From: Alkaliphilus serpentinus
GTDB taxonomy: Bacteria > Bacillota > Clostridia > Peptostreptococcales > Natronincolaceae
Assembly (NCBI RefSeq): GCF_009017255.1
Contig: NZ_WBZB01000004.1
Coordinates: forward strand, 1-64,000
Direction: 5' to 3'
DNA: 64,000 nucleotides
Shown piece after piece: positions 1 through 64,000 of this stretch. Position 1 is the first letter of the stretch. Each line of letters begins with the position of its first letter. The notes under the pieces are model-generated. The model ran no database searches. It worked only from the letters and a program-made list of their open reading frames with translations, and had not been told where the DNA came from. The translations under genes and the position numbers were made by a program.

Positions 1-143
1 TTTAGCTCTTCCTTAAGTAAATGAACTTCCATGTTTAATCATACTCATCAGCTACTACTCTCTCGCAGATAGGTAGTTGAGGGTTCTCTGTTAAAAAATA
101 TATGGAAGTACTGAATGAAACTATAATATGAGGAGATGATAGA
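1..143. other. left window edge, no supported gene
   Basis: I see no convincing gene here. Short open frames exist on the minus strand but have no ribosome binding site, and one of them is only the antisense of the next gene's signal peptide. The last 13 bases hold an AGGAG site for the plus-strand protease gene that follows. Confidence 0.5.
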
Positions 144-656
144 ATGAAAAAATTAATTAGACCTATTCCAGTTGTGATAATTATAGTGTTAATGTTTTCA
201 AGTATAACATATGGATATGTACACATATCAACCGGGATGCCAACTACTAGCTTTATAGTAGAAAATAGAAGCTCATATAGTTCTATTTTTAATAATTCAA
301 TTGCTGCATGGAATAACACCGACACATCTGTTGAATTAACTAAAGCAAAAAGCGATAATTACGTTATAACAGGTCAGTATGATGATACTTGGTATGGAGT
401 ATACAAGCCATCTCTAAAGTACATTTTTTGGGGTCCTGCAACAAAATTTGTTATACAACTTAATAGAAGTCAACTAGTAGGAAAGAGTGATAATTTCTGG
501 CAAAGCGTATTAGTTCATGAATTTGGGCATGCTCTATCATTAGGGGATAATCCTCCAGAGTCTCCATCAATTATGAGGTATGATAGAGATAGAGAAAGTA
601 TGATTACTCCACAACAGGATGATATTGATGGTGTAAATGCTTATTATAACAATTAA
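144..656 (+). CDS. small secreted metzincin-like zinc metalloprotease
   Basis: The 170-residue product starts with a signal-peptide-like stretch (residues 1-24: basic KK, then a hydrophobic core). Residues 125-135 read HEFGHALSLGD, the HExxH zinc site with Asp as the likely third ligand at the place where matrixins have His and snapalysin-type enzymes have Asp. The position normally Gly in HExxHxxG is Ser here. A Ser-Ile-Met turn at 142-144 fits the metzincin Met-turn. The protein is almost all catalytic domain, with no recognisable propeptide or cell-wall anchor, so it is probably secreted. An AGGAG site lies 8 bases before the ATG. The next gene follows after 18 bases with its own AAAGGAGG site, so the two are probably one transcript. 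Substrate is unknown. Confidence 0.8.
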   Translation: MKKLIRPIPVVIIIVLMFSSITYGYVHISTGMPTTSFIVENRSSYSSIFNNSIAAWNNTDTSVELTKAKSDNYVITGQYDDTWYGVYKPSLKYIFWGPATKFVIQLNRSQLVGKSDNFWQSVLVHEFGHALSLGDNPPESPSIMRYDRDRESMITPQQDDIDGVNAYYNN

Positions 657-674
657 ATTTAAAGGAGGTTCTTT

Positions 675-1247
675 ATGAAAATTTCTAAGAAAATCATTTT
701 AGGTTTAGTAGTAGTTATACTCCTAATTCCAATATGGATCTTTTCCAAGATGAGTTCAACCTATCTCGCAGACTACCCTCATTATTCTGATGAAGATACA
801 TTAATTAAAGAAGCTGATGTAATTGTAATTGGTAAAGTAGATGAAATTAGTAAAGCAAAGATTAATGTAAATCAAAATCAAAAGGATCAGGATTATGATA
901 AAAGTGTTGATGATTTACTTGAATATACAGTTTCAGAAGTCCAAGTATTAGATGTACTAAAGGGTGATATAAGAGTTGGTGAAAAAATACAAATAAAGCA
1001 ACTTGGCCATATAGATGGTATTATAAAAATCAAAAACTATTTTAATAAAAATAAAGAATACTTCTTTTTTCTTAAAAAATACGACGATATAACACCAGGA
1101 ATGCCATATTCAACCCTAAATCCAATACAAGGTCATATAGAAATAGATAAAAACAAAATAATAATTGATAAGGAAAATCAATTATTTAAGGATATGTTAA
1201 ATAAAGATGATTTATCTCAATCAATTAAGAAAAAAGTTAAAGATTAG
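675..1247 (+). CDS. membrane-anchored protein, possible NTR/TIMP-like OB fold
   Basis: The 190-residue product has an N-terminal hydrophobic segment (about 8-24) followed by an exported domain without cysteines. I do not recognise a named family with certainty. The pattern of a strand reading ADVIVIGKV, a strand ending in VLKGD, a Gly/Val-rich turn, and then KEYFFFL resembles the order of strands in NTR/TIMP-type OB folds and in uncharacterised Firmicutes exoproteins. The C-terminus is Lys/Asp rich. It follows the metzincin gene by 18 bases with a strong AAAGGAGG site, so the two products may act together at the cell surface. That partnership is inference. The conserved N-terminal Cys that TIMPs use on zinc is absent. 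Confidence 0.5.
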   Translation: MKISKKIILGLVVVILLIPIWIFSKMSSTYLADYPHYSDEDTLIKEADVIVIGKVDEISKAKINVNQNQKDQDYDKSVDDLLEYTVSEVQVLDVLKGDIRVGEKIQIKQLGHIDGIIKIKNYFNKNKEYFFFLKKYDDITPGMPYSTLNPIQGHIEIDKNKIIIDKENQLFKDMLNKDDLSQSIKKKVKD

Positions 1248-1285
1248 AAATTGAAAATAGGTAGAACCACGTATAGAACCACGGG

Positions 1286-1434
1286 GAACCACGGGGACGG
1301 TTCTCTTGGTCATGCGTGTGGTCATGTTAAAGTGATAAGTAGTAAGGAAGATGAAGGTTTCTTTTGGTTAGACTCTTCAAAATCCTCGATTCAACCAACA
1401 GAAGATTCAACCAGGAGAACCGTCCCCTTGGTTC
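1286..1434. repeat. 149-bp miniature element with GGGGACGGTTCTC inverted ends
   Basis: Bases 1286-1310 and the reverse complement of 1410-1434 match at 23 of 25 positions; the shared core is GGGGACGGTTCTC. Just upstream (1264-1294) are several short GAACCACG direct repeats. In Clostridia and relatives I recall this core motif beside IS200-like (REP-associated) transposases, so this is likely a non-autonomous repeat of that kind. The open frame across it (1251-1481) has no ribosome site, carries the repeat in its translation and is not a gene. Confidence 0.7.
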
Positions 1435-1467
1435 GCTTTGGTTCTTTCACCCTTGGTTTTTATGACT

Positions 1468-3471
1468 TTATTCCCATCTAACTTCTACACTATCCCCATC
1501 CCTCAAAGGAGCCATATAATCTGCTGGCCCTCCATTATGTTTTAAGACAAGCTTCCCCATCACCTTATTACGATTGAAATCAATATAATTAAAGATATCT
1601 ACAAAAATTAAATCCTTATGGGGTTTATCAATTACAAGGGGGTTTCCATTATATAGGATCACCATTACGTCTTTATTTGAGGTGGAGGCTGCAGTTTTCT
1701 GCTCCTCTTCCACTGGCTTTTCTTGAGGCTTTTCCTTAATGATTATTTCAGCATCGGCCATTATCGGCTCATTAGCATCTACCAATTGATCCTTGATACA
1801 TATTTCCTTTGAATTGCTGTCAATGTCTAGAAATCTACATAAATCTGCTACTGTATTGATTTCTCTATAGGTGATTATATCTCCATCCCTTAAGGGTTGC
1901 CAACCTTCAGCTCCCTTTCTATTAACCTTGAGATCATATAGCTTATTAAACCTGCTATCGTTAACCTTTATTTTGGGCTCTAGATTAATCAAATCCCTTA
2001 AGGTAGCCTTAGCATCCTTACCTGCCTTTGCAGGTATAATGGTTATATAGTCCTCATTTTTTATTTTAGCATCTAGGCTAGTGATATCATTATTTAAAAA
2101 CACCTTAGCAACCTCGCCATATTCACCATAAAGGTTTTTTTCTATTCCATTGATGGTTACCTTTAGAGATTTTCCCCTTTTGGGCATAAGATCACGGGGA
2201 TTGAAGCTGATAATTGCAAGGGCATCGCTAACCTTTAATTCCTTTGTTTGAAATAGCTTAACCTTTTGCTTATTTACTGTAATTTCTATAAAATCAGCTG
2301 CTTTGCTGTCTATTGCCTTGGTTAGTATACCTACAGGAGTTATTCCTTCGGGGCCAGATACTGGCAGTTGACCTCCTTCGAGATTTTGAATAATCTCCGT
2401 GGTTCTAACGGCCACCCTTTCCTTTGGTATATCAAGCATATCTGCTAAAATACCTGGAAGCCTAGGAATTTGACTGCCTCCACCAATTAAGAATACTACA
2501 CTGGGGGCTTTACCATTCTGCTTTATTATGGTACTGGCTATATCCTTTGCAATGGCAGATATTGCTCCCTCCACACGATCCAGTATTTCATCAGTACTTA
2601 CCCTTCTTTCTATGCCTAAAATGTCATTAAAATGCTGATATTCCTCTTTTAATAGATTGCATTTAAGTTTTTCAGCATTATCAAAGTCTAATAGGTATTC
2701 CTTAGCGATGGCCTCAGTTATTTCATCACCTGCTGTTGAGGTCATCCCATAGGCAATCACCGCTCCATCCTTGGTAATAGCTATATCTGAGGTGCCAGCG
2801 CCAATATCAACCATAGCAATATTTAGTAGCCTTACATTATTAGGAACAGCTACCTCTATGGCAGCTATAGGCTCTAGGGTCATGTAATGAACATTTAGTC
2901 CGCTTTTTTCGATAACCGTATATAGGCTTTCCACCACTATATAAGGAAGGAAGGTTGCTATGAGATCTACCCTCAGCTTCTTACCCCTATGACCGATAGG
3001 ATTGGTCATTAGTCCATCATTAAGGTGATAATTTACGATGGTATGGCCAGCGCAATAATAATTGGTTAGCTCGACAGCTTCTTCCTCCAGCTTCATTTGA
3101 GCCATCTGAAGTCCTTCGATTTCTATGCTATCCAACAAATGCTTGTCAATGGCTTTAGCCTCGTCTAATTCCTTTACTACTTCTACTCTACAGGTTTTAA
3201 GGGCCCTACCTGCAGCTGCAATGGCCACATCCTTTAGTTTTTGTCCTGATTTTTCCTCCAATTGGGCTTTAACCTTGGAGACGATCTCAACTACACCCTC
3301 TATATCATGGATTTGTCCATCAAACATTGCCCTCTTTTGGTGAAACTCCATTGCACTATGGTGAACAACAAGCTTTTTTCCCTCAAGCTTTCCTAAAAGT
3401 CCCACAACACTTCTGGTTCCTATATCTAGAGCAAAGACCAATGAACTGTTATGAAGATTGTCCTTATTCAT
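1468..3471 (-). CDS. FtsA-like actin-fold ATPase with long C-terminal extension
   Basis: The 667-residue protein has the actin/Hsp70 nucleotide-binding motifs in order: phosphate-1 loop ALDIGTRSVVG (14-24), phosphate-2 loop VDIGAGTSDIAI (221-232) and adenosine loop FLIGGGSQIPRLPG (327-340). Residues about 55-95 look like the FtsA SHS2 domain. After about residue 380 a further 290 residues of beta-rich segments follow, with an acidic, Glu-rich linker near 590, which ordinary FtsA lacks. There is no amphipathic membrane-binding C-terminal helix of the FtsA type and no ftsZ nearby. It is therefore an FtsA/PilM-superfamily paralogue found in Clostridia rather than the division FtsA itself. An AAGGA site lies 8 bases before the ATG. 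Its role is unknown. Confidence 0.7.
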   Translation of the reverse strand: MNKDNLHNSSLVFALDIGTRSVVGLLGKLEGKKLVVHHSAMEFHQKRAMFDGQIHDIEGVVEIVSKVKAQLEEKSGQKLKDVAIAAAGRALKTCRVEVVKELDEAKAIDKHLLDSIEIEGLQMAQMKLEEEAVELTNYYCAGHTIVNYHLNDGLMTNPIGHRGKKLRVDLIATFLPYIVVESLYTVIEKSGLNVHYMTLEPIAAIEVAVPNNVRLLNIAMVDIGAGTSDIAITKDGAVIAYGMTSTAGDEITEAIAKEYLLDFDNAEKLKCNLLKEEYQHFNDILGIERRVSTDEILDRVEGAISAIAKDIASTIIKQNGKAPSVVFLIGGGSQIPRLPGILADMLDIPKERVAVRTTEIIQNLEGGQLPVSGPEGITPVGILTKAIDSKAADFIEITVNKQKVKLFQTKELKVSDALAIISFNPRDLMPKRGKSLKVTINGIEKNLYGEYGEVAKVFLNNDITSLDAKIKNEDYITIIPAKAGKDAKATLRDLINLEPKIKVNDSRFNKLYDLKVNRKGAEGWQPLRDGDIITYREINTVADLCRFLDIDSNSKEICIKDQLVDANEPIMADAEIIIKEKPQEKPVEEEQKTAASTSNKDVMVILYNGNPLVIDKPHKDLIFVDIFNYIDFNRNKVMGKLVLKHNGGPADYMAPLRDGDSVEVRWE

Positions 3472-3576
3472 AGACTACATCCTTTCCCTGCTTCGATTCC
3501 TATCTTACATATTTCTTCATAAATCGAGTTTTTCCTTTTTCTTGTGACTAAAAACATTCACAAAATCAATTCTAAA

Positions 3577-3621
3577 AAGCCTATTATCAGGGAGTAAATT
3601 TTACTCTATGATACTAGGCTT
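3577..3621 (-). terminator. terminator downstream of nth
   Basis: A long imperfect hairpin (AAGCCTA at one end, TAGGCTT at the other, with an inner GAGTAAA/TTTACTC stem) is followed by a T run when read on the minus strand. It lies between the nth stop and the FtsA-like gene and would separate the two transcripts. Confidence 0.7.
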
Positions 3622-3650
3622 CCTCAAATTTTAATTTATACCTTCACCTT

Positions 3651-3702
3651 TATGTTAAATGTGGAATGTTGAATTCAGGTGAAAATTTGCATAGCAAATT
3701 TT
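3651..3702. repeat. heptad-repeat array with AAAATTTGC hairpin
   Basis: Bases 3651-3675 hold degenerate seven-base units of the ATGTTAA/ATGTTGA type. They are followed by a perfect hairpin at 3682-3702 (9-bp arms AAAATTTGC / GCAAATTTT, loop ATA). The same arrangement occurs at 36315-36382 and twice in 51370-51538, which marks a dispersed intergenic repeat family. The rest of 3472-3811 holds the terminator described separately and a 14-bp palindrome near 3787. Confidence 0.65.
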
Positions 3703-3811
3703 AACTTATATCAACAATGTCTTGTTTTGATACTAAATTAGTTTTCTACAAAGCTTATCTTCTTATAACTAAAGGGCTAACACCAATCAGATATCTGATC
3801 GGGTTATCTGC

Positions 3812-4450
3812 TTATTTATAATACAAGCATTGATCATTTAGAGTGCAAATTTCACATTGGGGCTTTCTGGCTTTACATACCCTTCTTCCATGATAAATTA
3901 ACCAATGATGGGCCTCAGACCACTTATTCTTTGGGATGTTTTTCATTAAATCCTCTTCAGTTTTAAAAACATCATCAGAATTGGCTAAACCCAATCTATT
4001 GGAAACTCTAAAAACATGGGTATCCACGGCTATTGCAGGCTGTGAAAAAACGTTACTAATTACAACGTTTGCCGTCTTTCTGCCAACCCCCGGTAGCTCC
4101 ATTAGTTCTTCTCTAACCTGTGGAACCTCTCCATTGTATTTATCCACTAAAATTCTACAGGTCTCTAAGATGTTTCTGCTCTTGCTATTATAGAAGCCAC
4201 AGCTTTTGATCCAAACCCCCAGTTCCTCCTCCGTAAGCTCTAAAAACTCGGCGGGAGTTTGATAATGTTCAAATAGCTTTGCTGTTACTTGATTGACCCT
4301 TTTATCTGTACATTGGGCAGCTAAAATGGTGGCAATTAAAAGCTGAAAGGGATTTTCATATTCCAGCTCGCTTTTAGCACCTTTATATAGCTCTTCAAGC
4401 TTACTTAAAACCTCTTTAATTTCATTTTTATTTAGCTTTTCCTTTTTCAT
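3812..4450 (-). CDS. nth: endonuclease III (DNA glycosylase/AP lyase)
   Basis: This enzyme removes oxidised pyrimidines from DNA and nicks the abasic site (base excision repair). The helix-hairpin-helix and Gly/Pro-Asp loop are clear: LPGVGRKTANVV carries the catalytic Lys (residue 125) and AVDTHVFRV the catalytic Asp (143). The C-terminus has the four-cysteine iron-sulfur loop with spacing C-x6-C-x2-C-x5-C. I chose the ATG at 4450 (212 residues), not the one at 4468, because an AAGGA site lies 10 bases before it and overlaps the upper start; this also matches the usual length. The upstream DUF503 gene is separated by a repeat-filled gap, and a terminator follows. Confidence 0.95.
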   Translation of the reverse strand: MKKEKLNKNEIKEVLSKLEELYKGAKSELEYENPFQLLIATILAAQCTDKRVNQVTAKLFEHYQTPAEFLELTEEELGVWIKSCGFYNSKSRNILETCRILVDKYNGEVPQVREELMELPGVGRKTANVVISNVFSQPAIAVDTHVFRVSNRLGLANSDDVFKTEEDLMKNIPKNKWSEAHHWLIYHGRRVCKARKPQCEICTLNDQCLYYK

Positions 4451-4472
4451 AAAATCATCATCCTTCATGGTT

Positions 4473-4522
4473 CAATGTTAAATGTTGTATGTTGAAGGAA
4501 CCCGATAAATCAGGTTTCCCTT
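4473..4522. repeat. heptad-repeat array plus hairpin before nth
   Basis: Units ATGTTAA, ATGTTGT and ATGTTGA run from about 4474 to 4495. They abut an imperfect hairpin (AAGGAACC at 4495 pairing with GGTTTCCCTT ending at 4522). Read on the minus strand the hairpin lies downstream of the DUF503 gene and may act as a weak terminator. The layout matches the other heptad/hairpin loci in the window. Confidence 0.55.
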
Positions 4523-4570
4523 TCCAAGTTATCTAAGGATCTTAATTCAATAACTTTCATAAAACTAATA

Positions 4571-4600
4571 CCTATTCCTTATTACTTATTACCTATTACC
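4571..4600. repeat. heptad-repeat array of TTATTAC type
   Basis: Four seven-base units CTATTCC, TTATTAC, TTATTAC and CTATTAC lie directly next to one another, just downstream of the DUF503 stop codon. The period is the same seven bases as in the other arrays, but the unit sequence differs. Confidence 0.6.
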
Positions 4601-4612
4601 TTACGTAGCCCC

Positions 4613-4894
4613 CTATAATATTTCCGTATCACATCCGCTTATATCAAACCTTCCATCCCTTTCGATAAAGGCTATTACATTGTTTAAAATGGCATCAGCG
4701 TGTCTACTACTGTTGCTTACGCAGGAAAATCCAATTTCTGCCACCTGCCATTTATCCATTTCTCCCACCTCAGCTATTGAAACATTGAACCTACTTTTTA
4801 CCCGTTCTATAACACTTTTTAGAATATGTCTTTTCTCCTTTAAGGAGTTCACCTCATGAAGTAGCAAAGTCATTGTACATACTCCTATTAACAT
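4613..4894 (-). CDS. DUF503 (YlxP-like) protein
   Basis: This 93-residue protein matches the DUF503/YlxP family in length and pattern: MLIGVCTM at the start, then LKEKRHILKSVIERVKSRFNVSIAEV and a final beta strand. Family members are small alpha/beta proteins often encoded near ribosome maturation genes; their function is not established. I chose the ATG at 4894 behind a GGGGG-containing site instead of the GTG three codons upstream. It starts 15 bases after the RND permease stop, so it is probably the last gene of that transcript. Confidence 0.8.
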   Translation of the reverse strand: MLIGVCTMTLLLHEVNSLKEKRHILKSVIERVKSRFNVSIAEVGEMDKWQVAEIGFSCVSNSSRHADAILNNVIAFIERDGRFDISGCDTEIL

Positions 4895-4908
4895 TTCCCC
4901 CACATCCT

Positions 4909-7900
4909 TTACTGCATATTCTTTTTAAACAATTTCATCTGTAAATCATCTATCATTACATAGATTACTGGAATGATGATTAAAGTTAGGAGGGTTGACA
5001 ATAATAATCCACCTATAACCACAGTAGCCATTGGTGCTTGGGCTTCTCCACCTTCACCTAAGCCAATTGCCAAGGGTATAAGTCCCAAGACAGTCGTTAA
5101 GGTGGTCATCATGATGGGTCTTAAACGGGTGTCCCCGGCTTCTATTAAGCTTTCCTCCCTGCCTACTCCCTCTTTTCTTAAAACATTGATATAGTCTATT
5201 AATACGATCCCATTGTTTACCACAATCCCCGCCAGAACAACGGCACCAATTAAAGCTGGAACACTGATTGGCCTCCTAGTGATAAACAAGCCCAGTGCAC
5301 CTCCAGAAAAAGCCAGTGGAACCGACAACATGATTATAAAGGGGTACATATAGGATTGGAATTGAGAGGCTAAAATCATATATACCAATAATATAGCTAA
5401 AATACCCACTAAAATCAAGCTTAAAACAGCTTCCACCAATTGTTCTCTCTGGCCCCTAAAGGTATAGCTGTAACCATTTGGAAAAGGATATGCATCAAGC
5501 TTCCTCTTAATTTCGTTGGTAACTGTATTGACATCCCTCTCTATCACCACAGCACTAACATCCATTGTCCTTACTTGATCCCTTCTTCTAATAGTTGAGG
5601 GGCCTTTGACAATTTCCAAGTCAGCCACCTGCTGTAGGGGTACAGTAATCCCCAAGGGTGTCATGATGGGTATATTGAGAAAATTGGCCTGACTATTAAT
5701 CAGATAATCGGCTCCCCTTACAATTACCTGAATTTCTTTACCCTCCTCCTTAAGTTGGGTGGCATTTACACCCCTCACTAATTGATTGATTGTTGCAGCC
5801 ACCTGGGCAGATTGCAGTCCATATCTAGAAGCCACCTCTCTATTAACCCGTAAGGCCATCTGAGGTCTTCCTTCAACATAATTGGAGACAACCTCCCTTG
5901 TACCTTCTACTCCTTCAGTGATTTTAATGATATCATCGGTAATCTCCTTCAAAACTTCTAGATCTTCTCCCTTTACTTCAACTTCCACAGAAGCTCCTCC
6001 AAAGCCCATTGACATCAGGGATGACGAGCTTTCAAGTTTAATAGTTGCTCCAGGAATGTTTTTCAAATCCTGTCTAATATTTTCAACAACCTCTGCCGTA
6101 GAAAGCTTTCTATTTTCTTTAGAAACCAATCTCCCGTCAATGGTGGCTCTATATACCCTTCTATGACTGGTTATAGAGAAAGTACTGCTTCCACCAATAT
6201 TTACAAAGGTTGAATCGATTTCCTTATATCCCTCAAGGGTCTCCTCTATTTTTTTAGTAATCTCTTCGGTATCCTCTAGGTTCGCTTCTTGAGGTAACCT
6301 TATATCTATGGTAAAGGTTCCTTCATCAAACTGTGGAAAATACTCAGCTCCCACCATCAACAAAGATGACATGGAAACTAAAAAAGTAACTACTGCGATG
6401 GCCAAGGCGGTAACCCTATTATTAAGGCTCCATTCTAGTACTCTTCTGTAATAATCCCTTAGCTTATCAAAATAGTCATTAAAGGCAGACAAAGTTCCCC
6501 TTTTCTTATCCTGCTGTTTTTTCATCAGCCGCGAAGATAGCATCGGCACAAGGGTTAAGGAAATACCTAAAGAGGCCAAAAGGGCAAAAGTCACCGTTAA
6601 AGCCAGTTCTCTAAATATCTGGGCTGTCATACCCTCCACAAAGGCTATGGGTAGAAATACAGCTAAGGTGGTAAAGGTGGATGCTATAACTGCCATAGCC
6701 ACTTCATCTGCCCCCATAATGGCAAACTTCTTGTTATCATTATATTTTTCTCTGTATCTATGGATGTTTTCCGTCACAACGATGCCGTTATCCACCAGCA
6801 TTCCGACACCCAATGCAAAACCTCCTAGAGATAGGAGATTTAGTGTGATGTTAAAAAAGAACATCAGGGTAAAGGTGGCCATAATGGATATGGGTATTGC
6901 CAGGGCAATAATGAGGGTGCTTTTGCTATCCCTTAAGAAAATATATAAAAGAATAACAGCCAAAATCCCACCATACATTGCAGTTTTGCCCACATTCCCT
7001 ATAGAGTTTTTTATGTATAGGGATTGATCAATTATGGCTTCTATTTGAAGATCAGCATTTTCTTTCCTTAATTTATCTAGCTCATTATGTATGATATCAG
7101 CAACCTTTACTGTGTTGGCCACTGGTTGTTTTTGAATGGTTACTTGTATACTCTCCAGTCCATTCATTTTTGCTATTTCCGTCTTTTTGTCAATTCTTCT
7201 GGTTACTTCGGCTATATCCTGCAGAGGTACGACTACCCCAGTTGGAGAAGGAATCGGCAACTTTTTTATGTCTTCTAAGCTTTCTAATTCTCCAATGGTC
7301 CGTATCAGCCTTGTGCTGTCTCCATCGGTGATGTCTCCAACAGGAAGGTTAATATTCTCTGCCCTTAAAATTCCCACCAGCTGCTGAAGGGAAATCCCTA
7401 AATTGGTCAACTTTATTGGATCGACTATGACCTCTATAACCTCTTCTGAACCTCCTGTTATATCTACTGCTGCCACACCAGTTAGCCTCTCAAGCCTGGG
7501 TTTAATATAGTCCTCCGCCATTCGGTAAAGCTCTACAAGATTTTGATTTCCTGAAACTCCTATCTGCATGATTGGTAGGGCATTGGGATCAATCTTCATA
7601 ACCATGGGAACTGATATATCTCCTGGTAAATAGTTTCTAATTAAATCGATTTTTTCCCTCATCTCAAGGGTTGCAAAGTCCATATCGGTATCCTGATTAA
7701 ATTCAACGATGACATTGGAATTCCCCTCTGAGGAGCTGGAGGATATCGTTTTGACATTGTGGACCATAGCCATAGCGGATTCTATGGGTCTTGTAATGAT
7801 ATTCTCTATTTCATGGGGGCCAGCTGAAGGATATTGTACATTAACCACAGCAATGGGAACATCGATTTTAGGCAATAGATCCATTGACAGCTTAAATAAT

Positions 7901-7992
7901 GATACTGTTCCCAATATAATGATTAATAGCATAACCATAATAACAGAAACCGATTTCTCCACTGCCCATTCAATTAGCTTCAATTTCCTCAC
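4909..7992 (-). CDS. RND-family efflux permease (SwrC/AcrB-like)
   Basis: This 1027-residue inner-membrane pump exports amphiphilic compounds using the proton gradient. It shows the family's twelve-helix layout: a first helix after residue 10, a large extracytoplasmic loop (about 35-330), a cluster of helices from about 340 that includes GVGMLVDNGIVVTENI (the Asp-containing relay helix), a second large loop (about 550-840), then helices ending with VVLAGIVVNNGIVLID. Length is normal for Gram-positive SwrC-type pumps. The start is GTG and overlaps the end of the adaptor gene by 23 bases, implying translational coupling; a TTG three codons later is an alternative. No outer-membrane channel gene is present, which fits a single-membrane cell. 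Confidence 0.93.
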   Translation of the reverse strand: MRKLKLIEWAVEKSVSVIMVMLLIIILGTVSLFKLSMDLLPKIDVPIAVVNVQYPSAGPHEIENIITRPIESAMAMVHNVKTISSSSSEGNSNVIVEFNQDTDMDFATLEMREKIDLIRNYLPGDISVPMVMKIDPNALPIMQIGVSGNQNLVELYRMAEDYIKPRLERLTGVAAVDITGGSEEVIEVIVDPIKLTNLGISLQQLVGILRAENINLPVGDITDGDSTRLIRTIGELESLEDIKKLPIPSPTGVVVPLQDIAEVTRRIDKKTEIAKMNGLESIQVTIQKQPVANTVKVADIIHNELDKLRKENADLQIEAIIDQSLYIKNSIGNVGKTAMYGGILAVILLYIFLRDSKSTLIIALAIPISIMATFTLMFFFNITLNLLSLGGFALGVGMLVDNGIVVTENIHRYREKYNDNKKFAIMGADEVAMAVIASTFTTLAVFLPIAFVEGMTAQIFRELALTVTFALLASLGISLTLVPMLSSRLMKKQQDKKRGTLSAFNDYFDKLRDYYRRVLEWSLNNRVTALAIAVVTFLVSMSSLLMVGAEYFPQFDEGTFTIDIRLPQEANLEDTEEITKKIEETLEGYKEIDSTFVNIGGSSTFSITSHRRVYRATIDGRLVSKENRKLSTAEVVENIRQDLKNIPGATIKLESSSSLMSMGFGGASVEVEVKGEDLEVLKEITDDIIKITEGVEGTREVVSNYVEGRPQMALRVNREVASRYGLQSAQVAATINQLVRGVNATQLKEEGKEIQVIVRGADYLINSQANFLNIPIMTPLGITVPLQQVADLEIVKGPSTIRRRDQVRTMDVSAVVIERDVNTVTNEIKRKLDAYPFPNGYSYTFRGQREQLVEAVLSLILVGILAILLVYMILASQFQSYMYPFIIMLSVPLAFSGGALGLFITRRPISVPALIGAVVLAGIVVNNGIVLIDYINVLRKEGVGREESLIEAGDTRLRPIMMTTLTTVLGLIPLAIGLGEGGEAQAPMATVVIGGLLLSTLLTLIIIPVIYVMIDDLQMKLFKKNMQ

Positions 7993-9109
7993 CCCTAATC
8001 AAAATCAATGAATCCTCCTGTAGAAAGTGTTGTCCCTTTACAATCACTTGGTCACCTAATTCTATCCCGTTTAAAATCTCCACTGTATCCTCTGCCATAA
8101 TACCAATATCTACAGCTCTTTTTTCTGATTTTTGATCTTTTCCTATATAAACATGGGTACCCTCTTGATCTTGAATAACTGCTTCCTTTGGTATAACAAT
8201 GGCTCTATCCTTATACTCTTTTGTGATTTCAACCAATACATAACTGCCGGCTGATAACTTGTTATCACCATTGTTTATAGAAATTTCAGCTAAATAAAGA
8301 CCGCTTCTAGGATCTCCCACAGGATTTAAAACTTTAATTACACCCTTTTTCGTTGATTCTTCATATTTTACCAAAACATCATCCCCTATAGATAGATGAT
8401 TCAGTAGATCCTTGGTTACATTGATGGATATCTTCAGTTCATCAGTATTTGAGATGATTAAAGCCGGTCCATTTCCAAGAAAGGCCTGACTTTTCTGTAT
8501 ATTTAGTTGTGAAACGATTCCTTCTATGGGGGCATGATATTCCAGCTCACTAAGAAGCTGTATGGAATTTGAATATACTTGCCGAGCTTGCTCTACCTGT
8601 ATTTCGGCTCCCCTTAATATCTCATCACCACCAAGGTTATTGCTGATGTTGGGAAGGGCATTATTGTTAAAGACCTTTAATAGTCCTCCTTTTTCCTGTA
8701 AGGCTTCCAATTCTCCTGCTTGCTTCTCCATTTCCTCTATAGAAAGCTTCTGTAAACGAAGATTTTCCCTTGCAAATTCATAGTTCTCCTTAGCCTGTTC
8801 CACCTGTTTTCTTATTAAGGTTTTGTCCAGCTCAAACAAAAAATCCCCATCCTTAACTCTATCCCCTAGCTTTACTGCAAGGTTTGTTACCTTTAAGCCA
8901 GGCTGACGGGCTATAATCATGGCATTATTAGAAGGCATTAGTTGACCTGCTAAGGTAACCTTCTCCTGAATTTCATCCATTTTTACCTCGTAGACCTCTA
9001 CTGCAATTGCTTCCTGTTGATTATCAGCATTGTTTCCTTGGCAGCTGGTGATCAGTATCATTGCTAAGGCCATTGTTGTAACTATTAGAATGCTTCTAAT
9101 CCTCTTCAC
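7970..9109 (-). CDS. RND efflux adaptor lipoprotein (membrane fusion protein)
   Basis: The 379-residue product begins with a lipoprotein signal ending in the lipobox LITSC (Cys23), so it is anchored to the outer face of the membrane. A biotinyl-lipoyl-like half-motif follows (PGLKVTNLAVKLGDRVKDG, about 70-88), then a coiled-coil hairpin rich in Glu/Gln/Leu (about 95-180), the second half-motif, and beta-barrel domains. This is the order of AcrA/HlyD-type adaptors. It precedes and overlaps the permease gene. The GTG start has AAGGAGG seven bases upstream. The gene follows a duplicated terminator and the inserted element, so its promoter must lie in the short stretch 9110-9208 or inside the element. 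Confidence 0.93.
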   Translation of the reverse strand: MKRIRSILIVTTMALAMILITSCQGNNADNQQEAIAVEVYEVKMDEIQEKVTLAGQLMPSNNAMIIARQPGLKVTNLAVKLGDRVKDGDFLFELDKTLIRKQVEQAKENYEFARENLRLQKLSIEEMEKQAGELEALQEKGGLLKVFNNNALPNISNNLGGDEILRGAEIQVEQARQVYSNSIQLLSELEYHAPIEGIVSQLNIQKSQAFLGNGPALIISNTDELKISINVTKDLLNHLSIGDDVLVKYEESTKKGVIKVLNPVGDPRSGLYLAEISINNGDNKLSAGSYVLVEITKEYKDRAIVIPKEAVIQDQEGTHVYIGKDQKSEKRAVDIGIMAEDTVEILNGIELGDQVIVKGQHFLQEDSLILIRGEEIEAN

Positions 9110-9208
9110 TAGACAACCTCCTTATAACAATCCTTACCTTAATAAATATGTGCATTTTCTGGTAAAATAAACGAAGTAAAAATTACCTACTAATTTAATG
9201 GCATAAAA

Positions 9209-9450
9209 AAACTGAGGTAAAATACCTCAGTTTCAGACTGATGAAAAACCCTCATCTTCTTTGTTGCTTTACAAAACCAGCATTTTCATTAACCCCTGAG
9301 AGACAGACCCAGCCATATTACAGCCTTACGTATTTCTGTATACGCTGCAATCGCTGGTTTTGCTTGCGCCTCGAATCTAAGTGCTTTTGATCAGTCTGCA
9401 TCTTGAATACTTTGTCTTCAATCTAAAACTGAGGTAAAATACCTCAGTTT
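9209..9450. mobile_element. structured repeat element, copy 1, flanked by duplicated terminator hairpins
   Basis: A 192-bp core (9234-9425) lies between two identical 25-bp hairpins (9209-9233 and 9426-9450; 11-bp arms AAACTGAGGTA/TACCTCAGTTT, loop AAA). The core has nested inverted repeats: CAGACTGATGAAAA near its left end pairs with TTTTGATCAGTCTG, and inside that AAAACCAGC pairs with GCTGGTTTT. About 27 bases lie outside the outer pair on the right. A second copy, with a different flanking hairpin, is at 37898-38101; copy 1 has about 40 extra bases in the middle (near 9285-9325). No open frame is present. It behaves like a non-autonomous mobile element with a terminator as target duplication. 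Family unknown to me. Confidence 0.75.
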
Positions 9451-9452
9451 TT
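9426..9452 (-). terminator. kbl terminator (right copy of the duplicated hairpin)
   Basis: Read on the minus strand, 11-bp stem arms ending in a T run lie 12 bases after the kbl stop codon. The identical hairpin at 9209-9233 is also followed by T residues on the minus strand, so either copy can end transcription before the efflux operon. Confidence 0.85.
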
Positions 9453-9463
9453 AGATTTGCTAC

Positions 9464-10651
9464 CTACAACAGCTTCAGTTCTTCTCCAACCTTTTTGAAG
9501 ACTTCAACAGCTTTATCCAGCTGTTCAGTTGTATGTCCTGCTGTAACCATACATCTTAATCTTCCTGTTCCTTTTGGAACAGTTGGGAATACGATACCAG
9601 ATACAAAAACTCCATTGTCAAATAGCTTCTTGCTAAATTCCATAGTCTTGGCTTCATCTCCAATAATTACAGGAGTGATGGGGGTTTGACTATTTCCAAT
9701 ATTAAAGCCCAGTTGACTGATTTTATCCTTAAAGTATCTTGCATTACTCCATAATCTATCGGTAAACTCTGTTGTACTCATTAATATTCTTACTGCCTCA
9801 TTTATGGCCCCTACAGCAGCTGGAGGTAAATAAGTACTAAATAATAGTGGTCTACCCCTATGGCTTAACCATTCCTTCATGGTTTCGCTTCCTGCCACAT
9901 AGCCACCTATTACTCCAATGGCTTTAGAAAGGGTTCCGATTGTAAAGTCCACTCTACCATGTAGTCCAAAATGGTCTACAGTACCTCTACCGCTTTCTCC
10001 AAGGACTCCAGAGCCATGGGCATCATCCACATAGGTCATGGCACCATATTTCTCAGCTAATTCAACAATACCAGGAAGGGGAGCAATATCTCCATCCATA
10101 CTAAATACTCCATCGGTGATGATTAAAAGGTTTCTGTATTTATCTCTATTGGCCTTAAGTACCTCTTCAAGATGATTTAAATCAGCATGCTTAAATACTG
10201 TTTTATCTGCTCTGCTTAGCCTTGATCCATCAATGATACTGGCATGGTTTAACTCATCAGAAATGATTAGGTCTCCCTTTTCTGTTATGGCTTGAATGGT
10301 TCCAGCATTACAATTGAAGCCAGATTGATATACCATTACGGCTTCTTCTCGCTTAAATTCAGCAAGTAATTGTTCCATTTCCTCATGAATATCCATATTT
10401 CCAATGATGGTTCTTACAGCTCCTGCACCTACACCATATTTTTCAACGGCTTCGATGGCAGCCTTTTTCATCCTTGGATGATTGGCTAATCCAAGATAAT
10501 TATTAGAGGAAAGATTAATTACTCTTTTACCATTCAAAATGACTTCTGCTTCGTTGGCTCCTTCTAAGATTGGCAACCTACGATATACACCCTGATCCTT
10601 AAGTTCTTGAATTTTCTCCTTCAAAAAGTTCAGTTCATGAACATTTGACAT
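9464..10651 (-). CDS. kbl: glycine C-acetyltransferase (2-amino-3-ketobutyrate CoA ligase)
   Basis: This PLP enzyme splits 2-amino-3-ketobutyrate with CoA into glycine and acetyl-CoA, the second step of threonine breakdown. The 395-residue length and fold type I alpha-oxoamine synthase pattern fit: [14 protein letters not shown] near residue 45, [30 protein letters not shown] (PLP-contacting Asp/His) and [16 protein letters not shown] with the Schiff-base Lys near residue 240. It lies 76 bases after tdh, which supplies its substrate, with an AAGGAGG site before the ATG. Related BioF and serine palmitoyltransferases share the fold, but the tdh neighbour settles the assignment. Confidence 0.95.
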
Positions 10652-10727
10652 TATAACTACCTCCTTATAACTTATAGACTTACTATCATTATTGGCATAT
10701 TCCTATAGCTTATAAACATCAAATTTT

Positions 10728-11798
10728 TTATTTTGCAAAGCTATCTAGGGCTTCTTTATTTGGATAAAGAACCACCTTACCACAGTTTCCACTGGCCATT
10801 AATTTAAAGCCCTCTTCAAAATCCTCCATAGGGAGACGATGGGTTATGATTTCTTCAAGGTTTAAGTTTCCAGATTCAATTAAACCCTTCACCTGGAACC
10901 ATGTGTCATACATCTTTCTTCCAGCTATACCCTGTAATGTGATTCCCTTAAACACCACATCATTGGCTATGTCTATGGCTACATCAGCGGTTGGAATCCC
11001 TAATAAAGCCATTCTGCCTCCAAGTTTTATGTACTTTAAGGCCTGCTGAATGGCAAGGGCATTCCCTGACATTTCCGCAACAACATCAACTCCCATACCT
11101 CCAGTAACCTCTAAGATTTTTGCAATGGGATCTTCCTTTAACGGATTGATTACAATATCAGCACCGAGCTTTTTTGCCAGCTCCAATCGATACTCATTTA
11201 CTTCGATGGCAATCACCTTAGAAGCACTAACCGCCTTGGCAACAGCAACAGCCATAATTCCAATAGGTCCGCATCCAACAACTGCTACAGTCTTGCCAAT
11301 GATATCCCCAGCTAGTAGTGTATGTACAGCATTGCCTAATGGTTCTTGAACGGCAAGGTATGCTGGGTCTATCCCCTTTGGATTCTTCCATGCATTGCTT
11401 TCTGGTATTGCTACATATTCAGCATAGGTTCCATTGGTATCAACACCAAGAATAGCTGTATCCCTACATATATGGGCATTTCCTGTGGTACACAAGTCAC
11501 AAACCCCACATACGATATGGGTCTCGGTTGAAACGACATCTCCAACCTTTATGGCTGTTACATCAGCTCCAACCTCAACCACCTCCCCAGCAAATTCATG
11601 ACCCATTACATAGGGGGGCTTAATTCTTTTCTGCGACCATGCATCCCAGCTGTAGATATGGGCATCAGTGCCGCATATTGAAGTAGCCATAACCTTTACC
11701 AGAATGTCCTTTGGGCCAATTTTAGGTATCTCCATTTCTGCTAAAACAGCTCCTGCCTTTGGTTCCTTTTTCATAATAACCTTCATTTTTCCTTCCAT
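10728..11798 (-). CDS. tdh: L-threonine 3-dehydrogenase
   Basis: This zinc-dependent medium-chain dehydrogenase oxidises threonine with NAD to 2-amino-3-ketobutyrate. At 356 residues it shows the catalytic zinc Cys in ATSICGTDAHIY, GHEFAGEVVEVG, the structural-zinc cysteine cluster CGVCDLCTTGNAHIC and the Rossmann loop VVGCGPIGIMAVAVAK. The start is set by an AGGAGG site 8 bases before the ATG at 11798. It forms an operon with kbl. Together they give glycine and acetyl-CoA, which would suit an amino-acid-fermenting anaerobe. Sorbitol/butanediol dehydrogenases are similar, but kbl next door makes threonine the likely substrate. Confidence 0.93.
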   Translation of the reverse strand: MEGKMKVIMKKEPKAGAVLAEMEIPKIGPKDILVKVMATSICGTDAHIYSWDAWSQKRIKPPYVMGHEFAGEVVEVGADVTAIKVGDVVSTETHIVCGVCDLCTTGNAHICRDTAILGVDTNGTYAEYVAIPESNAWKNPKGIDPAYLAVQEPLGNAVHTLLAGDIIGKTVAVVGCGPIGIMAVAVAKAVSASKVIAIEVNEYRLELAKKLGADIVINPLKEDPIAKILEVTGGMGVDVVAEMSGNALAIQQALKYIKLGGRMALLGIPTADVAIDIANDVVFKGITLQGIAGRKMYDTWFQVKGLIESGNLNLEEIITHRLPMEDFEEGFKLMASGNCGKVVLYPNKEALDSFAK

Positions 11799-11965
11799 GA
11801 TCCGCGCCTCCTAATTTTTTTATATGTTAAGGATTTTCTGTACATATGTCACGAACACACTATAAGAATACCACATTTTTTTATAAAATCCTTCTTTTTC
11901 TTTCATAATTTTTTTATAGTTTTTTCAATGGTTTCCCCAATAGACATACAGTATTTATTGGAAAT

Positions 11966-11993
11966 ATAAAAGCCCTCCCTGGGAGGACTTTTA
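11966..11993 (-). terminator. terminator of the Lon-family protease gene
   Basis: A hairpin with the GC-rich stem CCTCCC/GGGAGG followed by T residues on the minus strand lies about 20 bases after the protease stop codon. The remaining stretch up to tdh is very AT-rich and must hold the tdh promoter; I could not place -35/-10 boxes with confidence. Confidence 0.8.
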
Positions 11994-12014
11994 TGTTAAT
12001 TATTTAACATTTTG

Positions 12015-14366
12015 CTATTTTTCTTCCTTTAAAGCCCTACGATACTTCTCTAATTTCCTTCTTACCCTATCAATGATCACCTTATGGGATTCACCCATTA
12101 AAATTTCTATTCCCTCGTTAATGTGCTTAACACTATATATATGGAAGCTTCCATCCTTTACAGCTTCAATTACCTCCTCTGAAAGCATAAGATTCTCAAT
12201 GTTTTGCTCTGGAATGATAACCCCTTGCCTACCGGATAAGCCCCTGCTTTTACAAACATTAAAGAAACCTTCAATTTTGTAATTCACCCCACCCACCGGT
12301 TGTATATATCCCTTCTGATTTACAGAGCCGGTTACGGCAATATATTGCTTTATAGGGGTACCTGATAAGCTGGATAAAATTCCATATAGCTCTGTACTGG
12401 AGGCACTGTCTCCATCTACTCCACCATAGGATTGTTCAAAGCATATATAGGCAGATAGGGATAAGGGGCCTTCTTGAGCAAATTGCTCCTGCAGATATCC
12501 TGTAAGTATTAAAATTCCTTTATCATAGGAGCTTCCGCTTAAATCAACTTCCCTTTCGATGTTGACAATACCCTTTCTTCCCAAACTGGTGGTAACGGTT
12601 ATAACATTGGGCTTACCAAAGGAGTAATCACCTAATTGCAATACTGATAGGGCATTAATCACACCTACCTTTTCTCCCTTCACATCAATTAAAATATTTT
12701 TGTTTTTAAAGCCTTCATGAACTTTATATTGATATTTATCATTTCGATATTGTTTTTCTTCTATGGCCATTATTACATGCTTCTTAGTTATAATTTCACT
12801 TTTCATAACTGCTGCCCATTGATCAGCCTCAACAATGATTTCAATAATTTTATTAAATCTTGAAGAAAGCTTATTTTGATTTTCTACTAATCTAGAGCTA
12901 TATTCAATTAATCTTCCAACACTCTCTCCATCGAAGGGTCTAAGGCCCTTAGATTTTGTATAGCTGGCCACAAATTTTGCCATCATCAGTTCCGTTTCAT
13001 GGGTTCTATCCATTTCTTCATCAAAATCCACTAAAACCTTAAAATATTTCTGAAAATCCTCATCATAATGGGTTAATAAATGATGAAGATACTCTCCACC
13101 AATCAATACCAATTTAATTTGAATAGGAATAGGCTCCAGCTTAATGCTGGCTATATCTAATATCCCCAACTGACTTCCCATGTTTTCCACGGTAATTTCT
13201 TTGGTTTGCAGTATCCGCTTTAAAGTATCCCATGCATAGGGATTAACCAAAAGCTTGTTGGCCTCAATGATTAAATATCCCCCATTGGCTAGATGGATGG
13301 CCCCAGGCTTTATCTGTAAAAAGTTGGTTTTCATGACTCCATTCTCGCTTATGTAATCGATGGAACCCGTTAGTTTATTCATGGTTGGGTTAAACTCCAT
13401 AATAACAGGAGCACCTTCTAAGTGACTGTTATCAATAAAAAGATTCACCCTATATCTTTTCAAAAAGGAATTCCCCTCAATTTTTTCCCTTATATTAATA
13501 AACTCTTCATCCTCTTCCAAAATGAAATGGTAGATGTTATCTAAAAGATCCCCTTCAACTCCTTTTAAGTACTCTAGTATTCCTTCACAATCCCGATACT
13601 TTTCCAAGAGTTGGCCTATAATTGGATTGATTACAAAGGTACCCACACGATTTTCAAGCTCTAAGAGCTGTTTTTTGGCATTTCTTTCAAGATTTTTTAG
13701 CTTTAGCAGCACCTCTAAGGCTGCCTCTTGAACCTCTTCTCGGTATTTTTTTAGTTTTCTTTTGGTATCTTCATCCATTTCTACTAGGTCTTCCTCATCC
13801 AATTCCCCATCAGCGGTTTTTAACTTAAAAATAAAGCCTGTGCTGGTGAATTTTATAATATGATCCCTCTCATTGGCAAATTCTGTTAACATAAGAAGAT
13901 AACGATTTTTTTCCTCCTGTAGGCCTTTGGTGATTTCATTCCTTTGACGATCATAATCATCGCTATTAAAGGCCTTGGATACCTGAAGAATCAGCTCCTC
14001 CACCATTTCTTCCATATCCCTTTTCAGAAGTCTCCCTATACCAGAGGGCATCCTTATGGCCTTGGCCATTTCTGGCTGAAGGAAATTATATACATAGCAC
14101 CAATCAAATGGGAGAGTTTTTTCCCTTGCTATGGCTTCTATAATATTCCTGGCGAAGGTGGTTTTACCGGTACCCTTTGCTCCCCTTATATATATGTGAT
14201 AGCTATTATGCTCCACTGATAATCCAAAGGTCATGGCTGTTTCTGCCCGCTCCTGACCAATCAATCCCTTTAAATCTCCAACCTCCTCTGTAGTTTTAAA
14301 ATAAAAATTGTCAATTTTACTTTTTCTATAAAGACTGTCATGGGATAACTCATTTTCTTTTCTCAA
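12015..14366 (-). CDS. Lon-family ATP-dependent protease (LonB/YcbZ-like)
   Basis: The 783-residue protein joins an AAA+ ATPase module to a C-terminal S16 protease domain. The Walker A loop GAKGTGKTT is near residue 60, earlier than in LonA because the LonA substrate-binding N-domain is missing; a long coiled-coil insertion rich in Lys/Glu/Leu fills about 150-270. The catalytic dyad is visible as Ser654 in DGDSASST and Lys697 in VNYKIEG. No transmembrane segments are evident, unlike archaeal LonB. The start is a TTG with a GGGGG site 7 bases upstream. A role in protein quality control is likely, but the substrates are unknown. Confidence 0.9.
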   Translation of the reverse strand: MRKENELSHDSLYRKSKIDNFYFKTTEEVGDLKGLIGQERAETAMTFGLSVEHNSYHIYIRGAKGTGKTTFARNIIEAIAREKTLPFDWCYVYNFLQPEMAKAIRMPSGIGRLLKRDMEEMVEELILQVSKAFNSDDYDRQRNEITKGLQEEKNRYLLMLTEFANERDHIIKFTSTGFIFKLKTADGELDEEDLVEMDEDTKRKLKKYREEVQEAALEVLLKLKNLERNAKKQLLELENRVGTFVINPIIGQLLEKYRDCEGILEYLKGVEGDLLDNIYHFILEEDEEFINIREKIEGNSFLKRYRVNLFIDNSHLEGAPVIMEFNPTMNKLTGSIDYISENGVMKTNFLQIKPGAIHLANGGYLIIEANKLLVNPYAWDTLKRILQTKEITVENMGSQLGILDIASIKLEPIPIQIKLVLIGGEYLHHLLTHYDEDFQKYFKVLVDFDEEMDRTHETELMMAKFVASYTKSKGLRPFDGESVGRLIEYSSRLVENQNKLSSRFNKIIEIIVEADQWAAVMKSEIITKKHVIMAIEEKQYRNDKYQYKVHEGFKNKNILIDVKGEKVGVINALSVLQLGDYSFGKPNVITVTTSLGRKGIVNIEREVDLSGSSYDKGILILTGYLQEQFAQEGPLSLSAYICFEQSYGGVDGDSASSTELYGILSSLSGTPIKQYIAVTGSVNQKGYIQPVGGVNYKIEGFFNVCKSRGLSGRQGVIIPEQNIENLMLSEEVIEAVKDGSFHIYSVKHINEGIEILMGESHKVIIDRVRRKLEKYRRALKEEK

Positions 14367-14447
14367 AAAATAACCCCCTATCTAGGATGAAAATAAATTA
14401 TACTATCATCCTATTCAAGAGGGTTACAATACTACACTATGAATTTT

Positions 14448-15539
14448 TTAAATTTCATCCTTTGCCATTAATTCCTTTATTATGTGAGTCATATCGTATT
14501 CTTCTGCTGCCTTAACTGCTGCATTCTTATCTAACTTGTAAACTGCCCCTAGGGCATACTCCCTTATCTCCCTCCGTGGGTCCTTTAAAAGGGGCATTAA
14601 ATATTTTATAGCTTCTTGATCACCACAGTTTCCCAGGGCTATGATGGCATTTCTCTGAAGGGTCTTTTTCCCCCTCCATCCAGAAGCATTTTTATTAAAT
14701 AGAGTCTTGAAGTCTTTACTGGTGATATTAATAAGCTGAACTAAATCTACGTGATGGGGTAGATCCTTGGGGATAAATGCTTCCTCTTTAGATGCTTTTA
14801 CCTCTTTATTATGGGGACATACCAACTGACATATATCGCAACCATATAATCGGTTTCCCAAGTTCCCCCTTTTTTCATGGGGAATGGTTTCCCTTTGCTG
14901 CAGTACATAGGAGAGACACTTATTTGCATTAAAGGAATAGGGGCCCTCTATGGCTCCTCCAGGGCATTGTTCAACACATAGATTACAGCCAGCACATTGA
15001 TCCTCCAATGTTTTATCTGGTTGTAGCTGTAGGTTGGTAAGGAGGTATCCAATAAAAAACCACGATCCATATCCTTCATTAATCAAGGTGGAATTATAAC
15101 CATACCATCCTAATCCTGCCCTATGGGCCACATGCCTGTCCACTAAAGGCCCAGTATCTACAAAGGCCTTATATTGAAGGTTTGAACTTAGCTTTTTTAT
15201 ATATTCTGCTAAATTTGTAAGCTTTTCCATCAGAACAAAATGATAGTCCCTTCCCCAAGCGGTTCTCGCCAGTTCACCATGGTATCGGGGCTTATTTTTT
15301 TGATCTACATCGTGATAGTAGCTTTGTCCAATAACAATAATGGACTCAGCATCCTCCATTGTCAGTCGAGGATTGATTCTTTTTTCCATTACCCCTTCTT
15401 CAAAGCCAGATAGATGGCCTAGGGCTTCTCTGGAAGCTAAAATAGGCCTTAATTCCTCAAAGGCCTCTGCTGATGTAAATCCAATTAAATCAATACCAAG
15501 GGATTTACTATATTCAATTATATCCTCCTTTAAAGCCAC
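14448..15539 (-). CDS. queG: epoxyqueuosine reductase
   Basis: This enzyme performs the last step of queuosine formation on tRNA, reducing epoxyqueuosine with cobalamin and two 4Fe-4S clusters. The 363-residue protein carries the two cluster motifs CAGCNLCVEQCPGGA and CDICQLVCPHN, the N-terminal DUF1730 region with the RHVAHRAGLGWYG segment, and C-terminal HEAT-like repeats (from about 300). The start is GTG with a GAGGG site 7 bases upstream. It lies between lepB and the Lon-family gene in the same direction. Confidence 0.95.
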   Translation of the reverse strand: MALKEDIIEYSKSLGIDLIGFTSAEAFEELRPILASREALGHLSGFEEGVMEKRINPRLTMEDAESIIVIGQSYYHDVDQKNKPRYHGELARTAWGRDYHFVLMEKLTNLAEYIKKLSSNLQYKAFVDTGPLVDRHVAHRAGLGWYGYNSTLINEGYGSWFFIGYLLTNLQLQPDKTLEDQCAGCNLCVEQCPGGAIEGPYSFNANKCLSYVLQQRETIPHEKRGNLGNRLYGCDICQLVCPHNKEVKASKEEAFIPKDLPHHVDLVQLINITSKDFKTLFNKNASGWRGKKTLQRNAIIALGNCGDQEAIKYLMPLLKDPRREIREYALGAVYKLDKNAAVKAAEEYDMTHIIKELMAKDEI

Positions 15540-15578
15540 GAATAATCCCTCATTATAGGTCCCCCACAGTTTTATATG

Positions 15579-16118
15579 CTATTGATTGTTATTGATAAAG
15601 ACCCTTGCATCTTTTATGGGCCATATTCTAAAGACCACCTTACCTACAATTTGCTCCTGTTTTATATAACCAAAGGTTCTACTATCATTGCTATCATTTC
15701 GATTATCCCCCAAAACATAAAAGCTATCTTTAGGAACAGTGCCCTCAAGATAATTATAGGATCTATCGAGATAACCCATATCAGCAACATAGCTTTCTCC
15801 TAGCTTTTCATCATTTACAAATACCTCTACACCTTCTACTGCATAGGAATCCTTTTCCTTTGCAACTACTCGCTTAACAAAGAGCTCTTTATTTGTACCA
15901 GGAGGATGAAAAACAATGATATCCCCTTCCTCCAAATGATCTTTAAAAACAGCGTGCTTTAAAACCAAAAGCCTATCATGTTGCTTAATGGTGGGCTCCA
16001 TAGATTTTCCCTGAACTACTGCAAAACTAAACAAATAATTCTCGATTACCAATGCTAAAAACAATGCAATACTAATAATTTGAAGCCATTCTAATAAAAA
16101 GCTCAGTGTTTTTTTCAT
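15579..16118 (-). CDS. lepB: type I signal peptidase
   Basis: This membrane-bound serine protease cleaves signal peptides from exported proteins. One N-terminal membrane helix (about 8-28) is followed by the catalytic Ser in VQGKSMEPTI, the catalytic Lys in LFVKRVVAKEKD and the conserved box GDNRNDSNDSR. The ATG at 16118 (179 residues) is preferred because AGGAG lies 10 bases before it; an ATG 16 codons upstream has no such site. The size is typical of Firmicutes SipS-type enzymes. Confidence 0.94.
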   Translation of the reverse strand: MKKTLSFLLEWLQIISIALFLALVIENYLFSFAVVQGKSMEPTIKQHDRLLVLKHAVFKDHLEEGDIIVFHPPGTNKELFVKRVVAKEKDSYAVEGVEVFVNDEKLGESYVADMGYLDRSYNYLEGTVPKDSFYVLGDNRNDSNDSRTFGYIKQEQIVGKVVFRIWPIKDARVFINNNQ

Positions 16119-16343
16119 TATAACACATCTCCTGTAGGCTGTATATCTAGAGTAGAATCCACCCACTTGGGTGGTTATTAAATCATACTGCTCTATAGTT
16201 GATAGTATGATTATTTTTCTCTAAAATTAAACCAACAGAAGATAACTTCAATAAAAAATACACCTACAAATACTAAAGTTCATTTAATATTTGAGGTGTA
16301 TGAAGATTTTAATGTAAGAATTTACCCATTCTTAAGAAAACAA

Positions 16344-17249
16344 TTAATTTGTAGTAGCTGCCCTCTTACCCTTAAGCCTTTCTGACATTCCTGTAAAGAT
16401 ATATAAGCCAAGTAAAATGAGGACTCCACCAATAATTTGAAGGATTCCCGGGAGCTCCTTTAATATAATAATAGCTAAAAAAGTAGCACCCACTGGCTCT
16501 CCCAGCATAAAGGTGGAAATTTTACTGGCTTCAACATATTTTAAACCCCAGTTTAAAACCGTATGTCCTCCTACTGTACAGATGATAGCTAAGGCTGCAA
16601 AATAAATATAATCGATAGTGCTATAACCCCCAAAGGGAGTTTTTGTAAAGATATTAACCAAAATTAATACAATGCTACAGCTTCCATATACTAAAAATCC
16701 GTAGGTTAAATTGGACATTTTTTGTCGCATTCCCCTACCAATGGTGACATATAAAGCCCCCATCAAACCACCAATTAAGGCCAACATATTGCCGTAGAAA
16801 CTCCCATCTTCATTCCCGAAGCCTTCTAACCCAATAATGCTACTTCCAATGATGGCAATCATCATACCCACTAGCGCTCTTTTGCCTATTCTTTCTCTAA
16901 AAAGGATAAAGGCAACTAAAGCAGTAAATATAGGCTGCATGCTAACCAAAACAGTTGAAGCTGCCACTGAGGTATGAAATAAAGAGGTAATCCATGTGAT
17001 AAAATGAAGGGCAAGAAACAATCCACTTAAGCAACAGAGGAAGTAATCCCTTAAGGTGGCCTTCTTCAACTCCTGTATTCTTCTGGTAAGAGTAAAGGGC
17101 ATAAAAAGAAGGGTAGTGATCAGTAGCCTGTACATTGCTATGATTGTAGGTGGTGCAGAAATATTTCTAATAATAATAGCAGAAAATGAAATTCCTATAA
17201 CTCCTAAAAAAAGAATGGAATGTACCTTCAACATTTCTTTATCCTTCAT
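16344..17249 (-). CDS. EamA/DMT-family transporter
   Basis: This integral membrane protein of 301 residues has about ten hydrophobic helices in two related halves. Each half carries the EamA pattern, for example SAIIIRNISAPP near the start, VLVSMQPIFTALVAFILFRERIG at the end of the first half and MLGEPVGATFLAIIILKELPG at the end of the second. Such proteins export metabolites or amino acids; the substrate cannot be told. I chose the ATG at 17249, 5 bases after a GAGGAGG site that overlaps the end of the upstream DUF456 gene, so the two are translated together. Confidence 0.88.
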   Translation of the reverse strand: MKDKEMLKVHSILFLGVIGISFSAIIIRNISAPPTIIAMYRLLITTLLFMPFTLTRRIQELKKATLRDYFLCCLSGLFLALHFITWITSLFHTSVAASTVLVSMQPIFTALVAFILFRERIGKRALVGMMIAIIGSSIIGLEGFGNEDGSFYGNMLALIGGLMGALYVTIGRGMRQKMSNLTYGFLVYGSCSIVLILVNIFTKTPFGGYSTIDYIYFAALAIICTVGGHTVLNWGLKYVEASKISTFMLGEPVGATFLAIIILKELPGILQIIGGVLILLGLYIFTGMSERLKGKRAATTN

Positions 17250-17250
17250 A

Positions 17251-17640
17251 TTATCCTCCTCTAAGTAACACAATTATAAAATATCCCACCATAGATAACA
17301 CAACTGTAAAATTAATGATCATACCTATTACATATCCAATAAAGGCACCACTACCAGCTTTAAGGGCTGAAAGTAGTTTTTTTCCTGAAAGGACCTCACC
17401 TATGAATACTCCAATAAACTGACCTAATATCATTCCAATCACATTAAAGATAAAAAAGCCTAATATTCCACCCATAAATAATCCCCAAAGGCCCTTCTTA
17501 GATATATTGAATTTCTTAGCTGTAAATAAAGAAGCCAAATATTCCGAGAGGATTGCAAATAAGGTTAATATCCCAAATATTATGATGGTTCTTATAGATA
17601 TTATAACAAAATCTGTACTCCAGCCATATAACAAAAGCAT
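17251..17640 (-). pseudogene. DUF456 membrane protein, apparently 5'-truncated
   Basis: The 129 readable residues match the DUF456 family from its first loop on (LLYGWST, then SEYLASLFTAKKF, GGILGFFIFNVIGMILGQFIGVFIGE and a final helix). The first membrane helix and the Pro/Gly-rich LPxLPG segment that normally precede LLYG are missing. Upstream, the frame continues for 20 unrelated residues to a TAG, and no ribosome site precedes the first ATG. The break falls at an inverted repeat (AACAAAAGCATTT at 17630-17642 and AAATGCTTTTGTT near 17665-17679), next to a GC-rich hairpin cluster. Either an insertion or deletion removed the 5' end, or this is a shortened but functional variant. Confidence 0.6.
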
Positions 17641-17682
17641 TTCATACGTTAATTCTGTATTGTTAAAATGCTTTTGTTTTCC

Positions 17683-17858
17683 AGAGAACCCATGCGTTCT
17701 CTAGGACGCTTCCCTTTCGGTCGTCTCACCGCCTCGACGCCGTTCGTAGCATAGTGTCACTTATTCGTGACACAACTCACCTCTCCTTATTTTTATAAGG
17801 GGGTGGGCCCCTTAAAATCCCCCATTTAATAGGAAAAAAGAGAACTTTCCTATTAAAT
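17683..17858. repeat. string of four hairpins in a GC-rich patch
   Basis: Four perfect stem-loops follow one another: 17683-17702 (7-bp stem AGAGAAC, 6-base loop), 17754-17773 (7-bp stem GTGTCAC, 6-base loop), 17797-17813 (6-bp stem AAGGGG, 5-base loop) and 17824-17858 (13-bp stem, 9-base loop). Bases 17700-17760 are much richer in GC than the surroundings. No open frame of note is present. It could be a decayed mobile element or a structured RNA, and it sits at the broken end of the DUF456 gene. Confidence 0.55.
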
Positions 17859-17865
17859 TTAAAAA

Positions 17866-17897
17866 AGCAGCTTAGGATCTTTTAATCCTAAGCTGCT
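17866..17897 (-). terminator. opp operon terminator
   Basis: A perfect 13-bp stem (AGCAGCTTAGGAT and its complement, loop of six) followed by six T on the minus strand lies 57 bases after the last gene of the opp operon. Confidence 0.9.
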
Positions 17898-17953
17898 CTA
17901 TAATTTACAATTTTAAATCAATCAATACGATTTGACAAAGATGCTAAGCATAA

Positions 17954-18160
17954 TTATCCAAAGAAATGCATTGTAATAACATAGTATAAGAATAATATAC
18001 CTAATACTATAGGTAGTAATGTTATCAAAGCAGCAAATATCAATGCAAGAAAATCTCCCTTTTCAAATTCTGCCTTATCCTTTAGTTCCTTCAAAATCTT
18101 CTCTTCTTCAAGGAATTTTCTTTTTCTTGATTTTAAATCTTTGTCATTGAAAAATCTCAC
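17954..18160 (-). CDS. small membrane protein at the end of the opp operon
   Basis: This 68-residue protein has a basic/acidic N-terminus likely to form a helix (about 5-38) and one membrane helix (about 40-62). I do not recognise a family. Its GTG start overlaps the oppF stop as GTGA, so it is translated with the ATPase, and a strong terminator follows. The position suggests an accessory part of the peptide importer, but this is inference. Confidence 0.65.
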   Translation of the reverse strand: MRFFNDKDLKSRKRKFLEEEKILKELKDKAEFEKGDFLALIFAALITLLPIVLGILFLYYVITMHFFG

Positions 18161-19335
18161 AGTTCCGCACCACTAAAGTGACAAGCCACAAAATGTCCTT
18201 TTTCTACTTCTCTAAACTCTGGTATTTCGAGTTTACAAACGGGCTTCGCAATAGGACACCTGGTATGGAATTTGCACCCAGTAGGTACAATAATATTCGA
18301 AGGAATATCCCCTTCCAAAATGATTCTTTTCTTACTTCTAGCTTTTTCCAAATCTGTTTCAGGAATAGCTGATAATAAGGCCTTTGTATATGGATGTAGT
18401 GGATTATCATATAGCCTATGCTTATCAGTAAACTCAACCATATCTCCTAAATACATAACACCAATTCTATCACTAATATGCTTAACAACGGCTAAATCGT
18501 GAGATATGAAGAGGTAAGATAGTCCAAATTTATTTTGCAAGTCTTTTAGTAAATTTATAACCTGCGATTGTATTGAAACGTCAAGGGCTGATACAGCCTC
18601 ATCGCAAACAATAAATTTCGGTTTTAGTGCAAGGGCACGGGCAATACCTATTCTTTGACGTTGTCCACCAGAAAACTCATGGGGATATCTATAAATCATA
18701 TAGTCATCCAGCCCACATGTTCTCATGATTTCTTTAACGTAATTTTCAAATTCATCATTTCTACTCTTAAAAATACCATGTTCAAGTAGGGCTTCTCCAA
18801 TAATCTCTCCTACAGTCATCCTTGGATTTAATGATGAATATGGATCTTGAAAAATGATTTGCATTTCTCGTCTTAAAGGTATCATTTGATTCATTGAGTA
18901 ATCGGTAATATTCTTTCCATTAAATAAGATTTCACCTTCGGTTGGTTCATATAATTTTAGGATGGTTCTTCCGAATGTAGACTTACCACAACCAGATTCC
19001 CCAACTAAACCAACAGTTTCACCATCGTAAATAGTAAGATTTATGCCATCATTTGCCCTAACATATAGCCTATCACCATGAACATTTGAAAGAGCTTCAT
19101 ATTCAACTAAAACACTATTAAGTTCGTCACTAAAAATTTTACCTTCTTTAAACTGATTATAAATATCATTAAATAATTCTTTTTCTTTTAATTTAGGATT
19201 TGTATCAGGATAATCTTTTTTATAGATTCTTACAGTCTCTAAACTTAATCTCTTTAGATTTCTCTTTTCGTTTCTTTTCATTCCTGTTGGGAAATATTTT
19301 TTTACTCCTTTAGTTTCTAATAAAACATTAGGCAT
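18157..19335 (-). CDS. oppF: oligopeptide ABC transporter ATP-binding protein OppF
   Basis: One of the two ATPases that power peptide import. It has Walker [10 protein letters not shown], a Q-loop [13 protein letters not shown], the signature [14 protein letters not shown], Walker [15 protein letters not shown] and an H-loop LFISHDLAV, then the C-terminal oligopeptide-transporter segment with [10 protein letters not shown]. At 392 residues it is longer than usual: about 55-60 charged residues (roughly 18-78, rich in Lys, Glu and Asn) are inserted between the KYFP start and the first ABC strand. It overlaps oppD by 8 bases. Confidence 0.93.
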
Positions 19336-20320
19336 TTCTACACCCCGCTTCTGGATAAAAACATCTTATCAAATGTTCACTTTCCACCTCAACCAATTCA
19401 GGTTTTTCATTAACACATTTTTCAGTAGCATACTCACAACGGGTTGAAAATCTACATCCCTTTGGTAATTTTAAAGGGTGGGGAACACTTCCTTCTACTT
19501 GGTCTAAATATTCAACTTCTACATCTAATAGAGGAATCGATTTTAATAACCCTTCCTTATATGGATGTGAATACTTACTATTTTTATCAAAAATCGTATC
19601 AACAGGAGCTCGCTCCACAATTTCGCCTGTATACATGACAGCAACATCATCTGCCAGCTCTGCAATGGCTCCTAAATCGTGGGTGATAAACATGATTGCT
19701 GTATTATGCACTTTTTTAAGATCATTCATTAGCTTAAAGATCTGTGCTTGTATGGTAACATCTAACGCAGTTGTTGGTTCATCAGCAATTAGTAGTTTTG
19801 GCTCACAGGCAAGGGCCATAGCAATCATAACACGCTGTCTCATACCACCAGATAACTGAAAAGGAAAATTATAAACTACACTTTCTGGATTGGGAATATT
19901 AACTTCTCTTAAAAGTTCAACTGCTGCTTCCCAAGCCTCTTTTTTCGATTTGCCTTGGTGTAACATGATAGGCTCACTTAATTGTCTACCAATACGATGA
20001 ACAGGATTAAGGGATGTCATTGGCTCTTGAAATATCATAGAAATATCATTACCTCGAATACGTCTCATGCCCTGATTATTTAATCCACAAAGATCCCTTC
20101 CATTAAAAAGTATCTCACCATCAACAACTTTACCTGGATGATCTAATAGGTTTAATATACTAAAAGCTGTTACTGATTTACCGGATCCAGACTCTCCAAC
20201 GATACCAAGGGTTTTACCAGCTTCTATTGTGAAGTCTACACCCTGAACTGCTTTCACAGTACCTTTATTTGTAAAAAAGTAAGTGTGCAAATTTTTAACC
20301 TCAAGTAATTTGTTATTCAT
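19328..20320 (-). CDS. oppD: oligopeptide ABC transporter ATP-binding protein OppD
   Basis: The second ATPase of the importer, 330 residues. Walker A GESGSGKSV, Q-loop IFQEPMTSLNPVHRIG, signature LSGGMRQRVMIAMALA, Walker B LLIADEPTTALDVT and H-loop FITHDLGAIAE are all intact. The C-terminal region has the cysteine cluster CRFSTRCEYATEKC typical of Opp/Dpp ATPases, which may bind iron-sulfur. It directly follows oppC and overlaps oppF. Confidence 0.94.
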   Translation of the reverse strand: MNNKLLEVKNLHTYFFTNKGTVKAVQGVDFTIEAGKTLGIVGESGSGKSVTAFSILNLLDHPGKVVDGEILFNGRDLCGLNNQGMRRIRGNDISMIFQEPMTSLNPVHRIGRQLSEPIMLHQGKSKKEAWEAAVELLREVNIPNPESVVYNFPFQLSGGMRQRVMIAMALACEPKLLIADEPTTALDVTIQAQIFKLMNDLKKVHNTAIMFITHDLGAIAELADDVAVMYTGEIVERAPVDTIFDKNSKYSHPYKEGLLKSIPLLDVEVEYLDQVEGSVPHPLKLPKGCRFSTRCEYATEKCVNEKPELVEVESEHLIRCFYPEAGCRNA

Positions 20321-21340
20321 TTACACTCCTCCTTTACTAGCTAATTTTGCTTCTTTAGCAGCTTGTTTCTCGGCTTTACGTCTTTCTTTTGCAGCTTTTC
20401 TTTGTTCCTTCGTAGTAATTTCAGCTTTAGGATCAATAGCATCTCTTAACCCTTCACCAATCAAGTTTATACTCATAATAAACATGAATAGCATTGTACC
20501 AGGGAATATCCAAATCCACCAGAATTTCCTTAAAGAGGTACTGTTTTGAGAAGCCTTTGATAACAATGCTCCCCAAGTAGGAATAGGTTCTGTTACAGAT
20601 AAATTTAAGAATGACAAGAATGCTTCCATTAGAATCGCATTGGCAAAGGTAAGGGTTCCTGAAACAACAACCATAGCTAGCACATTGGGAATTAAATGTC
20701 TAATAATTTGATTTCGTGTCTTGATTCCTAATGCTTTAGTTGCTAGAATAAATTCTTGCTCTTTTAAGGACATGATTTGACCACGAACGATTCTTGCTAG
20801 TCCAGTCCAGCTTATAAGTCCTAAAATCCCAACAATGACGAATAGTCTAAATTGTGGCGGTTTATCCCTGAAAATTGCTGAAATAGTAAATGCTATTGCT
20901 AAAAATGGGAATGAATAGATAACTTCAACGATTCTCATGATAATTGAGTCAATTTTACCACCAAAATAGCCTGCAATAGAACCCATAGTAACACCAATGG
21001 TTACTGCCATAATGGTTGACATAAATCCAACTTGTAATGAAATCCATCCGCCTTCTAATACACGGACAAATGTATTTCTACCATATTTATCAGTACCAAA
21101 TGGATGCTCCCAACTAGGACCTAGATTCTTTAAGGCTGGATCTGTAGCTGAAAAGTCGTAGCCAGTGAATTCTGCATAAAAATGTGTTACCACTACTACT
21201 GTAACAATTATTGTAAATAACCAAAATCCAAACATAGCCAATTTGTTGTTCTTAAATTTAATAATAATCTGTTGCGTAGGCGAAAGAATGACTTCATCTT
21301 CCTTACTGAAACCTTTGTTTTGTTCTATAATTTCAGACAT
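20321..21340 (-). CDS. oppC: oligopeptide ABC transporter permease OppC
   Basis: A membrane-spanning subunit of 339 residues. A cytoplasmic N-terminus with the N-terminal OppC helix (about 33-52) precedes the permease domain with the EAA-type loop at ALGIKTRNQIIRHLIPN. The last 30 residues are an unusual Lys/Ala/Glu-rich tail predicted to be a charged helix. The ATG overlaps the oppB stop codon, and oppD starts directly after its own stop. Confidence 0.93.
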   Translation of the reverse strand: MSEIIEQNKGFSKEDEVILSPTQQIIIKFKNNKLAMFGFWLFTIIVTVVVVTHFYAEFTGYDFSATDPALKNLGPSWEHPFGTDKYGRNTFVRVLEGGWISLQVGFMSTIMAVTIGVTMGSIAGYFGGKIDSIIMRIVEVIYSFPFLAIAFTISAIFRDKPPQFRLFVIVGILGLISWTGLARIVRGQIMSLKEQEFILATKALGIKTRNQIIRHLIPNVLAMVVVSGTLTFANAILMEAFLSFLNLSVTEPIPTWGALLSKASQNSTSLRKFWWIWIFPGTMLFMFIMSINLIGEGLRDAIDPKAEITTKEQRKAAKERRKAEKQAAKEAKLASKGGV

Positions 21341-22365
21341 TATTTCACCTTCCCTTCCCTAATTCTTGGATCAACAACCATATAACCAATATCAATAAAT
21401 ATATTACCTAATAAGGTAAGCATACCGAAGAAAAGTAATGCTGTTTGTAGAATTGCTCTATCCTTATATCCATAGGCTTCATTTAATAAATAACCCATTC
21501 CTGGATAAGCAAATATTTTTTCTACAACAATAGAGCCTCCAAATAAGAGTGGGATATACATACCGATTAGTGTTACCACAGGAATCAATGCATTTTGAAA
21601 TGCATGCCTATAAATAACAATTTTTTCTGTTAAACCCTTTGCTCTTGCAGTTCTAATATAGTCTGCTTTCAACACTTCTATCATTGCAGCCCTAACATAT
21701 CTAACCAAACTTGCAAGAGATGTTAATACAATAACCGTTACTGGTAAAACTAGGTACTTCCAGTCTGGTATTACCCCTTTAGGATCTGACATCCCTGAGA
21801 ATGGGAATAGTCTGAGGTAAACAACAAATAACAATATTAACAATAAGGCTAAGAAAAAGGACGGTATTGAAATGCCCACAATTGTAACTACAGTAATAAA
21901 TTTGTCATAGAGCTTATTTTTCTTTACTGCAGCTGTTATTCCTATGGGAATAGAAATTAAAAATGCTAAGATAAATCCAATAATGTTAACTTTAAAGGAC
22001 CGTGCTATATAGTCCCCAATAATCAGATTAACTGGTTTGTTGAATCTTATAGAATATCCAAACTCACCTTCAAAGAAAGTGTCTCTTAACCAAATAAAAT
22101 ATCTTGCTACAATACCCTTATCATAACCCATAAAGGCTCTCATGGTTTCTACATATTGATTTCGCTCTTCTATGGTCATAGCTGTGGTTTTTTCTGGATC
22201 TAGCATCGCCATAATAGGATCACCAGGCATTAGATTAATTAACGTATAAATTACTATTGTTATGATAAATAATACCGGTATCAGCGAAATCAATCGTTTA
22301 GCTAAATAAGTTATATAAGGAGTAATAATTTCAAAGAAGGTTTTAGATCCACTTTTATGTCCCAT
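21340..22365 (-). CDS. oppB: oligopeptide ABC transporter permease OppB
   Basis: A membrane-spanning subunit of 341 residues with the usual first helix (about 24-42), the LMPGDPIMAML segment after it, and the EAA loop at ARAKGLTEKIVIYRHAFQNALIPV. It pairs with OppC to form the pore. It is separated from oppA by a hairpin that probably lets the binding protein be made in excess. Confidence 0.93.
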   Translation of the reverse strand: MGHKSGSKTFFEIITPYITYLAKRLISLIPVLFIITIVIYTLINLMPGDPIMAMLDPEKTTAMTIEERNQYVETMRAFMGYDKGIVARYFIWLRDTFFEGEFGYSIRFNKPVNLIIGDYIARSFKVNIIGFILAFLISIPIGITAAVKKNKLYDKFITVVTIVGISIPSFFLALLLILLFVVYLRLFPFSGMSDPKGVIPDWKYLVLPVTVIVLTSLASLVRYVRAAMIEVLKADYIRTARAKGLTEKIVIYRHAFQNALIPVVTLIGMYIPLLFGGSIVVEKIFAYPGMGYLLNEAYGYKDRAILQTALLFFGMLTLLGNIFIDIGYMVVDPRIREGKVK

Positions 22366-22387
22366 TTACTCACTCTCCTCTTAAAAT

Positions 22388-22420
22388 AAGACCACTATCT
22401 AACTATTAAATAGTGGTCTT
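22388..22420 (-). terminator. hairpin between oppA and oppB
   Basis: An 11-bp stem (AAGACCACTAT and its complement, loop of 11) followed by a T-rich stretch on the minus strand lies 39 bases after the oppA stop and before the oppB ribosome site. It is likely a partial terminator or RNA-stabilising hairpin that raises oppA over oppBCDF. Confidence 0.75.
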
Positions 22421-22458
22421 AACACTAATCCTACTAAATATTTAAACTGCTAGAACTA

Positions 22459-24276
22459 TTACTTCCAATTAGCATCAAGAATAGCTCTTGACCATGACCA
22501 TAATGCATTAGTATTTAAGTTCTCTATGTCTGAACTGTATAAGTCAAAATAGTTGTTAGAGTAAACTGGTATAATTGGTACTTCTTTGTTAAATGCAACG
22601 ATATATTTTCTCCAGTTTTCTCTATACTCGTCTGCACCTGTTAATGGATGCGCGTTTTCGATATCTCTTAATAAATTATCCCACTCTTCTGGAGTGTAGG
22701 TTGAACCACCGGAGAAACGAGGACCGTTATTTGATGGGTGACCCCAATCTAATATTTGATCAGTTGCATAATCAGCTCTTGGGTTAGATTTGATTAAATA
22801 ACTTACACCACCTACGTATGCATGGTATTGTCTTTCTTCAGTAGTGTTACCTGTCCAGTGACCATACATTACTGGCCAATCTAAGCCAACTAATGTAACA
22901 TCAAAACCTAATTTTGAAACGTATTCATCGTTCCATACTAAGTGATAGGTATCTGACCAGAATGCAGTGAAAGCGATTTTAATATTTAAAGGTTCGCCCT
23001 TCCACATATATCCATTAGTTCCATCACCAGTTAAGTGAGCATATTCACCATCAGTTCTTGCAACCGCAGCGTCTAATAATTCATGAGCCTTGGCAATATT
23101 AGCAGCTTCATCAAACTTACCATTAGCATCAAGAATATCATAATTTATTAATGAATCTTCGAATCTACCATTGGCAGCTGTACCTAATAGATCCATTTCA
23201 TCGTCATCATACATCATCCATTGGTTCTTAGAGTAAGGCCCTTGAGAGGCAATACCGTATTTACCTAAGAATAATTCGATAACTTTAGGTCTGTTAAATA
23301 CGAAAGCAAATGCTTGACGTACTTCAGTCAATTGGAAAGCTTCATAGTCGGTGTGTAGAACCATTGTTCCACCACCATGTCTGTAGTAGTTGTTTGTAGT
23401 TAAGTTATCAGCTTCTATAGCAGCTTCAATTTTGGGCTCCTCTACTGCTTGGAATAACAAGTCAACTTCACCTAGTAATAATTGGTCCATTTCAGTTTCA
23501 CTAGGCACAACTTTAACAATAATCTCTTTAAATGCTGGAGCTTTATCAATATAATCAGGGTTTCTTGTTAATCTTACGTATTCAGACGGTTTATATTCTT
23601 CAAATACGTATGGACCGTAACCAATTGGGTTACTAATGTTGCTCTTTACAAATTCTTGAACAGTTTGACCTGCAGCAGTAGCACCCTCTGTAATAGTATC
23701 TTCTGCCAAAATCCATTGCTCATAGAATACTGTCATATCAGTTGTGAAGATAACCTTCTTCAATTCGAAGGTAATTTCGTTCTTTTCTTCGTCAATGGTT
23801 ATTTCATTAACGTAATCATTCAAAGATGAAGAACCTCCAGTTGCAGCTAAAGCTTCCTTATCCATATAGAAATCATATGTGAATTTAATGTCTTTAACAG
23901 TTAACTCCTCACCATTATGGAATTTAATACCATCTTTAATTTTAAATGTCCACATTGTTAAGTCGTCACTTACTGTTTTGCTTTCTACAAGTGGAGAATC
24001 AATAACCTCACCTTGTGGGTTATCAGTCATCAAACCGAAGCCCCATACTAATCGTCTAATGTTCTTGTCGTAAGATGAGTTCGTCCAACCTTCGTGGAAG
24101 TCACCATTAAAATCTGGTGAACCAACAACTAGTGGCCTATCATTCTCAGGCTTCTCAGTCGTTTCATCAGTGGTTGGTGCTGGTGTTTCTGGATCTTCAG
24201 TAGTTGTAGTTTGGCTACAAGCAACTAGTGAGAATACTAGAAGCACTACTAAAATTAACGTCATAAACTTTCTCAT
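22459..24276 (-). CDS. oppA: peptide-binding lipoprotein of the opp system (family 5)
   Basis: The extracellular binding protein that delivers peptides to OppBC. The 605-residue product has a lipoprotein signal with lipobox LVAC (Cys20), then a Thr/Glu/Pro-rich linker (about 22-46). The solute-binding family 5 pattern follows: WTFKIKDGIKFHNGEELTVKD near 110-130, YGPYVFEEYKPSEYVRLTRNPDY and later VRQAFAFVFNRPKVIE. It is larger than E. coli OppA but within the clostridial range. A GGGGGAGG site precedes the ATG, and a consensus promoter lies about 255 bases upstream, leaving a long leader. Confidence 0.92.
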   Translation of the reverse strand: MRKFMTLILVVLLVFSLVACSQTTTTEDPETPAPTTDETTEKPENDRPLVVGSPDFNGDFHEGWTNSSYDKNIRRLVWGFGLMTDNPQGEVIDSPLVESKTVSDDLTMWTFKIKDGIKFHNGEELTVKDIKFTYDFYMDKEALAATGGSSSLNDYVNEITIDEEKNEITFELKKVIFTTDMTVFYEQWILAEDTITEGATAAGQTVQEFVKSNISNPIGYGPYVFEEYKPSEYVRLTRNPDYIDKAPAFKEIIVKVVPSETEMDQLLLGEVDLLFQAVEEPKIEAAIEADNLTTNNYYRHGGGTMVLHTDYEAFQLTEVRQAFAFVFNRPKVIELFLGKYGIASQGPYSKNQWMMYDDDEMDLLGTAANGRFEDSLINYDILDANGKFDEAANIAKAHELLDAAVARTDGEYAHLTGDGTNGYMWKGEPLNIKIAFTAFWSDTYHLVWNDEYVSKLGFDVTLVGLDWPVMYGHWTGNTTEERQYHAYVGGVSYLIKSNPRADYATDQILDWGHPSNNGPRFSGGSTYTPEEWDNLLRDIENAHPLTGADEYRENWRKYIVAFNKEVPIIPVYSNNYFDLYSSDIENLNTNALWSWSRAILDANWK

Positions 24277-24530
24277 TAAATTTCCTCCCCCTTATTTTAG
24301 GTTTGTTTTTTATTGTTAACTAAGAAAAAAAACCAATTAATGATAACTCTCAATATACTAGATTTATACCTAGAAAATTAATTACTCATTAATCTCTGGT
24401 TTTCATTCTCAGGTTACAATCTTTAATACCATTTTCATAAATGTTTTTGTGACTATTGAGTATATTTTACTAGATATGATTTTTTTCATATATAAAATGC
24501 AATTTTCATAATATTTTTTTTTCTAGTAAA
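24277..24530 (-). other. long AT-rich leader upstream of oppA
   Basis: If transcription starts at the promoter at 24531-24559, the oppA mRNA has a leader of about 250 bases. It contains an 11-bp perfect inverted repeat (24464-24474 with 24522-24532) at its 5' end, and a longer-range pair CTCAATA/TATTGAG that would close a domain of about 120 bases. The word TACTAGAT recurs. These could be operators or RNA structure. I recognise no known riboswitch. No open frame is supported. Confidence 0.4.
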
Positions 24531-24559
24531 ATTATAATATTTAATCGGTTTGATGTCAA
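24531..24559 (-). promoter_or_regulatory. consensus sigma-A promoter for the opp operon
   Basis: On the minus strand the -35 box is TTGACA (24559-24554), followed by a 17-base spacer and a -10 box TATAAT (24536-24531), a perfect match to the housekeeping consensus. It points at oppA. The half-palindrome ending at 24532 overlaps the -10 box, which would suit a repressor site. Confidence 0.75.
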
Positions 24560-24683
24560 GAAGGCAAGTCTTAAATAAATGTAACATATGAATTCCTAAC
24601 ACTATCTTTCACTTGTTTTTCTTAAAAGAAGACGCTTTTATGTGTCAACCATATATTATATCTCCATGATACAAAACATACAA

Positions 24684-24716
24684 AGCCACTTGAAACCTTA
24701 CTAGTTTCAAATGGCT
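24684..24716 (-). terminator. terminator of the two-component/GerMN operon
   Basis: A stem of 13 bp with one mismatch (AGCCATTTGAAAC against GTTTCAAGTGGCT, loop of seven) lies just after the GerMN gene stop on the minus strand. The T run after it is short. Confidence 0.75.
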
Positions 24717-24724
24717 ATTAATGC

Positions 24725-25627
24725 TTACTCCTGGATTTCACCTACTTCTATCTCATCGAGTAATATCTTCCATTCTCCAAACTCATTCTTTAGCTTAAAC
24801 TTACCATTTTTATAATATCTAGTCTCATCTTCAGTTATTTCTTCGTAATCAACGAGCATAGTTATTGTTCCATTAACCTGATTAACACTATAGTATCTAA
24901 TGGTATAATCTATAACATCTCCCTTACTGGTTCTCAATAGATGATAATACATTGAGTAATCAATATTAATATCTAGAGGCCTATATAATAAATCATAGGC
25001 CCTTCTGTAGTCCTTATTGGCAATATAGTTGAAATACTGTTTTATAACCTCAGCAGGAGACATAAAAGAACCCATGATTATTTTTTCATTTCTGCTATAG
25101 GCTTCTTTAAGGGACATAAGTTTATTATAGACATCCAGGCGTTCCCCTTCAACTAGGATATTTACCTTATTGACATGACTAAGTTCAGTAAGGGAGTTAA
25201 CAATTGAATAAATTGTGGTTGCTTCTTGCATTTCTTCACCACTGAATTTCGTTACAAACTCCTTTGAAAAGTTCACATAGGTTATTCCATCAGCCGTGGT
25301 TATGGAATACATTCTAACCCGTGGAGGGATTGTTGCACGTAGGGATGAATCAATAGGTCCTTTCATTAATTCCCTCATGATAATTTCTTCTCTAGATTCA
25401 TTCATTCTCTCAATCGTTCGAATTTCCTTCACTAAATGTTCTCTATTACTGTTGGCAAAGTAAATCACATACTCCTCTAAAGTTCCTTCGGGAAAGGGTG
25501 CGATCTCTATATCGGAGTTTTGTAAATTATTATTAATATATCGATTGTCTACACAACGAATAAATAACAATAAAATTATTACTAACAACATTAGAATTAT
25601 AAATAGATTCTTTTTCACATTTATCAT
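24725..25627 (-). CDS. membrane-anchored GerMN-domain protein
   Basis: The 300-residue protein has an N-terminal membrane segment (about 6-24) and then an exported GerMN domain (about 45-160; ELMKGPIDSSLRATIPP and ITYVNFSKEF are typical), named after the sporulation/germination protein GerM. The C-terminal 110 residues look like an NTF2-like or lipoprotein-type domain, with YFNYIANKDYRRAYDLLY. The gene follows the histidine kinase by 15 bases and is probably co-transcribed. Comparable kinase-GerMN pairs are seen in Firmicutes, where the GerMN protein is thought to act at the cell surface. Cys26 lacks a proper lipobox. Confidence 0.8.
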   Translation of the reverse strand: MINVKKNLFIILMLLVIILLLFIRCVDNRYINNNLQNSDIEIAPFPEGTLEEYVIYFANSNREHLVKEIRTIERMNESREEIIMRELMKGPIDSSLRATIPPRVRMYSITTADGITYVNFSKEFVTKFSGEEMQEATTIYSIVNSLTELSHVNKVNILVEGERLDVYNKLMSLKEAYSRNEKIIMGSFMSPAEVIKQYFNYIANKDYRRAYDLLYRPLDINIDYSMYYHLLRTSKGDVIDYTIRYYSVNQVNGTITMLVDYEEITEDETRYYKNGKFKLKNEFGEWKILLDEIEVGEIQE

Positions 25628-25642
25628 CCTTACAATCTATTT

Positions 25643-27055
25643 TCAAAACTGCTGATTTATATCATTAGGTAACTTAATTATAAAGGTGCTTCCTATATTT
25701 AGTTGACTTTCCACCTCTATGCTTCCCTGATGTAGGGTTATGATTTGATGGGATATTGATAAACCTAAACCAGAACCACCTGTTTTTCTTGATCTTGCAC
25801 TGTCAACCCTATAAAATCTCTCAAATATAAAGGGTAAACTTTCCATAGGTATTCCATGTCCTGTATCCCTTACCTTAATAACTGCAAATTTACCTTCCCT
25901 CTCAATATGAATCGTTATTCTTCCACCATTATCTGTGTATTTAACTGCATTATGGATAATGTTCATAAGGGCTTGATATATTTTACCCTTGTCGACATAA
26001 ATTTGAATCTTTTCCCATTGATTTATTAAGATTCTAATATCTTTATTGTCTGCCAAAGGTTTTATTGAAGTAACGATTCTTTCAACTATATGATTTATAT
26101 GGGTTAACTCATAATTTAGATTAAGCTTTTCTTCATCCAAATCCACCATATTTAATAGGCTATCTATTATTTCATTTAATCTATCAATTTCTGAATTTAT
26201 ATCAATCAAAAATTCACGATATATTCCAACCTCAACCTTTGACTGCATAATTAATGATTCTGCCAGCAATTTTATTGAACTTAATGGAGTCTTTAGCTCA
26301 TGGGATACATTGGCAACAAAATCCCTCCGTTGCTTCTCTATATGACTAAGCTTTGTACTCATAAAATTATAAGCCCTTGAAAGCTGACCAATCTCATCAT
26401 TGCCTTCCATCTCCACCCTTTCATTAAGCTTTCCCTGGGCAGTCTTTTGCATAGCATCGGTTAGGATTTTTATAGGATGAGAGATAACGTTAGCAAAAAA
26501 TAGACTTATCACGGTAATTAGAAGCAAAGTAACTATAGATATAAAAAACAGGAGATTTTTCACTCTATTAATAGAAATAAAGACATCCTCTAGGGATACA
26601 GATATAAAAACAACCCCTAGTATCCGATCAAAATAGTTTACAGGAACTGCAACATACATAGTAGCACCATAATTAGTAAGATTGTATATATTTGCAATAC
26701 TCTCTCCTTTTAAGGATCTATCTATTTCAAAGGTATTAATCGCTGTATTCATTATATCATTGAAGGAATCATATATGGCATTTTTATCGTCATCAATTAT
26801 TAAAACCCTACCATTAATCAGATGACTTACCTCCTCCATCATCTGATTGAGTTGAAGCTGATTAAACTCACGATTGGCTTCATCAATTGAAAGCCTAACT
26901 CTATTAGATAGAATATTAGCTTGAGTTAGATAGTTGACTTCTTTTTCAACAATATAATTGTTCTTAATACTATCATAGACTGCAATATTAATTATTAAAA
27001 GGGCGATTATTAGTAATAATAAATAGGTGGAGAGAATCTTCCACCTAATACTAAT
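25643..27055 (-). CDS. sensor histidine kinase, probable non-canonical ATT start
   Basis: The kinase senses an external signal and phosphorylates the adjacent response regulator. The full frame (470 residues from 27055) has a first membrane helix (about 7-24), an extracellular sensor region of about 150 residues, a second helix, a HAMP domain (SHPIKILTDAMQKTAQG), a HisKA domain with the phospho-His in FVANVSHELKTPLSS, and an ATPase domain with N-box HNAVKYTDNGG and G-box DTGHGIP. The first ATG in frame (26842) would remove the first helix. Upstream of it there is no ATG, GTG or TTG before the in-frame stop that overlaps the regulator gene. An ATT at 27055, 14 bases after AGGAG, is the best candidate. 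The regulator stop lies 7 bases before it. Confidence 0.8.
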   Translation of the reverse strand: MSIRWKILSTYLLLLIIALLIINIAVYDSIKNNYIVEKEVNYLTQANILSNRVRLSIDEANREFNQLQLNQMMEEVSHLINGRVLIIDDDKNAIYDSFNDIMNTAINTFEIDRSLKGESIANIYNLTNYGATMYVAVPVNYFDRILGVVFISVSLEDVFISINRVKNLLFFISIVTLLLITVISLFFANVISHPIKILTDAMQKTAQGKLNERVEMEGNDEIGQLSRAYNFMSTKLSHIEKQRRDFVANVSHELKTPLSSIKLLAESLIMQSKVEVGIYREFLIDINSEIDRLNEIIDSLLNMVDLDEEKLNLNYELTHINHIVERIVTSIKPLADNKDIRILINQWEKIQIYVDKGKIYQALMNIIHNAVKYTDNGGRITIHIEREGKFAVIKVRDTGHGIPMESLPFIFERFYRVDSARSRKTGGSGLGLSISHQIITLHQGSIEVESQLNIGSTFIIKLPNDINQQF

Positions 27056-27062
27056 AAACTGA

Positions 27063-27749
27063 CTACTTACTCCTAAAATAGTACCCTACCCCCCATTTGG
27101 TTAGAATATATTCTGGATGGCTGGAGTTTTTCTCAATTTTTTCCCTTAGTCTTCTTACATGTACATCTACTGTTCTTAAATCTCCGAAATATTCATAGCC
27201 CCAAATTATCTCAAGTAGTTCTTCCCGACTATAAACCTTACCAGGATTGGCAGCTAATAGCAATAACAGATCGAACTCCTTAGCAGTTAAATTAATATCT
27301 ATTCCTCTAATGCTCACCTTTCGCCCTAAGGTGTTTAGAGTAAAATCATCAATGTTTATAACCCTTTCCACAGCAGGCTCAGAGGACTGTATTCTTCTTA
27401 ATACAGCCTTTATTCTTGCTTTAAGCTCAAGAATATTAAAGGGCTTCGTTAAATAGTCATCGGCACCATATTCTAAGCCTAAGATTTTACTAATATCTTC
27501 TCCTTTTGCAGTTAGCATAATTATGGGTGTCTGACTTTTTTCTCTGATTCTCTGACATACTTCTAATCCATCTATTTTAGGAAGCATTAAGTCCAGTAAA
27601 ATTAAATCGAATCTGTCAGACTTAAATTTATCTAAGGCTTCTTCCCCGTCGCTGGCGACAACCGTTTCATAACCATCTTGCTCAAGACTGTATTTTAGAC
27701 CCTTAACCATTAATGGTTCATCATCTACAATCAATAGCTTATAGGACAT
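27063..27749 (-). CDS. OmpR/PhoB-family response regulator
   Basis: The 228-residue protein has a receiver domain with acidic residues near 10 and the phospho-acceptor Asp in LILLDLMLPKIDG (near 53), Thr in IIMLTAKGED and Lys in DDYLTKPF. A winged-helix DNA-binding domain (about 128-226) ends with the usual RTVDVHVRRLREKIE and TKWGVGYYF. It belongs to the PhoP/WalR type. It is the first gene of the operon with the kinase and the GerMN protein. The controlled genes cannot be told from the sequence. Confidence 0.94.
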   Translation of the reverse strand: MSYKLLIVDDEPLMVKGLKYSLEQDGYETVVASDGEEALDKFKSDRFDLILLDLMLPKIDGLEVCQRIREKSQTPIIMLTAKGEDISKILGLEYGADDYLTKPFNILELKARIKAVLRRIQSSEPAVERVINIDDFTLNTLGRKVSIRGIDINLTAKEFDLLLLLAANPGKVYSREELLEIIWGYEYFGDLRTVDVHVRRLREKIEKNSSHPEYILTKWGVGYYFRSK

Positions 27750-27839
27750 TTAACTCACCTCATTTAGTTTAATTGGAAACTCTTAATAATTATTATATAT
27801 ATTTTTCTAAAATATATAAAGTATTGAATAGAAGATTAT

Positions 27840-29732
27840 TTAATATAGTATTCTTTCATCCCCTGCTCTTTTGGTTACCTTATTGCTATCGAAATATTCC
27901 AATAAAGCTACAGCATATTTTCTACTGGTATCCAAAACATCTCTATAATCTGCTAATGTAATAGAACCCTTATTTTCAATGAAGGAGATTAATTTTTCTT
28001 TCGCATCTATTAAGACCTTCTTATGGATAAGGACCTCCTGATTAAGTCTGATTAATTCATTCCCTAACATAGCTTCCACCACCTGTTGGATATCCTTACT
28101 ATTGTACTTTAAAGTTTTTAAAGCATCCTCTAGTTTCGGAGGTGAAAAGGGATTGCTTAGATAAATCTCCTCAAGCTTGCTTTTTATAAGTTGTTGAGAA
28201 TCATTAAGTATAACCTCAAAACCCTTTAGTGAAACAAATTTTTCTTTAATTTCTATGAAGTCTCCATCCATTAATTCCATTATACTATCTACCACCTTCC
28301 CTTTACCCTTAGGAAAGATTTTATTCTTAAACTCTTCTTTTTGAATCCCCGTCTTCAAAGGATTTTTACTATGATAGTCCTTTAAAAGCTTAGTAGCATC
28401 TTCTTTCAGCTTTTCAAAGGATTTTATATGAATTACAAAGTTGTTATCAAGCCTTACCACTTTCTTTTTATTCGCTAATTCTTCAATTAACAATAAGATC
28501 TCCTCTGGCTGCTGACTTAAAGCCTTGGCCAGGAAGCTTATATCAGGATAATCCTTACTATATCTTTCTATCTGCTTTTCCAAAATATCCTCTGGAGAGG
28601 CCTTTTCCTTTAATTCAAGCTCCTTTATAACCTTTTCATCAAAGGCCTTATGCTTTTTAGGATTGCCATCGATCACTATAAAACCACCAATGGTCTCCAT
28701 AGGAGAATAGTGTATCATAATAATTCTATCCCCTTTTTTTACAGCAGCAGTTTCTTCAAGCCTCAATTGTATTAGGGCAGTTTCTCCTGCCTTTACCTCT
28801 TCTTTATTTAATAATACAACCCTTGCTAAAACCTCGGTAGATCCATAATATAGCCTTACTCGATCTCTATTGGATAAGATTCTTTCATAGTCCCTTAAGA
28901 CATTAATTCTTCCATCCATCATCAGGGTGTTTTCCATAGAGTTGATCTGAGCTAATACCTGACCCCTTTCTATATCCTCCTTTTTAATATTGGCTAGGTT
29001 TATGGCAACCCTTTGACCAGCATATGCCGTCTCTACAGATTTTCCATGGACTTGAATATTTCTAACCCTGACCTTAACCTCTTCAGGAAGAATTTCCAAA
29101 GTATCCTCCACAGTGATCTTTCCCTCCATTAAGGTTCCCGTAACAACGGTTCCGAAGCCCGTTATGGAAAAAACCCTGTCTATAGGCATTCTCACAGGAG
29201 AATTGATATCTCGACTTTCAGTTTCATCTGCCAAATTGTCTATCAAGGCTATCAATTTGTCTACACCGATTCCTTTAACAGAGTCAACCAAAATCATTTC
29301 CGAATCCTCTAAAAAGGTATCCTGAACCTTGCTTCGAATATCCTCTTGAATAAGCTGTAGCCATTCTTCGTCTACAAGGCCAATCTTGGTTACGACTATG
29401 ATTCCCTTCTTAATGTTAATCATATTTAAAATATCTAAATGCTCCTTCGTTTGGGGCATAACACCTTCATCAGCTGCCACCACCAGCATTACAATATCCA
29501 TACCCCCAACACCAGCCAGCATGTTTCTGATAAATTTTTCATGACCCGGTACATCAATGATTCCAGCCCTTTTACCACTGGGAAGATCAAAGTGGGTAAA
29601 GCCTAAATCAATGGATATTCCCCTCTTTTTCTCTTCCTTTAATCTATCAGTATCCCGTCCTGTTAATGCCTTTATAAGGGTTGTTTTACCATGATCTATA
29701 TGACCTGCCGTACCTATAACTATATTTTTCAA
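27840..29732 (-). CDS. selB: selenocysteine-specific elongation factor SelB
   Basis: SelB carries Sec-tRNA to ribosomes paused at UGA codons marked by a SECIS hairpin. The 630-residue protein has an EF-Tu-like GTPase domain: P-loop GTAGHIDHGKTT, switch GISIDLGFTHFD, DVPGHEKFI and NKxD-equivalent VTKIG. Three beta-barrel domains follow, then C-terminal winged-helix repeats (about 380-630) that bind SECIS RNA. The gene starts 12 bases after selA and is co-transcribed with it. The selC tRNA gene was not found in the window. Confidence 0.95.
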   Translation of the reverse strand: MKNIVIGTAGHIDHGKTTLIKALTGRDTDRLKEEKKRGISIDLGFTHFDLPSGKRAGIIDVPGHEKFIRNMLAGVGGMDIVMLVVAADEGVMPQTKEHLDILNMINIKKGIIVVTKIGLVDEEWLQLIQEDIRSKVQDTFLEDSEMILVDSVKGIGVDKLIALIDNLADETESRDINSPVRMPIDRVFSITGFGTVVTGTLMEGKITVEDTLEILPEEVKVRVRNIQVHGKSVETAYAGQRVAINLANIKKEDIERGQVLAQINSMENTLMMDGRINVLRDYERILSNRDRVRLYYGSTEVLARVVLLNKEEVKAGETALIQLRLEETAAVKKGDRIIMIHYSPMETIGGFIVIDGNPKKHKAFDEKVIKELELKEKASPEDILEKQIERYSKDYPDISFLAKALSQQPEEILLLIEELANKKKVVRLDNNFVIHIKSFEKLKEDATKLLKDYHSKNPLKTGIQKEEFKNKIFPKGKGKVVDSIMELMDGDFIEIKEKFVSLKGFEVILNDSQQLIKSKLEEIYLSNPFSPPKLEDALKTLKYNSKDIQQVVEAMLGNELIRLNQEVLIHKKVLIDAKEKLISFIENKGSITLADYRDVLDTSRKYAVALLEYFDSNKVTKRAGDERILY

Positions 29733-29744
29733 AGCATTAGCCTC

Positions 29745-31148
29745 CTATTTTAATACTTCCTTTAAACCCTGACAAATATCCTCAAAATCTCTTTCTTTAA
29801 TGGTTCTAAGGTCTATTATAACTAAATCTTCAGTTATTCGAGTAAAAATTGGCTTTTTAGATCTTCTAAGACCCTCCTCCAGTTGAGGAGTAGAAATATT
29901 ATGGGCCTTTATCGTTAAAATCCTTGTTGGGAGCTTCTCTAATGGGAGGGACCCTCCTCCTACCTGAGAGTAATCTTCTCTACAATCTATATATAAAGGT
30001 AATTTCATAGAAGTAATTAAGTTCATAAGCTTTTCCGCTCTTTCCCTAATGGTGTCAACCCCTTCAGTAATCATTCTTAGGGTGGGAATGGTTTTTACAG
30101 CCATTTCCTCATCAAGATAATACCGGAGGGTTGCCTCTAGGGCCACCATGGTAAGCTTGTCTACTCTAAAGGCTCGAGTTAGGGGATTTTTTTTCATTTT
30201 TTCTATCCATTTTCTTTTACCAATTATAATACCTGCTTGGGGGCCTCCTAGTAGCTTATCTCCACTAAAGGTTATGACATCAACCCCAGCATTAACACTC
30301 TCTTGAACTGTTGGTTCATGGGCTAATCCATATTTGCTGAGGTCAATTAATACACCACTACCCAAATCCTCTATAACTGGCAGATTCCTACGCTTACCTA
30401 GCTCCACCATATCCTTTAGGCCTATTTCCTCAGTAAAGCCCAAAATCCGATAATTGCTGGTGTGAACCTTCATGAGGGCAGCTGTATTTTCGCCAATTGC
30501 ACCTTCATAATCCCTTAAATGGGTTTTATTGGTAGCGCCTACATCCACAAGTTTGGCACCACTTTGCTCCATGACCTCCGGAATTCTAAAGGAGCCTCCT
30601 ATTTCAACCAGTTCTCCCCTAGAAACAATTACTTCCTTACCCTTTGCCATTGTTGACAGTACCAGCATTACTGCAGCGGCATTATTATTTACCACTAGGC
30701 AATCCTCTGCTCCAGTAATAAATTTGATTAGTTCTTCAACATGACTATATCTACTTCCTCTTTTTCCTGTATCTACATTGATTTCAAGGGTTGAATAACC
30801 AGAGGCCACCGACCATAGATCCTCCATCATATCATCAACCAACAATGATCTTCCCAAGTTTGTATGGAGGACTACTCCCGTAGCATTTATAACCTCTTTT
30901 AAGTTCATTTCCATGAATCTATTAGCCTTTATCAATATTTCTGTAATCATATTTTCTTTATCAACATTAAAATCTGTTAAATGTGAGTCCTTTAGCTTGA
31001 GAATTTTCTCTCTCGTTTCTTGTATCACCCTTCTAACGTTTTCAACAACAACCCTTCTGGGTATTCTATTTAAGATTTCCTTAATCTCTTCATCATACAG
31101 AAGCTCATCCACCGATGGTAGATTCCTTAAAAGCTTTTCTTTACTCAA
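29745..31148 (-). CDS. selA: L-seryl-tRNA(Sec) selenium transferase SelA
   Basis: SelA converts Ser-tRNA(Sec) to Sec-tRNA using selenophosphate and PLP. The family pattern is clear: LPSVDELL at the start, NATGVVLHTNLGRSLL, YSTLEINVDTGKRGSRYSHVE, and the PLP Lys in TFSGDKLLGGPQAGIIIGK. I chose the TTG at 31148 (467 residues) because an AGAGGAG site lies 10 bases upstream and family members start at this point; a TTG eight codons earlier has no site. With selB and the UGA-containing selD, this shows a complete bacterial selenocysteine route apart from selC. Confidence 0.94.
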   Translation of the reverse strand: MSKEKLLRNLPSVDELLYDEEIKEILNRIPRRVVVENVRRVIQETREKILKLKDSHLTDFNVDKENMITEILIKANRFMEMNLKEVINATGVVLHTNLGRSLLVDDMMEDLWSVASGYSTLEINVDTGKRGSRYSHVEELIKFITGAEDCLVVNNNAAAVMLVLSTMAKGKEVIVSRGELVEIGGSFRIPEVMEQSGAKLVDVGATNKTHLRDYEGAIGENTAALMKVHTSNYRILGFTEEIGLKDMVELGKRRNLPVIEDLGSGVLIDLSKYGLAHEPTVQESVNAGVDVITFSGDKLLGGPQAGIIIGKRKWIEKMKKNPLTRAFRVDKLTMVALEATLRYYLDEEMAVKTIPTLRMITEGVDTIRERAEKLMNLITSMKLPLYIDCREDYSQVGGGSLPLEKLPTRILTIKAHNISTPQLEEGLRRSKKPIFTRITEDLVIIDLRTIKERDFEDICQGLKEVLK

Positions 31149-31186
31149 TTGAAATTCACTCCTCTTTAGCAACTTATAATAAATAA

Positions 31187-31195
31187 ATTATAGCA
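31187..31195 (-). promoter_or_regulatory. extended -10 promoter for selAB
   Basis: The minus strand reads TGCTATAAT, a perfect -10 box with the TGn extension, about 40 bases before the selA TTG. A good -35 box at normal spacing is lacking, as is common for extended -10 promoters. Confidence 0.5.
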
Positions 31196-31473
31196 TATTT
31201 TCCTTTAGGGTATACCAATTGATTTTTAGTTAATTTTTTTAATAATACTTATAAATTTATAATTGTCTGACATTTCTATTTATTATTCTTCATAATTATG
31301 GTAGTATATATTAATAACAATTATATTATTTATTAACAAATAAACTTTACATATTATCTATTTTTTATATTGAAAAAGATTTATAGCTTTAGAAAAATTG
31401 TATAAACTAAGGAGGTGAATATTAGCAAGAGTTTACTGTTCTTTTAAATATTTTTTATGGAGGAGGTTTATTA
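31196..31473 (+). promoter_or_regulatory. upstream region of the symporter gene
   Basis: This AT-rich region, divergent with selA, holds a possible sigma-A promoter (CTGACA at 31267-31272, 18-base spacer, CATAAT at 31291-31296). It also holds two ribosome sites: AAGGAGG near 31409 and GGAGGAGG before the real ATG. The first is followed after five bases by an ATT-initiated frame of eight codons ending in TAA, possibly a leader peptide. I see no tRNA-like fold. Confidence 0.35.
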
Positions 31474-32838
31474 ATGCTAGGCTTTATTAATGCAATCGAA
31501 AAAATCAATGGAACCATCAATAGCTATGTATGGGGTCCCCCTATGCTGGTGCTGCTAGTAGGAACAGGTATTTATTATTCTTTTAGAACAAATTTCCTTC
31601 AGGTTCGCCGCTTTGGATTTACCATGAAGGAAACCTTAATGAAGATTTTCGAAAAGCCCGAAGCATCTGAGGAAGGAGATATTACCCCCTTTCAGGCCCT
31701 ATCGACAGCCCTTGCTGCAACCATAGGAACAGGTAATATTGCCGGGGTTGCCACAGCAATAGCCTTAGGTGGACCAGGAGCCATCTTTTGGATGTGGGTA
31801 TCAGCCTTCTTTGGTATGCTAACAAAGTTTGCTGAGGTTGTTCTTGCCATTCAATATCGTGAAAAGAATAAAGAGGGTAGTTTTGTTGGTGGACCCATGT
31901 ATTACATAGAAAAGGGCCTTGGAATGAAATGGCTGGCAGTGCTCTTTTCTATATTTGGTGGCATTGCAGCCTTTGGTATAGGAAATATGGTTCAATCTAA
32001 TTCAGTGGCAGCTGCTCTGGAAACCACTTTTAAAATTGATCCATTGATAACAGGTATTGTTCTTGCTGTTGCCGCTGGTCTTGTTATATTAGGTGGCTTA
32101 AAGCGTATTGCATCTGTTACTGAAAGGTTAGTTCCTATAATGGCAGTGTTCTATATTATAGGTGCTTTGGTAATTCTTCTGCTGAACATCAGTGGAATAC
32201 CTAATGCCTTCGCCTTAATATTTAAGCATGCCTTCACTCCTGCTGCTGCAGGTGGTGGATTTGCAGGAGCCACAATTATGATGGCCATGCGTTATGGAGT
32301 TGCCCGTGGTGTATTCTCCAATGAGGCTGGTTTAGGTAGTGCTCCAATTGCCCATGCTGCTGCTAAAACCGATCATCCTGTTCGTCAGGGCCTTTGGGGT
32401 ATATTCGAGGTTTTTGCTGATACTATCGTAATTTGTACTTTAACGGCTTTAACAATTCTATCTACTGGGGTATGGAACAGCGGTGTAACTGGTGCAGCCC
32501 TAACAACGAAAGCCTTTAGTACAGGTCTTCCTGGAACTTGGGGTGGTATTATTGTATCGATTGGCATTTTGTTATTCGCCTTCTCTACAATCTTAAGCTG
32601 GGCATATTATGGTGAGAAGTGTGCTGAATATCTATTAGGTTCTAACATCAACAAATATTATCGGATTTTGTGGTTACCAGCTATTGTAGTTGGAGCTATT
32701 GGTGGTTTGGAGCTAATTTGGCATTTAGCCGATACTTTAAATGGATTGATGGCCATTCCAAACCTAGTAGGTTTAGTGCTTTTAAGTGGTGTAGTATTTA
32801 AGCTTACTAAGGAATTCTTCGCAACAAAAGTGAAGTAA
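31474..32838 (+). CDS. alanine/glycine:cation symporter (AGCS family)
   Basis: This integral membrane protein of 454 residues takes up alanine or glycine with sodium or protons. AGCS signatures are present: PFQALSTALAATIGTGNIAGVATAI near 70-95, GGPMYYIEKG near 145, RYGVARGVFSNEAGLGSAPIAHAAA near 273-297, and about ten to eleven hydrophobic helices. It is transcribed divergently from selA and converges on selD. In an amino-acid fermenter with selenoproteins, uptake of glycine would make sense, but no glycine reductase genes are in view. Confidence 0.92.
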   Translation: MLGFINAIEKINGTINSYVWGPPMLVLLVGTGIYYSFRTNFLQVRRFGFTMKETLMKIFEKPEASEEGDITPFQALSTALAATIGTGNIAGVATAIALGGPGAIFWMWVSAFFGMLTKFAEVVLAIQYREKNKEGSFVGGPMYYIEKGLGMKWLAVLFSIFGGIAAFGIGNMVQSNSVAAALETTFKIDPLITGIVLAVAAGLVILGGLKRIASVTERLVPIMAVFYIIGALVILLLNISGIPNAFALIFKHAFTPAAAGGGFAGATIMMAMRYGVARGVFSNEAGLGSAPIAHAAAKTDHPVRQGLWGIFEVFADTIVICTLTALTILSTGVWNSGVTGAALTTKAFSTGLPGTWGGIIVSIGILLFAFSTILSWAYYGEKCAEYLLGSNINKYYRILWLPAIVVGAIGGLELIWHLADTLNGLMAIPNLVGLVLLSGVVFKLTKEFFATKVK

Positions 32839-32846
32839 TGATAAAA

Positions 32847-32882
32847 AAACAGGTATTCACCAATGGTGAATACCTGTTTTTT
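32847..32882. terminator. bidirectional terminator between the symporter gene and selD
   Basis: A perfect 13-bp stem (ACAGGTATTCACC / GGTGAATACCTGT) has an A run before it and a T run after it, so it can end transcription from both converging genes. It ends at the selD stop codon. Confidence 0.9.
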
Positions 32883-33921
32883 ATTTTACGTATAAATCAA
32901 ATTCCGACTTCTCAGTTACCCTTCCGATTACTGCAAAGGGATTCTTATTGCTTTTTTCTAAGGCTGATATGGCTAAATCCAGGTCCTCTTCTGCTATTGC
33001 AATCAGCAGGCCCCCGGAGGTTTGTGGGTCATACATTAAATCTAATAGAGAATCTTCAATATTATTTATAACCTTTACATGGCCCTCTAGGTGACGTCTA
33101 TTACCATACATACCCGCTGGAATAATCCCCATCTCAGCAAATTCCTTGGCTCCATTTATTATAGGGATTGCTGAAGAATCCAGTTCAAAGGAGACATTAC
33201 TACCCTTAGCCATCTCATAGGCATGGCCCAAAAGACCAAATCCAGTAATATCAGTACAGCTGGAGACCTTTAAATTTATGATTGCTTCACATGCATATTT
33301 ATTTAGAGTTACCATGGTTTTAATTGCAGCCTTGTAGTGCTCCTCGTTGGTAAGATCAGCCTTTATAGCTGTATTTAGCACTCCTAAACCTATGGGCTTT
33401 GTAAGAATTAAGTAGTCCCCGACCCGTGCTCCACTATTGGCCAATACCTTGTCTGGATCTACGATTCCAGTTACAGATAAGCCGTATTTTGGTTCATCAT
33501 CTTCTACAGAGTGCCCCCCCACCAGCAAGGCTCCAGCCTCTTGTATTTTATCAGCACCACCCTTTAGAATTTCCTTTAAAACTTCTATAGGTAAACAACT
33601 GGGGAAGCATACAATGTTCATAGCTGTTAGGGGTCTTCCACCCATTGCATATACATCACTTAAGGCGTTGGTTGCTGCTATTTGACCATAGATATAAGGG
33701 TCATCCACAACTGGTGTAAAAAAATCTAGGGTTTGAATAATAGCCTCCTTATCATTCAGTTTATATACAGCTGCATCATCAGAAGTATCTAAGCCTACAA
33801 TCAATCTTTCATCTTTAATTTTAGGTAAATGACACAGTACCTGTGTCAGGACATCTGGTCCTATTTTTCCTGCTCAGCCTGCACTCTTTGTAAGCTGTGT
33901 TAATCTTTGATTTCTATTCAA
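32881..33921 (-). CDS. selD: selenophosphate synthetase, a selenoprotein (Sec at UGA 33876-33874)
   Basis: SelD makes selenophosphate, the selenium donor for SelA, from selenide and ATP. The frame from [13 protein letters not shown] onward is a normal SelD, but it continues upstream through an in-frame TGA in the context [13 protein letters not shown], where SelD proteins carry the active-site Cys or Sec. It ends at a TTG (33921) with AAGGGAG nine bases upstream. Read this way the protein has 346 residues with Sec at 16. A start at the TTG of 33804, after the TGA, would remove the active site. Two hairpins directly follow the UGA. SelD therefore depends on its own product to be translated. 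The gene starts 18 bases after the nagZ stop. Confidence 0.95.
33830..33862 (-). promoter_or_regulatory. candidate SECIS hairpins after the selD UGA
   Basis: On the mRNA a hairpin of 5 bp (AGGAC, loop CAGAU, GUCCU; 33862-33848) begins 11 bases after the UGA. An 8-bp perfect hairpin (UGACACAG, loop GUA, CUGUGUCA; 33848-33830) follows at once. Bacterial SECIS elements sit just downstream of the UGA, so one of the two, more likely the first by distance, should recruit SelB. The loops do not look like the E. coli fdhF loop. Confidence 0.5.
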
Positions 33922-33939
33922 ATAAGTCTACTCCCTTCA

Positions 33940-35607
33940 CTATTGATTATGGGATACAGGGTTAATCCCCTTTGGATAAGTATTACCGATCAAAACCTCC
34001 ATCAGGGCTTTTAAACCCTCCCACTGCCATCCATATACTCCTAAATGGGAGCTGAATTTTCCGATGGTCAAAGCCTCATAGGGCTCAGCAACTGAAACCA
34101 GCACCACTTCAGGATGATCCTTAAAATCTTTTAAAAGCTGGCTCATAAGTCTATGCTGATATCCCCTCTGGGAAAAGATCACAATCCTTTCATAATCCTT
34201 TAAGATCTTCTGGATATTTGAAGAATTTTTAGAATTTATATCTATAATATCAAAGCTATTGTAGTATTGTCCAATTAATTTATCCAATCCTTCGGAGGTT
34301 TTAGTTAAGGGATTTAAATAGTGGTTTTTACCCTGAGTTATAAATAATACCTTCTGATCTTCTTCTATTGGAAAGGCCCCTAAGGTATTACTGATGGTTG
34401 TTATAGCTTCCCTATAAACCTTTTCATTATGGGCGATAATTTTGTTATTGAGATCCTCCTGTTTATATAGGGATTCTTGGCCCCTTGGCTTAAACAAGCC
34501 ATAATTAAGCTTTAGCTTAAGAATTCTTCTTAAGGATTGGTTGATTCTTTCTTCTGTTAATCTACCTGATTCAACAGCTTTCCTCAAAGAAGCTATAGTT
34601 TTTTCTACTTTATTTCCATCGGCCACAATTAAGACGATATCGACACCTGCTTCAATGGCTTTAATGGCTGCCTCCTCTGTAGGGTATTGAGTGGTTATTG
34701 CCTTCATTGACCCAATATCATCAGTTATAATAACCCCTTCATAGGATAACTCCTGCCTTAATAGATCTGTCAGGGTTTTCTTAGACAAAGTAGCTGGGTA
34801 GTTGGGGTCTATATTGGGAGCCTTTATATGGGCTGTCATGATCATTTCTATTCCATTTGCCGCAAGCTCTTTAAAGGGTACCAAATCTGTAGCTTCTATT
34901 TCCTCCCATTCTCGTGGGTTAATAGGTAGCCCATAGTGGGAATCCACATCTACATTCCCATGGCCAGGAAAATGCTTTATGGCAGAAATGACCCCAGCTT
35001 CCCGTTGTCCAAAAACAAAGGCCTGCCCCATAGTGGATACAGCCTCGGGATTATTTCCGAAGGAACGGAGACCGATTACAGGATTTCTATAATCACTATT
35101 GACATCAACTACAGGAGCAAAATTTAAGTTTACACCGATTTCCTTTAGAATACACCCAATAATTTTTCCCTGCTCCTTTGCTAGTCCCTGTGAATTGGCA
35201 GCCCCTAATGTCATATTACCTACAATGGGATAAAAGAGATCCTCTAACCTTGATACAGTACCTCCCTCTTGATCTATTCCGATAAAGGGTGCTATCCCAA
35301 GGGTATCAAGGCCTGTTGAATAGATTTTTTCAGTTAAGGAGCCAATGGAAGGATAGTCCTTTATATTGTGGGTAAAAATTATAAATCCACCTATTTTATG
35401 AGTACTTATGTACTCCTCTATTTGATTATCGTTAAAGCTAACCATCAGCATTTGACCAATTTTTTCTTCTAAGGTTAGCCTCTGGATTTCCTCTTCAATG
35501 ATGGTTTTCATCAATTGGGGTTCAACTTTATTTTGGATAGTTGAAAAAACATTCCCCATAATAGATAAAATTGTAATCATAACCCAGCTTATGAGCTTAT
35601 TTACCAC
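33940..35607 (-). CDS. nagZ: GH3 beta-N-acetylhexosaminidase (NagZ-like)
   Basis: The enzyme removes N-acetylglucosamine from muropeptides in cell-wall recycling. The 555-residue protein has an N-terminal signal/anchor segment (about 8-24) and the GH3 barrel with IDQEGGTVSRL, the His/Asp catalytic dyad region IKHFPGHGNVDVDSHYGLP and the nucleophile Asp in VIITDDIGSMKAI. A C-terminal domain of about 170 residues, as in Bacillus NagZ, follows. The GTG start has a weak AGGG site. It lies between comEA-like and selD genes in one direction. Confidence 0.9.
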   Translation of the reverse strand: MVNKLISWVMITILSIMGNVFSTIQNKVEPQLMKTIIEEEIQRLTLEEKIGQMLMVSFNDNQIEEYISTHKIGGFIIFTHNIKDYPSIGSLTEKIYSTGLDTLGIAPFIGIDQEGGTVSRLEDLFYPIVGNMTLGAANSQGLAKEQGKIIGCILKEIGVNLNFAPVVDVNSDYRNPVIGLRSFGNNPEAVSTMGQAFVFGQREAGVISAIKHFPGHGNVDVDSHYGLPINPREWEEIEATDLVPFKELAANGIEMIMTAHIKAPNIDPNYPATLSKKTLTDLLRQELSYEGVIITDDIGSMKAITTQYPTEEAAIKAIEAGVDIVLIVADGNKVEKTIASLRKAVESGRLTEERINQSLRRILKLKLNYGLFKPRGQESLYKQEDLNNKIIAHNEKVYREAITTISNTLGAFPIEEDQKVLFITQGKNHYLNPLTKTSEGLDKLIGQYYNSFDIIDINSKNSSNIQKILKDYERIVIFSQRGYQHRLMSQLLKDFKDHPEVVLVSVAEPYEALTIGKFSSHLGVYGWQWEGLKALMEVLIGNTYPKGINPVSHNQ

Positions 35608-35615
35608 AGCAATCC

Positions 35616-36224
35616 CTACTTTACAGTAATCTTATCCTTAATAGCGTTAAATTTACTTTCACCTATACCGCTGACATTTTTTATTTCTTCTATGGATTTA
35701 AAGGGGCCGTTAACATTTCTGTACTCAATGATTCTATTAGCTATGGCTTCCCCAATACCATTTAAGCTGATTAGGCCTTTGCTATCGGCAGTATTAATGT
35801 TAATCTTTCCTTCCTGAGAAGGCTTTTCAGAAGTGATGGAGATTTCTATTGGAGGATTTTCCTCCCCCTTTGCTGGTACGTAGACAAAGTCCTCATCCTC
35901 AAGCATAACCGCCATATTAATTCTAGTTGTATCAGCTTCCTCTGTCAAGCCTCCAGCTGCCTCTACGGCTTCATAGATTCTCACTTTCCCTTCTAGCTTA
36001 TAGACCCCGGGCTTATTAACTGCTCCTTCGATATGAACAAAAATATAGTTGGATTCCTTCATTACTTCTTCTATCAGTGGTGGATCGACTTCCTTTTCAG
36101 CCTCTGCAGGGCTTAAAACAACTCTTTCCTCAGATTTAGACCTATAGCTGTTGTAGGAAATTGCTGCTGTAATAATTACTATTAGCAAAATGATGACTTT
36201 TTTATGCTTACTATTTAGCTCCAT
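35616..36224 (-). CDS. ComEA-like helix-hairpin-helix DNA-binding protein
   Basis: The 202-residue protein has one N-terminal membrane helix (about 7-24), an SLBB domain (about 60-120; VHIEGAVNKPGVYKLEG) and a C-terminal double helix-hairpin-helix (about 140-202; ININTADSKGLISLNGIGEAIA and IKNVSGIGESKF). This is the layout of ComEA, the surface DNA receptor of competence. No comEC is adjacent, so active DNA uptake is not proven. It is followed by nagZ after 8 bases. Confidence 0.9.
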   Translation of the reverse strand: MELNSKHKKVIILLIVIITAAISYNSYRSKSEERVVLSPAEAEKEVDPPLIEEVMKESNYIFVHIEGAVNKPGVYKLEGKVRIYEAVEAAGGLTEEADTTRINMAVMLEDEDFVYVPAKGEENPPIEISITSEKPSQEGKININTADSKGLISLNGIGEAIANRIIEYRNVNGPFKSIEEIKNVSGIGESKFNAIKDKITVK

Positions 36225-36586
36225 TGTTAATACATCCTTTCTTTAAGAACGTAAAATTGAAAGTTGAAAATAGAAAATAAAAATCTAATCATTAAAGTAA
36301 TGAATAAGTTTGTTGAAATTTGCTAAAGGCAAATTTCCTCGACAATTCAACATTCAACATTTAACATTCAACATTTAAAATTATATTTAGTCCAGAATCC
36401 ATAATAGATTAAGATATAACTTTAACTTAACCTGTTACTAAATTTATTGGTTTTTACCTTTGTATTTTCTATAACACAGCATATTTTTCCTTCTTTTTCC
36501 TAATATTTTAGCTTAAACTATCCTTTCTTTTTTGATATACTATAAATAGTCATATTAACTAATCTTGTCGAGAAGGAGTAAAAATA
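36225..36586. repeat. intergenic region with heptad-repeat array and hairpin
   Basis: The region between the divergent comEA-like and carboxypeptidase genes holds a perfect hairpin at 36315-36337 (GAAATTTGC, loop TAAAG, GCAAATTTC). After ten bases come five seven-base units at 36348-36382: CAACATT, CAACATT, TAACATT, CAACATT, TAAAATT. A degenerate mirror version (units like AAGTTGA, AAATAGA) lies near 36250-36285. The rest, 36383-36586, is very AT-rich and must hold the carboxypeptidase promoter. Confidence 0.65.
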
Positions 36587-37906
36587 ATGAAAACTTCAGC
36601 AAAGATATTTAAGGCCTTAATAGTAACCTTAATTATTTTTTTGGGATTAACAACCCTCACTTATGCCACACCTCCTACCATCACGGCCCCAAATGCCATT
36701 ATAATGGATTACGAAACAGGTAATGTTTTATATCAGCATAACGCTCATGAGGTTACATACCCTGCCAGTACAACTAAAGCCTTAACAGCCATCATCGCTA
36801 TTGAAACCTTAGATTTAGATGAAGAAATAACAGTAGATTATGATATATATGTACCTGGCTCTAGTATGTATCTATTAAAGGGGGAATCCTTCACCGTCAG
36901 AGAGCTTATACAAGCCTTATTGGTTCGCTCAGCCAATGATGTTGCAGAGCTTTTGGCTATAAGAATTTCTGGTTCTGTAGAGGAATTTGCAGTATTGATG
37001 AACAAAAGGGCTAAGGAAATGGGTGCATTAAACACTACCTTCACCAATCCCCATGGCTTACCGGATGAAGATCACTTAACTACGGCCTATGATTTAGCAG
37101 CCATCGCTAGATATGCTATGGAAAATGAATTTTTTAGAGAAACGATATTAATTGATTTTCTAACCTTTGATGAAACTGAACAAACTCCCGAGAAAAGATA
37201 TTTTAGAAACACCAATAGATTTCTTTGGGCTACAGGTGGTGGAAATCAAATTATTTATAATGGCAAGTATATAGACATTAAATATGATATAGTGGATGGA
37301 GTAAAAACTGGATATACTCGAGATGCGCAACAAACCATTATTACCTCCGCAGTTAAAGATGGAAGACGGCTTATAGTAGTTGTTTTAGGTGCCCAGAGTA
37401 CAAATGTTTATTTAGATGCTAGAACATTAATTGACTATGGCTTTGATAATTTCCAAGAAGTTCAATTGGTTGGAGCCAATAATTTTCAACAGGAGATTCT
37501 TGTTGATAATGCCCTGGTAGAAAACCTCTCTTTATATACCAACAAAGACCTTTCGGCCATCCTTCCAAAGGATTTTGATATAAACAGCATCACGAAAGAG
37601 GTTATCATCAATGATGGAATTATAGCTCCCCTAGAGGCAGGAACCACTTTAGGTAAGCTGGTTTATAGAGCTGGAGATCAGATTTTAGGCGAGGTAGATT
37701 TAATTGTAAATGAAGCAATAGAGGCTAAACCTATATTCATAAGAAGTAAAAGGTTTCTCCATATCATTATTGGAGTCATATTATTTATCATTCTATGGCA
37801 GATCTTTATTAACTATCTTCGATATAGAAAAAAAAGGAGACAATTTATCTCCTATAGTGGTAGAAGCTCCTACCATTTTAGTAAAAGTCTAATGAAGAAG
37901 CGATAG
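36587..37906 (+). CDS. D-alanyl-D-alanine carboxypeptidase (PBP5/DacF type)
   Basis: This penicillin-binding protein trims the terminal D-Ala from peptidoglycan stems. The 439-residue protein has a signal peptide (about 1-27), the active-site motifs SxxK in PASTTKALT (near 61), SxN in RSANDVAELL and KTG in DGVKTGYTR, a C-terminal beta domain, and a C-terminal membrane helix (about 389-409) followed by a basic tail. The AAGGAG site lies before the ATG. The last codons and the stop lie inside the left hairpin of the inserted repeat element copy 2. Whether it is the vegetative or sporulation (DacF/DacB) version is not decidable. Confidence 0.94.
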   Translation: MKTSAKIFKALIVTLIIFLGLTTLTYATPPTITAPNAIIMDYETGNVLYQHNAHEVTYPASTTKALTAIIAIETLDLDEEITVDYDIYVPGSSMYLLKGESFTVRELIQALLVRSANDVAELLAIRISGSVEEFAVLMNKRAKEMGALNTTFTNPHGLPDEDHLTTAYDLAAIARYAMENEFFRETILIDFLTFDETEQTPEKRYFRNTNRFLWATGGGNQIIYNGKYIDIKYDIVDGVKTGYTRDAQQTIITSAVKDGRRLIVVVLGAQSTNVYLDARTLIDYGFDNFQEVQLVGANNFQQEILVDNALVENLSLYTNKDLSAILPKDFDINSITKEVIINDGIIAPLEAGTTLGKLVYRAGDQILGEVDLIVNEAIEAKPIFIRSKRFLHIIIGVILFIILWQIFINYLRYRKKRRQFISYSGRSSYHFSKSLMKKR

Positions 37907-38101
37907 GTTAAAACCTATCGCTTCAGACTGATGAAAAACCCTCATCTTCTTTGTTGCTTCACAAAACCAGCATTCTTACGTATTTCTGTATACGCTGCAA
38001 TCGCTGGTTTTGCTTTCGTCTCGAATCTAAAGGCTTTTGATCAGTCTGCATCTTGAATACTTTGTCTTCAATTTAAAGCGATAGGTTAAAACCTATCGCT
38101 T
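37898..38101. mobile_element. structured repeat element, copy 2, flanked by duplicated terminator hairpins
   Basis: A 152-bp core (37924-38075) is nearly identical to copy 1 (9234-9425) except for a 40-base deletion. It lies between two identical 26-bp hairpins (37898-37923 and 38076-38101; arms AAGCGATAGG/CCTATCGCTT). These hairpins differ completely from those of copy 1. The core again starts CAGACTGATG, has the TTTTGATCAGTCTG partner, and has the inner AAAACCAGC/GCTGGTTTT pair. Orientation on the plus strand is the same as copy 1. The left hairpin overlaps the carboxypeptidase stop codon, and the right one lies 9 bases from the ridA stop. Confidence 0.78.
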
Positions 38102-38104
38102 TTT
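38076..38104. terminator. terminator between carboxypeptidase gene and ridA
   Basis: A perfect stem of 10-12 bp has A residues on one side and a T run on the other, so it can serve both converging genes. An identical hairpin without the long T run lies at 37898-37923, at the other side of the inserted element. Confidence 0.8.
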
Positions 38105-38110
38105 AAATGA

Positions 38111-38488
38111 TTATTTTACGGCTACTGCATCAATTTCAACCTTCACATCCTTTGGAAGTCTAGCCACCTCTACACAAGCTCTGGCAGGTTTGTTATCTGT
38201 AAAATACTTGGCATAAACCTCATTGATTAAACCAAATTCATTCATATCCTTGATGAAGACGGTTGTTTTTACCACGTCATTTAAAGTATAGCCCGCTTCT
38301 TCTAGTATTGCCTTAAGATTCTCTAGAGACTGCTTTGTCTGATCTTGTACGTCCTCAGAAACCAAAGTCATGGTTTCAGGTACAAAGGGAATTTGTCCGG
38401 AGACAAAAATCATATTACCAGCCTCAATTGCCTGGGAATAGGGTCCAATGGCAGCTGGCGCCTTGCTTGTATTAATTGGTTTGTTCAT
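38111..38488 (-). CDS. ridA: RidA-family enamine/imine deaminase
   Basis: RidA proteins hydrolyse reactive enamines made by PLP enzymes such as threonine or serine dehydratase. The 125-residue protein has the full family pattern: [28 protein letters not shown] at the start, and the substrate-binding Arg in [17 protein letters not shown]. An AGGAGG site lies before the ATG. It follows the YheO-type regulator gene by 12 bases, a common pairing suggesting that the regulator controls it. Confidence 0.95.
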
Positions 38489-38500
38489 ATAATTTCCTCC

Positions 38501-39148
38501 TTAACTATTTACTCTTATTTCGTCTAAGTAATTATAAATTGTATATCTAGAAACACATAGGATTTTAGCAACATAATCAATGGCTCCTTTTATTAAAAAG
38601 GCACCCTGATCATCTAGCTTCTTAACAATATTTACCTTTTCATCTTTATTCATATAGGCAACGGGCTTCCCATGGGTCTCAAGGGTCTCTGCTACAATAT
38701 TAATTAAAACATCATTGACATTATTACTTGCAAAGTCTCCAACACTATTATCCATTTTGTTGTCCGTTTGAATTAGCTCCTCTAATGCCCTTTGAGCAAC
38801 AACAAACTCTGATATGTCTATGTTAATACACAAGCAACCAATAATCTCTTCCTTCTCGTCTCTTATAAACATTGTTGATGATTTTAAAACCCTCCCGTCG
38901 GAGCTTTTATTTCGGTAATTTAGAATATTATCCGCTTCATTACCCTTTCTAATTGCCTTTACACCAGCCTCCAGCATAGGGCTACCAACTGTTCTACCAG
39001 TTACATGTCCATTGCTAATAGCTACAATAGACTTTTTATTATCACTTATTTCATGTAAAACTACCTCGCAATTTTTACCAAAGGTCTTAGCTAACCCTTC
39101 TACCATTGGTATCATTCCCTTTAATATCGGATGTGTCCCCTTAACCAT
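38501..39148 (-). CDS. YheO-type PAS and helix-turn-helix regulator
   Basis: The 215-residue protein has an N-terminal PAS-like YheO domain (about 8-120; EVVLHEISDNKKSIVAISNGHVTGRT is typical) and a C-terminal helix-turn-helix (about 165-213; GAIDYVAKILCVSRYTIYNYL). DauR of Pseudomonas has the same layout and controls D-amino-acid catabolism, so an amino-acid-related signal is plausible. It precedes ridA in the same transcript and follows leuS by 15 bases. Target and ligand are unknown. Confidence 0.88.
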   Translation of the reverse strand: MVKGTHPILKGMIPMVEGLAKTFGKNCEVVLHEISDNKKSIVAISNGHVTGRTVGSPMLEAGVKAIRKGNEADNILNYRNKSSDGRVLKSSTMFIRDEKEEIIGCLCINIDISEFVVAQRALEELIQTDNKMDNSVGDFASNNVNDVLINIVAETLETHGKPVAYMNKDEKVNIVKKLDDQGAFLIKGAIDYVAKILCVSRYTIYNYLDEIRVNS

Positions 39149-39163
39149 AAATGATCCTCCCCT

Positions 39164-41623
39164 TTATTTTACAACAATATTTATAAGCTTCTTTGGTACG
39201 GTAATAACCTTTACAATACTCTTACCCTCTAATATGCTTTGGATTTTTTCGTTGTTAAAGGCTAGTTCCTCCATAGCCTCCTTTGTCATATCAGAAGGAA
39301 TGGTTATTTTATCCTTAAGCTTACCATTGATCTGTATAACAACCTCTACTTCATCCTGTACAATAGCTTCTTTGCTGTATTTTGGCCAAGATAGCTTGTG
39401 AACACTACCCTCTCCCTTAGTGATGGCCCACAGTTCCTCTGTAAAATGGGGAGCAAATGGAGCAAGTAGAACAATAACAGTAGTAATCCCTTCCTCTACA
39501 AGGCCTCCATCAATATCCTCCAGCTCCTTGTACTTATACAATTCATTAACCAACTCCATTACAGCACTAATCGCTGTATTAAAGTTAAATCTACCTTCCA
39601 CATCTTCAGTGACCCTTTTGATGGTGTTATGAATCATATATTTAAGGTTTTTATCCTCTTTTGTAGTAGTGTTGGCTTTACGATTATACAATCCATTATC
39701 TAAGGCTTCAATTGCAAGGCGCCATACTCTATTTAAGAATCTGAAACAGCCTTCAACCCCCTGATCGCTCCACTCTAGATCCCTTTCTGGTGGAGCAGCA
39801 AATAATACAAATAGTCGGGCTGTATCAGCACCATATTTGATAATGATTTCCTCTGGGCTAACTACGTTGCCCTTAGATTTTGACATCTTAGCTCCATCCT
39901 TTAGAACCATCCCTTGAGTTAGTAGGTTTTTAAAGGGCTCTGGATTAGATACCAAATTCAGATCCTTCATTACTCTGGTAAAGAATCTGGCATACAGCAA
40001 ATGAAGAATTGCATGCTCAACTCCGCCTATATACTGATCAACCTGCATCCAATAATCGGTTTTCTCCTTATCAAAGATTTTTTCAGTATTCTTTGCATCG
40101 GTGTATCTTAAGAAATACCAAGAGGAATCCACAAAGGTATCCATAGTATCGGTTTCTCTTCTACCCATTTTGCCACAGCTGGGGCATGGGGCATTTAAAA
40201 AGGTTTCACTGGTGGTTAATGGAGACAAACCTGTACCTGTAAACTGTATATCCGTTGGTAATGCCACTGGTAGGTTTTCTTCCTTTACTGGAACTGTTCC
40301 ACAGGTATCACAGTAGATTATGGGAATGGGAGTTCCCCAATATCTCTGTCTTGAAAGAAGCCAATCCCTTAAACGATAGCTAATTGTTTTATTTCCAACA
40401 CCTTTTTCCTCAATCAATTGAAGGATTTTATCATAGGCCTCTGTGCTCTTTAAGCCGTTGAAGTCTCCAGAACTCATCATGATTCCCTCATCACTATAGG
40501 CTTCCTTTTCTATTGTAAAGTCTTGGGCTTCCTCAGGCTTAATAACAGGAATAACCTCTATGTGATATTTTCTAGCGAAATCTAAATCCCTTTGATCATG
40601 GCCAGGAACTGCCATAATTGCTCCGGTTCCATAATCCACCAATACATAATTGGCTATAAATATAGGAATCTTCCTACCTGTAATAGGATTAATTGAATAA
40701 TGTCCTATAAAGATTCCTTCCTTCTCTATATCTGTGGCAGTTCTCTCAATATCAGACATATGCTGTAGCTTAGTTATAAAAGAATTTACCTCTTCTTCAT
40801 ATTCAGTACCCTTTACCAATTCAGCTACATAGGGATGCTCGGGAGCAAGGACCATATAGGTTGCACCATATATTGTATCTGGTCTAGTTGTAAATACGGT
40901 TATGGTTTTATCACTACCATTTATTGGAAAGTTCACTTCTGCTCCAGTGCTTTTTCCAATCCAGTTGCTCTGCATTATTTTCACCTTTTCGGGCCAGCCA
41001 GGTAGATTATTGATTTCTTGAAGTAGTTCCTCAGCATAATCAGTGATTTTAAAGTACCATTGATTTAACATCTTTTTACCAACCTTACTGTCACATCTTT
41101 CGCATAGACCACCCACTACCTGCTCATTGGCCAAAACGGTTTCACAGGAAGGGCACCAGTTTACCCTTGACTCCTTTTTATAGGCTAGGCCCCTTTTGTA
41201 GAATTGTAGGAAAATCCATTGGGTCCATTTATAATAATCGGGACTACAGGTGGCAACCTCCCTATCCCAGTCATAGCTCAATCCCAAAGGATTTAACTGA
41301 TCCTTCATTTCTTGAATATTCTTTGTTGTCCAGATATCTGGATGAATTCCATGCTTGATTGCAGCGTTTTCTGCCGGCAATCCAAAGGCATCCCACCCCA
41401 TTGGGTGTAATACATTATAGCCCTGCATCTTTTTAAAGCGAGCAACAACATCTCCTATGGAATAGTTTCTAACATGTCCCATATGTATTTTTCCAGATGG
41501 GTAGGGAAACATTTCCAACACGTAGTATTTGGGTTTTTCATTTTCTACAGTTTTGAAATGATTATTTTCCATCCAATGCTTTTGCCATTTTTCTTCAATT
41601 TCTTTAAAGGGATAATTAGCCAT
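39164..41623 (-). CDS. leuS: leucyl-tRNA synthetase
   Basis: This class I synthetase charges tRNA-Leu. The 819-residue protein has the HIGH-type motif [15 protein letters not shown] (near 38-52), an editing domain with [12 protein letters not shown], a zinc-type cluster [21 protein letters not shown], a second CDTCGTVPV cluster and [10 protein letters not shown] near 575. The length is normal for bacteria. An AGGAGG site lies before the ATG. Expression is probably controlled by the T-box leader upstream. Confidence 0.97.
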
Positions 41624-41649
41624 TTTCTTCTCCTCCTAATTTTTATCAA

Positions 41650-41865
41650 AAAATAAAAACTTTCTAGTCATCTTAGGGACGAGTTACACCCGCGGTACCA
41701 CCCTATTTGACAGAAAGTCCACTTTCATGGTTGATATAGGAACCATCCTCTAAGGGGTTATCTAGGCAAGTTCAACAGTCTGCTATATCGGTTCTCAGCA
41801 ACCACCGACTCTCTGAAATAAGCAACTTTGTTTACTACTCCTCCCCTTTACTAAGGATATTAAGT
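41650..41865 (-). promoter_or_regulatory. T-box leader of leuS with CUU specifier
   Basis: Read on the minus strand, the leader has the conserved T-box GGTGGTACCGCGGGTG (within 41703-41687), whose UGGN bulge pairs with uncharged tRNA, and a Stem I with AGAGAGTCGGTGG and GCTGAGAACCG. The specifier following GAA is CUU (41770-41768), a leucine codon, matching leuS. The terminator pairs ACTTTCTGTCA (near 41718-41708) with TGACTAGAAAGT, followed by a long T run (near 41660-41650). When tRNA-Leu is uncharged the antiterminator forms and leuS is made. The boundaries of Stem I are estimated. Confidence 0.92.
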
Positions 41866-41874
41866 TATTTAAAA

Positions 41875-42243
41875 TTATATATTATTATTCACAATATTGT
41901 CAATATTAAGGTTTCTAGCATCCTTCCAAATTCTCTCTATATTATAAAAGAGCCTGTCCTCTTCATGAAATATATGAATCACAATGTCTCCATAATCCAT
42001 CAATACCCATCTACCAGCATGATATCCTTCCTTATGCCGCGGGAAGATATCCAGCTTAGATAACTGGTCTTCAATCTCATCAGATATTGATTTTACTTGT
42101 CTTATAGAGGAGCCACTGGCAATAACAAAGTAATCACATATGGATGACACTTCCTTTATATCCAAGACTTTAATGTCCTCACCAAGCTTTTCATCAATAT
42201 AATGAACAATTCTCTCAACAAGTTGATAAATATGATTTTCCAT
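41875..42243 (-). CDS. rsfS: ribosomal silencing factor RsfS
   Basis: RsfS binds protein L14 on the large subunit and blocks subunit joining when nutrients are scarce. The 122-residue protein has the Iojap pattern: VLDIKEVSSICDYFVIASGSSIRQVKSISDEIE and WVLMDYGDIVIHIFHEEDRLFYNIERIW. It is the last gene before the leuS T-box. It is separated from its usual neighbours yqeK and the LCP gene only by an inserted exchanger gene. Confidence 0.95.
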   Translation of the reverse strand: MENHIYQLVERIVHYIDEKLGEDIKVLDIKEVSSICDYFVIASGSSIRQVKSISDEIEDQLSKLDIFPRHKEGYHAGRWVLMDYGDIVIHIFHEEDRLFYNIERIWKDARNLNIDNIVNNNI

Positions 42244-42259
42244 GAACTACCTCCTTATT

Positions 42260-43261
42260 TTATAAAAATAACCTTGCCAAAGTAAAAATATAAATACTAT
42301 ATACACTTAATAATATTGCCCCTATCCATCTATTAATCTTACCTAATAAGCCTCCGCCTATAAATAATATGGCCATTAACCCCAATGCTACCGGTAAGTC
42401 TAGATATAGAGTTTGAGGTATATTATAGATGGTTGCTCCCACCATCACATTTTGATAGCTTATTACAAGTCCCTCTTCAGCAATCTTGGAGGATAAACCA
42501 ATAACCATAACCATATTAAGTATATTAGCCCCAATGATATTTCCTACTGAAATACCATGATGCCCCTTTACTACCGATGTAATAGCCGTTATCAGTTCAG
42601 GCAATGATGTACCCAAGGCAATTAAGGTTAGACTAACTACTTGCTCTGGTATTCCTATTAATTTGGCAATAGCTACTCCATTGGTAACTAGAAGCCTAGC
42701 TCCTACTGTTATAAAAACTGCACCTAAAACAAACATAAAAATATTTTTTGTGGCATGGGTCTTATCATATTGAATCCTTTCCATACCATCTCCGGCGCCT
42801 TTGTTTTTACCTTTAAACTCAAGGATATTCATTGCTATATAGATTCCAAATAGGATTAACAAAATGCTACCCTCAAAGCCAGTAATCATTTTATCCCAAG
42901 ACATCATAAAAACAATAATGCAGATAGATAACATAAAACCACTTTTTAAAGCGAAGCTTTTTCTGGATATTTTTATTGGCGACAGCAATGCAGTAGCACC
43001 AAGAATTAATCCAATATTACATACAAGGGATCCTACTACATTACCAATGGCTACGTCGTAAAATTTTTGATAGGTGGCTATGGTTGATACCAGTAGCTCT
43101 GGTAGGGTTGTTGCAACACTTACTATAGTTGCTCCAATTAGTACACTGGGTATTCCAGTAACCTTGGCAAGCCAAACTGCAGACTCAACAAACCAATCTC
43201 CACCCTTAATGATAATGATTAAGCCTAATATGAATAGTAAAACTGTGATTATAATGTCCAT
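42260..43261 (-). CDS. calcium/sodium exchanger (CaCA family, YrbG-like)
   Basis: This inner-membrane antiporter of 333 residues has about ten helices in two repeats. Both alpha repeats are visible: IPSVLIGATIVSVATTLPELLVS near 40-62 with GNVVGSLVCNIGLILG, and VVSLTLIALGTSLPELITAITSV near 208-230 with GNIIGANILNMVMVIG. It most likely moves Ca2+ out in exchange for Na+. It lies inside the otherwise conserved nadD-yqeK-LCP-rsfS-leuS block and is probably transcribed with it. Confidence 0.92.
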   Translation of the reverse strand: MDIIITVLLFILGLIIIIKGGDWFVESAVWLAKVTGIPSVLIGATIVSVATTLPELLVSTIATYQKFYDVAIGNVVGSLVCNIGLILGATALLSPIKISRKSFALKSGFMLSICIIVFMMSWDKMITGFEGSILLILFGIYIAMNILEFKGKNKGAGDGMERIQYDKTHATKNIFMFVLGAVFITVGARLLVTNGVAIAKLIGIPEQVVSLTLIALGTSLPELITAITSVVKGHHGISVGNIIGANILNMVMVIGLSSKIAEEGLVISYQNVMVGATIYNIPQTLYLDLPVALGLMAILFIGGGLLGKINRWIGAILLSVYSIYIFTLARLFL

Positions 43262-43321
43262 AATTTCCCCCTATGTCTTAAGCATTTTTATTTGCAAATA
43301 AATCATCAGTACAAGTGTATT

Positions 43322-44458
43322 TTATTCTAAATCCTTACCTATTATTACCCGAATATCCGCTTCAGTCTTTTCATCTTCCAACAAGATGAGATTGGATATG
43401 CTCAAGATTTTTGCAATCCTTTTTGCTTCTTTTTTATAAGAACTCCTATATTCAATGAAGGATTTTTCAATATTCATGTTGCTATGGTTTCCAATGGTTC
43501 CTACCACAATATCTTTATTTTCAAGAATTTCAGCATATTTCGTTGCAATTCCTACCCCGCCATTTCCATTAAGGACCTCTACCTTGCCAAGGGTTTTTCC
43601 AGAGGATATCTCCTTTTGAAGCTCAGATAACGCTTCTTCATTTATTATAAAATAGGATATCCCATTGATGTATTTATTACTACCAGCCAAGGTTAACCTG
43701 TTGATATCATCAACCTTCATACCCATTACCTTAAATCCCAAACCAACCATTTCCATCTTAGACAGATCTGTATTGATGTTGCTATAAAAGGTACCTATTA
43801 ACTTAGGTGCCTTAAATATGATTGAAGGGGTAGATACCTTTTCTATAACTGCCTTAGCAAAATCCTGTTGAGCATGAATTCTACCTAAATCTTGATTGGT
43901 ATATCCCTTCCTAAATCTTAAAAAGTGTAGGGCGCTTTTACCATCTAAAACCTGAAGACCTTTTTTTAAATCTATATGAAGGGGTGGATCAGCATAGGGA
44001 TCGCTATACTTCATATCCATAGGGACTTCCACCTCAATTCCACCAAGGGCATCCACCATTTCTTCTACCGCTTTGTAATTAACTCCTATGTAATGATCAA
44101 TCTTTATCTTAAATAAGTTTTCTACACTCTCAACCAGAAGCTCTGATCCTCCATAAGCATGGGCGTGGTTAATTTTATCAAGATTTTGCCTTCCTGGTAT
44201 TTGAACTCTAGCATCCCTTGGAATGGATATGAGCATGGGTTTCATGCCACCACCATAGCTGAAAAGCATAATCGTATCGGACCGAGAATTGGTCTTTCCT
44301 TCACTGGAATCAACGCCAAATATCAGAATGTGCTTTTTCTCGCCGAATCCGCTACTGGCAACAATATTAAAATAACTAGCAATGGCTAGAAATGAAACAA
44401 CAACCAATAAAATTAATATTATTTTCTTTTTTTTAATAAACATTTTTATGTTATTCAC
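43322..44458 (-). CDS. LytR-CpsA-Psr (LCP) family cell-wall glycopolymer transferase
   Basis: LCP enzymes attach teichoic acids or other polymers to peptidoglycan. The 378-residue protein has one N-terminal membrane helix (about 13-30), an LCP domain with LIFGVDSSEGKTNSRSDTIML, the catalytic Arg in LISIPRDARVQIPG and HAYGGSELLVESVE, and a C-terminal LytR_C domain (about 285-378; EVLNGNGGVGIATKYAEIL). The GTG start overlaps the yqeK stop by 8 bases; an in-frame ATG five codons later is an alternative. Confidence 0.93.
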   Translation of the reverse strand: MNNIKMFIKKKKIILILLVVVSFLAIASYFNIVASSGFGEKKHILIFGVDSSEGKTNSRSDTIMLFSYGGGMKPMLISIPRDARVQIPGRQNLDKINHAHAYGGSELLVESVENLFKIKIDHYIGVNYKAVEEMVDALGGIEVEVPMDMKYSDPYADPPLHIDLKKGLQVLDGKSALHFLRFRKGYTNQDLGRIHAQQDFAKAVIEKVSTPSIIFKAPKLIGTFYSNINTDLSKMEMVGLGFKVMGMKVDDINRLTLAGSNKYINGISYFIINEEALSELQKEISSGKTLGKVEVLNGNGGVGIATKYAEILENKDIVVGTIGNHSNMNIEKSFIEYRSSYKKEAKRIAKILSISNLILLEDEKTEADIRVIIGKDLE

Positions 44459-45035
44459 CCTTTTCTCTCTTCATCATTAGTTCATTACGGGCATAGATTG
44501 TATTGGGATGTAGGAGTTTATCAATACTTAGAACGTATTTAATCGTATTGTTTAAAGCCTGTAATACTGCTTTATCTAAACTCTCCTCAGCGACGATTCT
44601 AAGATCATCAACCCCAGGATAGTCTCTACCAACCTCAATAAAATCTGCTAAATAGATAATTTTCTCAAGATTACTCATGTTCCTACTACCTGTAGTGTGA
44701 TTGTCAATTGCATTTAAAATATCTTGATTGTTTATATGAAACCGGTTTTTAGCAATATGGGCCCCAACCCTTCCATGAAGGAGTTGATAGGCTACAATTA
44801 AAATTTCATCTACATCTATTCCATTTCTATGAATGTAGTTCTTCAGTTCTTCTTCAGTAAAATCCTTTGCATAATCATGTAGTAGAGCAGCTAGTTTAGC
44901 TTCTTCAATATTCTCACCATATTTATCTGCCAAATATACAGCAGCATCAACAACCCCTAAAGTGTGTAAGTACCTTTTCTCTGACATATGGTTTTTTATA
45001 TTGTTAAGAACCTCTACTATCTTATCTTTAATCAT
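44451..45035 (-). CDS. yqeK: HD-domain diadenosine tetraphosphatase YqeK
   Basis: YqeK-type enzymes split diadenosine tetraphosphate symmetrically. The 194-residue protein has the HD metal motif: RYLHTLGVVDAA, LAALLHDYAKD (the His-Asp pair) and later HGRVGAHIAKNRF and AIDNHTTGS. It follows nadD by 12 bases, the usual order in Firmicutes, and overlaps the LCP gene. Confidence 0.93.
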   Translation of the reverse strand: MIKDKIVEVLNNIKNHMSEKRYLHTLGVVDAAVYLADKYGENIEEAKLAALLHDYAKDFTEEELKNYIHRNGIDVDEILIVAYQLLHGRVGAHIAKNRFHINNQDILNAIDNHTTGSRNMSNLEKIIYLADFIEVGRDYPGVDDLRIVAEESLDKAVLQALNNTIKYVLSIDKLLHPNTIYARNELMMKREKGE

Positions 45036-45047
45036 TCATTCACCTCA

Positions 45048-45665
45048 TTAATCTTTATACAGTCTGTACTTTTTTATATAGGCCTCTACACCTTCTGTTA
45101 CTAAATATCTTATGGTTTGTCCATCTTTTACCCTCTGTCGAATATCCGTTGAGGATACCTCCAAAGTTGGAAGGTTGATCAATATAACCTTAGCATCAAA
45201 GGAGTTCTTAAAATCCTTAATCCTCTTTAGCAGATGATCCCTTTTGATTTCTGATCTATTGACCACAACAAAGGTTACAAGCTTTAATAACTCCATATAA
45301 TTTCTCCAAGTATCTAACTCTATAAAGGCATCTCCGCCTGTTATAAAGTAGAAGGTAGTTTCCTTTGGATATTCATCCTTTAGCAGTCTTATTGTATCTA
45401 TGGTAAAGGAAGCTCCTTCCCTATTAATCTCTATTGGAGAGACCTGAAACTTTGTATTTTCGCAGGTGGCTATATGGGCCATGACGTATCTATGAAGGGC
45501 CGGTGTTCTTTGAACCTTATGGGGTGATATACCAGTAGGTATAAAAATGACCTTGTCTAACTGAAGCTTTTCAAGAGTGGCTTCAGCTATATAAAGATGT
45601 CCTAAATGTAGAGGGTCAAAGGTCCCTCCCAGTATCCCTACTCTTTTTACGTAGTTATTAAGCAA
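45048..45665 (-). CDS. nadD: nicotinate-nucleotide adenylyltransferase
   Basis: NadD makes deamido-NAD from nicotinate mononucleotide and ATP. The nucleotidyltransferase signature GGTFDPLHLGHLYIAE is near the N-terminus and the C-terminal LEVSSTDIRQRVKDG (an ISSTxIR-type motif) is present. I chose the TTG at 45665 (205 residues): a GGGGAGGGG site lies five bases before it, and the ATG at 45683 would overlap that site. Confidence 0.94.
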   Translation of the reverse strand: MLNNYVKRVGILGGTFDPLHLGHLYIAEATLEKLQLDKVIFIPTGISPHKVQRTPALHRYVMAHIATCENTKFQVSPIEINREGASFTIDTIRLLKDEYPKETTFYFITGGDAFIELDTWRNYMELLKLVTFVVVNRSEIKRDHLLKRIKDFKNSFDAKVILINLPTLEVSSTDIRQRVKDGQTIRYLVTEGVEAYIKKYRLYKD

Positions 45666-45868
45666 TTTTACCCCTCCCCTCATCCTACCTGCTATATTAT
45701 ACTATATTTTATCAGATATTCAAATGATTTTATAGGCTTTACAGCTTTTACAATAAGGAAAATAGACCCATGTGGATCTACTTTAGGGTTTTGTATATCC
45801 TATTTTTTTCTATAGCCTACTCGATTATACCTCTTGAGGAAAACCACCTTTTTATCAGAAATAAACAA

Positions 45869-45897
45869 CAAAAAAGCCTTCATAAAGAAGGCTTTAG
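45869..45897 (-). terminator. terminator of the lipoprotein gene
   Basis: A hairpin (AAAGCCTTC, loop TTTAT, GAAGGCTTT) followed by a T run on the minus strand overlaps the end of the lipoprotein gene. The stretch 45684-45868 between it and nadD holds nothing else I can support and must contain the nadD promoter. Confidence 0.88.
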
Positions 45898-46364
45898 TTA
45901 ACTATTAAGTTTAATTTCAGGTATCCTGTTGCTTTGTGTCCATTTACCAATACAATTATGGATTCATATTCCGATTCAATAGTAACTGTTCCACCAATAA
46001 TTCTAAGATGGGAATTTTGATCAATCTCTTTCCTATGAATATTGACTAGGTCGTTGAATAATGGAAACTGATATATTAGATTATTGCTTTCGTCTACTAT
46101 TTTTACATCAAATATGCCTTCATCGGACCGTAGTTCATAGTCTAAGCTATAGGTTTCTCCAGGAGCCACCTTAAAGTTTATTTGATCTTCACCATGTAAC
46201 GAATTGTAGGTAACCTTTATCCTGCCATCTTCATATTCTTCTAATAGAATATTTTTAATATCATCTGAATTCACTGAAGTAGAATCATTATGGCAGCCAG
46301 CTGCGATAATAATTACAAAAAATATAACAATATATCTATAGCTACCCCTTATGATTTTCTTCAT
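45894..46364 (-). CDS. small lipoprotein of unknown function
   Basis: The 156-residue product has a basic start, a hydrophobic core and a lipobox IIAAGC (Cys near 24 from the chosen start), then a mature domain of beta-strand character without cysteines. I recognise no family. I chose the ATG at 46364, which has a GGGG site five bases upstream. It has its own terminator and sits between yhbY and nadD, genes that are often adjacent in relatives, so it may be a later insertion. Confidence 0.75.
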   Translation of the reverse strand: MKKIIRGSYRYIVIFFVIIIAAGCHNDSTSVNSDDIKNILLEEYEDGRIKVTYNSLHGEDQINFKVAPGETYSLDYELRSDEGIFDVKIVDESNNLIYQFPLFNDLVNIHRKEIDQNSHLRIIGGTVTIESEYESIIVLVNGHKATGYLKLNLIVN

Positions 46365-46497
46365 ATTATCCCCCATACATGAAATTATATAATCTATACT
46401 ATAAATTATTACATATGAATTTTATTGTACATAACATTCAATATTTATATCATATATCCTGCTTAAATACTACAATAATTTAATAATATTTTATCTC

Positions 46498-46530
46498 ATA
46501 AAAAAAAGCTAGTGAATTACTAGCTTTTAG
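46498..46530 (-). terminator. terminator of the obg-yhbY operon
   Basis: An inverted repeat (AAAAGCTAGTAATTCACTAGCTTTT) with a run of eight T on the minus strand overlaps the yhbY stop codon. Confidence 0.85.
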
Positions 46531-46816
46531 GTAATTGTATCTTTGGATTATTTTTGGATTTTCTATAAATAACGAATTTATTCCCTATAGACTGAACAAA
46601 TTCAGCTTCTAGGATATCCGCTACTTTATTGGCTGTTTCCTTTGTATCTAAAAGACTGGTTTCTAATATATTTACCTTTACAATCTCTCTAGCCTCTAAA
46701 GCCAAATCTAATTGTTCAATAAAGCTATCTGTAATTCCAGCTTTACCTATCTGTGTAATGGCCTTTTCAGTATTAGCTATACCCTTTAAAAAACTCCTCT
46801 GCTTTCCAGTTAACAT
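46520..46816 (-). CDS. yhbY: YhbY-family (CRM domain) RNA-binding protein
   Basis: The 98-residue protein matches the YhbY/CRS1 fold: LTGKQRSFLKGIANTEKAITQIGKAGIT, then EAREIVKVNIL, and near the end VQSIGNKFVIYRKSKNNPKI with the GxxxxxYR motif that binds RNA. Family members associate with the assembling large ribosomal subunit. It follows obg and a tiny zinc-type protein in one operon, ending with a strong terminator. Confidence 0.94.
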   Translation of the reverse strand: MLTGKQRSFLKGIANTEKAITQIGKAGITDSFIEQLDLALEAREIVKVNILETSLLDTKETANKVADILEAEFVQSIGNKFVIYRKSKNNPKIQLPKS

Positions 46817-46835
46817 TCAATTGCTCCTTTTCTTT

Positions 46836-47018
46836 TTATACCTCTACTTCTTTTCTAAGCTTTCTTCGATGAATTTCATACTCTTTAACACCTTTTTTCC
46901 AGCCGGATCTAACCTTTTCAATGGTTGATTCCTGTTGCTTAATTACAAAGTCATTTTTAGCTAAACAAAAATATGTTTTAGTGTCTAATTTGCAATTTTC
47001 ACAATTAATGCAGTCCAT
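46836..47018 (-). CDS. small cysteine-rich protein between obg and yhbY
   Basis: The 60-residue protein begins MDCINCENCK and has a fourth Cys at 18, a likely metal site (CxxCxxC...C). The remainder is a basic, charged helix. I recognise no named family, but small proteins of this kind occur between obg and yhbY in Clostridia. The gaps to both neighbours are about 20 bases, so it is co-transcribed and may act in ribosome assembly. That role is inference. Confidence 0.65.
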   Translation of the reverse strand: MDCINCENCKLDTKTYFCLAKNDFVIKQQESTIEKVRSGWKKGVKEYEIHRRKLRKEVEV

Positions 47019-47041
47019 AACCTTCTTTTTACCCCCGTCTC

Positions 47042-48325
47042 TTAATCATAATACTCAAATTCAATGTCGTCAATTTTCACCAAATCTCCTTCTTGAATTC
47101 CCATCTCCTTTAGCTCATCAATAATACCCCTCTTTCTAAGTACTTTTTGGAAATAAGCCAATGAATCCATATCATCAAAATTTGTTGAATTTACTAGTCT
47201 AGTTATAAACTTACCCTCAACTATATACTTATTATCTTCTCTACGGATGGTGAATAATTTTTCTTCCTCTGGATTAAAGACATACATCTTTTCTTCTTCA
47301 TTGTTTTCAATCACCTCTGGGATTGTTTCTAGTTCCTTCAGCCTCTCAGCAGCATAGACCATCAAATCATCTATTCCTTCTCTAGTTGCGGCTGATATGG
47401 TAAACACCTTAATTCCCTTGGGTTTAAGAGCCTTTTTTATCAGTTCTACATTTTCTTGTGAACTAGGGATATCTGTTTTATTAGCGGCTACAATCTGGGG
47501 CTTAGTAGCCAGCTTCTCATTATAGAGCTTTAACTCTTGGTTTATTTTATCAAAATCCTCCAAAGGATCTCTACCTTCTATTCCTGCAGCGTCTAGAACA
47601 TGGATTAGCAACTTTGTTCTCTCAACATGTCTAAGGAACTCATGACCTAAGCCTGTTCCTTCATGGGCCCCCTCTATTAGCCCTGGGATATCGGCTAAAA
47701 CAAAGCTATCTCCGTATTTGGTACTTACCACCCCCAAATTTGGGGTAATGGTGGTAAAATGATAGTTGGCTATTTTAGGTGTAGCACTGGTTACCACCGA
47801 TAACAATGTTGATTTACCTACATTAGGGAAGCCTACCAAACCTACGTCAGCTATCAATTTAAGCTCAAGAACAACAGAAACAATCTCTCCAGCCTCTCCT
47901 GCTATGGCAAACCTAGGAGCTTGTCTTGTTGCTGTTTTAAAATGGGTATTCCCCTTGCCGCCTTTACCACCCTTTGCAGCAACCACACGATCATCCTTAT
48001 GGGTTAAATCGGCAATTATAGCCCCGGTTTTTTCATCTCGTATAATTGTACCTGGTGGCACATGGAGTTCAAGATTGGCACCATCCTTACCAAACATGTT
48101 TTTATTACCGCCATCTTCTCCACTTTCAGCTTTATAGTGCTTTTTATATCTAAAGTCCATTAATGTTCTCATGCCTTCGTCTACAACAAAAACTACGTCT
48201 CCACCTTTACCACCATCGCCACCGGCGGGACCCCCAGCAGGTACATACTTTTCTCTTCTAAAGGCTACTGCTCCGTCTCCACCTTTACCTGCCTTCAAAT
48301 GAATTACTGCTTTATCTATAAACAT
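47042..48325 (-). CDS. obg: GTPase ObgE/CgtA
   Basis: Obg is an essential GTPase of large-subunit assembly and stress control. The 427-residue protein has the glycine-rich Obg fold (1-158), a G domain (P-loop GFPNVGKSTLLS, DIPGLIEGAHEG, NKTD) and a C-terminal OCT domain (about 345-425; VFNPEEEKLFTIRREDNKY). The genes for L21 and L27, which usually precede obg, are not here; the upstream neighbour is the divergent ylbJ. Confidence 0.97.
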   Translation of the reverse strand: MFIDKAVIHLKAGKGGDGAVAFRREKYVPAGGPAGGDGGKGGDVVFVVDEGMRTLMDFRYKKHYKAESGEDGGNKNMFGKDGANLELHVPPGTIIRDEKTGAIIADLTHKDDRVVAAKGGKGGKGNTHFKTATRQAPRFAIAGEAGEIVSVVLELKLIADVGLVGFPNVGKSTLLSVVTSATPKIANYHFTTITPNLGVVSTKYGDSFVLADIPGLIEGAHEGTGLGHEFLRHVERTKLLIHVLDAAGIEGRDPLEDFDKINQELKLYNEKLATKPQIVAANKTDIPSSQENVELIKKALKPKGIKVFTISAATREGIDDLMVYAAERLKELETIPEVIENNEEEKMYVFNPEEEKLFTIRREDNKYIVEGKFITRLVNSTNFDDMDSLAYFQKVLRKRGIIDELKEMGIQEGDLVKIDDIEFEYYD

Positions 48326-48542
48326 TAAACCACCCTTATGTAATAGAGCACCTATACTCTTATTTGTATTTTACTTATTCAATAACTTTATTATATCAAC
48401 TAAATCAATGCTGTCAACTATATTTATTATATCCATCCTTACAGAAGTAAATTAACTTACAATAAAACATCATGAATTTTACTAAATCCCCATTCCCTTC
48501 AATATATATATATTACTAGAAAAAATAGAAGGTGGTTTTTAT

Positions 48543-49775
48543 ATGGTTAAGAAAGCAAAAGAATTCTTTAGTACCTATACATTGATAATCGTGGTTATTT
48601 TTATAATCATTTCAATAATTCTCCTTCCTAAGGAATCAGTTGATGCCGCCTATAAGGGCTTAATGACCTGGTTTACTATAGTGTTGCCGGCCCTATTACC
48701 TTTTTTTATTGGCGCTGAGCTTTTAATTGGCTTAGGGGTTGTTAAGTTTATTGGGATTCTATTGGAGCCTTTAATGAGGCCCCTCTTTAATGTCCCTGGA
48801 GAGGGTTCCTTTGCATATGCCATGAGTATAACCTCTGGCTATCCCGTTGGAGCAAAAATAGTTAGCAGACTCCGTAAAGATAAAGTTCTAAGCACCGAGG
48901 AAGCCCAAAGGCTGGCTGCCTTTTGCAGCACTTCTGGTCCCCTTTTTATGTTGGGGGCCGTTGGTATCGGTATGTTTAAGTCAGTGGAGATCGGAATATT
49001 TATTGCCCTTTGTCATTACCTGGGATCCATCAGTGTAGGCTTACTATTTAGATTTTATAAAAGCCCTGCTTTGAATTTTTACAGCTCTACTCGAAGAAAC
49101 ATCTTTTCCGCTGCATTTAAGGAACTCAAGGCTACTAGAAGTAAGAATCCTCCTTTAGGTATACTTCTTGGCAATGCTGTAAGGGAATCCTTAAATACAT
49201 TACTTGTTGTAGGCGGTTTTATTATACTTTTTTCTGTCATTATAAGGGTTTTAACCACCATTGGGATTATTGGGATTCTCTCTAACTTCCTCTTATTTTT
49301 TTTAAAGCCCTTAGGGATTACCTCATCCCTTACCAATGGCTTACTTACAGGAATTTTTGAAATAACCCTAGGATCTAAGCTGGTGGCAGAAACCTTTAGC
49401 AGCTGGATACTTCCCAAAATCACTGTAGCTGCCTTTATTATTGCATGGAGTGGTTTATCCATTAATGCTCAGGCTATCAGCTTTATTAGCACCACCGATA
49501 TATCGGCTAAGATTTACTTGTTTTCAAAGTTTCTTCATGGCATAATGGCAGCGGTCTTTACAGTAATTTTATTCCCCTTCTTTTCTTCTAAGCTTCAGGT
49601 AACAAAGCCTGTATTTTTACAATATCCTGTATTAATGATGAAGGATCGGTTTATACAAAGTTTTTTATTTTCTATGGAGATTTTTATTATGATTATCCTA
49701 TTTTTATTGCTGGTAGCCTCTATTATTGCCTTTTTCAATTATTTTAAAATGATTTTAAACTATAAAAAGAGATGA
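48543..49775 (+). CDS. ylbJ: sporulation integral membrane protein YlbJ
   Basis: YlbJ belongs to the nucleoside-recognition/Gate membrane family and is needed for spore cortex formation in Bacillus. The 410-residue protein has about eight to nine helices, with TWFTIVLPALLPFFIGAELLIGLG near 35-58, YAMSITSGYPVGAKIVSRLRKDK near 98-120 and FCSTSGPLFMLGAVGIGM. The genes on its far side (coaD, rsmD) are its usual partners, but here ylbJ converges on them. A GAAGGTGG site precedes the ATG. Confidence 0.92.
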   Translation: MVKKAKEFFSTYTLIIVVIFIIISIILLPKESVDAAYKGLMTWFTIVLPALLPFFIGAELLIGLGVVKFIGILLEPLMRPLFNVPGEGSFAYAMSITSGYPVGAKIVSRLRKDKVLSTEEAQRLAAFCSTSGPLFMLGAVGIGMFKSVEIGIFIALCHYLGSISVGLLFRFYKSPALNFYSSTRRNIFSAAFKELKATRSKNPPLGILLGNAVRESLNTLLVVGGFIILFSVIIRVLTTIGIIGILSNFLLFFLKPLGITSSLTNGLLTGIFEITLGSKLVAETFSSWILPKITVAAFIIAWSGLSINAQAISFISTTDISAKIYLFSKFLHGIMAAVFTVILFPFFSSKLQVTKPVFLQYPVLMMKDRFIQSFLFSMEIFIMIILFLLLVASIIAFFNYFKMILNYKKR

Positions 49776-49800
49776 AGTTTAACCCTTCATCCCCTTTAAC
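49767..49800. terminator. bidirectional hairpin between ylbJ and the coaD operon
   Basis: GATGAA and TTCATC pair around a nine-base loop, overlapping both stop codons of the convergent genes. The stem is short, so efficiency is uncertain. Confidence 0.5.
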
Positions 49801-50228
49801 TCGCTTCGATTTTCTTTAATGATTTCGATAAGTTCCATTAGCTTACCTTCGGTTGTTGCCAGTAATTCATCAGCGTATTCCCGGGCACCTATCCGCATTT
49901 CCTTTGCGTTAGTTTGGGCTTGAGCAATAATCTCTTCAGCCTGTTTTGTAGAAAGCTTAGTGATTTCGTCTTTATCAACCATCTCCCGGATGTGTTTATT
50001 TGCTTCTTCTAATATAACATCGGCTTCCTGTTGGGCTTCAATAAGTATTCTCTGTCTTTCCTCCTTTATCCATTGAGCTTGCTTAATCTCATCAGGAAGC
50101 TGTATTCTAATTTCCTTAATGATCTCCAATACATCATTCCGGTCAATTAATACCTTATTGGCAAAGGGTATGGAGCTACCACTTTCAACTATATCTTCTA
50201 GTTCTTCTAAAAGCTTTAATACATTCAT
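49779..50228 (-). CDS. coiled-coil protein of unknown function
   Basis: The 149-residue protein is nearly all helix. A central segment (about 50-115) rich in Ala, Glu, Gln and Lys, with QAEEIIAQAQTNAKEMR, resembles the stalk of ATP synthase subunit b and DivIVA-like coiled coils. No membrane segment is present, so it is not an ATP synthase subunit. It follows coaD by 23 bases. Similar proteins occur beside coaD in Clostridia, but I know no function. Confidence 0.75.
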   Translation of the reverse strand: MNVLKLLEELEDIVESGSSIPFANKVLIDRNDVLEIIKEIRIQLPDEIKQAQWIKEERQRILIEAQQEADVILEEANKHIREMVDKDEITKLSTKQAEEIIAQAQTNAKEMRIGAREYADELLATTEGKLMELIEIIKENRSELKGMKG

Positions 50229-50251
50229 AAAGATCCCCCTTACTTACTAGA

Positions 50252-50725
50252 TTATAGCTTATCTGTAATTGCTTTTTTGATTACTTCTGGCACTAACCCC
50301 TCAATGCATCCTCCTAATCGGGCCACCTCCTTAACAAGGCTTGAGCTTAAATAGGAGTTTTTGCTACTGGTCATTAAAAAAATGGTTTCAACCTCTGGAT
50401 TAAGCTTCCGATTCATTAAAGCCATTTGAAACTCATATTCAAAATCTGATACCGCCCTAAGGCCTCTTATAAGCATGGATGCTTTTTTCTCCTTTGCATA
50501 ATCCACAAGAAGACCTGTAAAGGTATCTACCTCTATATTAGAATAGGGTTTTATCACCTCTTTTATGAGCTGAACCCTTTCTTCTAAAGTAAATAGAGGG
50601 TTCTTATTTGGATTGCAGGATACTGCTACGATTACCTTATCACATAGCTTCGTAGCCCTTTCAATGATATCTAGATGACCATTGGTTACTGGATCGAAGC
50701 TTCCAGGATATATACCGATCTTCAT
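50252..50725 (-). CDS. coaD: phosphopantetheine adenylyltransferase
   Basis: CoaD makes dephospho-CoA, the fourth step of CoA synthesis. The 157-residue protein starts with the signature [16 protein letters not shown], has the Arg/Asp segment [14 protein letters not shown] near 88-101 and the [14 protein letters not shown] segment near 119-132 (the ISSTxIR equivalent). Its ATG overlaps the rsmD stop by four bases. Confidence 0.96.
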
Positions 50726-51285
50726 TCTGTATCCTCCCTTAAATGATAAAAAGATATACTAGTGTTACCAAAGTTCTTCCTTCTATAACAAATAATCTGC
50801 CCTATCTCTTCTTGAATGAAATCCTTTTTATCATGTTCAACTACAATGATGCTGTTATGTTTTAATATTTTACTTTGTTCTATTTCAATTAGCACAGGCT
50901 CTATTAAATCCTTACAATAGGGTGGATCCATAAAGACAATATCGACTTTTATATTGCCATCCATCAGCTTCTTAATGGCAGCTATAGCATCGCTGGTTAG
51001 GATTTCACTATGATCTTGGAGCTTTGTTTTAAGAAGATTTTCTTTAATGATTTTGATACTATTAGGACTTTTATCAACGAAATAAGCCTTTGAAGCTCCC
51101 CTAGACAAAGCTTCGATTCCAAGATTTCCAGTGCCAGAAAACAAATCGACAATAATTGCATCCAGTACATCTAATTGTATAATATTAAAAATTGATTCCT
51201 TTACTCGATCTGAAGTTGGCCTTACATCCAATCCTTCAGGGGGCTTTAGTCTATGGCCTTTAGCTTTTCCGGCAATGACACGCAT
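50722..51285 (-). CDS. rsmD: 16S rRNA m2G966 methyltransferase RsmD
   Basis: RsmD methylates G966 of 16S rRNA. The 187-residue protein has the RMKG-like N-terminal [30 protein letters not shown], the SAM loop [19 protein letters not shown] and the catalytic motif MDPPY. It starts a two- or three-gene operon with coaD. The upstream gap to recG holds heptad repeats. Confidence 0.95.
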
Positions 51286-51369
51286 TTTCCCCCTCCTTAT
51301 TGTGACAAATTTTTCTTTATTATCATTTTAACATAGTATGGGTTAATAGGGAAATATAAATACATGCTT

Positions 51370-51538
51370 AATGTTGAATGTTGAATGTTAAATGATGGAA
51401 TAAATTTGCAAACAAATTTCATTATAATAATAAACATAAATAATTACACACACACGTCGTATTTAGTTTTGTTAAAAATGAAATTTCTTATGGAAATTTC
51501 TACAATAATTCAACATTTAACATTACTCATTTAACATT
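51370..51538. repeat. paired heptad-repeat arrays with hairpins, inverted to each other
   Basis: Left half: AATGTTG, AATGTTG, AATGTTA, AATGATG (51370-51397), then a hairpin AAATTTG-CAAA-CAAATTT (51402-51419). Right half: a hairpin GAAATTTC-TTATG-GAAATTTC (51480-51500), then CAACATT, TAACATT, ACTCATT, TAACATT (51511-51538). The halves are mirror images in order and sequence type, so the whole locus looks like one inverted unit of about 170 bases. The AT-rich middle holds an alternating AC tract near 51446-51455. No gene is supported between rsmD and recG. Confidence 0.7.
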
Positions 51539-51551
51539 TGCCTTGGTTACA

Positions 51552-53615
51552 TTACATTCCTCCATCTACACTAAAGCCTTCAAATTGCAGTTGTAACTTC
51601 TTCTTTAGCTGGGGATATTGCTCTAAGGTTAGCTTCGGATCTTCTTTTAATAACTTAGCAACTTGTTTTTCTGCAGTTTTTAAGATCTTAACATGCTTAA
51701 ATATATTGGCAATTTTTAGCTCTGGTAGGCCATGCTGTCTTGTTCCAAAAAATTCTCCAGGGCCCCTTAAGGCAAGATCCTTCTCTGAAATAATAAAACC
51801 ATCATTGGTTTCCACCATGGTTTTCATTCTTTCCCTAGCAATTGGATTTTTACCCTTATTGATTAATATACAATAGGATTGGTGGATGCCCCTGCCTACA
51901 CGTCCCCGCAGCTGATGAAGTTGAGCCAAACCAAAGCGTTCAGCATTAACCACCAGCATAATATTTGCATTGGGGACATTCACTCCAACCTCTATTACTG
52001 TAGTCGAAACCAAAACTTGAATATTTCCTGCCTTGAAGTCTGCCATGATAGCCTCCTTTTCTTGGGGCTTCATCTTACCATGGAGGAGGGCCACTGAGTA
52101 ATCCTGAAAAACTGAATGAGCTAATACTTCAGCTGTTTCAACCGCCGATTGGGCTTCTATGCTTTCCGACTCCTCCACCAATGGGCATACGATATAGGCT
52201 TGTCTTCCTTCTTTCAATTGCTTTTTAACAAAATTATATACTTTTTCTTCTTTATTTTCTCCAGCTTCATAGGTTTTTATTTCCTTCCTACCTGGTGGCA
52301 GCTGATCTATAATGGAAATATCTAAATCCCCATATAGTATCAATGCAAGGGTTCTGGGAATGGGAGTAGCAGTCATAACCAGAATGTGGGGATTAATCCC
52401 CTTATTGGCTAAAGTGGCTCGTTGCCTAACACCAAAACGGTGCTGTTCATCGGTTATTACTAAACCCAGATGTTTAAATTCTACATTCTCTTGGATAACT
52501 GCATGGGTACCTACAACAATATCAATTTCTCCCGACTTAAGACCTTGAAGTACTGCATCCTTTTTACCCTTGGTTAAGCTACCCACCAATAGGGCAATTC
52601 TTACTCCAAGGGGGCCTAAAAGCTCTGTTAAGCTCTCATAATGCTGCTGGGCCAAAATCTCAGTAGGGGCCATCATGGTTCCCTGACAATTATTTAATAC
52701 CGCTAAATATAATGCGATAATGGCTACAATGGTCTTACCAGACCCCACATCACCCTGAACCAAACGATTCATCGGGGTTGTCTTCTTCAAATCCACCAAT
52801 ATTTCCCTCAAGGTCCTATCCTGTGCCTCTGTTAATTGAAAGGGCAATTTTGTCATAAGTTGATTCAGACCATCCTCCACCATAAAAGGAGTAGCATTCT
52901 TATTTTTGCTTAAATTCTTCTTTATGGAGGCAAGGGATAATTGCAGTAGAAAGAATTCATCAAAAATCAATCTATATTTAGCGATCTTCAGCTGTCTTTC
53001 ATCTTCTGGAAAATGAATACCTTTAAGGGCGAAGGCTAAATCACAAAGCTTATTTTCCCTTCTTATGATCTCTGGTAAGAATTCTTCTATTAAATTCATT
53101 CCAAAGGGTAGCAGATGTTTTTGTAGCTTCACCAATTGATTTTGCTTAATACCTTCAGTTGATGGATAGATGGGCATGATTTTATCCACACCTTCCTCTT
53201 GGGTTTCCTCTATGGTAGAGTAAATCGGATTAACCATTTCTAAGCCATGGAGACCTCTTTTAACTTCACCATTGACCATTAGGGACATACCAGCCTTAAA
53301 CTGATTTTTAAGATAGGCCATATTAAAAAAGGTTATAAAAATCCTACCTGTTTCATCCTTCAATGGAAATTGAATAATGGTCATTCTTCTACGGCTTTTA
53401 ATAACTCTAGATGAGGCAACAACCTGACCATAAACTGTCACCTTTTCTCCTGGTATCAGCTGGTTTATTTTCTTAATCCTTCGCCGATCATCATAATCTC
53501 GAGGAAAATGATAAAGCATATCCATTAAAGTATGTATATTTAATTTTTTTAAATTTTCTGCAGTTTTAGGACCAACACCCTTTAGGTACTGAATGTTGGT
53601 ATATAATGTATCCAT
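51552..53615 (-). CDS. recG: ATP-dependent DNA helicase RecG
   Basis: RecG remodels stalled replication forks and branched DNA. The 687-residue protein has the N-terminal wedge/OB domain (LKGVGPKTAENLKKLNIHTL, then a beta barrel about 55-150) and helicase motifs: Walker A VQGDVGSGKT, DEQH as TDEQHRFGVRQR, MTATPIPRTL, and the C-terminal QLRGRVGRG with the TRG motif region EFFGTRQHG. Length is normal. Confidence 0.97.
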   Translation of the reverse strand: MDTLYTNIQYLKGVGPKTAENLKKLNIHTLMDMLYHFPRDYDDRRRIKKINQLIPGEKVTVYGQVVASSRVIKSRRRMTIIQFPLKDETGRIFITFFNMAYLKNQFKAGMSLMVNGEVKRGLHGLEMVNPIYSTIEETQEEGVDKIMPIYPSTEGIKQNQLVKLQKHLLPFGMNLIEEFLPEIIRRENKLCDLAFALKGIHFPEDERQLKIAKYRLIFDEFFLLQLSLASIKKNLSKNKNATPFMVEDGLNQLMTKLPFQLTEAQDRTLREILVDLKKTTPMNRLVQGDVGSGKTIVAIIALYLAVLNNCQGTMMAPTEILAQQHYESLTELLGPLGVRIALLVGSLTKGKKDAVLQGLKSGEIDIVVGTHAVIQENVEFKHLGLVITDEQHRFGVRQRATLANKGINPHILVMTATPIPRTLALILYGDLDISIIDQLPPGRKEIKTYEAGENKEEKVYNFVKKQLKEGRQAYIVCPLVEESESIEAQSAVETAEVLAHSVFQDYSVALLHGKMKPQEKEAIMADFKAGNIQVLVSTTVIEVGVNVPNANIMLVVNAERFGLAQLHQLRGRVGRGIHQSYCILINKGKNPIARERMKTMVETNDGFIISEKDLALRGPGEFFGTRQHGLPELKIANIFKHVKILKTAEKQVAKLLKEDPKLTLEQYPQLKKKLQLQFEGFSVDGGM

Positions 53616-53645
53616 TCCTTAACCCCCAATTACATCACATAGATA

Positions 53646-53682
53646 TATTAAAAACGAAACAGCTAAGCTGTTTCGTTTAGAT
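53646..53682 (-). terminator. terminator of the yloU-fakA operon
   Basis: A perfect stem AACGAAACAGCTTAGCTGTTTCGTT followed by T residues on the minus strand lies directly after the fakA stop, before recG. Confidence 0.88.
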
Positions 53683-53683
53683 T

Positions 53684-55300
53684 TTATTCAATAGAGAAAA
53701 TGTAGTAATATAGTGGTTGACCTCCATAATACACTTCAATATCGCAATGGGAATACAGCTCTTCAAGCTCCTCAGCCAATTGCTGGGCTTCTTCTTCCTT
53801 CAAATCCTGACCATAAAATAGGGTAATCATTCCATGATCTTCAGTTACGATTTTATCAAGTAGCTCTAAGGAAACACTTTTAATGTCCGCCCCTACAGCT
53901 TTTATCTCACTATCCCCTATACCAAGAATGTCTCCCGTCTTTATTGCAACATCATTATAGCTGGTATCCCTTACGGCATAGGTAACTTGACCGGTTGCTA
54001 CATTCTTAATGGCTTCTTCCATTTCCTCTTGATTTTCTTCAGGAGAAAGCTCCATGTTGAAGACCAACATCGCGGAAACTCCCTGTGGTACAGATTTGGT
54101 AGGAATCACTATTACATTTTTAGAGGATATAAGCTTGGCTTGATTTGCTGCCATTATGATATTACTGTTATTGGGATATATAAAGATGGTATCAGCATCT
54201 ATCTCCTCTAGGGCCTTTATAAAATCCTCTGTACTAGGATTCATCGTTTGGCCACCCTCAATAACATAATCTATACCAAAGTCTTTAAATATTTTTGTAA
54301 GGCCTTCCCCCATAGTAACGGTTATCATACCGTAGGGTTTCTTAATTTTGGGCTTTGGAAGGGATATCTCCTCCACCACCTCTTGGCGATGCTGTAGCTT
54401 CATATTATCAATTTTTATATCGGATAAATAACCCATATTAAGGCCTTCTTCAAGAACCTTTCCAGGATTATTGGTATGAATATGAACCTTAACGATATTT
54501 TCATTACCAACCACCAATAAAGAATCTCCATATGGCTCTAGGGTACTCCTGAACTCTTCTGTATCTACATTAGTGGCGTTAATCATAAACTCTGTACAGT
54601 AGGAGTATAACAGCTCCCCTGTATGATCATCTTCATAATTTAAAATTGCATTTAGGATTTCTTCATCTTCAACATCAGAAATATTCCCAGTTAAAGCACC
54701 TAATGCTCCTATGTATATATAAACTAAGCCTTTCCCGCCAGAATCAACAACTCCAGCTTCTTTTAATACCTTTAGCATATCTGGGGTTCTGCTTAGAGTA
54801 TCTTCAGCCTGCTCTATTACCTTTTCAATAAAGGAAGCAATATTTTTTTCTTTTCTGGCAAGCTCCATGGCCCTTTCAGCGCTTTCTCTTGCCACCGTAA
54901 GGATAGTGCCCTCTACAGGCTTCATAACGGCCTTATAGGCTGTATCTGAGCCTGATTTTAATGCTATAGCTATATCCCTTGTGGTGAGCTTGGCTTTCCC
55001 CTTCACACCCTTGGCAAATCCTCTAAAAAGCTGGGATAATATTACACCAGAATTACCCCTGGCCCCCATTAAGGAACCATTGGCAAGGGCATTGGCAATA
55101 TCTTCAATAGTATTAGATTTGCAGTTTTTCACTTCTCTAACAGCAGATTGCATTGTCAAGGCCATATTGGTTCCAGTATCACCGTCTGGCACCGGAAATA
55201 CGTTCAGGGCATTCACTAATTGCTTATTCTTTTCTAAAGAATTTGCCCCTTCAATTATCATATTCTTTAAAAGTTGTTCATCTATATGTTCTATTATCAA
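53684..55300 (-). CDS. fakA: fatty acid kinase subunit FakA (DAK2-domain protein, YloV)
   Basis: FakA phosphorylates fatty acids bound to a FakB partner, feeding external fatty acids into phospholipids. The 538-residue protein has an N-terminal DAK2/DhaL kinase domain (NVFPVPDGDTGTNMALTM near 30-47, GARGNSGVILSQLFRG near 78-93, DSGGKGLVYI) and a C-terminal DegV-like portion (about 310-538) in the FakA order. No FakB is in the window. It follows yloU by 17 bases. Confidence 0.93.
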   Translation of the reverse strand: MIIEHIDEQLLKNMIIEGANSLEKNKQLVNALNVFPVPDGDTGTNMALTMQSAVREVKNCKSNTIEDIANALANGSLMGARGNSGVILSQLFRGFAKGVKGKAKLTTRDIAIALKSGSDTAYKAVMKPVEGTILTVARESAERAMELARKEKNIASFIEKVIEQAEDTLSRTPDMLKVLKEAGVVDSGGKGLVYIYIGALGALTGNISDVEDEEILNAILNYEDDHTGELLYSYCTEFMINATNVDTEEFRSTLEPYGDSLLVVGNENIVKVHIHTNNPGKVLEEGLNMGYLSDIKIDNMKLQHRQEVVEEISLPKPKIKKPYGMITVTMGEGLTKIFKDFGIDYVIEGGQTMNPSTEDFIKALEEIDADTIFIYPNNSNIIMAANQAKLISSKNVIVIPTKSVPQGVSAMLVFNMELSPEENQEEMEEAIKNVATGQVTYAVRDTSYNDVAIKTGDILGIGDSEIKAVGADIKSVSLELLDKIVTEDHGMITLFYGQDLKEEEAQQLAEELEELYSHCDIEVYYGGQPLYYYIFSIE

Positions 55301-55317
55301 CCCTAGTACCTCCTTAG

Positions 55318-55674
55318 CTACTTTTCTACTCGAACGCCTTGAACATTTATATTAACCTTTTTAACATGCATACCTGTCAAGTGCTCTATGTTGTATTTTA
55401 CCTTTTCAATTATATTATTTGCAACAACAGATATCCGTGTTCCAAATTCCACAATAACAAAGAGGTCAATAATAATTGTATCATTCTCAGTTTGTACCTT
55501 AACACCCTTGCTTAATTGCTCTCTTTTTATAAGTTCTACTAATCCACCTGCTGCTGATTTAGCTGCCATACCCACCAAACCATAGCATTCCATGGCTGAT
55601 ATACCTGCTATAGATGCAAGAACCTGATCATCTATAATGATTGTTCCAAATTCATTTGAAAGTTTTCCTGGCAT
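55318..55674 (-). CDS. yloU: Asp23/YloU-family protein
   Basis: This 118-residue alkaline-shock (Asp23) family protein shows GTIIIDDQVLASIAGISAMECYGLVGM near 10-36, an acidic beta strand, and VKYNIEHLTGMHVKKVNINVQGVRV at the end. Family members form membrane-associated assemblies linked to envelope stress. The order yloU-fakA and the divergent rpmB match Bacillus. Confidence 0.93.
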   Translation of the reverse strand: MPGKLSNEFGTIIIDDQVLASIAGISAMECYGLVGMAAKSAAGGLVELIKREQLSKGVKVQTENDTIIIDLFVIVEFGTRISVVANNIIEKVKYNIEHLTGMHVKKVNINVQGVRVEK

Positions 55675-55891
55675 GAATAACCCTCCTTAGATTTCTATTT
55701 ATTCCCTTATACATTGTTATTCTTTATTATTACCACTTTAGGGTTGCCATCATCAAATTGTATAAGATTATTTGTATATGAATATTGTATATGAAATATC
55801 CAAATTGTTCAACTAAAAAGCAACAATGAAACCCCTCACTGATTTTTTTTCTATTTTTTTTGTAGGATTAGGAATAATATCAATATAAATA

Positions 55892-55920
55892 TTGCAAAAA
55901 TATCATCATTGTGATAATAT
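55892..55920 (+). promoter_or_regulatory. probable sigma-A promoter for rpmB
   Basis: TTGCAA (55892-55897) and TAATAT (55915-55920) are separated by 17 bases and lie about 40 bases before the rpmB ATG. Both boxes match the consensus at four of six positions. Confidence 0.5.
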
Positions 55921-55962
55921 TATTATGTTTTTAAGTTGCCCTTGATTGAAGGAGGTGTTATC

Positions 55963-56154
55963 ATGGCAAAGGTTTGTGATGTATGTGGAAAGGGAAAAGT
56001 TTTTGGAAGTCAGGTGAGCCACTCTAACCGACACTCAAAAAGAACTTGGAGCCCTAACTTAAGAAGAGTAAAAGCTATAGTTAACGGTACACCAAGAAGA
56101 ATTAGTGTATGTGCAAGATGTTTAAGAGCTGGAAAAGTTGAAAGAGCTTTATAA
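55963..56154 (+). CDS. rpmB: large-subunit ribosomal protein L28
   Basis: The 63-residue protein is the zinc-binding form of L28: CDVCGKG near the start and CARCLRAG near the end give four cysteines, with the conserved VSHSNRHSKRTWSPNLRRVK between. I chose the ATG at 55963, eight bases after GAAGGAGG, over an upstream in-frame TTG. It is transcribed away from yloU. Confidence 0.97.
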   Translation: MAKVCDVCGKGKVFGSQVSHSNRHSKRTWSPNLRRVKAIVNGTPRRISVCARCLRAGKVERAL

Positions 56155-56172
56155 TTAAATTTTCACCATGAT

Positions 56173-56203
56173 ATAAAAGCCACCATAAGGTAGGCTTTTT
56201 ATA
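56173..56203 (+). terminator. rpmB terminator
   Basis: AAAAGCC and GGCTTTTT pair around a loop of about ten bases, followed by T-rich sequence, about 18 bases after the rpmB stop. It overlaps the end of the small minus-strand gene. Confidence 0.7.
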
Positions 56204-56205
56204 TT

Positions 56206-56367
56206 TTATAGCTTAAATATAATGATTCCAACTAAAATAAAACCACATCCAAACATGAAAATCCATGCTTTAAAGGGTATTACATAAATCATGATACATA
56301 TACCAATAACACAGCATATTAAGCCCATAAGATTTCCTAATGAAAAGCTTCGTCTTCTTTTATACAT
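56206..56367 (-). CDS. small membrane protein in the spoVM position
   Basis: A 53-residue frame begins at an ATG with AGGTG five bases upstream. It encodes a basic start (MYKRRRSF) followed by two hydrophobic helices split by a PFKAW turn. It lies between the thiN terminator and rpmB, exactly where Bacillus has the 26-residue spore coat anchor spoVM. It does not resemble SpoVM, which is one amphipathic helix. I do not recognise a family; membrane location is the only firm inference. Confidence 0.6.
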   Translation of the reverse strand: MYKRRRSFSLGNLMGLICCVIGICIMIYVIPFKAWIFMFGCGFILVGIIIFKL

Positions 56368-56415
56368 AAGTTCACCTACTTTTAATGCTTCTTGTATTTA
56401 TCATATGCTGAAAGT

Positions 56416-56453
56416 AAAAAAGTGCCACTATTTTTTATCAATGTGGCACCTTT
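56416..56453 (-). terminator. terminator of the rsmB-thiN operon
   Basis: A strong hairpin (AAAGGTGCCAC pairing with GTGGCACTTTT) followed by a T run on the minus strand lies about 11 bases after the thiN stop. Confidence 0.88.
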
Positions 56454-56463
56454 ACCTATTCCT

Positions 56464-57105
56464 TTAATCTTCTTCACTGCTTTGGAAAACCAATAGTACC
56501 CCCTCCGATAATTGAATACTTCCCTTTTCTCCCTTTATCATATTACTGACTCCTATGGAAGCCCCCATGGTAATATCGTAGTTGTTAAGGGGATACTCCA
56601 TTCCCTTTAGGGTAACACCCTTTACCAATGAAGTTATTGGGATTATTGAAAGGGTTTTGCCATTTATTCTATCCAACTCTAAAAAACTTGAAGTAATAGT
56701 AACTCGATTGGTTTCATTTAAAATAACCCCTTCAATTCCGCTGTTTAGAATTTTGTAAAGGAGAAGCATATTGCTTATGCTATGATCCCATCTAGAACCA
56801 ACCCCACCTACAATGGTTATAAGCTGGGGCTTTAGCTCCATGGCATAATCAATAGCCAGCTCTGTATCGGTAAAATTCTTTCTTGCAGGATATTCATAAA
56901 TCTCTACATGGTGATTTTTCATCCATTGCAAATCTCTTTCATCTATAGAATCAAAATCCCCCATTAAAATATCAGGCTTTATATTTAATAGACGCAAATA
57001 CTTCGCTGCACCATCAGCGCAAATAACATAGTTGTGATTAGAAAGTAATTCTTCTAAAAACTTTAAATCGCCTATTTCTCCATTAGCAATAATTAATACC
57101 CGCAT
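56464..57105 (-). CDS. thiN: thiamine pyrophosphokinase
   Basis: This enzyme turns thiamine into thiamine diphosphate with ATP. The 213-residue protein has the family motifs ICADGAAKYLRLLNIKPDILMGDFDSI, KNFTDTELAIDYA and GGVGSRWDHSISNMLLL, then a C-terminal beta domain. It follows rpe by 20 bases and ends the long rsmB-to-thiN operon. Confidence 0.95.
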   Translation of the reverse strand: MRVLIIANGEIGDLKFLEELLSNHNYVICADGAAKYLRLLNIKPDILMGDFDSIDERDLQWMKNHHVEIYEYPARKNFTDTELAIDYAMELKPQLITIVGGVGSRWDHSISNMLLLYKILNSGIEGVILNETNRVTITSSFLELDRINGKTLSIIPITSLVKGVTLKGMEYPLNNYDITMGASIGVSNMIKGEKGSIQLSEGVLLVFQSSEED

Positions 57106-57125
57106 CGATTTCCTCCATCATTCTA

Positions 57126-57782
57126 TTAGTCAAGGGCGTTTCTTTTTAAGGTATCCACTGCGGTTTTTATATCACCACTGTTAAAAATTGCACTACCAGC
57201 AACTATAATATTTGCCCCTGCCTTCACAACCTCCTGAATATTATCAGCCTTAATACCACCATCCACTTGAATATCTATATTCAGGCCTCTTGTTGTGATA
57301 AGTTCCTTTAAAGCTTTTATTTTGGGAAGGGTTGAAGGGATAAAGCCTTGCCCACCGAAGCCTGGATTAACCGTCATTAACAATACCATGTCTAAATCCT
57401 CTAAAACATATTCCAATACATTAAGAGGCGTTGCTGGATTAAGGGAAATGGCAGCCTTTACCCCATGGGATTTTATGAATTGAAGGGTTCGATGAAGATG
57501 AACTACAGCTTCACTATGAACTGTTATAATATCCGCTCCAGCCTTCACAAAATCCTTTATATATTGATCTGGATTTTCAATCATCAGATGAACATCGAAG
57601 GGTAGTTGGGTTTTACCCTTTAAGCTCTCCACCACCAATGGTCCAATTGTGATATTGGGAACGAAATGTCCATCCATAACATCAATGTGAAGTAGATGAC
57701 AGCCTGCTTCCTCTACCTTTTTAACATCCTCCAGCAGCCTAGAAAAATCTGCCGATAGAATAGATGGTGCTAATTTTATCAT
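57126..57782 (-). CDS. rpe: ribulose-phosphate 3-epimerase
   Basis: Rpe interconverts ribulose 5-phosphate and xylulose 5-phosphate. The 218-residue TIM barrel has [30 protein letters not shown] (metal-binding His/Asp), [19 protein letters not shown] and the phosphate site [10 protein letters not shown]. The ATG at 57782 follows an AAGGA site by nine bases and is better than the upstream GTG. Confidence 0.96.
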
Positions 57783-57897
57783 TTTATTATCATCCTTTCC
57801 CTCCACTCAAGGTGTAAATAGAACATCATATGTGCTTTTTATTGAATATTGTACATAGGCTTGGTATTAACATTCCATTTTCAATTGTCAAGTAAGA

Positions 57898-58776
57898 TTA
57901 ATACTTCCTATTTCCTCGTATCTCTTCCAATAGCTGCAAATAGCTTTCATATCTACTTTCACTGATTTCTCCAATACTAACAGCCTCTTTTATTCCACAT
58001 TGGGGCTCCTTTTCGTGGAGGCAAGAGGTAAATTTGCATTCCTCACTGGGCTTTAAAAATTCCGGGAAGTAGTGGGTAAGCTGTAACTCTCCAGTGAAAT
58101 CCATCCGTAGATTGCTAAATCCAGGAGTATCTACTACCCATCCCTTTTGATCTAGGGGGATTAGCTCCACATGCCTTGTAGTATGTTTTCCTCTCTCTGT
58201 CTTATTACTAACCTCTCCTGTTTGCAGATGAATATTGGACTGTACATGATTTAATAATGAAGATTTCCCTACACCCGATGGTCCTGCCACCACAGAGACC
58301 CTTTCAGCTAAAGCCTGTCTTAAATCATCAAGACTTATGGGATGATCCTTACTGGTTGTGATTACCTTATAGCCCACTCTACTATAAATATCTAACATCC
58401 ACTGATATTCCTCCAAAGGAAGAAGATCTATTTTATTAAAGCAAATGACAATATCCAAGTCTTCTTTTTCAGCAAGAATTAAAAAACGATCTAATAAAGA
58501 AAGATTGGGGTCTGGTTGAGTTACTGCAAAAACTACAATTACTTGATCTACATTGGCGACTGGTGGACGAAAGAGCATATTTCTTCTAGGTTTAATTTCT
58601 TCAATTACGCCTTTTTTCTCTTCTACATCTAAAACCGTAAAAAACACATAATCGCCTACCATAGGAGTTAAGTTGTTTTTTCTAAAGATTCCCCTTGCCT
58701 TACACTCAAATAACCCTTCTTCTGAATCAATGTAATAAAAACCGCCAATCCCTTTTATGATCCTGCCTTCCCTCAT
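57898..58776 (-). CDS. rsgA: ribosome small-subunit GTPase RsgA
   Basis: RsgA helps finish the 30S subunit. The 292-residue protein shows the circularly permuted GTPase order: NKID first (CFNKIDLLP), then P-loop GPSGVGKSSLLN, then DTPGF. An N-terminal OB fold and a C-terminal zinc site (CKFTSCLHEKEPQC) are present. It follows prkC by ten bases, the standard order in Firmicutes. Confidence 0.96.
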   Translation of the reverse strand: MREGRIIKGIGGFYYIDSEEGLFECKARGIFRKNNLTPMVGDYVFFTVLDVEEKKGVIEEIKPRRNMLFRPPVANVDQVIVVFAVTQPDPNLSLLDRFLILAEKEDLDIVICFNKIDLLPLEEYQWMLDIYSRVGYKVITTSKDHPISLDDLRQALAERVSVVAGPSGVGKSSLLNHVQSNIHLQTGEVSNKTERGKHTTRHVELIPLDQKGWVVDTPGFSNLRMDFTGELQLTHYFPEFLKPSEECKFTSCLHEKEPQCGIKEAVSIGEISESRYESYLQLLEEIRGNRKY

Positions 58777-58786
58777 TTAATTCCTC

Positions 58787-60805
58787 CTAAAAAGTTATTT
58801 CTATGGTGTCATAAAGATTCCCATTTACATATATTTCAAAGGTCTGTTGTCCCGAACTCCTGACTTCTAAATTAACATCTCTTCCATCCTTAGATATGTC
58901 TCGGGTTATGGTTTCAATTCTGACTCTACCATTGTTGGTCAACTGAAAAATTTCGATATCCACGATTCCAGAATAGCCATCCAACTTGAAATAGATAGGT
59001 CTTGTGGATATTGGCACACCGGTATTTGTATCATCTTCTCCATCTTCGTCATCTCCAGGTTGTGGATCTTCATCATTACCTTCACCATCTCCAGGTTGAG
59101 GTTGGGGTTCTTCACCAGCCTCAGGCCCTAAGCTAACTACAAGGTCTACTTCGCTATTTTCTAAGGTTTCTGTTTGAGGCTGTATACTCTGTTCAATAAT
59201 CAATCCTACCTCTACTTCACTGTTTTCTCTTGAGACAGTACCAATAGATATTCCTAAAGGTTTTAAAGTTGCTTCAGCGCTTTCAAGGGTTGATCCTATT
59301 AAACTGGGCATAAGGATGGTAGCCAGTTCTTTCCCTTTACTAACAACATAATTTACCTCAGAATTCTCTGGAATCTCCAAACCTGCCCTTGGGTTTTGAT
59401 CAATTATCACACCTATTGGCAAGTCACTGAAATCTTCAGTTACCTCACCTTCCTCTAGATTGGCCTCCTTCAATAGCAATTTTGCATCAAAGCCATTTTG
59501 GTTTATCAAGTTAGGTACTTTTACCAAACGGCTGCCAGCACTAACGGATACATTAATGGTTTGTCCCTTTTTCACCTTCATACCAGCAGAAGGACTTTGA
59601 CTTCTTACATGATTAACAGGAACCTCACTGTCAAATCTTTCAGTAATATGAATATTTAGTTCTAATTCCTCTATTATGGTTTTAGCCTCATCAATATCCT
59701 TACCCACCAGTGGTGGTACCTCTACATCATCGGTTTTCAACCAGCTACCTGCATAGAAGAAGGCCGTTACACCAATAGCTGCCATTAAAGCAAGGAGGAT
59801 TGCAATCGTTACTAACCATTTACTTAGCTTCTTTTCCTTTACCGGCGGCTCTTTTCTTCTAGATTTATGGGTTACCCTTTCAGCCTTATCCCTAACAGTT
59901 TTACCATACATATCCTCACTAATTACAGGTATCACCTGAGTAGGGGAATCCGTCTCACTAATTCGGCTACCAAATACCCTCGTAGATGGATCATTCTTTA
60001 AATGGTTTAAATCGTCAATTAAATCTTGAGCAGTTTGATATCTTGATGACTGTTCCTTCTGCATCAGCTTTAAAATAATTTCCTCTAATCCTGATGGCAG
60101 ATCTTCGATAATCTTTGATGGTTCCTTTGGTTTTTCCTGTATTTGCTTCAATGCAACTGTAATAGGGCTTTCACCCTCAAAGGGCACCTTTCCTGTAGCC
60201 ATTTCATATAAAACGATTCCTAAGGAATAAAGGTCTGACTTTTCATCGGTATAGCCGCCTCTGGCCTGCTCTGGTGAGAAATAATGAACAGATCCTATTA
60301 CACTACCGGCATTGGTAATAGTAGATGAAGTAGCTGCAACAGCAATGCCAAAATCCGTTACCTTAGCCCTACCATCGGCAGTTACCAGAATATTATGGGG
60401 CTTGATATCTCTATGGACTATATGGTTGTTATGGGCGTGCTTTAGTGCATAGGCAATTTGCTTACCGAAATCAATAATCTCATTAAAGCTTAAATGACCC
60501 TTCTCCTTGATGATTTCCTTTAAAGTTTTACCAGCTACATATTCCATTACAATATAATAAATACCTTCATCCTCACCTACATCATAGATATTTACTATAT
60601 TGGGATGGGATAGGCTTGCAGCTGCCTGAGATTCCCTTCTAAATTTATCAAGAAGGTCTTTATCGGCTACAAATTCTGGTCTTAGGATTTTAACAGCAAC
60701 ATATCTATTCAACAAAGTACATTTCGCTTTATAAACAATGGCCATCCCGCCACCACCTATTTTTTCTACGATTTCATAGCGATTACCTAGATTTTTTCCG
60801 ATCAT
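58787..60805 (-). CDS. prkC: PASTA-domain Ser/Thr kinase PrkC
   Basis: PrkC senses muropeptides or lipid II and controls growth, cell wall and spore germination. The 672-residue protein has a cytoplasmic kinase domain (IGGGGMAIVYKA, VAVKIL, HRDIKPHNIL, DFGIA), a juxtamembrane linker, one membrane helix (about 330-352) and three PASTA repeats (about 360-560). Unusually, an acidic Pro/Gly/Asp linker and a further beta-rich domain of about 80 residues follow the PASTA repeats. I chose the ATG at 60805, six bases after AGGTG; a GTG three codons earlier overlaps the prpC stop. Confidence 0.95.
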   Translation of the reverse strand: MIGKNLGNRYEIVEKIGGGGMAIVYKAKCTLLNRYVAVKILRPEFVADKDLLDKFRRESQAAASLSHPNIVNIYDVGEDEGIYYIVMEYVAGKTLKEIIKEKGHLSFNEIIDFGKQIAYALKHAHNNHIVHRDIKPHNILVTADGRAKVTDFGIAVAATSSTITNAGSVIGSVHYFSPEQARGGYTDEKSDLYSLGIVLYEMATGKVPFEGESPITVALKQIQEKPKEPSKIIEDLPSGLEEIILKLMQKEQSSRYQTAQDLIDDLNHLKNDPSTRVFGSRISETDSPTQVIPVISEDMYGKTVRDKAERVTHKSRRKEPPVKEKKLSKWLVTIAILLALMAAIGVTAFFYAGSWLKTDDVEVPPLVGKDIDEAKTIIEELELNIHITERFDSEVPVNHVRSQSPSAGMKVKKGQTINVSVSAGSRLVKVPNLINQNGFDAKLLLKEANLEEGEVTEDFSDLPIGVIIDQNPRAGLEIPENSEVNYVVSKGKELATILMPSLIGSTLESAEATLKPLGISIGTVSRENSEVEVGLIIEQSIQPQTETLENSEVDLVVSLGPEAGEEPQPQPGDGEGNDEDPQPGDDEDGEDDTNTGVPISTRPIYFKLDGYSGIVDIEIFQLTNNGRVRIETITRDISKDGRDVNLEVRSSGQQTFEIYVNGNLYDTIEITF

Positions 60806-60810
60806 TATCT

Positions 60811-61560
60811 TCACCTGCCTTCCCCATTTAAGAGATTATTTTTTATCATTATGATGGTTATGTTATCATATCCTCCCCTGAAGTTGGCAAGGTCCACCAT
60901 TTCCTGACAAGCCCTTTGACAGTCCTCCATCTCTAGGGCATATTTCTCAATTTCATACTGATCTACAAAATTACTTAAACCATCTGTACACAATATTAGA
61001 GTATCTCCTACGCTAAAATCGATTGAAAAAACATCGGCTTTAACCTGCTGATCAGTTCCTAAAGCTTTGGTTATAATATTCTTTTGTGGGTGCTTTAGAG
61101 CTTCCCTCTCAGAAATACTGCCCTTTCTTAAAAGCTCAGCTACCAAGGAATGATCTTGGGTTATTTGTTTTATCTTCCCTTCTTTGATAATATAGCCGCG
61201 ACTATCTCCTATATGACCAATATATAATTTGTCTTCATGATATAAAGCAAGGGTAGCCGTCGTTCCCATACCATCGCAGCCATCATCTTGATTGCTTCTA
61301 TTAAGAATTTCTGTGTTGGCACGATTAAAGGCTTCAAAAATGATACCCTTTATAGACTCATCCTCATTTTCATCGAGGATGTATTTTAATAAATGTTCCT
61401 TAATAGTTTCAATAGCCAATTCACTGGCTACTTCACCACTGTTATGGCCTCCCATACCATCTGCCACAATGAATAGCATTAATGGATCCTCTAAAACCCA
61501 ATAATGATCTTCATTATTATCCCTTACCTTACCAACATCTGTAACGGCCCCTACCTTCAT
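60811..61560 (-). CDS. prpC: PP2C-type protein phosphatase PrpC
   Basis: PrpC removes phosphate from PrkC and its targets. The 249-residue PP2C fold shows the metal-binding motifs DVGKVRDNNEDHY, VADGMGGHNSGEVAS, GDSRGYI and LCTDGLSNFV, and DNITII near the C-terminus. Its stop overlaps the start region of prkC, so kinase and phosphatase are made together. Confidence 0.96.
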   Translation of the reverse strand: MKVGAVTDVGKVRDNNEDHYWVLEDPLMLFIVADGMGGHNSGEVASELAIETIKEHLLKYILDENEDESIKGIIFEAFNRANTEILNRSNQDDGCDGMGTTATLALYHEDKLYIGHIGDSRGYIIKEGKIKQITQDHSLVAELLRKGSISEREALKHPQKNIITKALGTDQQVKADVFSIDFSVGDTLILCTDGLSNFVDQYEIEKYALEMEDCQRACQEMVDLANFRGGYDNITIIMIKNNLLNGEGR

Positions 61561-61630
61561 TCTTCCAACCTCCCACCTTTATGAGTTGTAACTAGTTCAT
61601 TACTTTTTACTCATGATGTTATTTCCATTT

Positions 61631-61665
61631 TATTCTTCATTCTTCATTCTTCATTCTTCATTCTT
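61631..61665. repeat. five-unit heptad array overlapping the rlmN stop
   Basis: TATTCTT is followed by four exact CATTCTT units. The last units encode the final residues KNEE and the stop of rlmN; the rest lies in the gap to prpC. The unit differs from the CAACATT arrays, but the seven-base period is the same. Confidence 0.75.
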
Positions 61666-62682
61666 CAGGTGGCTATTTCTTAGCTGTCCGCAGGCAGCAT
61701 TGATGTCTGATCCCATTTCTCTTCTAATGGTGGTTTCAATTCCATTCTTTTTCAATGTGGTTTCAAAAGTTTTAACTGTAGCATTATTGGACTTTTTATG
61801 ATTACCCTCAACTACTTCGTTTATAGGAATTAAATTTATGTGACACAATAGGCCCCTTAAGAGCTTTGCCAACTGTTGAGCATGGGATACCTCATCATTT
61901 ACGCCCTTAATCAAGGCATATTCAAAGGTTATCCGTCGATTATTTTTTGTTAAATAATATCTGCAAGCATCCATTAATTGAGTAATCGGATATCTTTTTG
62001 CTATTGGCATGAGGTTTTTTCTTAATTCATCCGTTGGTGCGTGAAGGGAAATTGCTAAATTAATGGGTATTTGTAAATCTGCTAATTTCCTAATTTCTGG
62101 TGCTAAGCCACAGGTAGACAGGGTTATATGTCTATTCCCAATGTTTAATCCCTTTTCATCATTTACAATATGTAAAAAACGTATTGCCTCATTAAAATTA
62201 TGTAGGGGTTCGCCACTTCCCATAATAACTACATTACTGATTCTTTCTCCTAAATCCTCTTCCATTGCCAGAAGCTGTCCAATCATTTCGCTGGCCTTAA
62301 GATGCCGAATTAAACCTCCCTTTGTAGAGGCACAGAAGCTACAGCCCATGCTACACCCCACCTGTGAGGATATACAAGCCGTGAGCCCATGCTTATAGCT
62401 CATTACTACACCTTCTATTATATTATAATCCTCTAGTAAAAATAAATATTTAATTGTGCCATCTATTTTAGATACCAGCTTTTTTTCAACCCTTACCCTA
62501 TTGATATAGGCCCTTGACTTTAATTCTTCTCTAAGTTTTTTTGAAAGGTTGGTCATATCATCAAAGGACTTTACTCCCTTATAAAGCCACTGGAATACCT
62601 GGTTGCTACGGAATTTTGGTTCCCCTAACTGCTGAATATATTCTGATAACTCTTCACTGGTAAAGTTTAAAATATCGATCAA
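61651..62682 (-). CDS. rlmN: dual-specificity 23S rRNA/tRNA methyltransferase RlmN
   Basis: RlmN is a radical-SAM enzyme that methylates A2503 of 23S rRNA and A37 of some tRNAs. The 343-residue protein has the cluster motif CSMGCSFC (CxxxCxxC), the N-terminal FRSNQVFQWLYKGV region and the second catalytic Cys in DINAACGQL near the end. The last codons lie in a heptad repeat, so tail length could vary between strains. It follows rsmB by 21 bases. Confidence 0.96.
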   Translation of the reverse strand: MIDILNFTSEELSEYIQQLGEPKFRSNQVFQWLYKGVKSFDDMTNLSKKLREELKSRAYINRVRVEKKLVSKIDGTIKYLFLLEDYNIIEGVVMSYKHGLTACISSQVGCSMGCSFCASTKGGLIRHLKASEMIGQLLAMEEDLGERISNVVIMGSGEPLHNFNEAIRFLHIVNDEKGLNIGNRHITLSTCGLAPEIRKLADLQIPINLAISLHAPTDELRKNLMPIAKRYPITQLMDACRYYLTKNNRRITFEYALIKGVNDEVSHAQQLAKLLRGLLCHINLIPINEVVEGNHKKSNNATVKTFETTLKKNGIETTIRREMGSDINAACGQLRNSHLKNEE

Positions 62683-62703
62683 ACTAAATCCTCCTCAGAC
62701 ATT

Positions 62704-64000
62704 TTAAGATTTTCTGATGATTTTAGATATAAAGAAACCATCTGTCCCATCCATTCCAGGGTATAGCTGTAGCATAGCCTCTTGATGATTGCCTGGTATA
62801 AAGCTATGGTATTCCTTTGAGATATCTATTAGCTGATAATTCTTGTTATGATTTAAAAAGGTCTCTACCACCTTGTGATTTTCCCTAGGATCTATGGTAC
62901 AGGTGCTATATACTATGGTACCACCTATTTTTAAGTATTTAGCAGCATTGGATAATATTTTAGCTTGCATCTCGGTTAAGGCCTTAATATCCTCATTGGT
63001 TTTTCGATATTTGATTTCAGGCTTCCGCCTAATAATTCCTAATCCAGAGCAGGGGGCATCCACCAATACCCCATCAGCCTTTCCTAAAAGGTTTTCATCT
63101 AACTCTATTCCATTAAACTCTTGGGTTTCAATAATATTCACCCCTAATCTCTTGCCATTGGATTGTACCAGCTTTAATTTATGGGGATGAATATCTCTAG
63201 CCAATATCCTTCCCTGATTCTTCATAAGTTGAGCAATATGGGTGGTTTTTCCACCTGGAGCACTACAGACATCAATAACAAAATCCCCCTCCTTAGGATC
63301 AAGGATTTTTGCTATTAACATAGATGCAAAATCCTGTATATAAATATGTCCCTTTTTCAATTCCTCCAACTGTTGAAGATTCTTCTCTCCCTTTATCACC
63401 AAGGCTTCGTCAATATACCCACTCCTATGAATGGTAAAGCCCTTTCCTTCAAGGCTCTTTAGGACATCAGCTACACTTGCTTTTAAGGTATTTACCCTTA
63501 CATAAAGCTCCGGTTTACCATTGTTAGCCTCTAATATTTTTTCCGTAAAGGAAGGATCAAAGAACTTCAAAAAGGTATTCACCATCCATAGGGGATGTGA
63601 ATATTTTAGGGACAGATAAAGAGGTAAGTCATCAGCCCTTGAGGGCATATGGATTTCACCCTTTTTCCGTAAAATATTTCTTAGCACACCATTGATAAAG
63701 CCTGAGGTCTTTTTGCAATATTTTTTTGAAAGCTCCACAGATTCATTGATTGCTGCGGAGGGAGGGATCTTGTCTAAAAATAATAATTGGTACAGGGCCA
63801 ATCTAATGAGGATCAAGGCATAGGGGTGGATTTTTTTCAGCTTTACAGACGAAAATTGACCAATAATATAGTCCAGCTTCATTTGATTTTCCAAAACACC
63901 ATATACCAGCTCCGTTAAAAATCCCCTATCCACTGGGGTATAGGGATTTTCCTTGATCTCCCTGTTTAAGGCTATATTCGAATAGGCCTCCTTCACATCA
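62704..64000 (-). CDS. rsmB: 16S rRNA m5C967 methyltransferase RsmB, 5' end outside the window
   Basis: RsmB methylates C967 of 16S rRNA. An N-terminal NusB-like domain (about 1-130) precedes the methyltransferase domain with VIDVCSAPGGKTTHIAQLM, the catalytic-site segment VDAPCSGLGIIRRKPEI and the active Cys in YSTCTIDPRENHKVV. The frame stays open to the window edge. RsmB proteins begin about 12-20 residues before the AYSNIALN segment, so the true start lies beyond 64000 and the in-frame start at 63996 is not real. Confidence 0.93.
   Translation of the reverse strand, partial: DVKEAYSNIALNREIKENPYTPVDRGFLTELVYGVLENQMKLDYIIGQFSSVKLKKIHPYALILIRLALYQLLFLDKIPPSAAINESVELSKKYCKKTSGFINGVLRNILRKKGEIHMPSRADDLPLYLSLKYSHPLWMVNTFLKFFDPSFTEKILEANNGKPELYVRVNTLKASVADVLKSLEGKGFTIHRSGYIDEALVIKGEKNLQQLEELKKGHIYIQDFASMLIAKILDPKEGDFVIDVCSAPGGKTTHIAQLMKNQGRILARDIHPHKLKLVQSNGKRLGVNIIETQEFNGIELDENLLGKADGVLVDAPCSGLGIIRRKPEIKYRKTNEDIKALTEMQAKILSNAAKYLKIGGTIVYSTCTIDPRENHKVVETFLNHNKNYQLIDISKEYHSFIPGNHQEAMLQLYPGMDGTDGFFISKIIRKS

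Follow-up and report, generated by a model that had tools for sequence, protein, structure and literature searches.

The repeated element studied here, present twice in the first 64,000 nucleotides of contig NZ_WBZB01000004.1 of Alkaliphilus serpentinus (hereafter the window), is very probably (we put the probability at about 0.85) a MITE, that is, a non-autonomous derivative with IS1182-family ends which is moved in trans by an IS1182 DDE transposase choosing its target by structure, and which duplicates the whole hairpin that it enters. Bacterial MITEs are short, non-coding elements with terminal inverted repeats that produce a target duplication and have ends like those of an autonomous element. 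Most full-length copies of the present element stand between hairpin-sized repeats that vary from site to site, their ends are IS1182-like, and at two sites of IS1182 relatives one hairpin has been converted to two.

Copy 1 in the window consists of a 191-bp core (9234-9424) between perfect 26-bp direct repeats (9208-9233 and 9425-9450), while copy 2 has a 152-bp core (37924-38075) between 26-bp repeats (37898-37923 and 38076-38101). A preliminary description of this DNA had noted a core between two identical hairpins and given its size as 192 bp; the arrangement was confirmed and the size is 191 bp. The same description had held that the core is common to both copies and the flanking hairpins different, and comparison of the two copies bore this out, since their cores are related and their hairpins unrelated. 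All four 26-bp repeats fold as single hairpins, with z scores of -7.3 (copy 1) and -7.8 (copy 2) relative to dinucleotide shuffles. Copy 1 exceeds copy 2 by 39 bp, chiefly through one stretch that is absent from copy 2, and the longest frame over its core with an ATG, GTG or TTG start is 49 amino acids. An outer inverted repeat (CAGACTGAT...) had been taken for the right end of the element, but the real right terminal repeat is at 9411-9424, about 26 bp farther out. The parts of both copies are as follows.

9208..9233, unstranded: left copy of the duplicated terminator hairpin, AAAACTGAGGTAAAATACCTCAGTTT; exact direct repeat with a single-hairpin fold
9234..9424, + strand: MITE copy 1, the 191-bp long form; its genome has 57 matching pieces, counting copy 1
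9234..9248, + strand: left terminal inverted repeat CAGACTGATGAAAAA, with likeness to the IS1182 left ends GAGACTGTTGACAAAG and CAGACTGTTGACAAAG
9273..9281, + strand: 5' arm of the inner covarying stem (AAAACCAGC); position from sequence, helix 3 of the covariation analysis
9353..9361, + strand: 3' arm of the inner covarying stem (GCTGGTTTT); position from sequence, helix 3 of the covariation analysis
9384..9398, - strand: internal inverted copy of the left terminal repeat (CAGACTGATCAAAAG on the - strand), from sequence comparison
9411..9424, - strand: right terminal inverted repeat (AGATTGAAGACAAA on the - strand); compared by eye, its place matches the IS1182 right end ...TTTGTAATCAACCTC
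9425..9450, unstranded: right copy of the duplicated hairpin, adjoining the kbl-like gene end; exact direct repeat
9464..10651, - strand: kbl-like gene for a class I/II aminotransferase, the terminator of which was the target; assigned from domain and gene order
37898..37923, unstranded: left hairpin of copy 2, AAGCGATAGGTTAAAACCTATCGCTT, containing the stop codon of the upstream gene; direct repeat and fold
37924..38075, + strand: MITE copy 2, the 152-bp short form, located where two genes converge; from sequence comparison
38076..38101, unstranded: right hairpin of copy 2; direct repeat

A tdh-like dehydrogenase gene lies beside the kbl-like gene, and both names rest on domain and gene order.

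The element belongs to a multicopy family that is short, lacks a transposase gene and has terminal inverted repeats. The core matched 57 pieces in the window's own genome (G000), split copies being counted repeatedly, and it found matches in at least 10 of 20 genomes of the host's family, the own genome included. Exact matches to a degenerate 26-nt pattern were confined to 38 stretches of Alkaliphilus peptidifermentans and Natronincola peptidivorans among 84,980 species genomes, a collection in which the window's genome is perhaps not included. Using a core profile, we obtained 52 full-length copies from the fetched stretches, 15 in G000 and 37 in a related genome (G007); these were drawn from chosen stretches among the BLAST matches listed rather than from whole genomes, and 11 of them had seeded the profile. 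Full length was defined as coverage of both ends of the 151-position model, which left out 32 of 47 hits in G000 and 4 of 41 in G007. Copy 2 of the window is counted within the 52 (as L005). Outside them stand copy 1, which is split by its extra stretch, copies with hairpin repeats such as L009, L013, L014 and L019, and degenerate copies that have no repeats. The G000 copies have diverged further, with a median pairwise identity of 0.79 as against 0.89 in G007, where 20 of 37 have a neighbour at 98% identity or more. Other genomes of the host's family yielded 24 profile hits, six of them full length and kept separate from the 52; four of the six had repeats scoring at least 14, one was imperfect (L153, 9.5) and one had none (L113). 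On Natronincola contigs, nine profile hits fell on eight loci, and all four full-length copies (L253, L256, L269 and L265) had hairpin repeats; some of these loci coincide with other-genome loci (L102, L111) already counted.

Two further arrangements were seen during this survey. Three places in G000 (L033, L034 and L038, on contigs C3, C5 and C52) carry another non-coding core, ~220 bp long and similar in its ends (CAGACTGTTGAAAAA ... TTTTCAACAACCTC), and duplicated palindromes flank two of the three copies. At L152 (G001:C5) and L151 (G009:C84), three MITE-like units are arranged head-to-tail at spacings of ~119 and ~124 bp, with no hairpins between them.

The fold of the core was analysed on 15 copies picked for diversity from G000, G007 and Natronincola. 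It comprises nested stems together with a separate small stem beside the right end, and 96.1% of cells are paired. Changes on both sides were found in 9 of 38 pairs, a figure reached by 12 of 500 shuffles. The covariation score was 0.187, compared with 0.057 +- 0.010 for shuffled alignments and at most 0.052 for slid versions, over which a structure predicted from the same 15 copies has an advantage. Further pair types, one of five covariation measures, were not above the shuffles (151/500). Such covarying stems could have arisen because selection maintains a fold in the RNA or DNA, or because the palindrome has corrected itself repeatedly, and template-switch correction within a palindrome can also yield paired changes. 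They are what would be expected if the core were a conserved structured RNA or DNA module that had been spread for a host function, its mobility being incidental. We regard this explanation as rather unlikely, because near-identical copies at unrelated terminators, combined with IS1182-like ends, indicate a transposon, the paired changes have the other possible source just given, and the first 150 nt of copy 1 fold only weakly as DNA (z -1.5).

Direct repeats were searched between the left and right flanks of each copy without any palindrome criterion. They were present at both ends of 43 of the 52 full-length copies (12/15 in G000 and 31/37 in G007), and of 32 of 41 when the profile seeds, all 11 of which have repeats, were excluded. 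The repeats of these 43 copies measure 17-40 bp (median 24), left and right are identical in 22, and in 40 the centre of the repeat is no more than 1 nt from a dyad. A strict palindrome test (at least 6 pairs, 85% paired, centred) was passed by 36 of the 43, as against 379 of 20000 windows placed at random in the same fetched stretches (1.9%) and 0 of 123 frames shifted along the left flank; the preliminary proposal that the flanks of other copies should be checked for duplicated palindromes is answered by these counts. When left flanks were compared with right flanks of copies on other loci, a repeat appeared in only 2 of 2634 pairs, both between L119 and L141, which share a hairpin, and the flanking repeats therefore exceed chance. 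Trimming of element letters misplaced some repeat boundaries: at least two of the three off-centre calls (L016 and one L133 copy) are dyad-centred when untrimmed, and the computed minimum of 16 bp is a trimming artefact (21 bp untrimmed), the smallest sound repeat being one of 17 bp (L131). A T-run follows the right hairpin in 31 of 42 cases and an A-run precedes the left hairpin in 30 of 42, with one or the other in 40 of 42; a random 8-mer reaches the T threshold in 25%, so that either run would arise by chance in about 44%.

The remaining nine of the 52 copies are accounted for individually. L022 and L142 show eroded hairpins, and a further two copies are those of the nested locus L119. In L012 a hairpin is present only on the right, L123 has a 19-bp repeat that is not palindromic and is offset from the model end, and L042, L134 and L143 lack a flanking repeat. 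Outside the 52, L002 has a 21-bp repeat equal to half a hairpin and ending in the loop. With repeats on both sides of 43 of 52 copies, the family departs from the IS1272 type of insertion, in which the target hairpin is reportedly removed and not duplicated.

Several loci have unusual hairpin arrangements. The right hairpin is the exact reverse complement of the left, as in a flipped loop, in L110 (G008:C62) and L265 (Natronincola peptidivorans), and L024 (G000:C4:5184) has a flipped loop between its hairpin copies with one mismatch; a weak tendency in this direction is seen in L153. L119 (G007:C72, about 157.3-157.7 kb) is a composite of MITE, hairpin and MITE inside a different duplicated hairpin, and its internal hairpin equals the one that flanks L141 (G007:C22, about 58.8 kb), as though a pair of elements had moved together with the hairpin that they enclose. 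At L129 (G007:C35, 5890-6330) the order is hairpin, MITE, hairpin, MITE, hairpin, with all hairpins alike, apparently through a second insertion into an already duplicated hairpin.

Most DDE transposons produce a short duplication of nearly fixed length. The duplications seen here range from 17 to 40 bp and are centred on the dyad, and are therefore incompatible with a fixed stagger; joining at the 5' foot followed by repair would fit them. Specifically, an IS1182-family transposase would select the terminator palindrome by its structure, which is probably that of an extruded cruciform or hairpin, and would link each 3' end of the element to one target strand at the hairpin's 5' foot. Copying of the entire hairpin during repair would then leave a complete hairpin on each side, and the duplication would be as long as the hairpin. 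As an alternative, duplex terminators might be recognised by their sequence or by a bound protein and opened by an ordinary staggered cut, with no need of extrusion. The targets do have terminator features in common, and extrusion is a step that we infer; we nevertheless judge this alternative unlikely, since the duplications stay centred on the dyad over the whole range of lengths, unlike those of a fixed stagger, and the target sequences vary by site.

Candidate sources of the transposase were found among IS1182 relatives, in keeping with the earlier proposal that the core depends on a protein encoded elsewhere: the related genome G007 contains IS1182-family transposase genes with matching ends. 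Fragments of IS1182-type transposases lie at many G007 contig ends; a complete gene was not seen in this genome, where the genes are split at contig ends and matched by N- or C-terminal pieces only. The left end (GAGACTGTTGACAAAG) and right end (TTTGTAATCAACCTC) of the G007 IS1182 elements resemble the MITE ends and abut hairpins. Compared by eye, GAGACTGTTGACAAAG.../...TTTGTAATCAACCTC is similar, not identical, to the MITE form AGACTG(A/T)TGAAAAA.../...TTCAACAACCTC or TTTGTCTTCAATCT, and of the 8 distinct hairpins at left ends, 7 were found again at one of the 10 right ends. Another 20 IS1182 loci were taken from five other genomes of the host's order; 14 of them have direct repeats beside their terminal repeats. 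Twelve of these 14 are palindromic by our criterion (16-35 bp) and two are not (L189 and L201). The six loci with no usable repeat are L186, L197, L203, L205, L202 and L198; the stretches of L202 and L205 stop at their contig ends, and L198 has a 23-bp repeat but lacks good terminal repeats. In L098/L082 the repeat of the IS spans only the central part of a longer palindrome. The transposases of L195 and L204 score 449 and 447 bits, above the NCBIfam IS1182 cut-off of 270 (NF033551). Thus, direct repeats of IS1182 elements vary in length and are palindromic in some members. A long-repeat scan of IS1182 loci taken from PF13751 found few elements, many of the loci being incomplete or belonging to other subgroups.

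No intact IS1182 gene with matching ends was found in the window's own genome, an 83-contig draft. One gene on contig C54 encodes 388 amino acids and is above the IS1182 cut-off; it is shorter than the ~500 amino acids of L195 and L204, and only its left end is MITE-like. A divergent IS1182 gene on C42 does not reach the cut-off, and its repeat, of 12 bp, is not a hairpin. Since only one short and one divergent IS1182 gene were found, the helper may have been lost from this genome or be missing from the draft assembly.

Plasmids allowed filled and empty sites of IS1182 elements to be compared. Eleven IS1182 loci on named plasmids were chosen from 40 matches listed among 1812 records; two of the eleven loci (L226 and L228) share one site. 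Hairpin repeats of 22-30 bp were present in five of the 11: Sutcliffiella (30 bp), Cetobacterium (22), Peribacillus pB (24), Enterococcus raffinosus (22) and E. faecium pELF_AA94 (27 bp, 2 bases beyond the hairpin). The other six have no repeat, unclear ends or, in L223, unlike hairpins at the two ends. In the latter locus, on plasmid pA of Peribacillus sp. R9-11, two different hairpins flank the IS1182 element, which suggests recombination or deletion beside the insertion. pELF_AA55 and pELF_JHP80 have a single hairpin at the site where pELF_AA94 has two, with a left flank match of 100%; a third record like them is among the matches listed, and the sites counted are the fetched ones. This filled and empty pair of Enterococcus pELF linear plasmids (L227/L230) involves an ISEfa7-like element, with one hairpin becoming two. 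Similarly, E. raffinosus pF162_2_1 has one hairpin where p1_Er676 has two, the adjoining flank being 95% identical over 145 bp. pELF_GK941 (L232), which lacks the hairpin of the L227/L230 site, was excluded as an empty site, and a search for empty sites of the Sutcliffiella and Cetobacterium insertions returned only the same record. These pairs are direct evidence of hairpin duplication by IS1182 elements; by analogy, the MITE itself would duplicate its target in the same way.

The hairpins had been regarded at the outset as target duplications and not part of the element, and their variation among copies, together with the one-hairpin empty and two-hairpin filled sites of two IS1182 relatives, upholds this. 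It is very improbable that the whole hairpin-core-hairpin array is the mobile unit. Secondary carriage of a hairpin is possible, as the composite at L119 shares its internal hairpin with L141; these two loci also account for both matches among the 2634 cross-copy pairs, the outcome of looking for a flanking hairpin shared between copies, and the empty sites retain one hairpin.

Group IIC introns and REP/RAYT elements also occur at terminators or palindromes. On grounds of location the element might thus be a mobile group IIC intron remnant or a REP/RAYT-type element, but its long target duplications and ends in common with DDE-type elements, with no Rfam family reaching the gathering score over 9000-9600, make this extremely improbable, and both were rejected. 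Group II introns and other Rfam RNAs were rejected likewise, as the Rfam search of 9000-9600 returned three weak matches (E 0.29 to 0.83), all under the gathering score.

The preliminary description knew of no family that would fit, but targeting of terminator hairpins by members of the IS1182 family is already on record in the accessible text of three papers (PMC3098183, PMC4923244, PMC5678879). Sites of the clostridial ISCbo5 are there described as hairpins at gene ends in all cases except one (PMC3098183), and hairpin-long repeats may already stand in the direct-repeat table of ISCbo5 in the supplement to that paper. The ISfinder repeat range for IS1182 is quoted as 2-60 bp (PMC7335449). 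For IS1272 and TnSha1 of staphylococci, which also belong to the IS1182 family, the text available describes inverted repeats and terminators as targets, with no sequence consensus (PMC4923244, PMC5678879), and partial deletion of the hairpin by TnSha1 (Furi et al. 2016, PMC4923244). To explain hairpin replacement by IS1272, Wan et al. 2017 (PMC5678879) proposed attack at the 3' foot; the legend of their Fig 13 presents a 5'-foot pathway b as a hypothetical alternative. A 2025 study of Thermoanaerobacter kivui states, in the sections seen, that the action of IS1182 transposases need not involve duplication or deletion of the target, although it can, and that these enzymes may recognise a structure in the DNA (PMC12056078). 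The portions consulted of PMC3196728, PMC9208149 and PMC3281130 contain nothing on hairpin-long repeats, and in the open literature, as far as its available text extends, we found no measurement of hairpin-long duplications across many copies, which are perhaps known to specialists.

The element shares with the IS1182 insertion sequences ISCbo5/ISBma2 and ISEfa7, as they appear in the available text, related ends, hairpin targets at gene ends and, probably, dependence on an IS1182 transposase. In contrast to them, it has no transposase gene, and the duplication was measured here for individual copies and compared with plasmid empty sites in two cases. Inverted-repeat and terminator targets are likewise common to it and to IS1272/TnSha1 as described in those sources, which replace or partly delete the hairpin without duplication, whereas the family of the window element duplicates it. 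With bacterial MITEs in general it has in common shortness, the lack of coding capacity, terminal inverted repeats, target duplication and the ends of an autonomous element; it differs from them in duplications that are long, variable and palindromic and in a core with covarying stems. We conclude that this is a real, well-supported MITE family of a known kind, which does not appear in those parts of the literature that were examined, and that it offers an unusually clear record of structure-sized target duplication.

On balance we lean towards a more general model, in which this branch of IS1182 reads DNA shape rather than sequence, docks on the junction of an extruded cruciform and joins both 5' feet, so that the target hairpin sets the length of the duplication. 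Members of the family would differ by the foot that is attacked, the 5' foot giving duplication and the 3' foot giving replacement, as proposed for IS1272, and the flipped loops of L110, L265 and L024 would be scars of the extruded intermediate. The 43 sites, together with the two plasmid empty sites, provide natural evidence for a pathway that, in the text available to us, was only hypothesised by Wan et al. 2017 (PMC5678879). Since the footprint equals the target hairpin in length, the choice of target by structure can be tested directly by varying stem length. For the element and its hosts, landing at gene ends and leaving a hairpin on each side suggests a possible way to multiply and yet spare genes.
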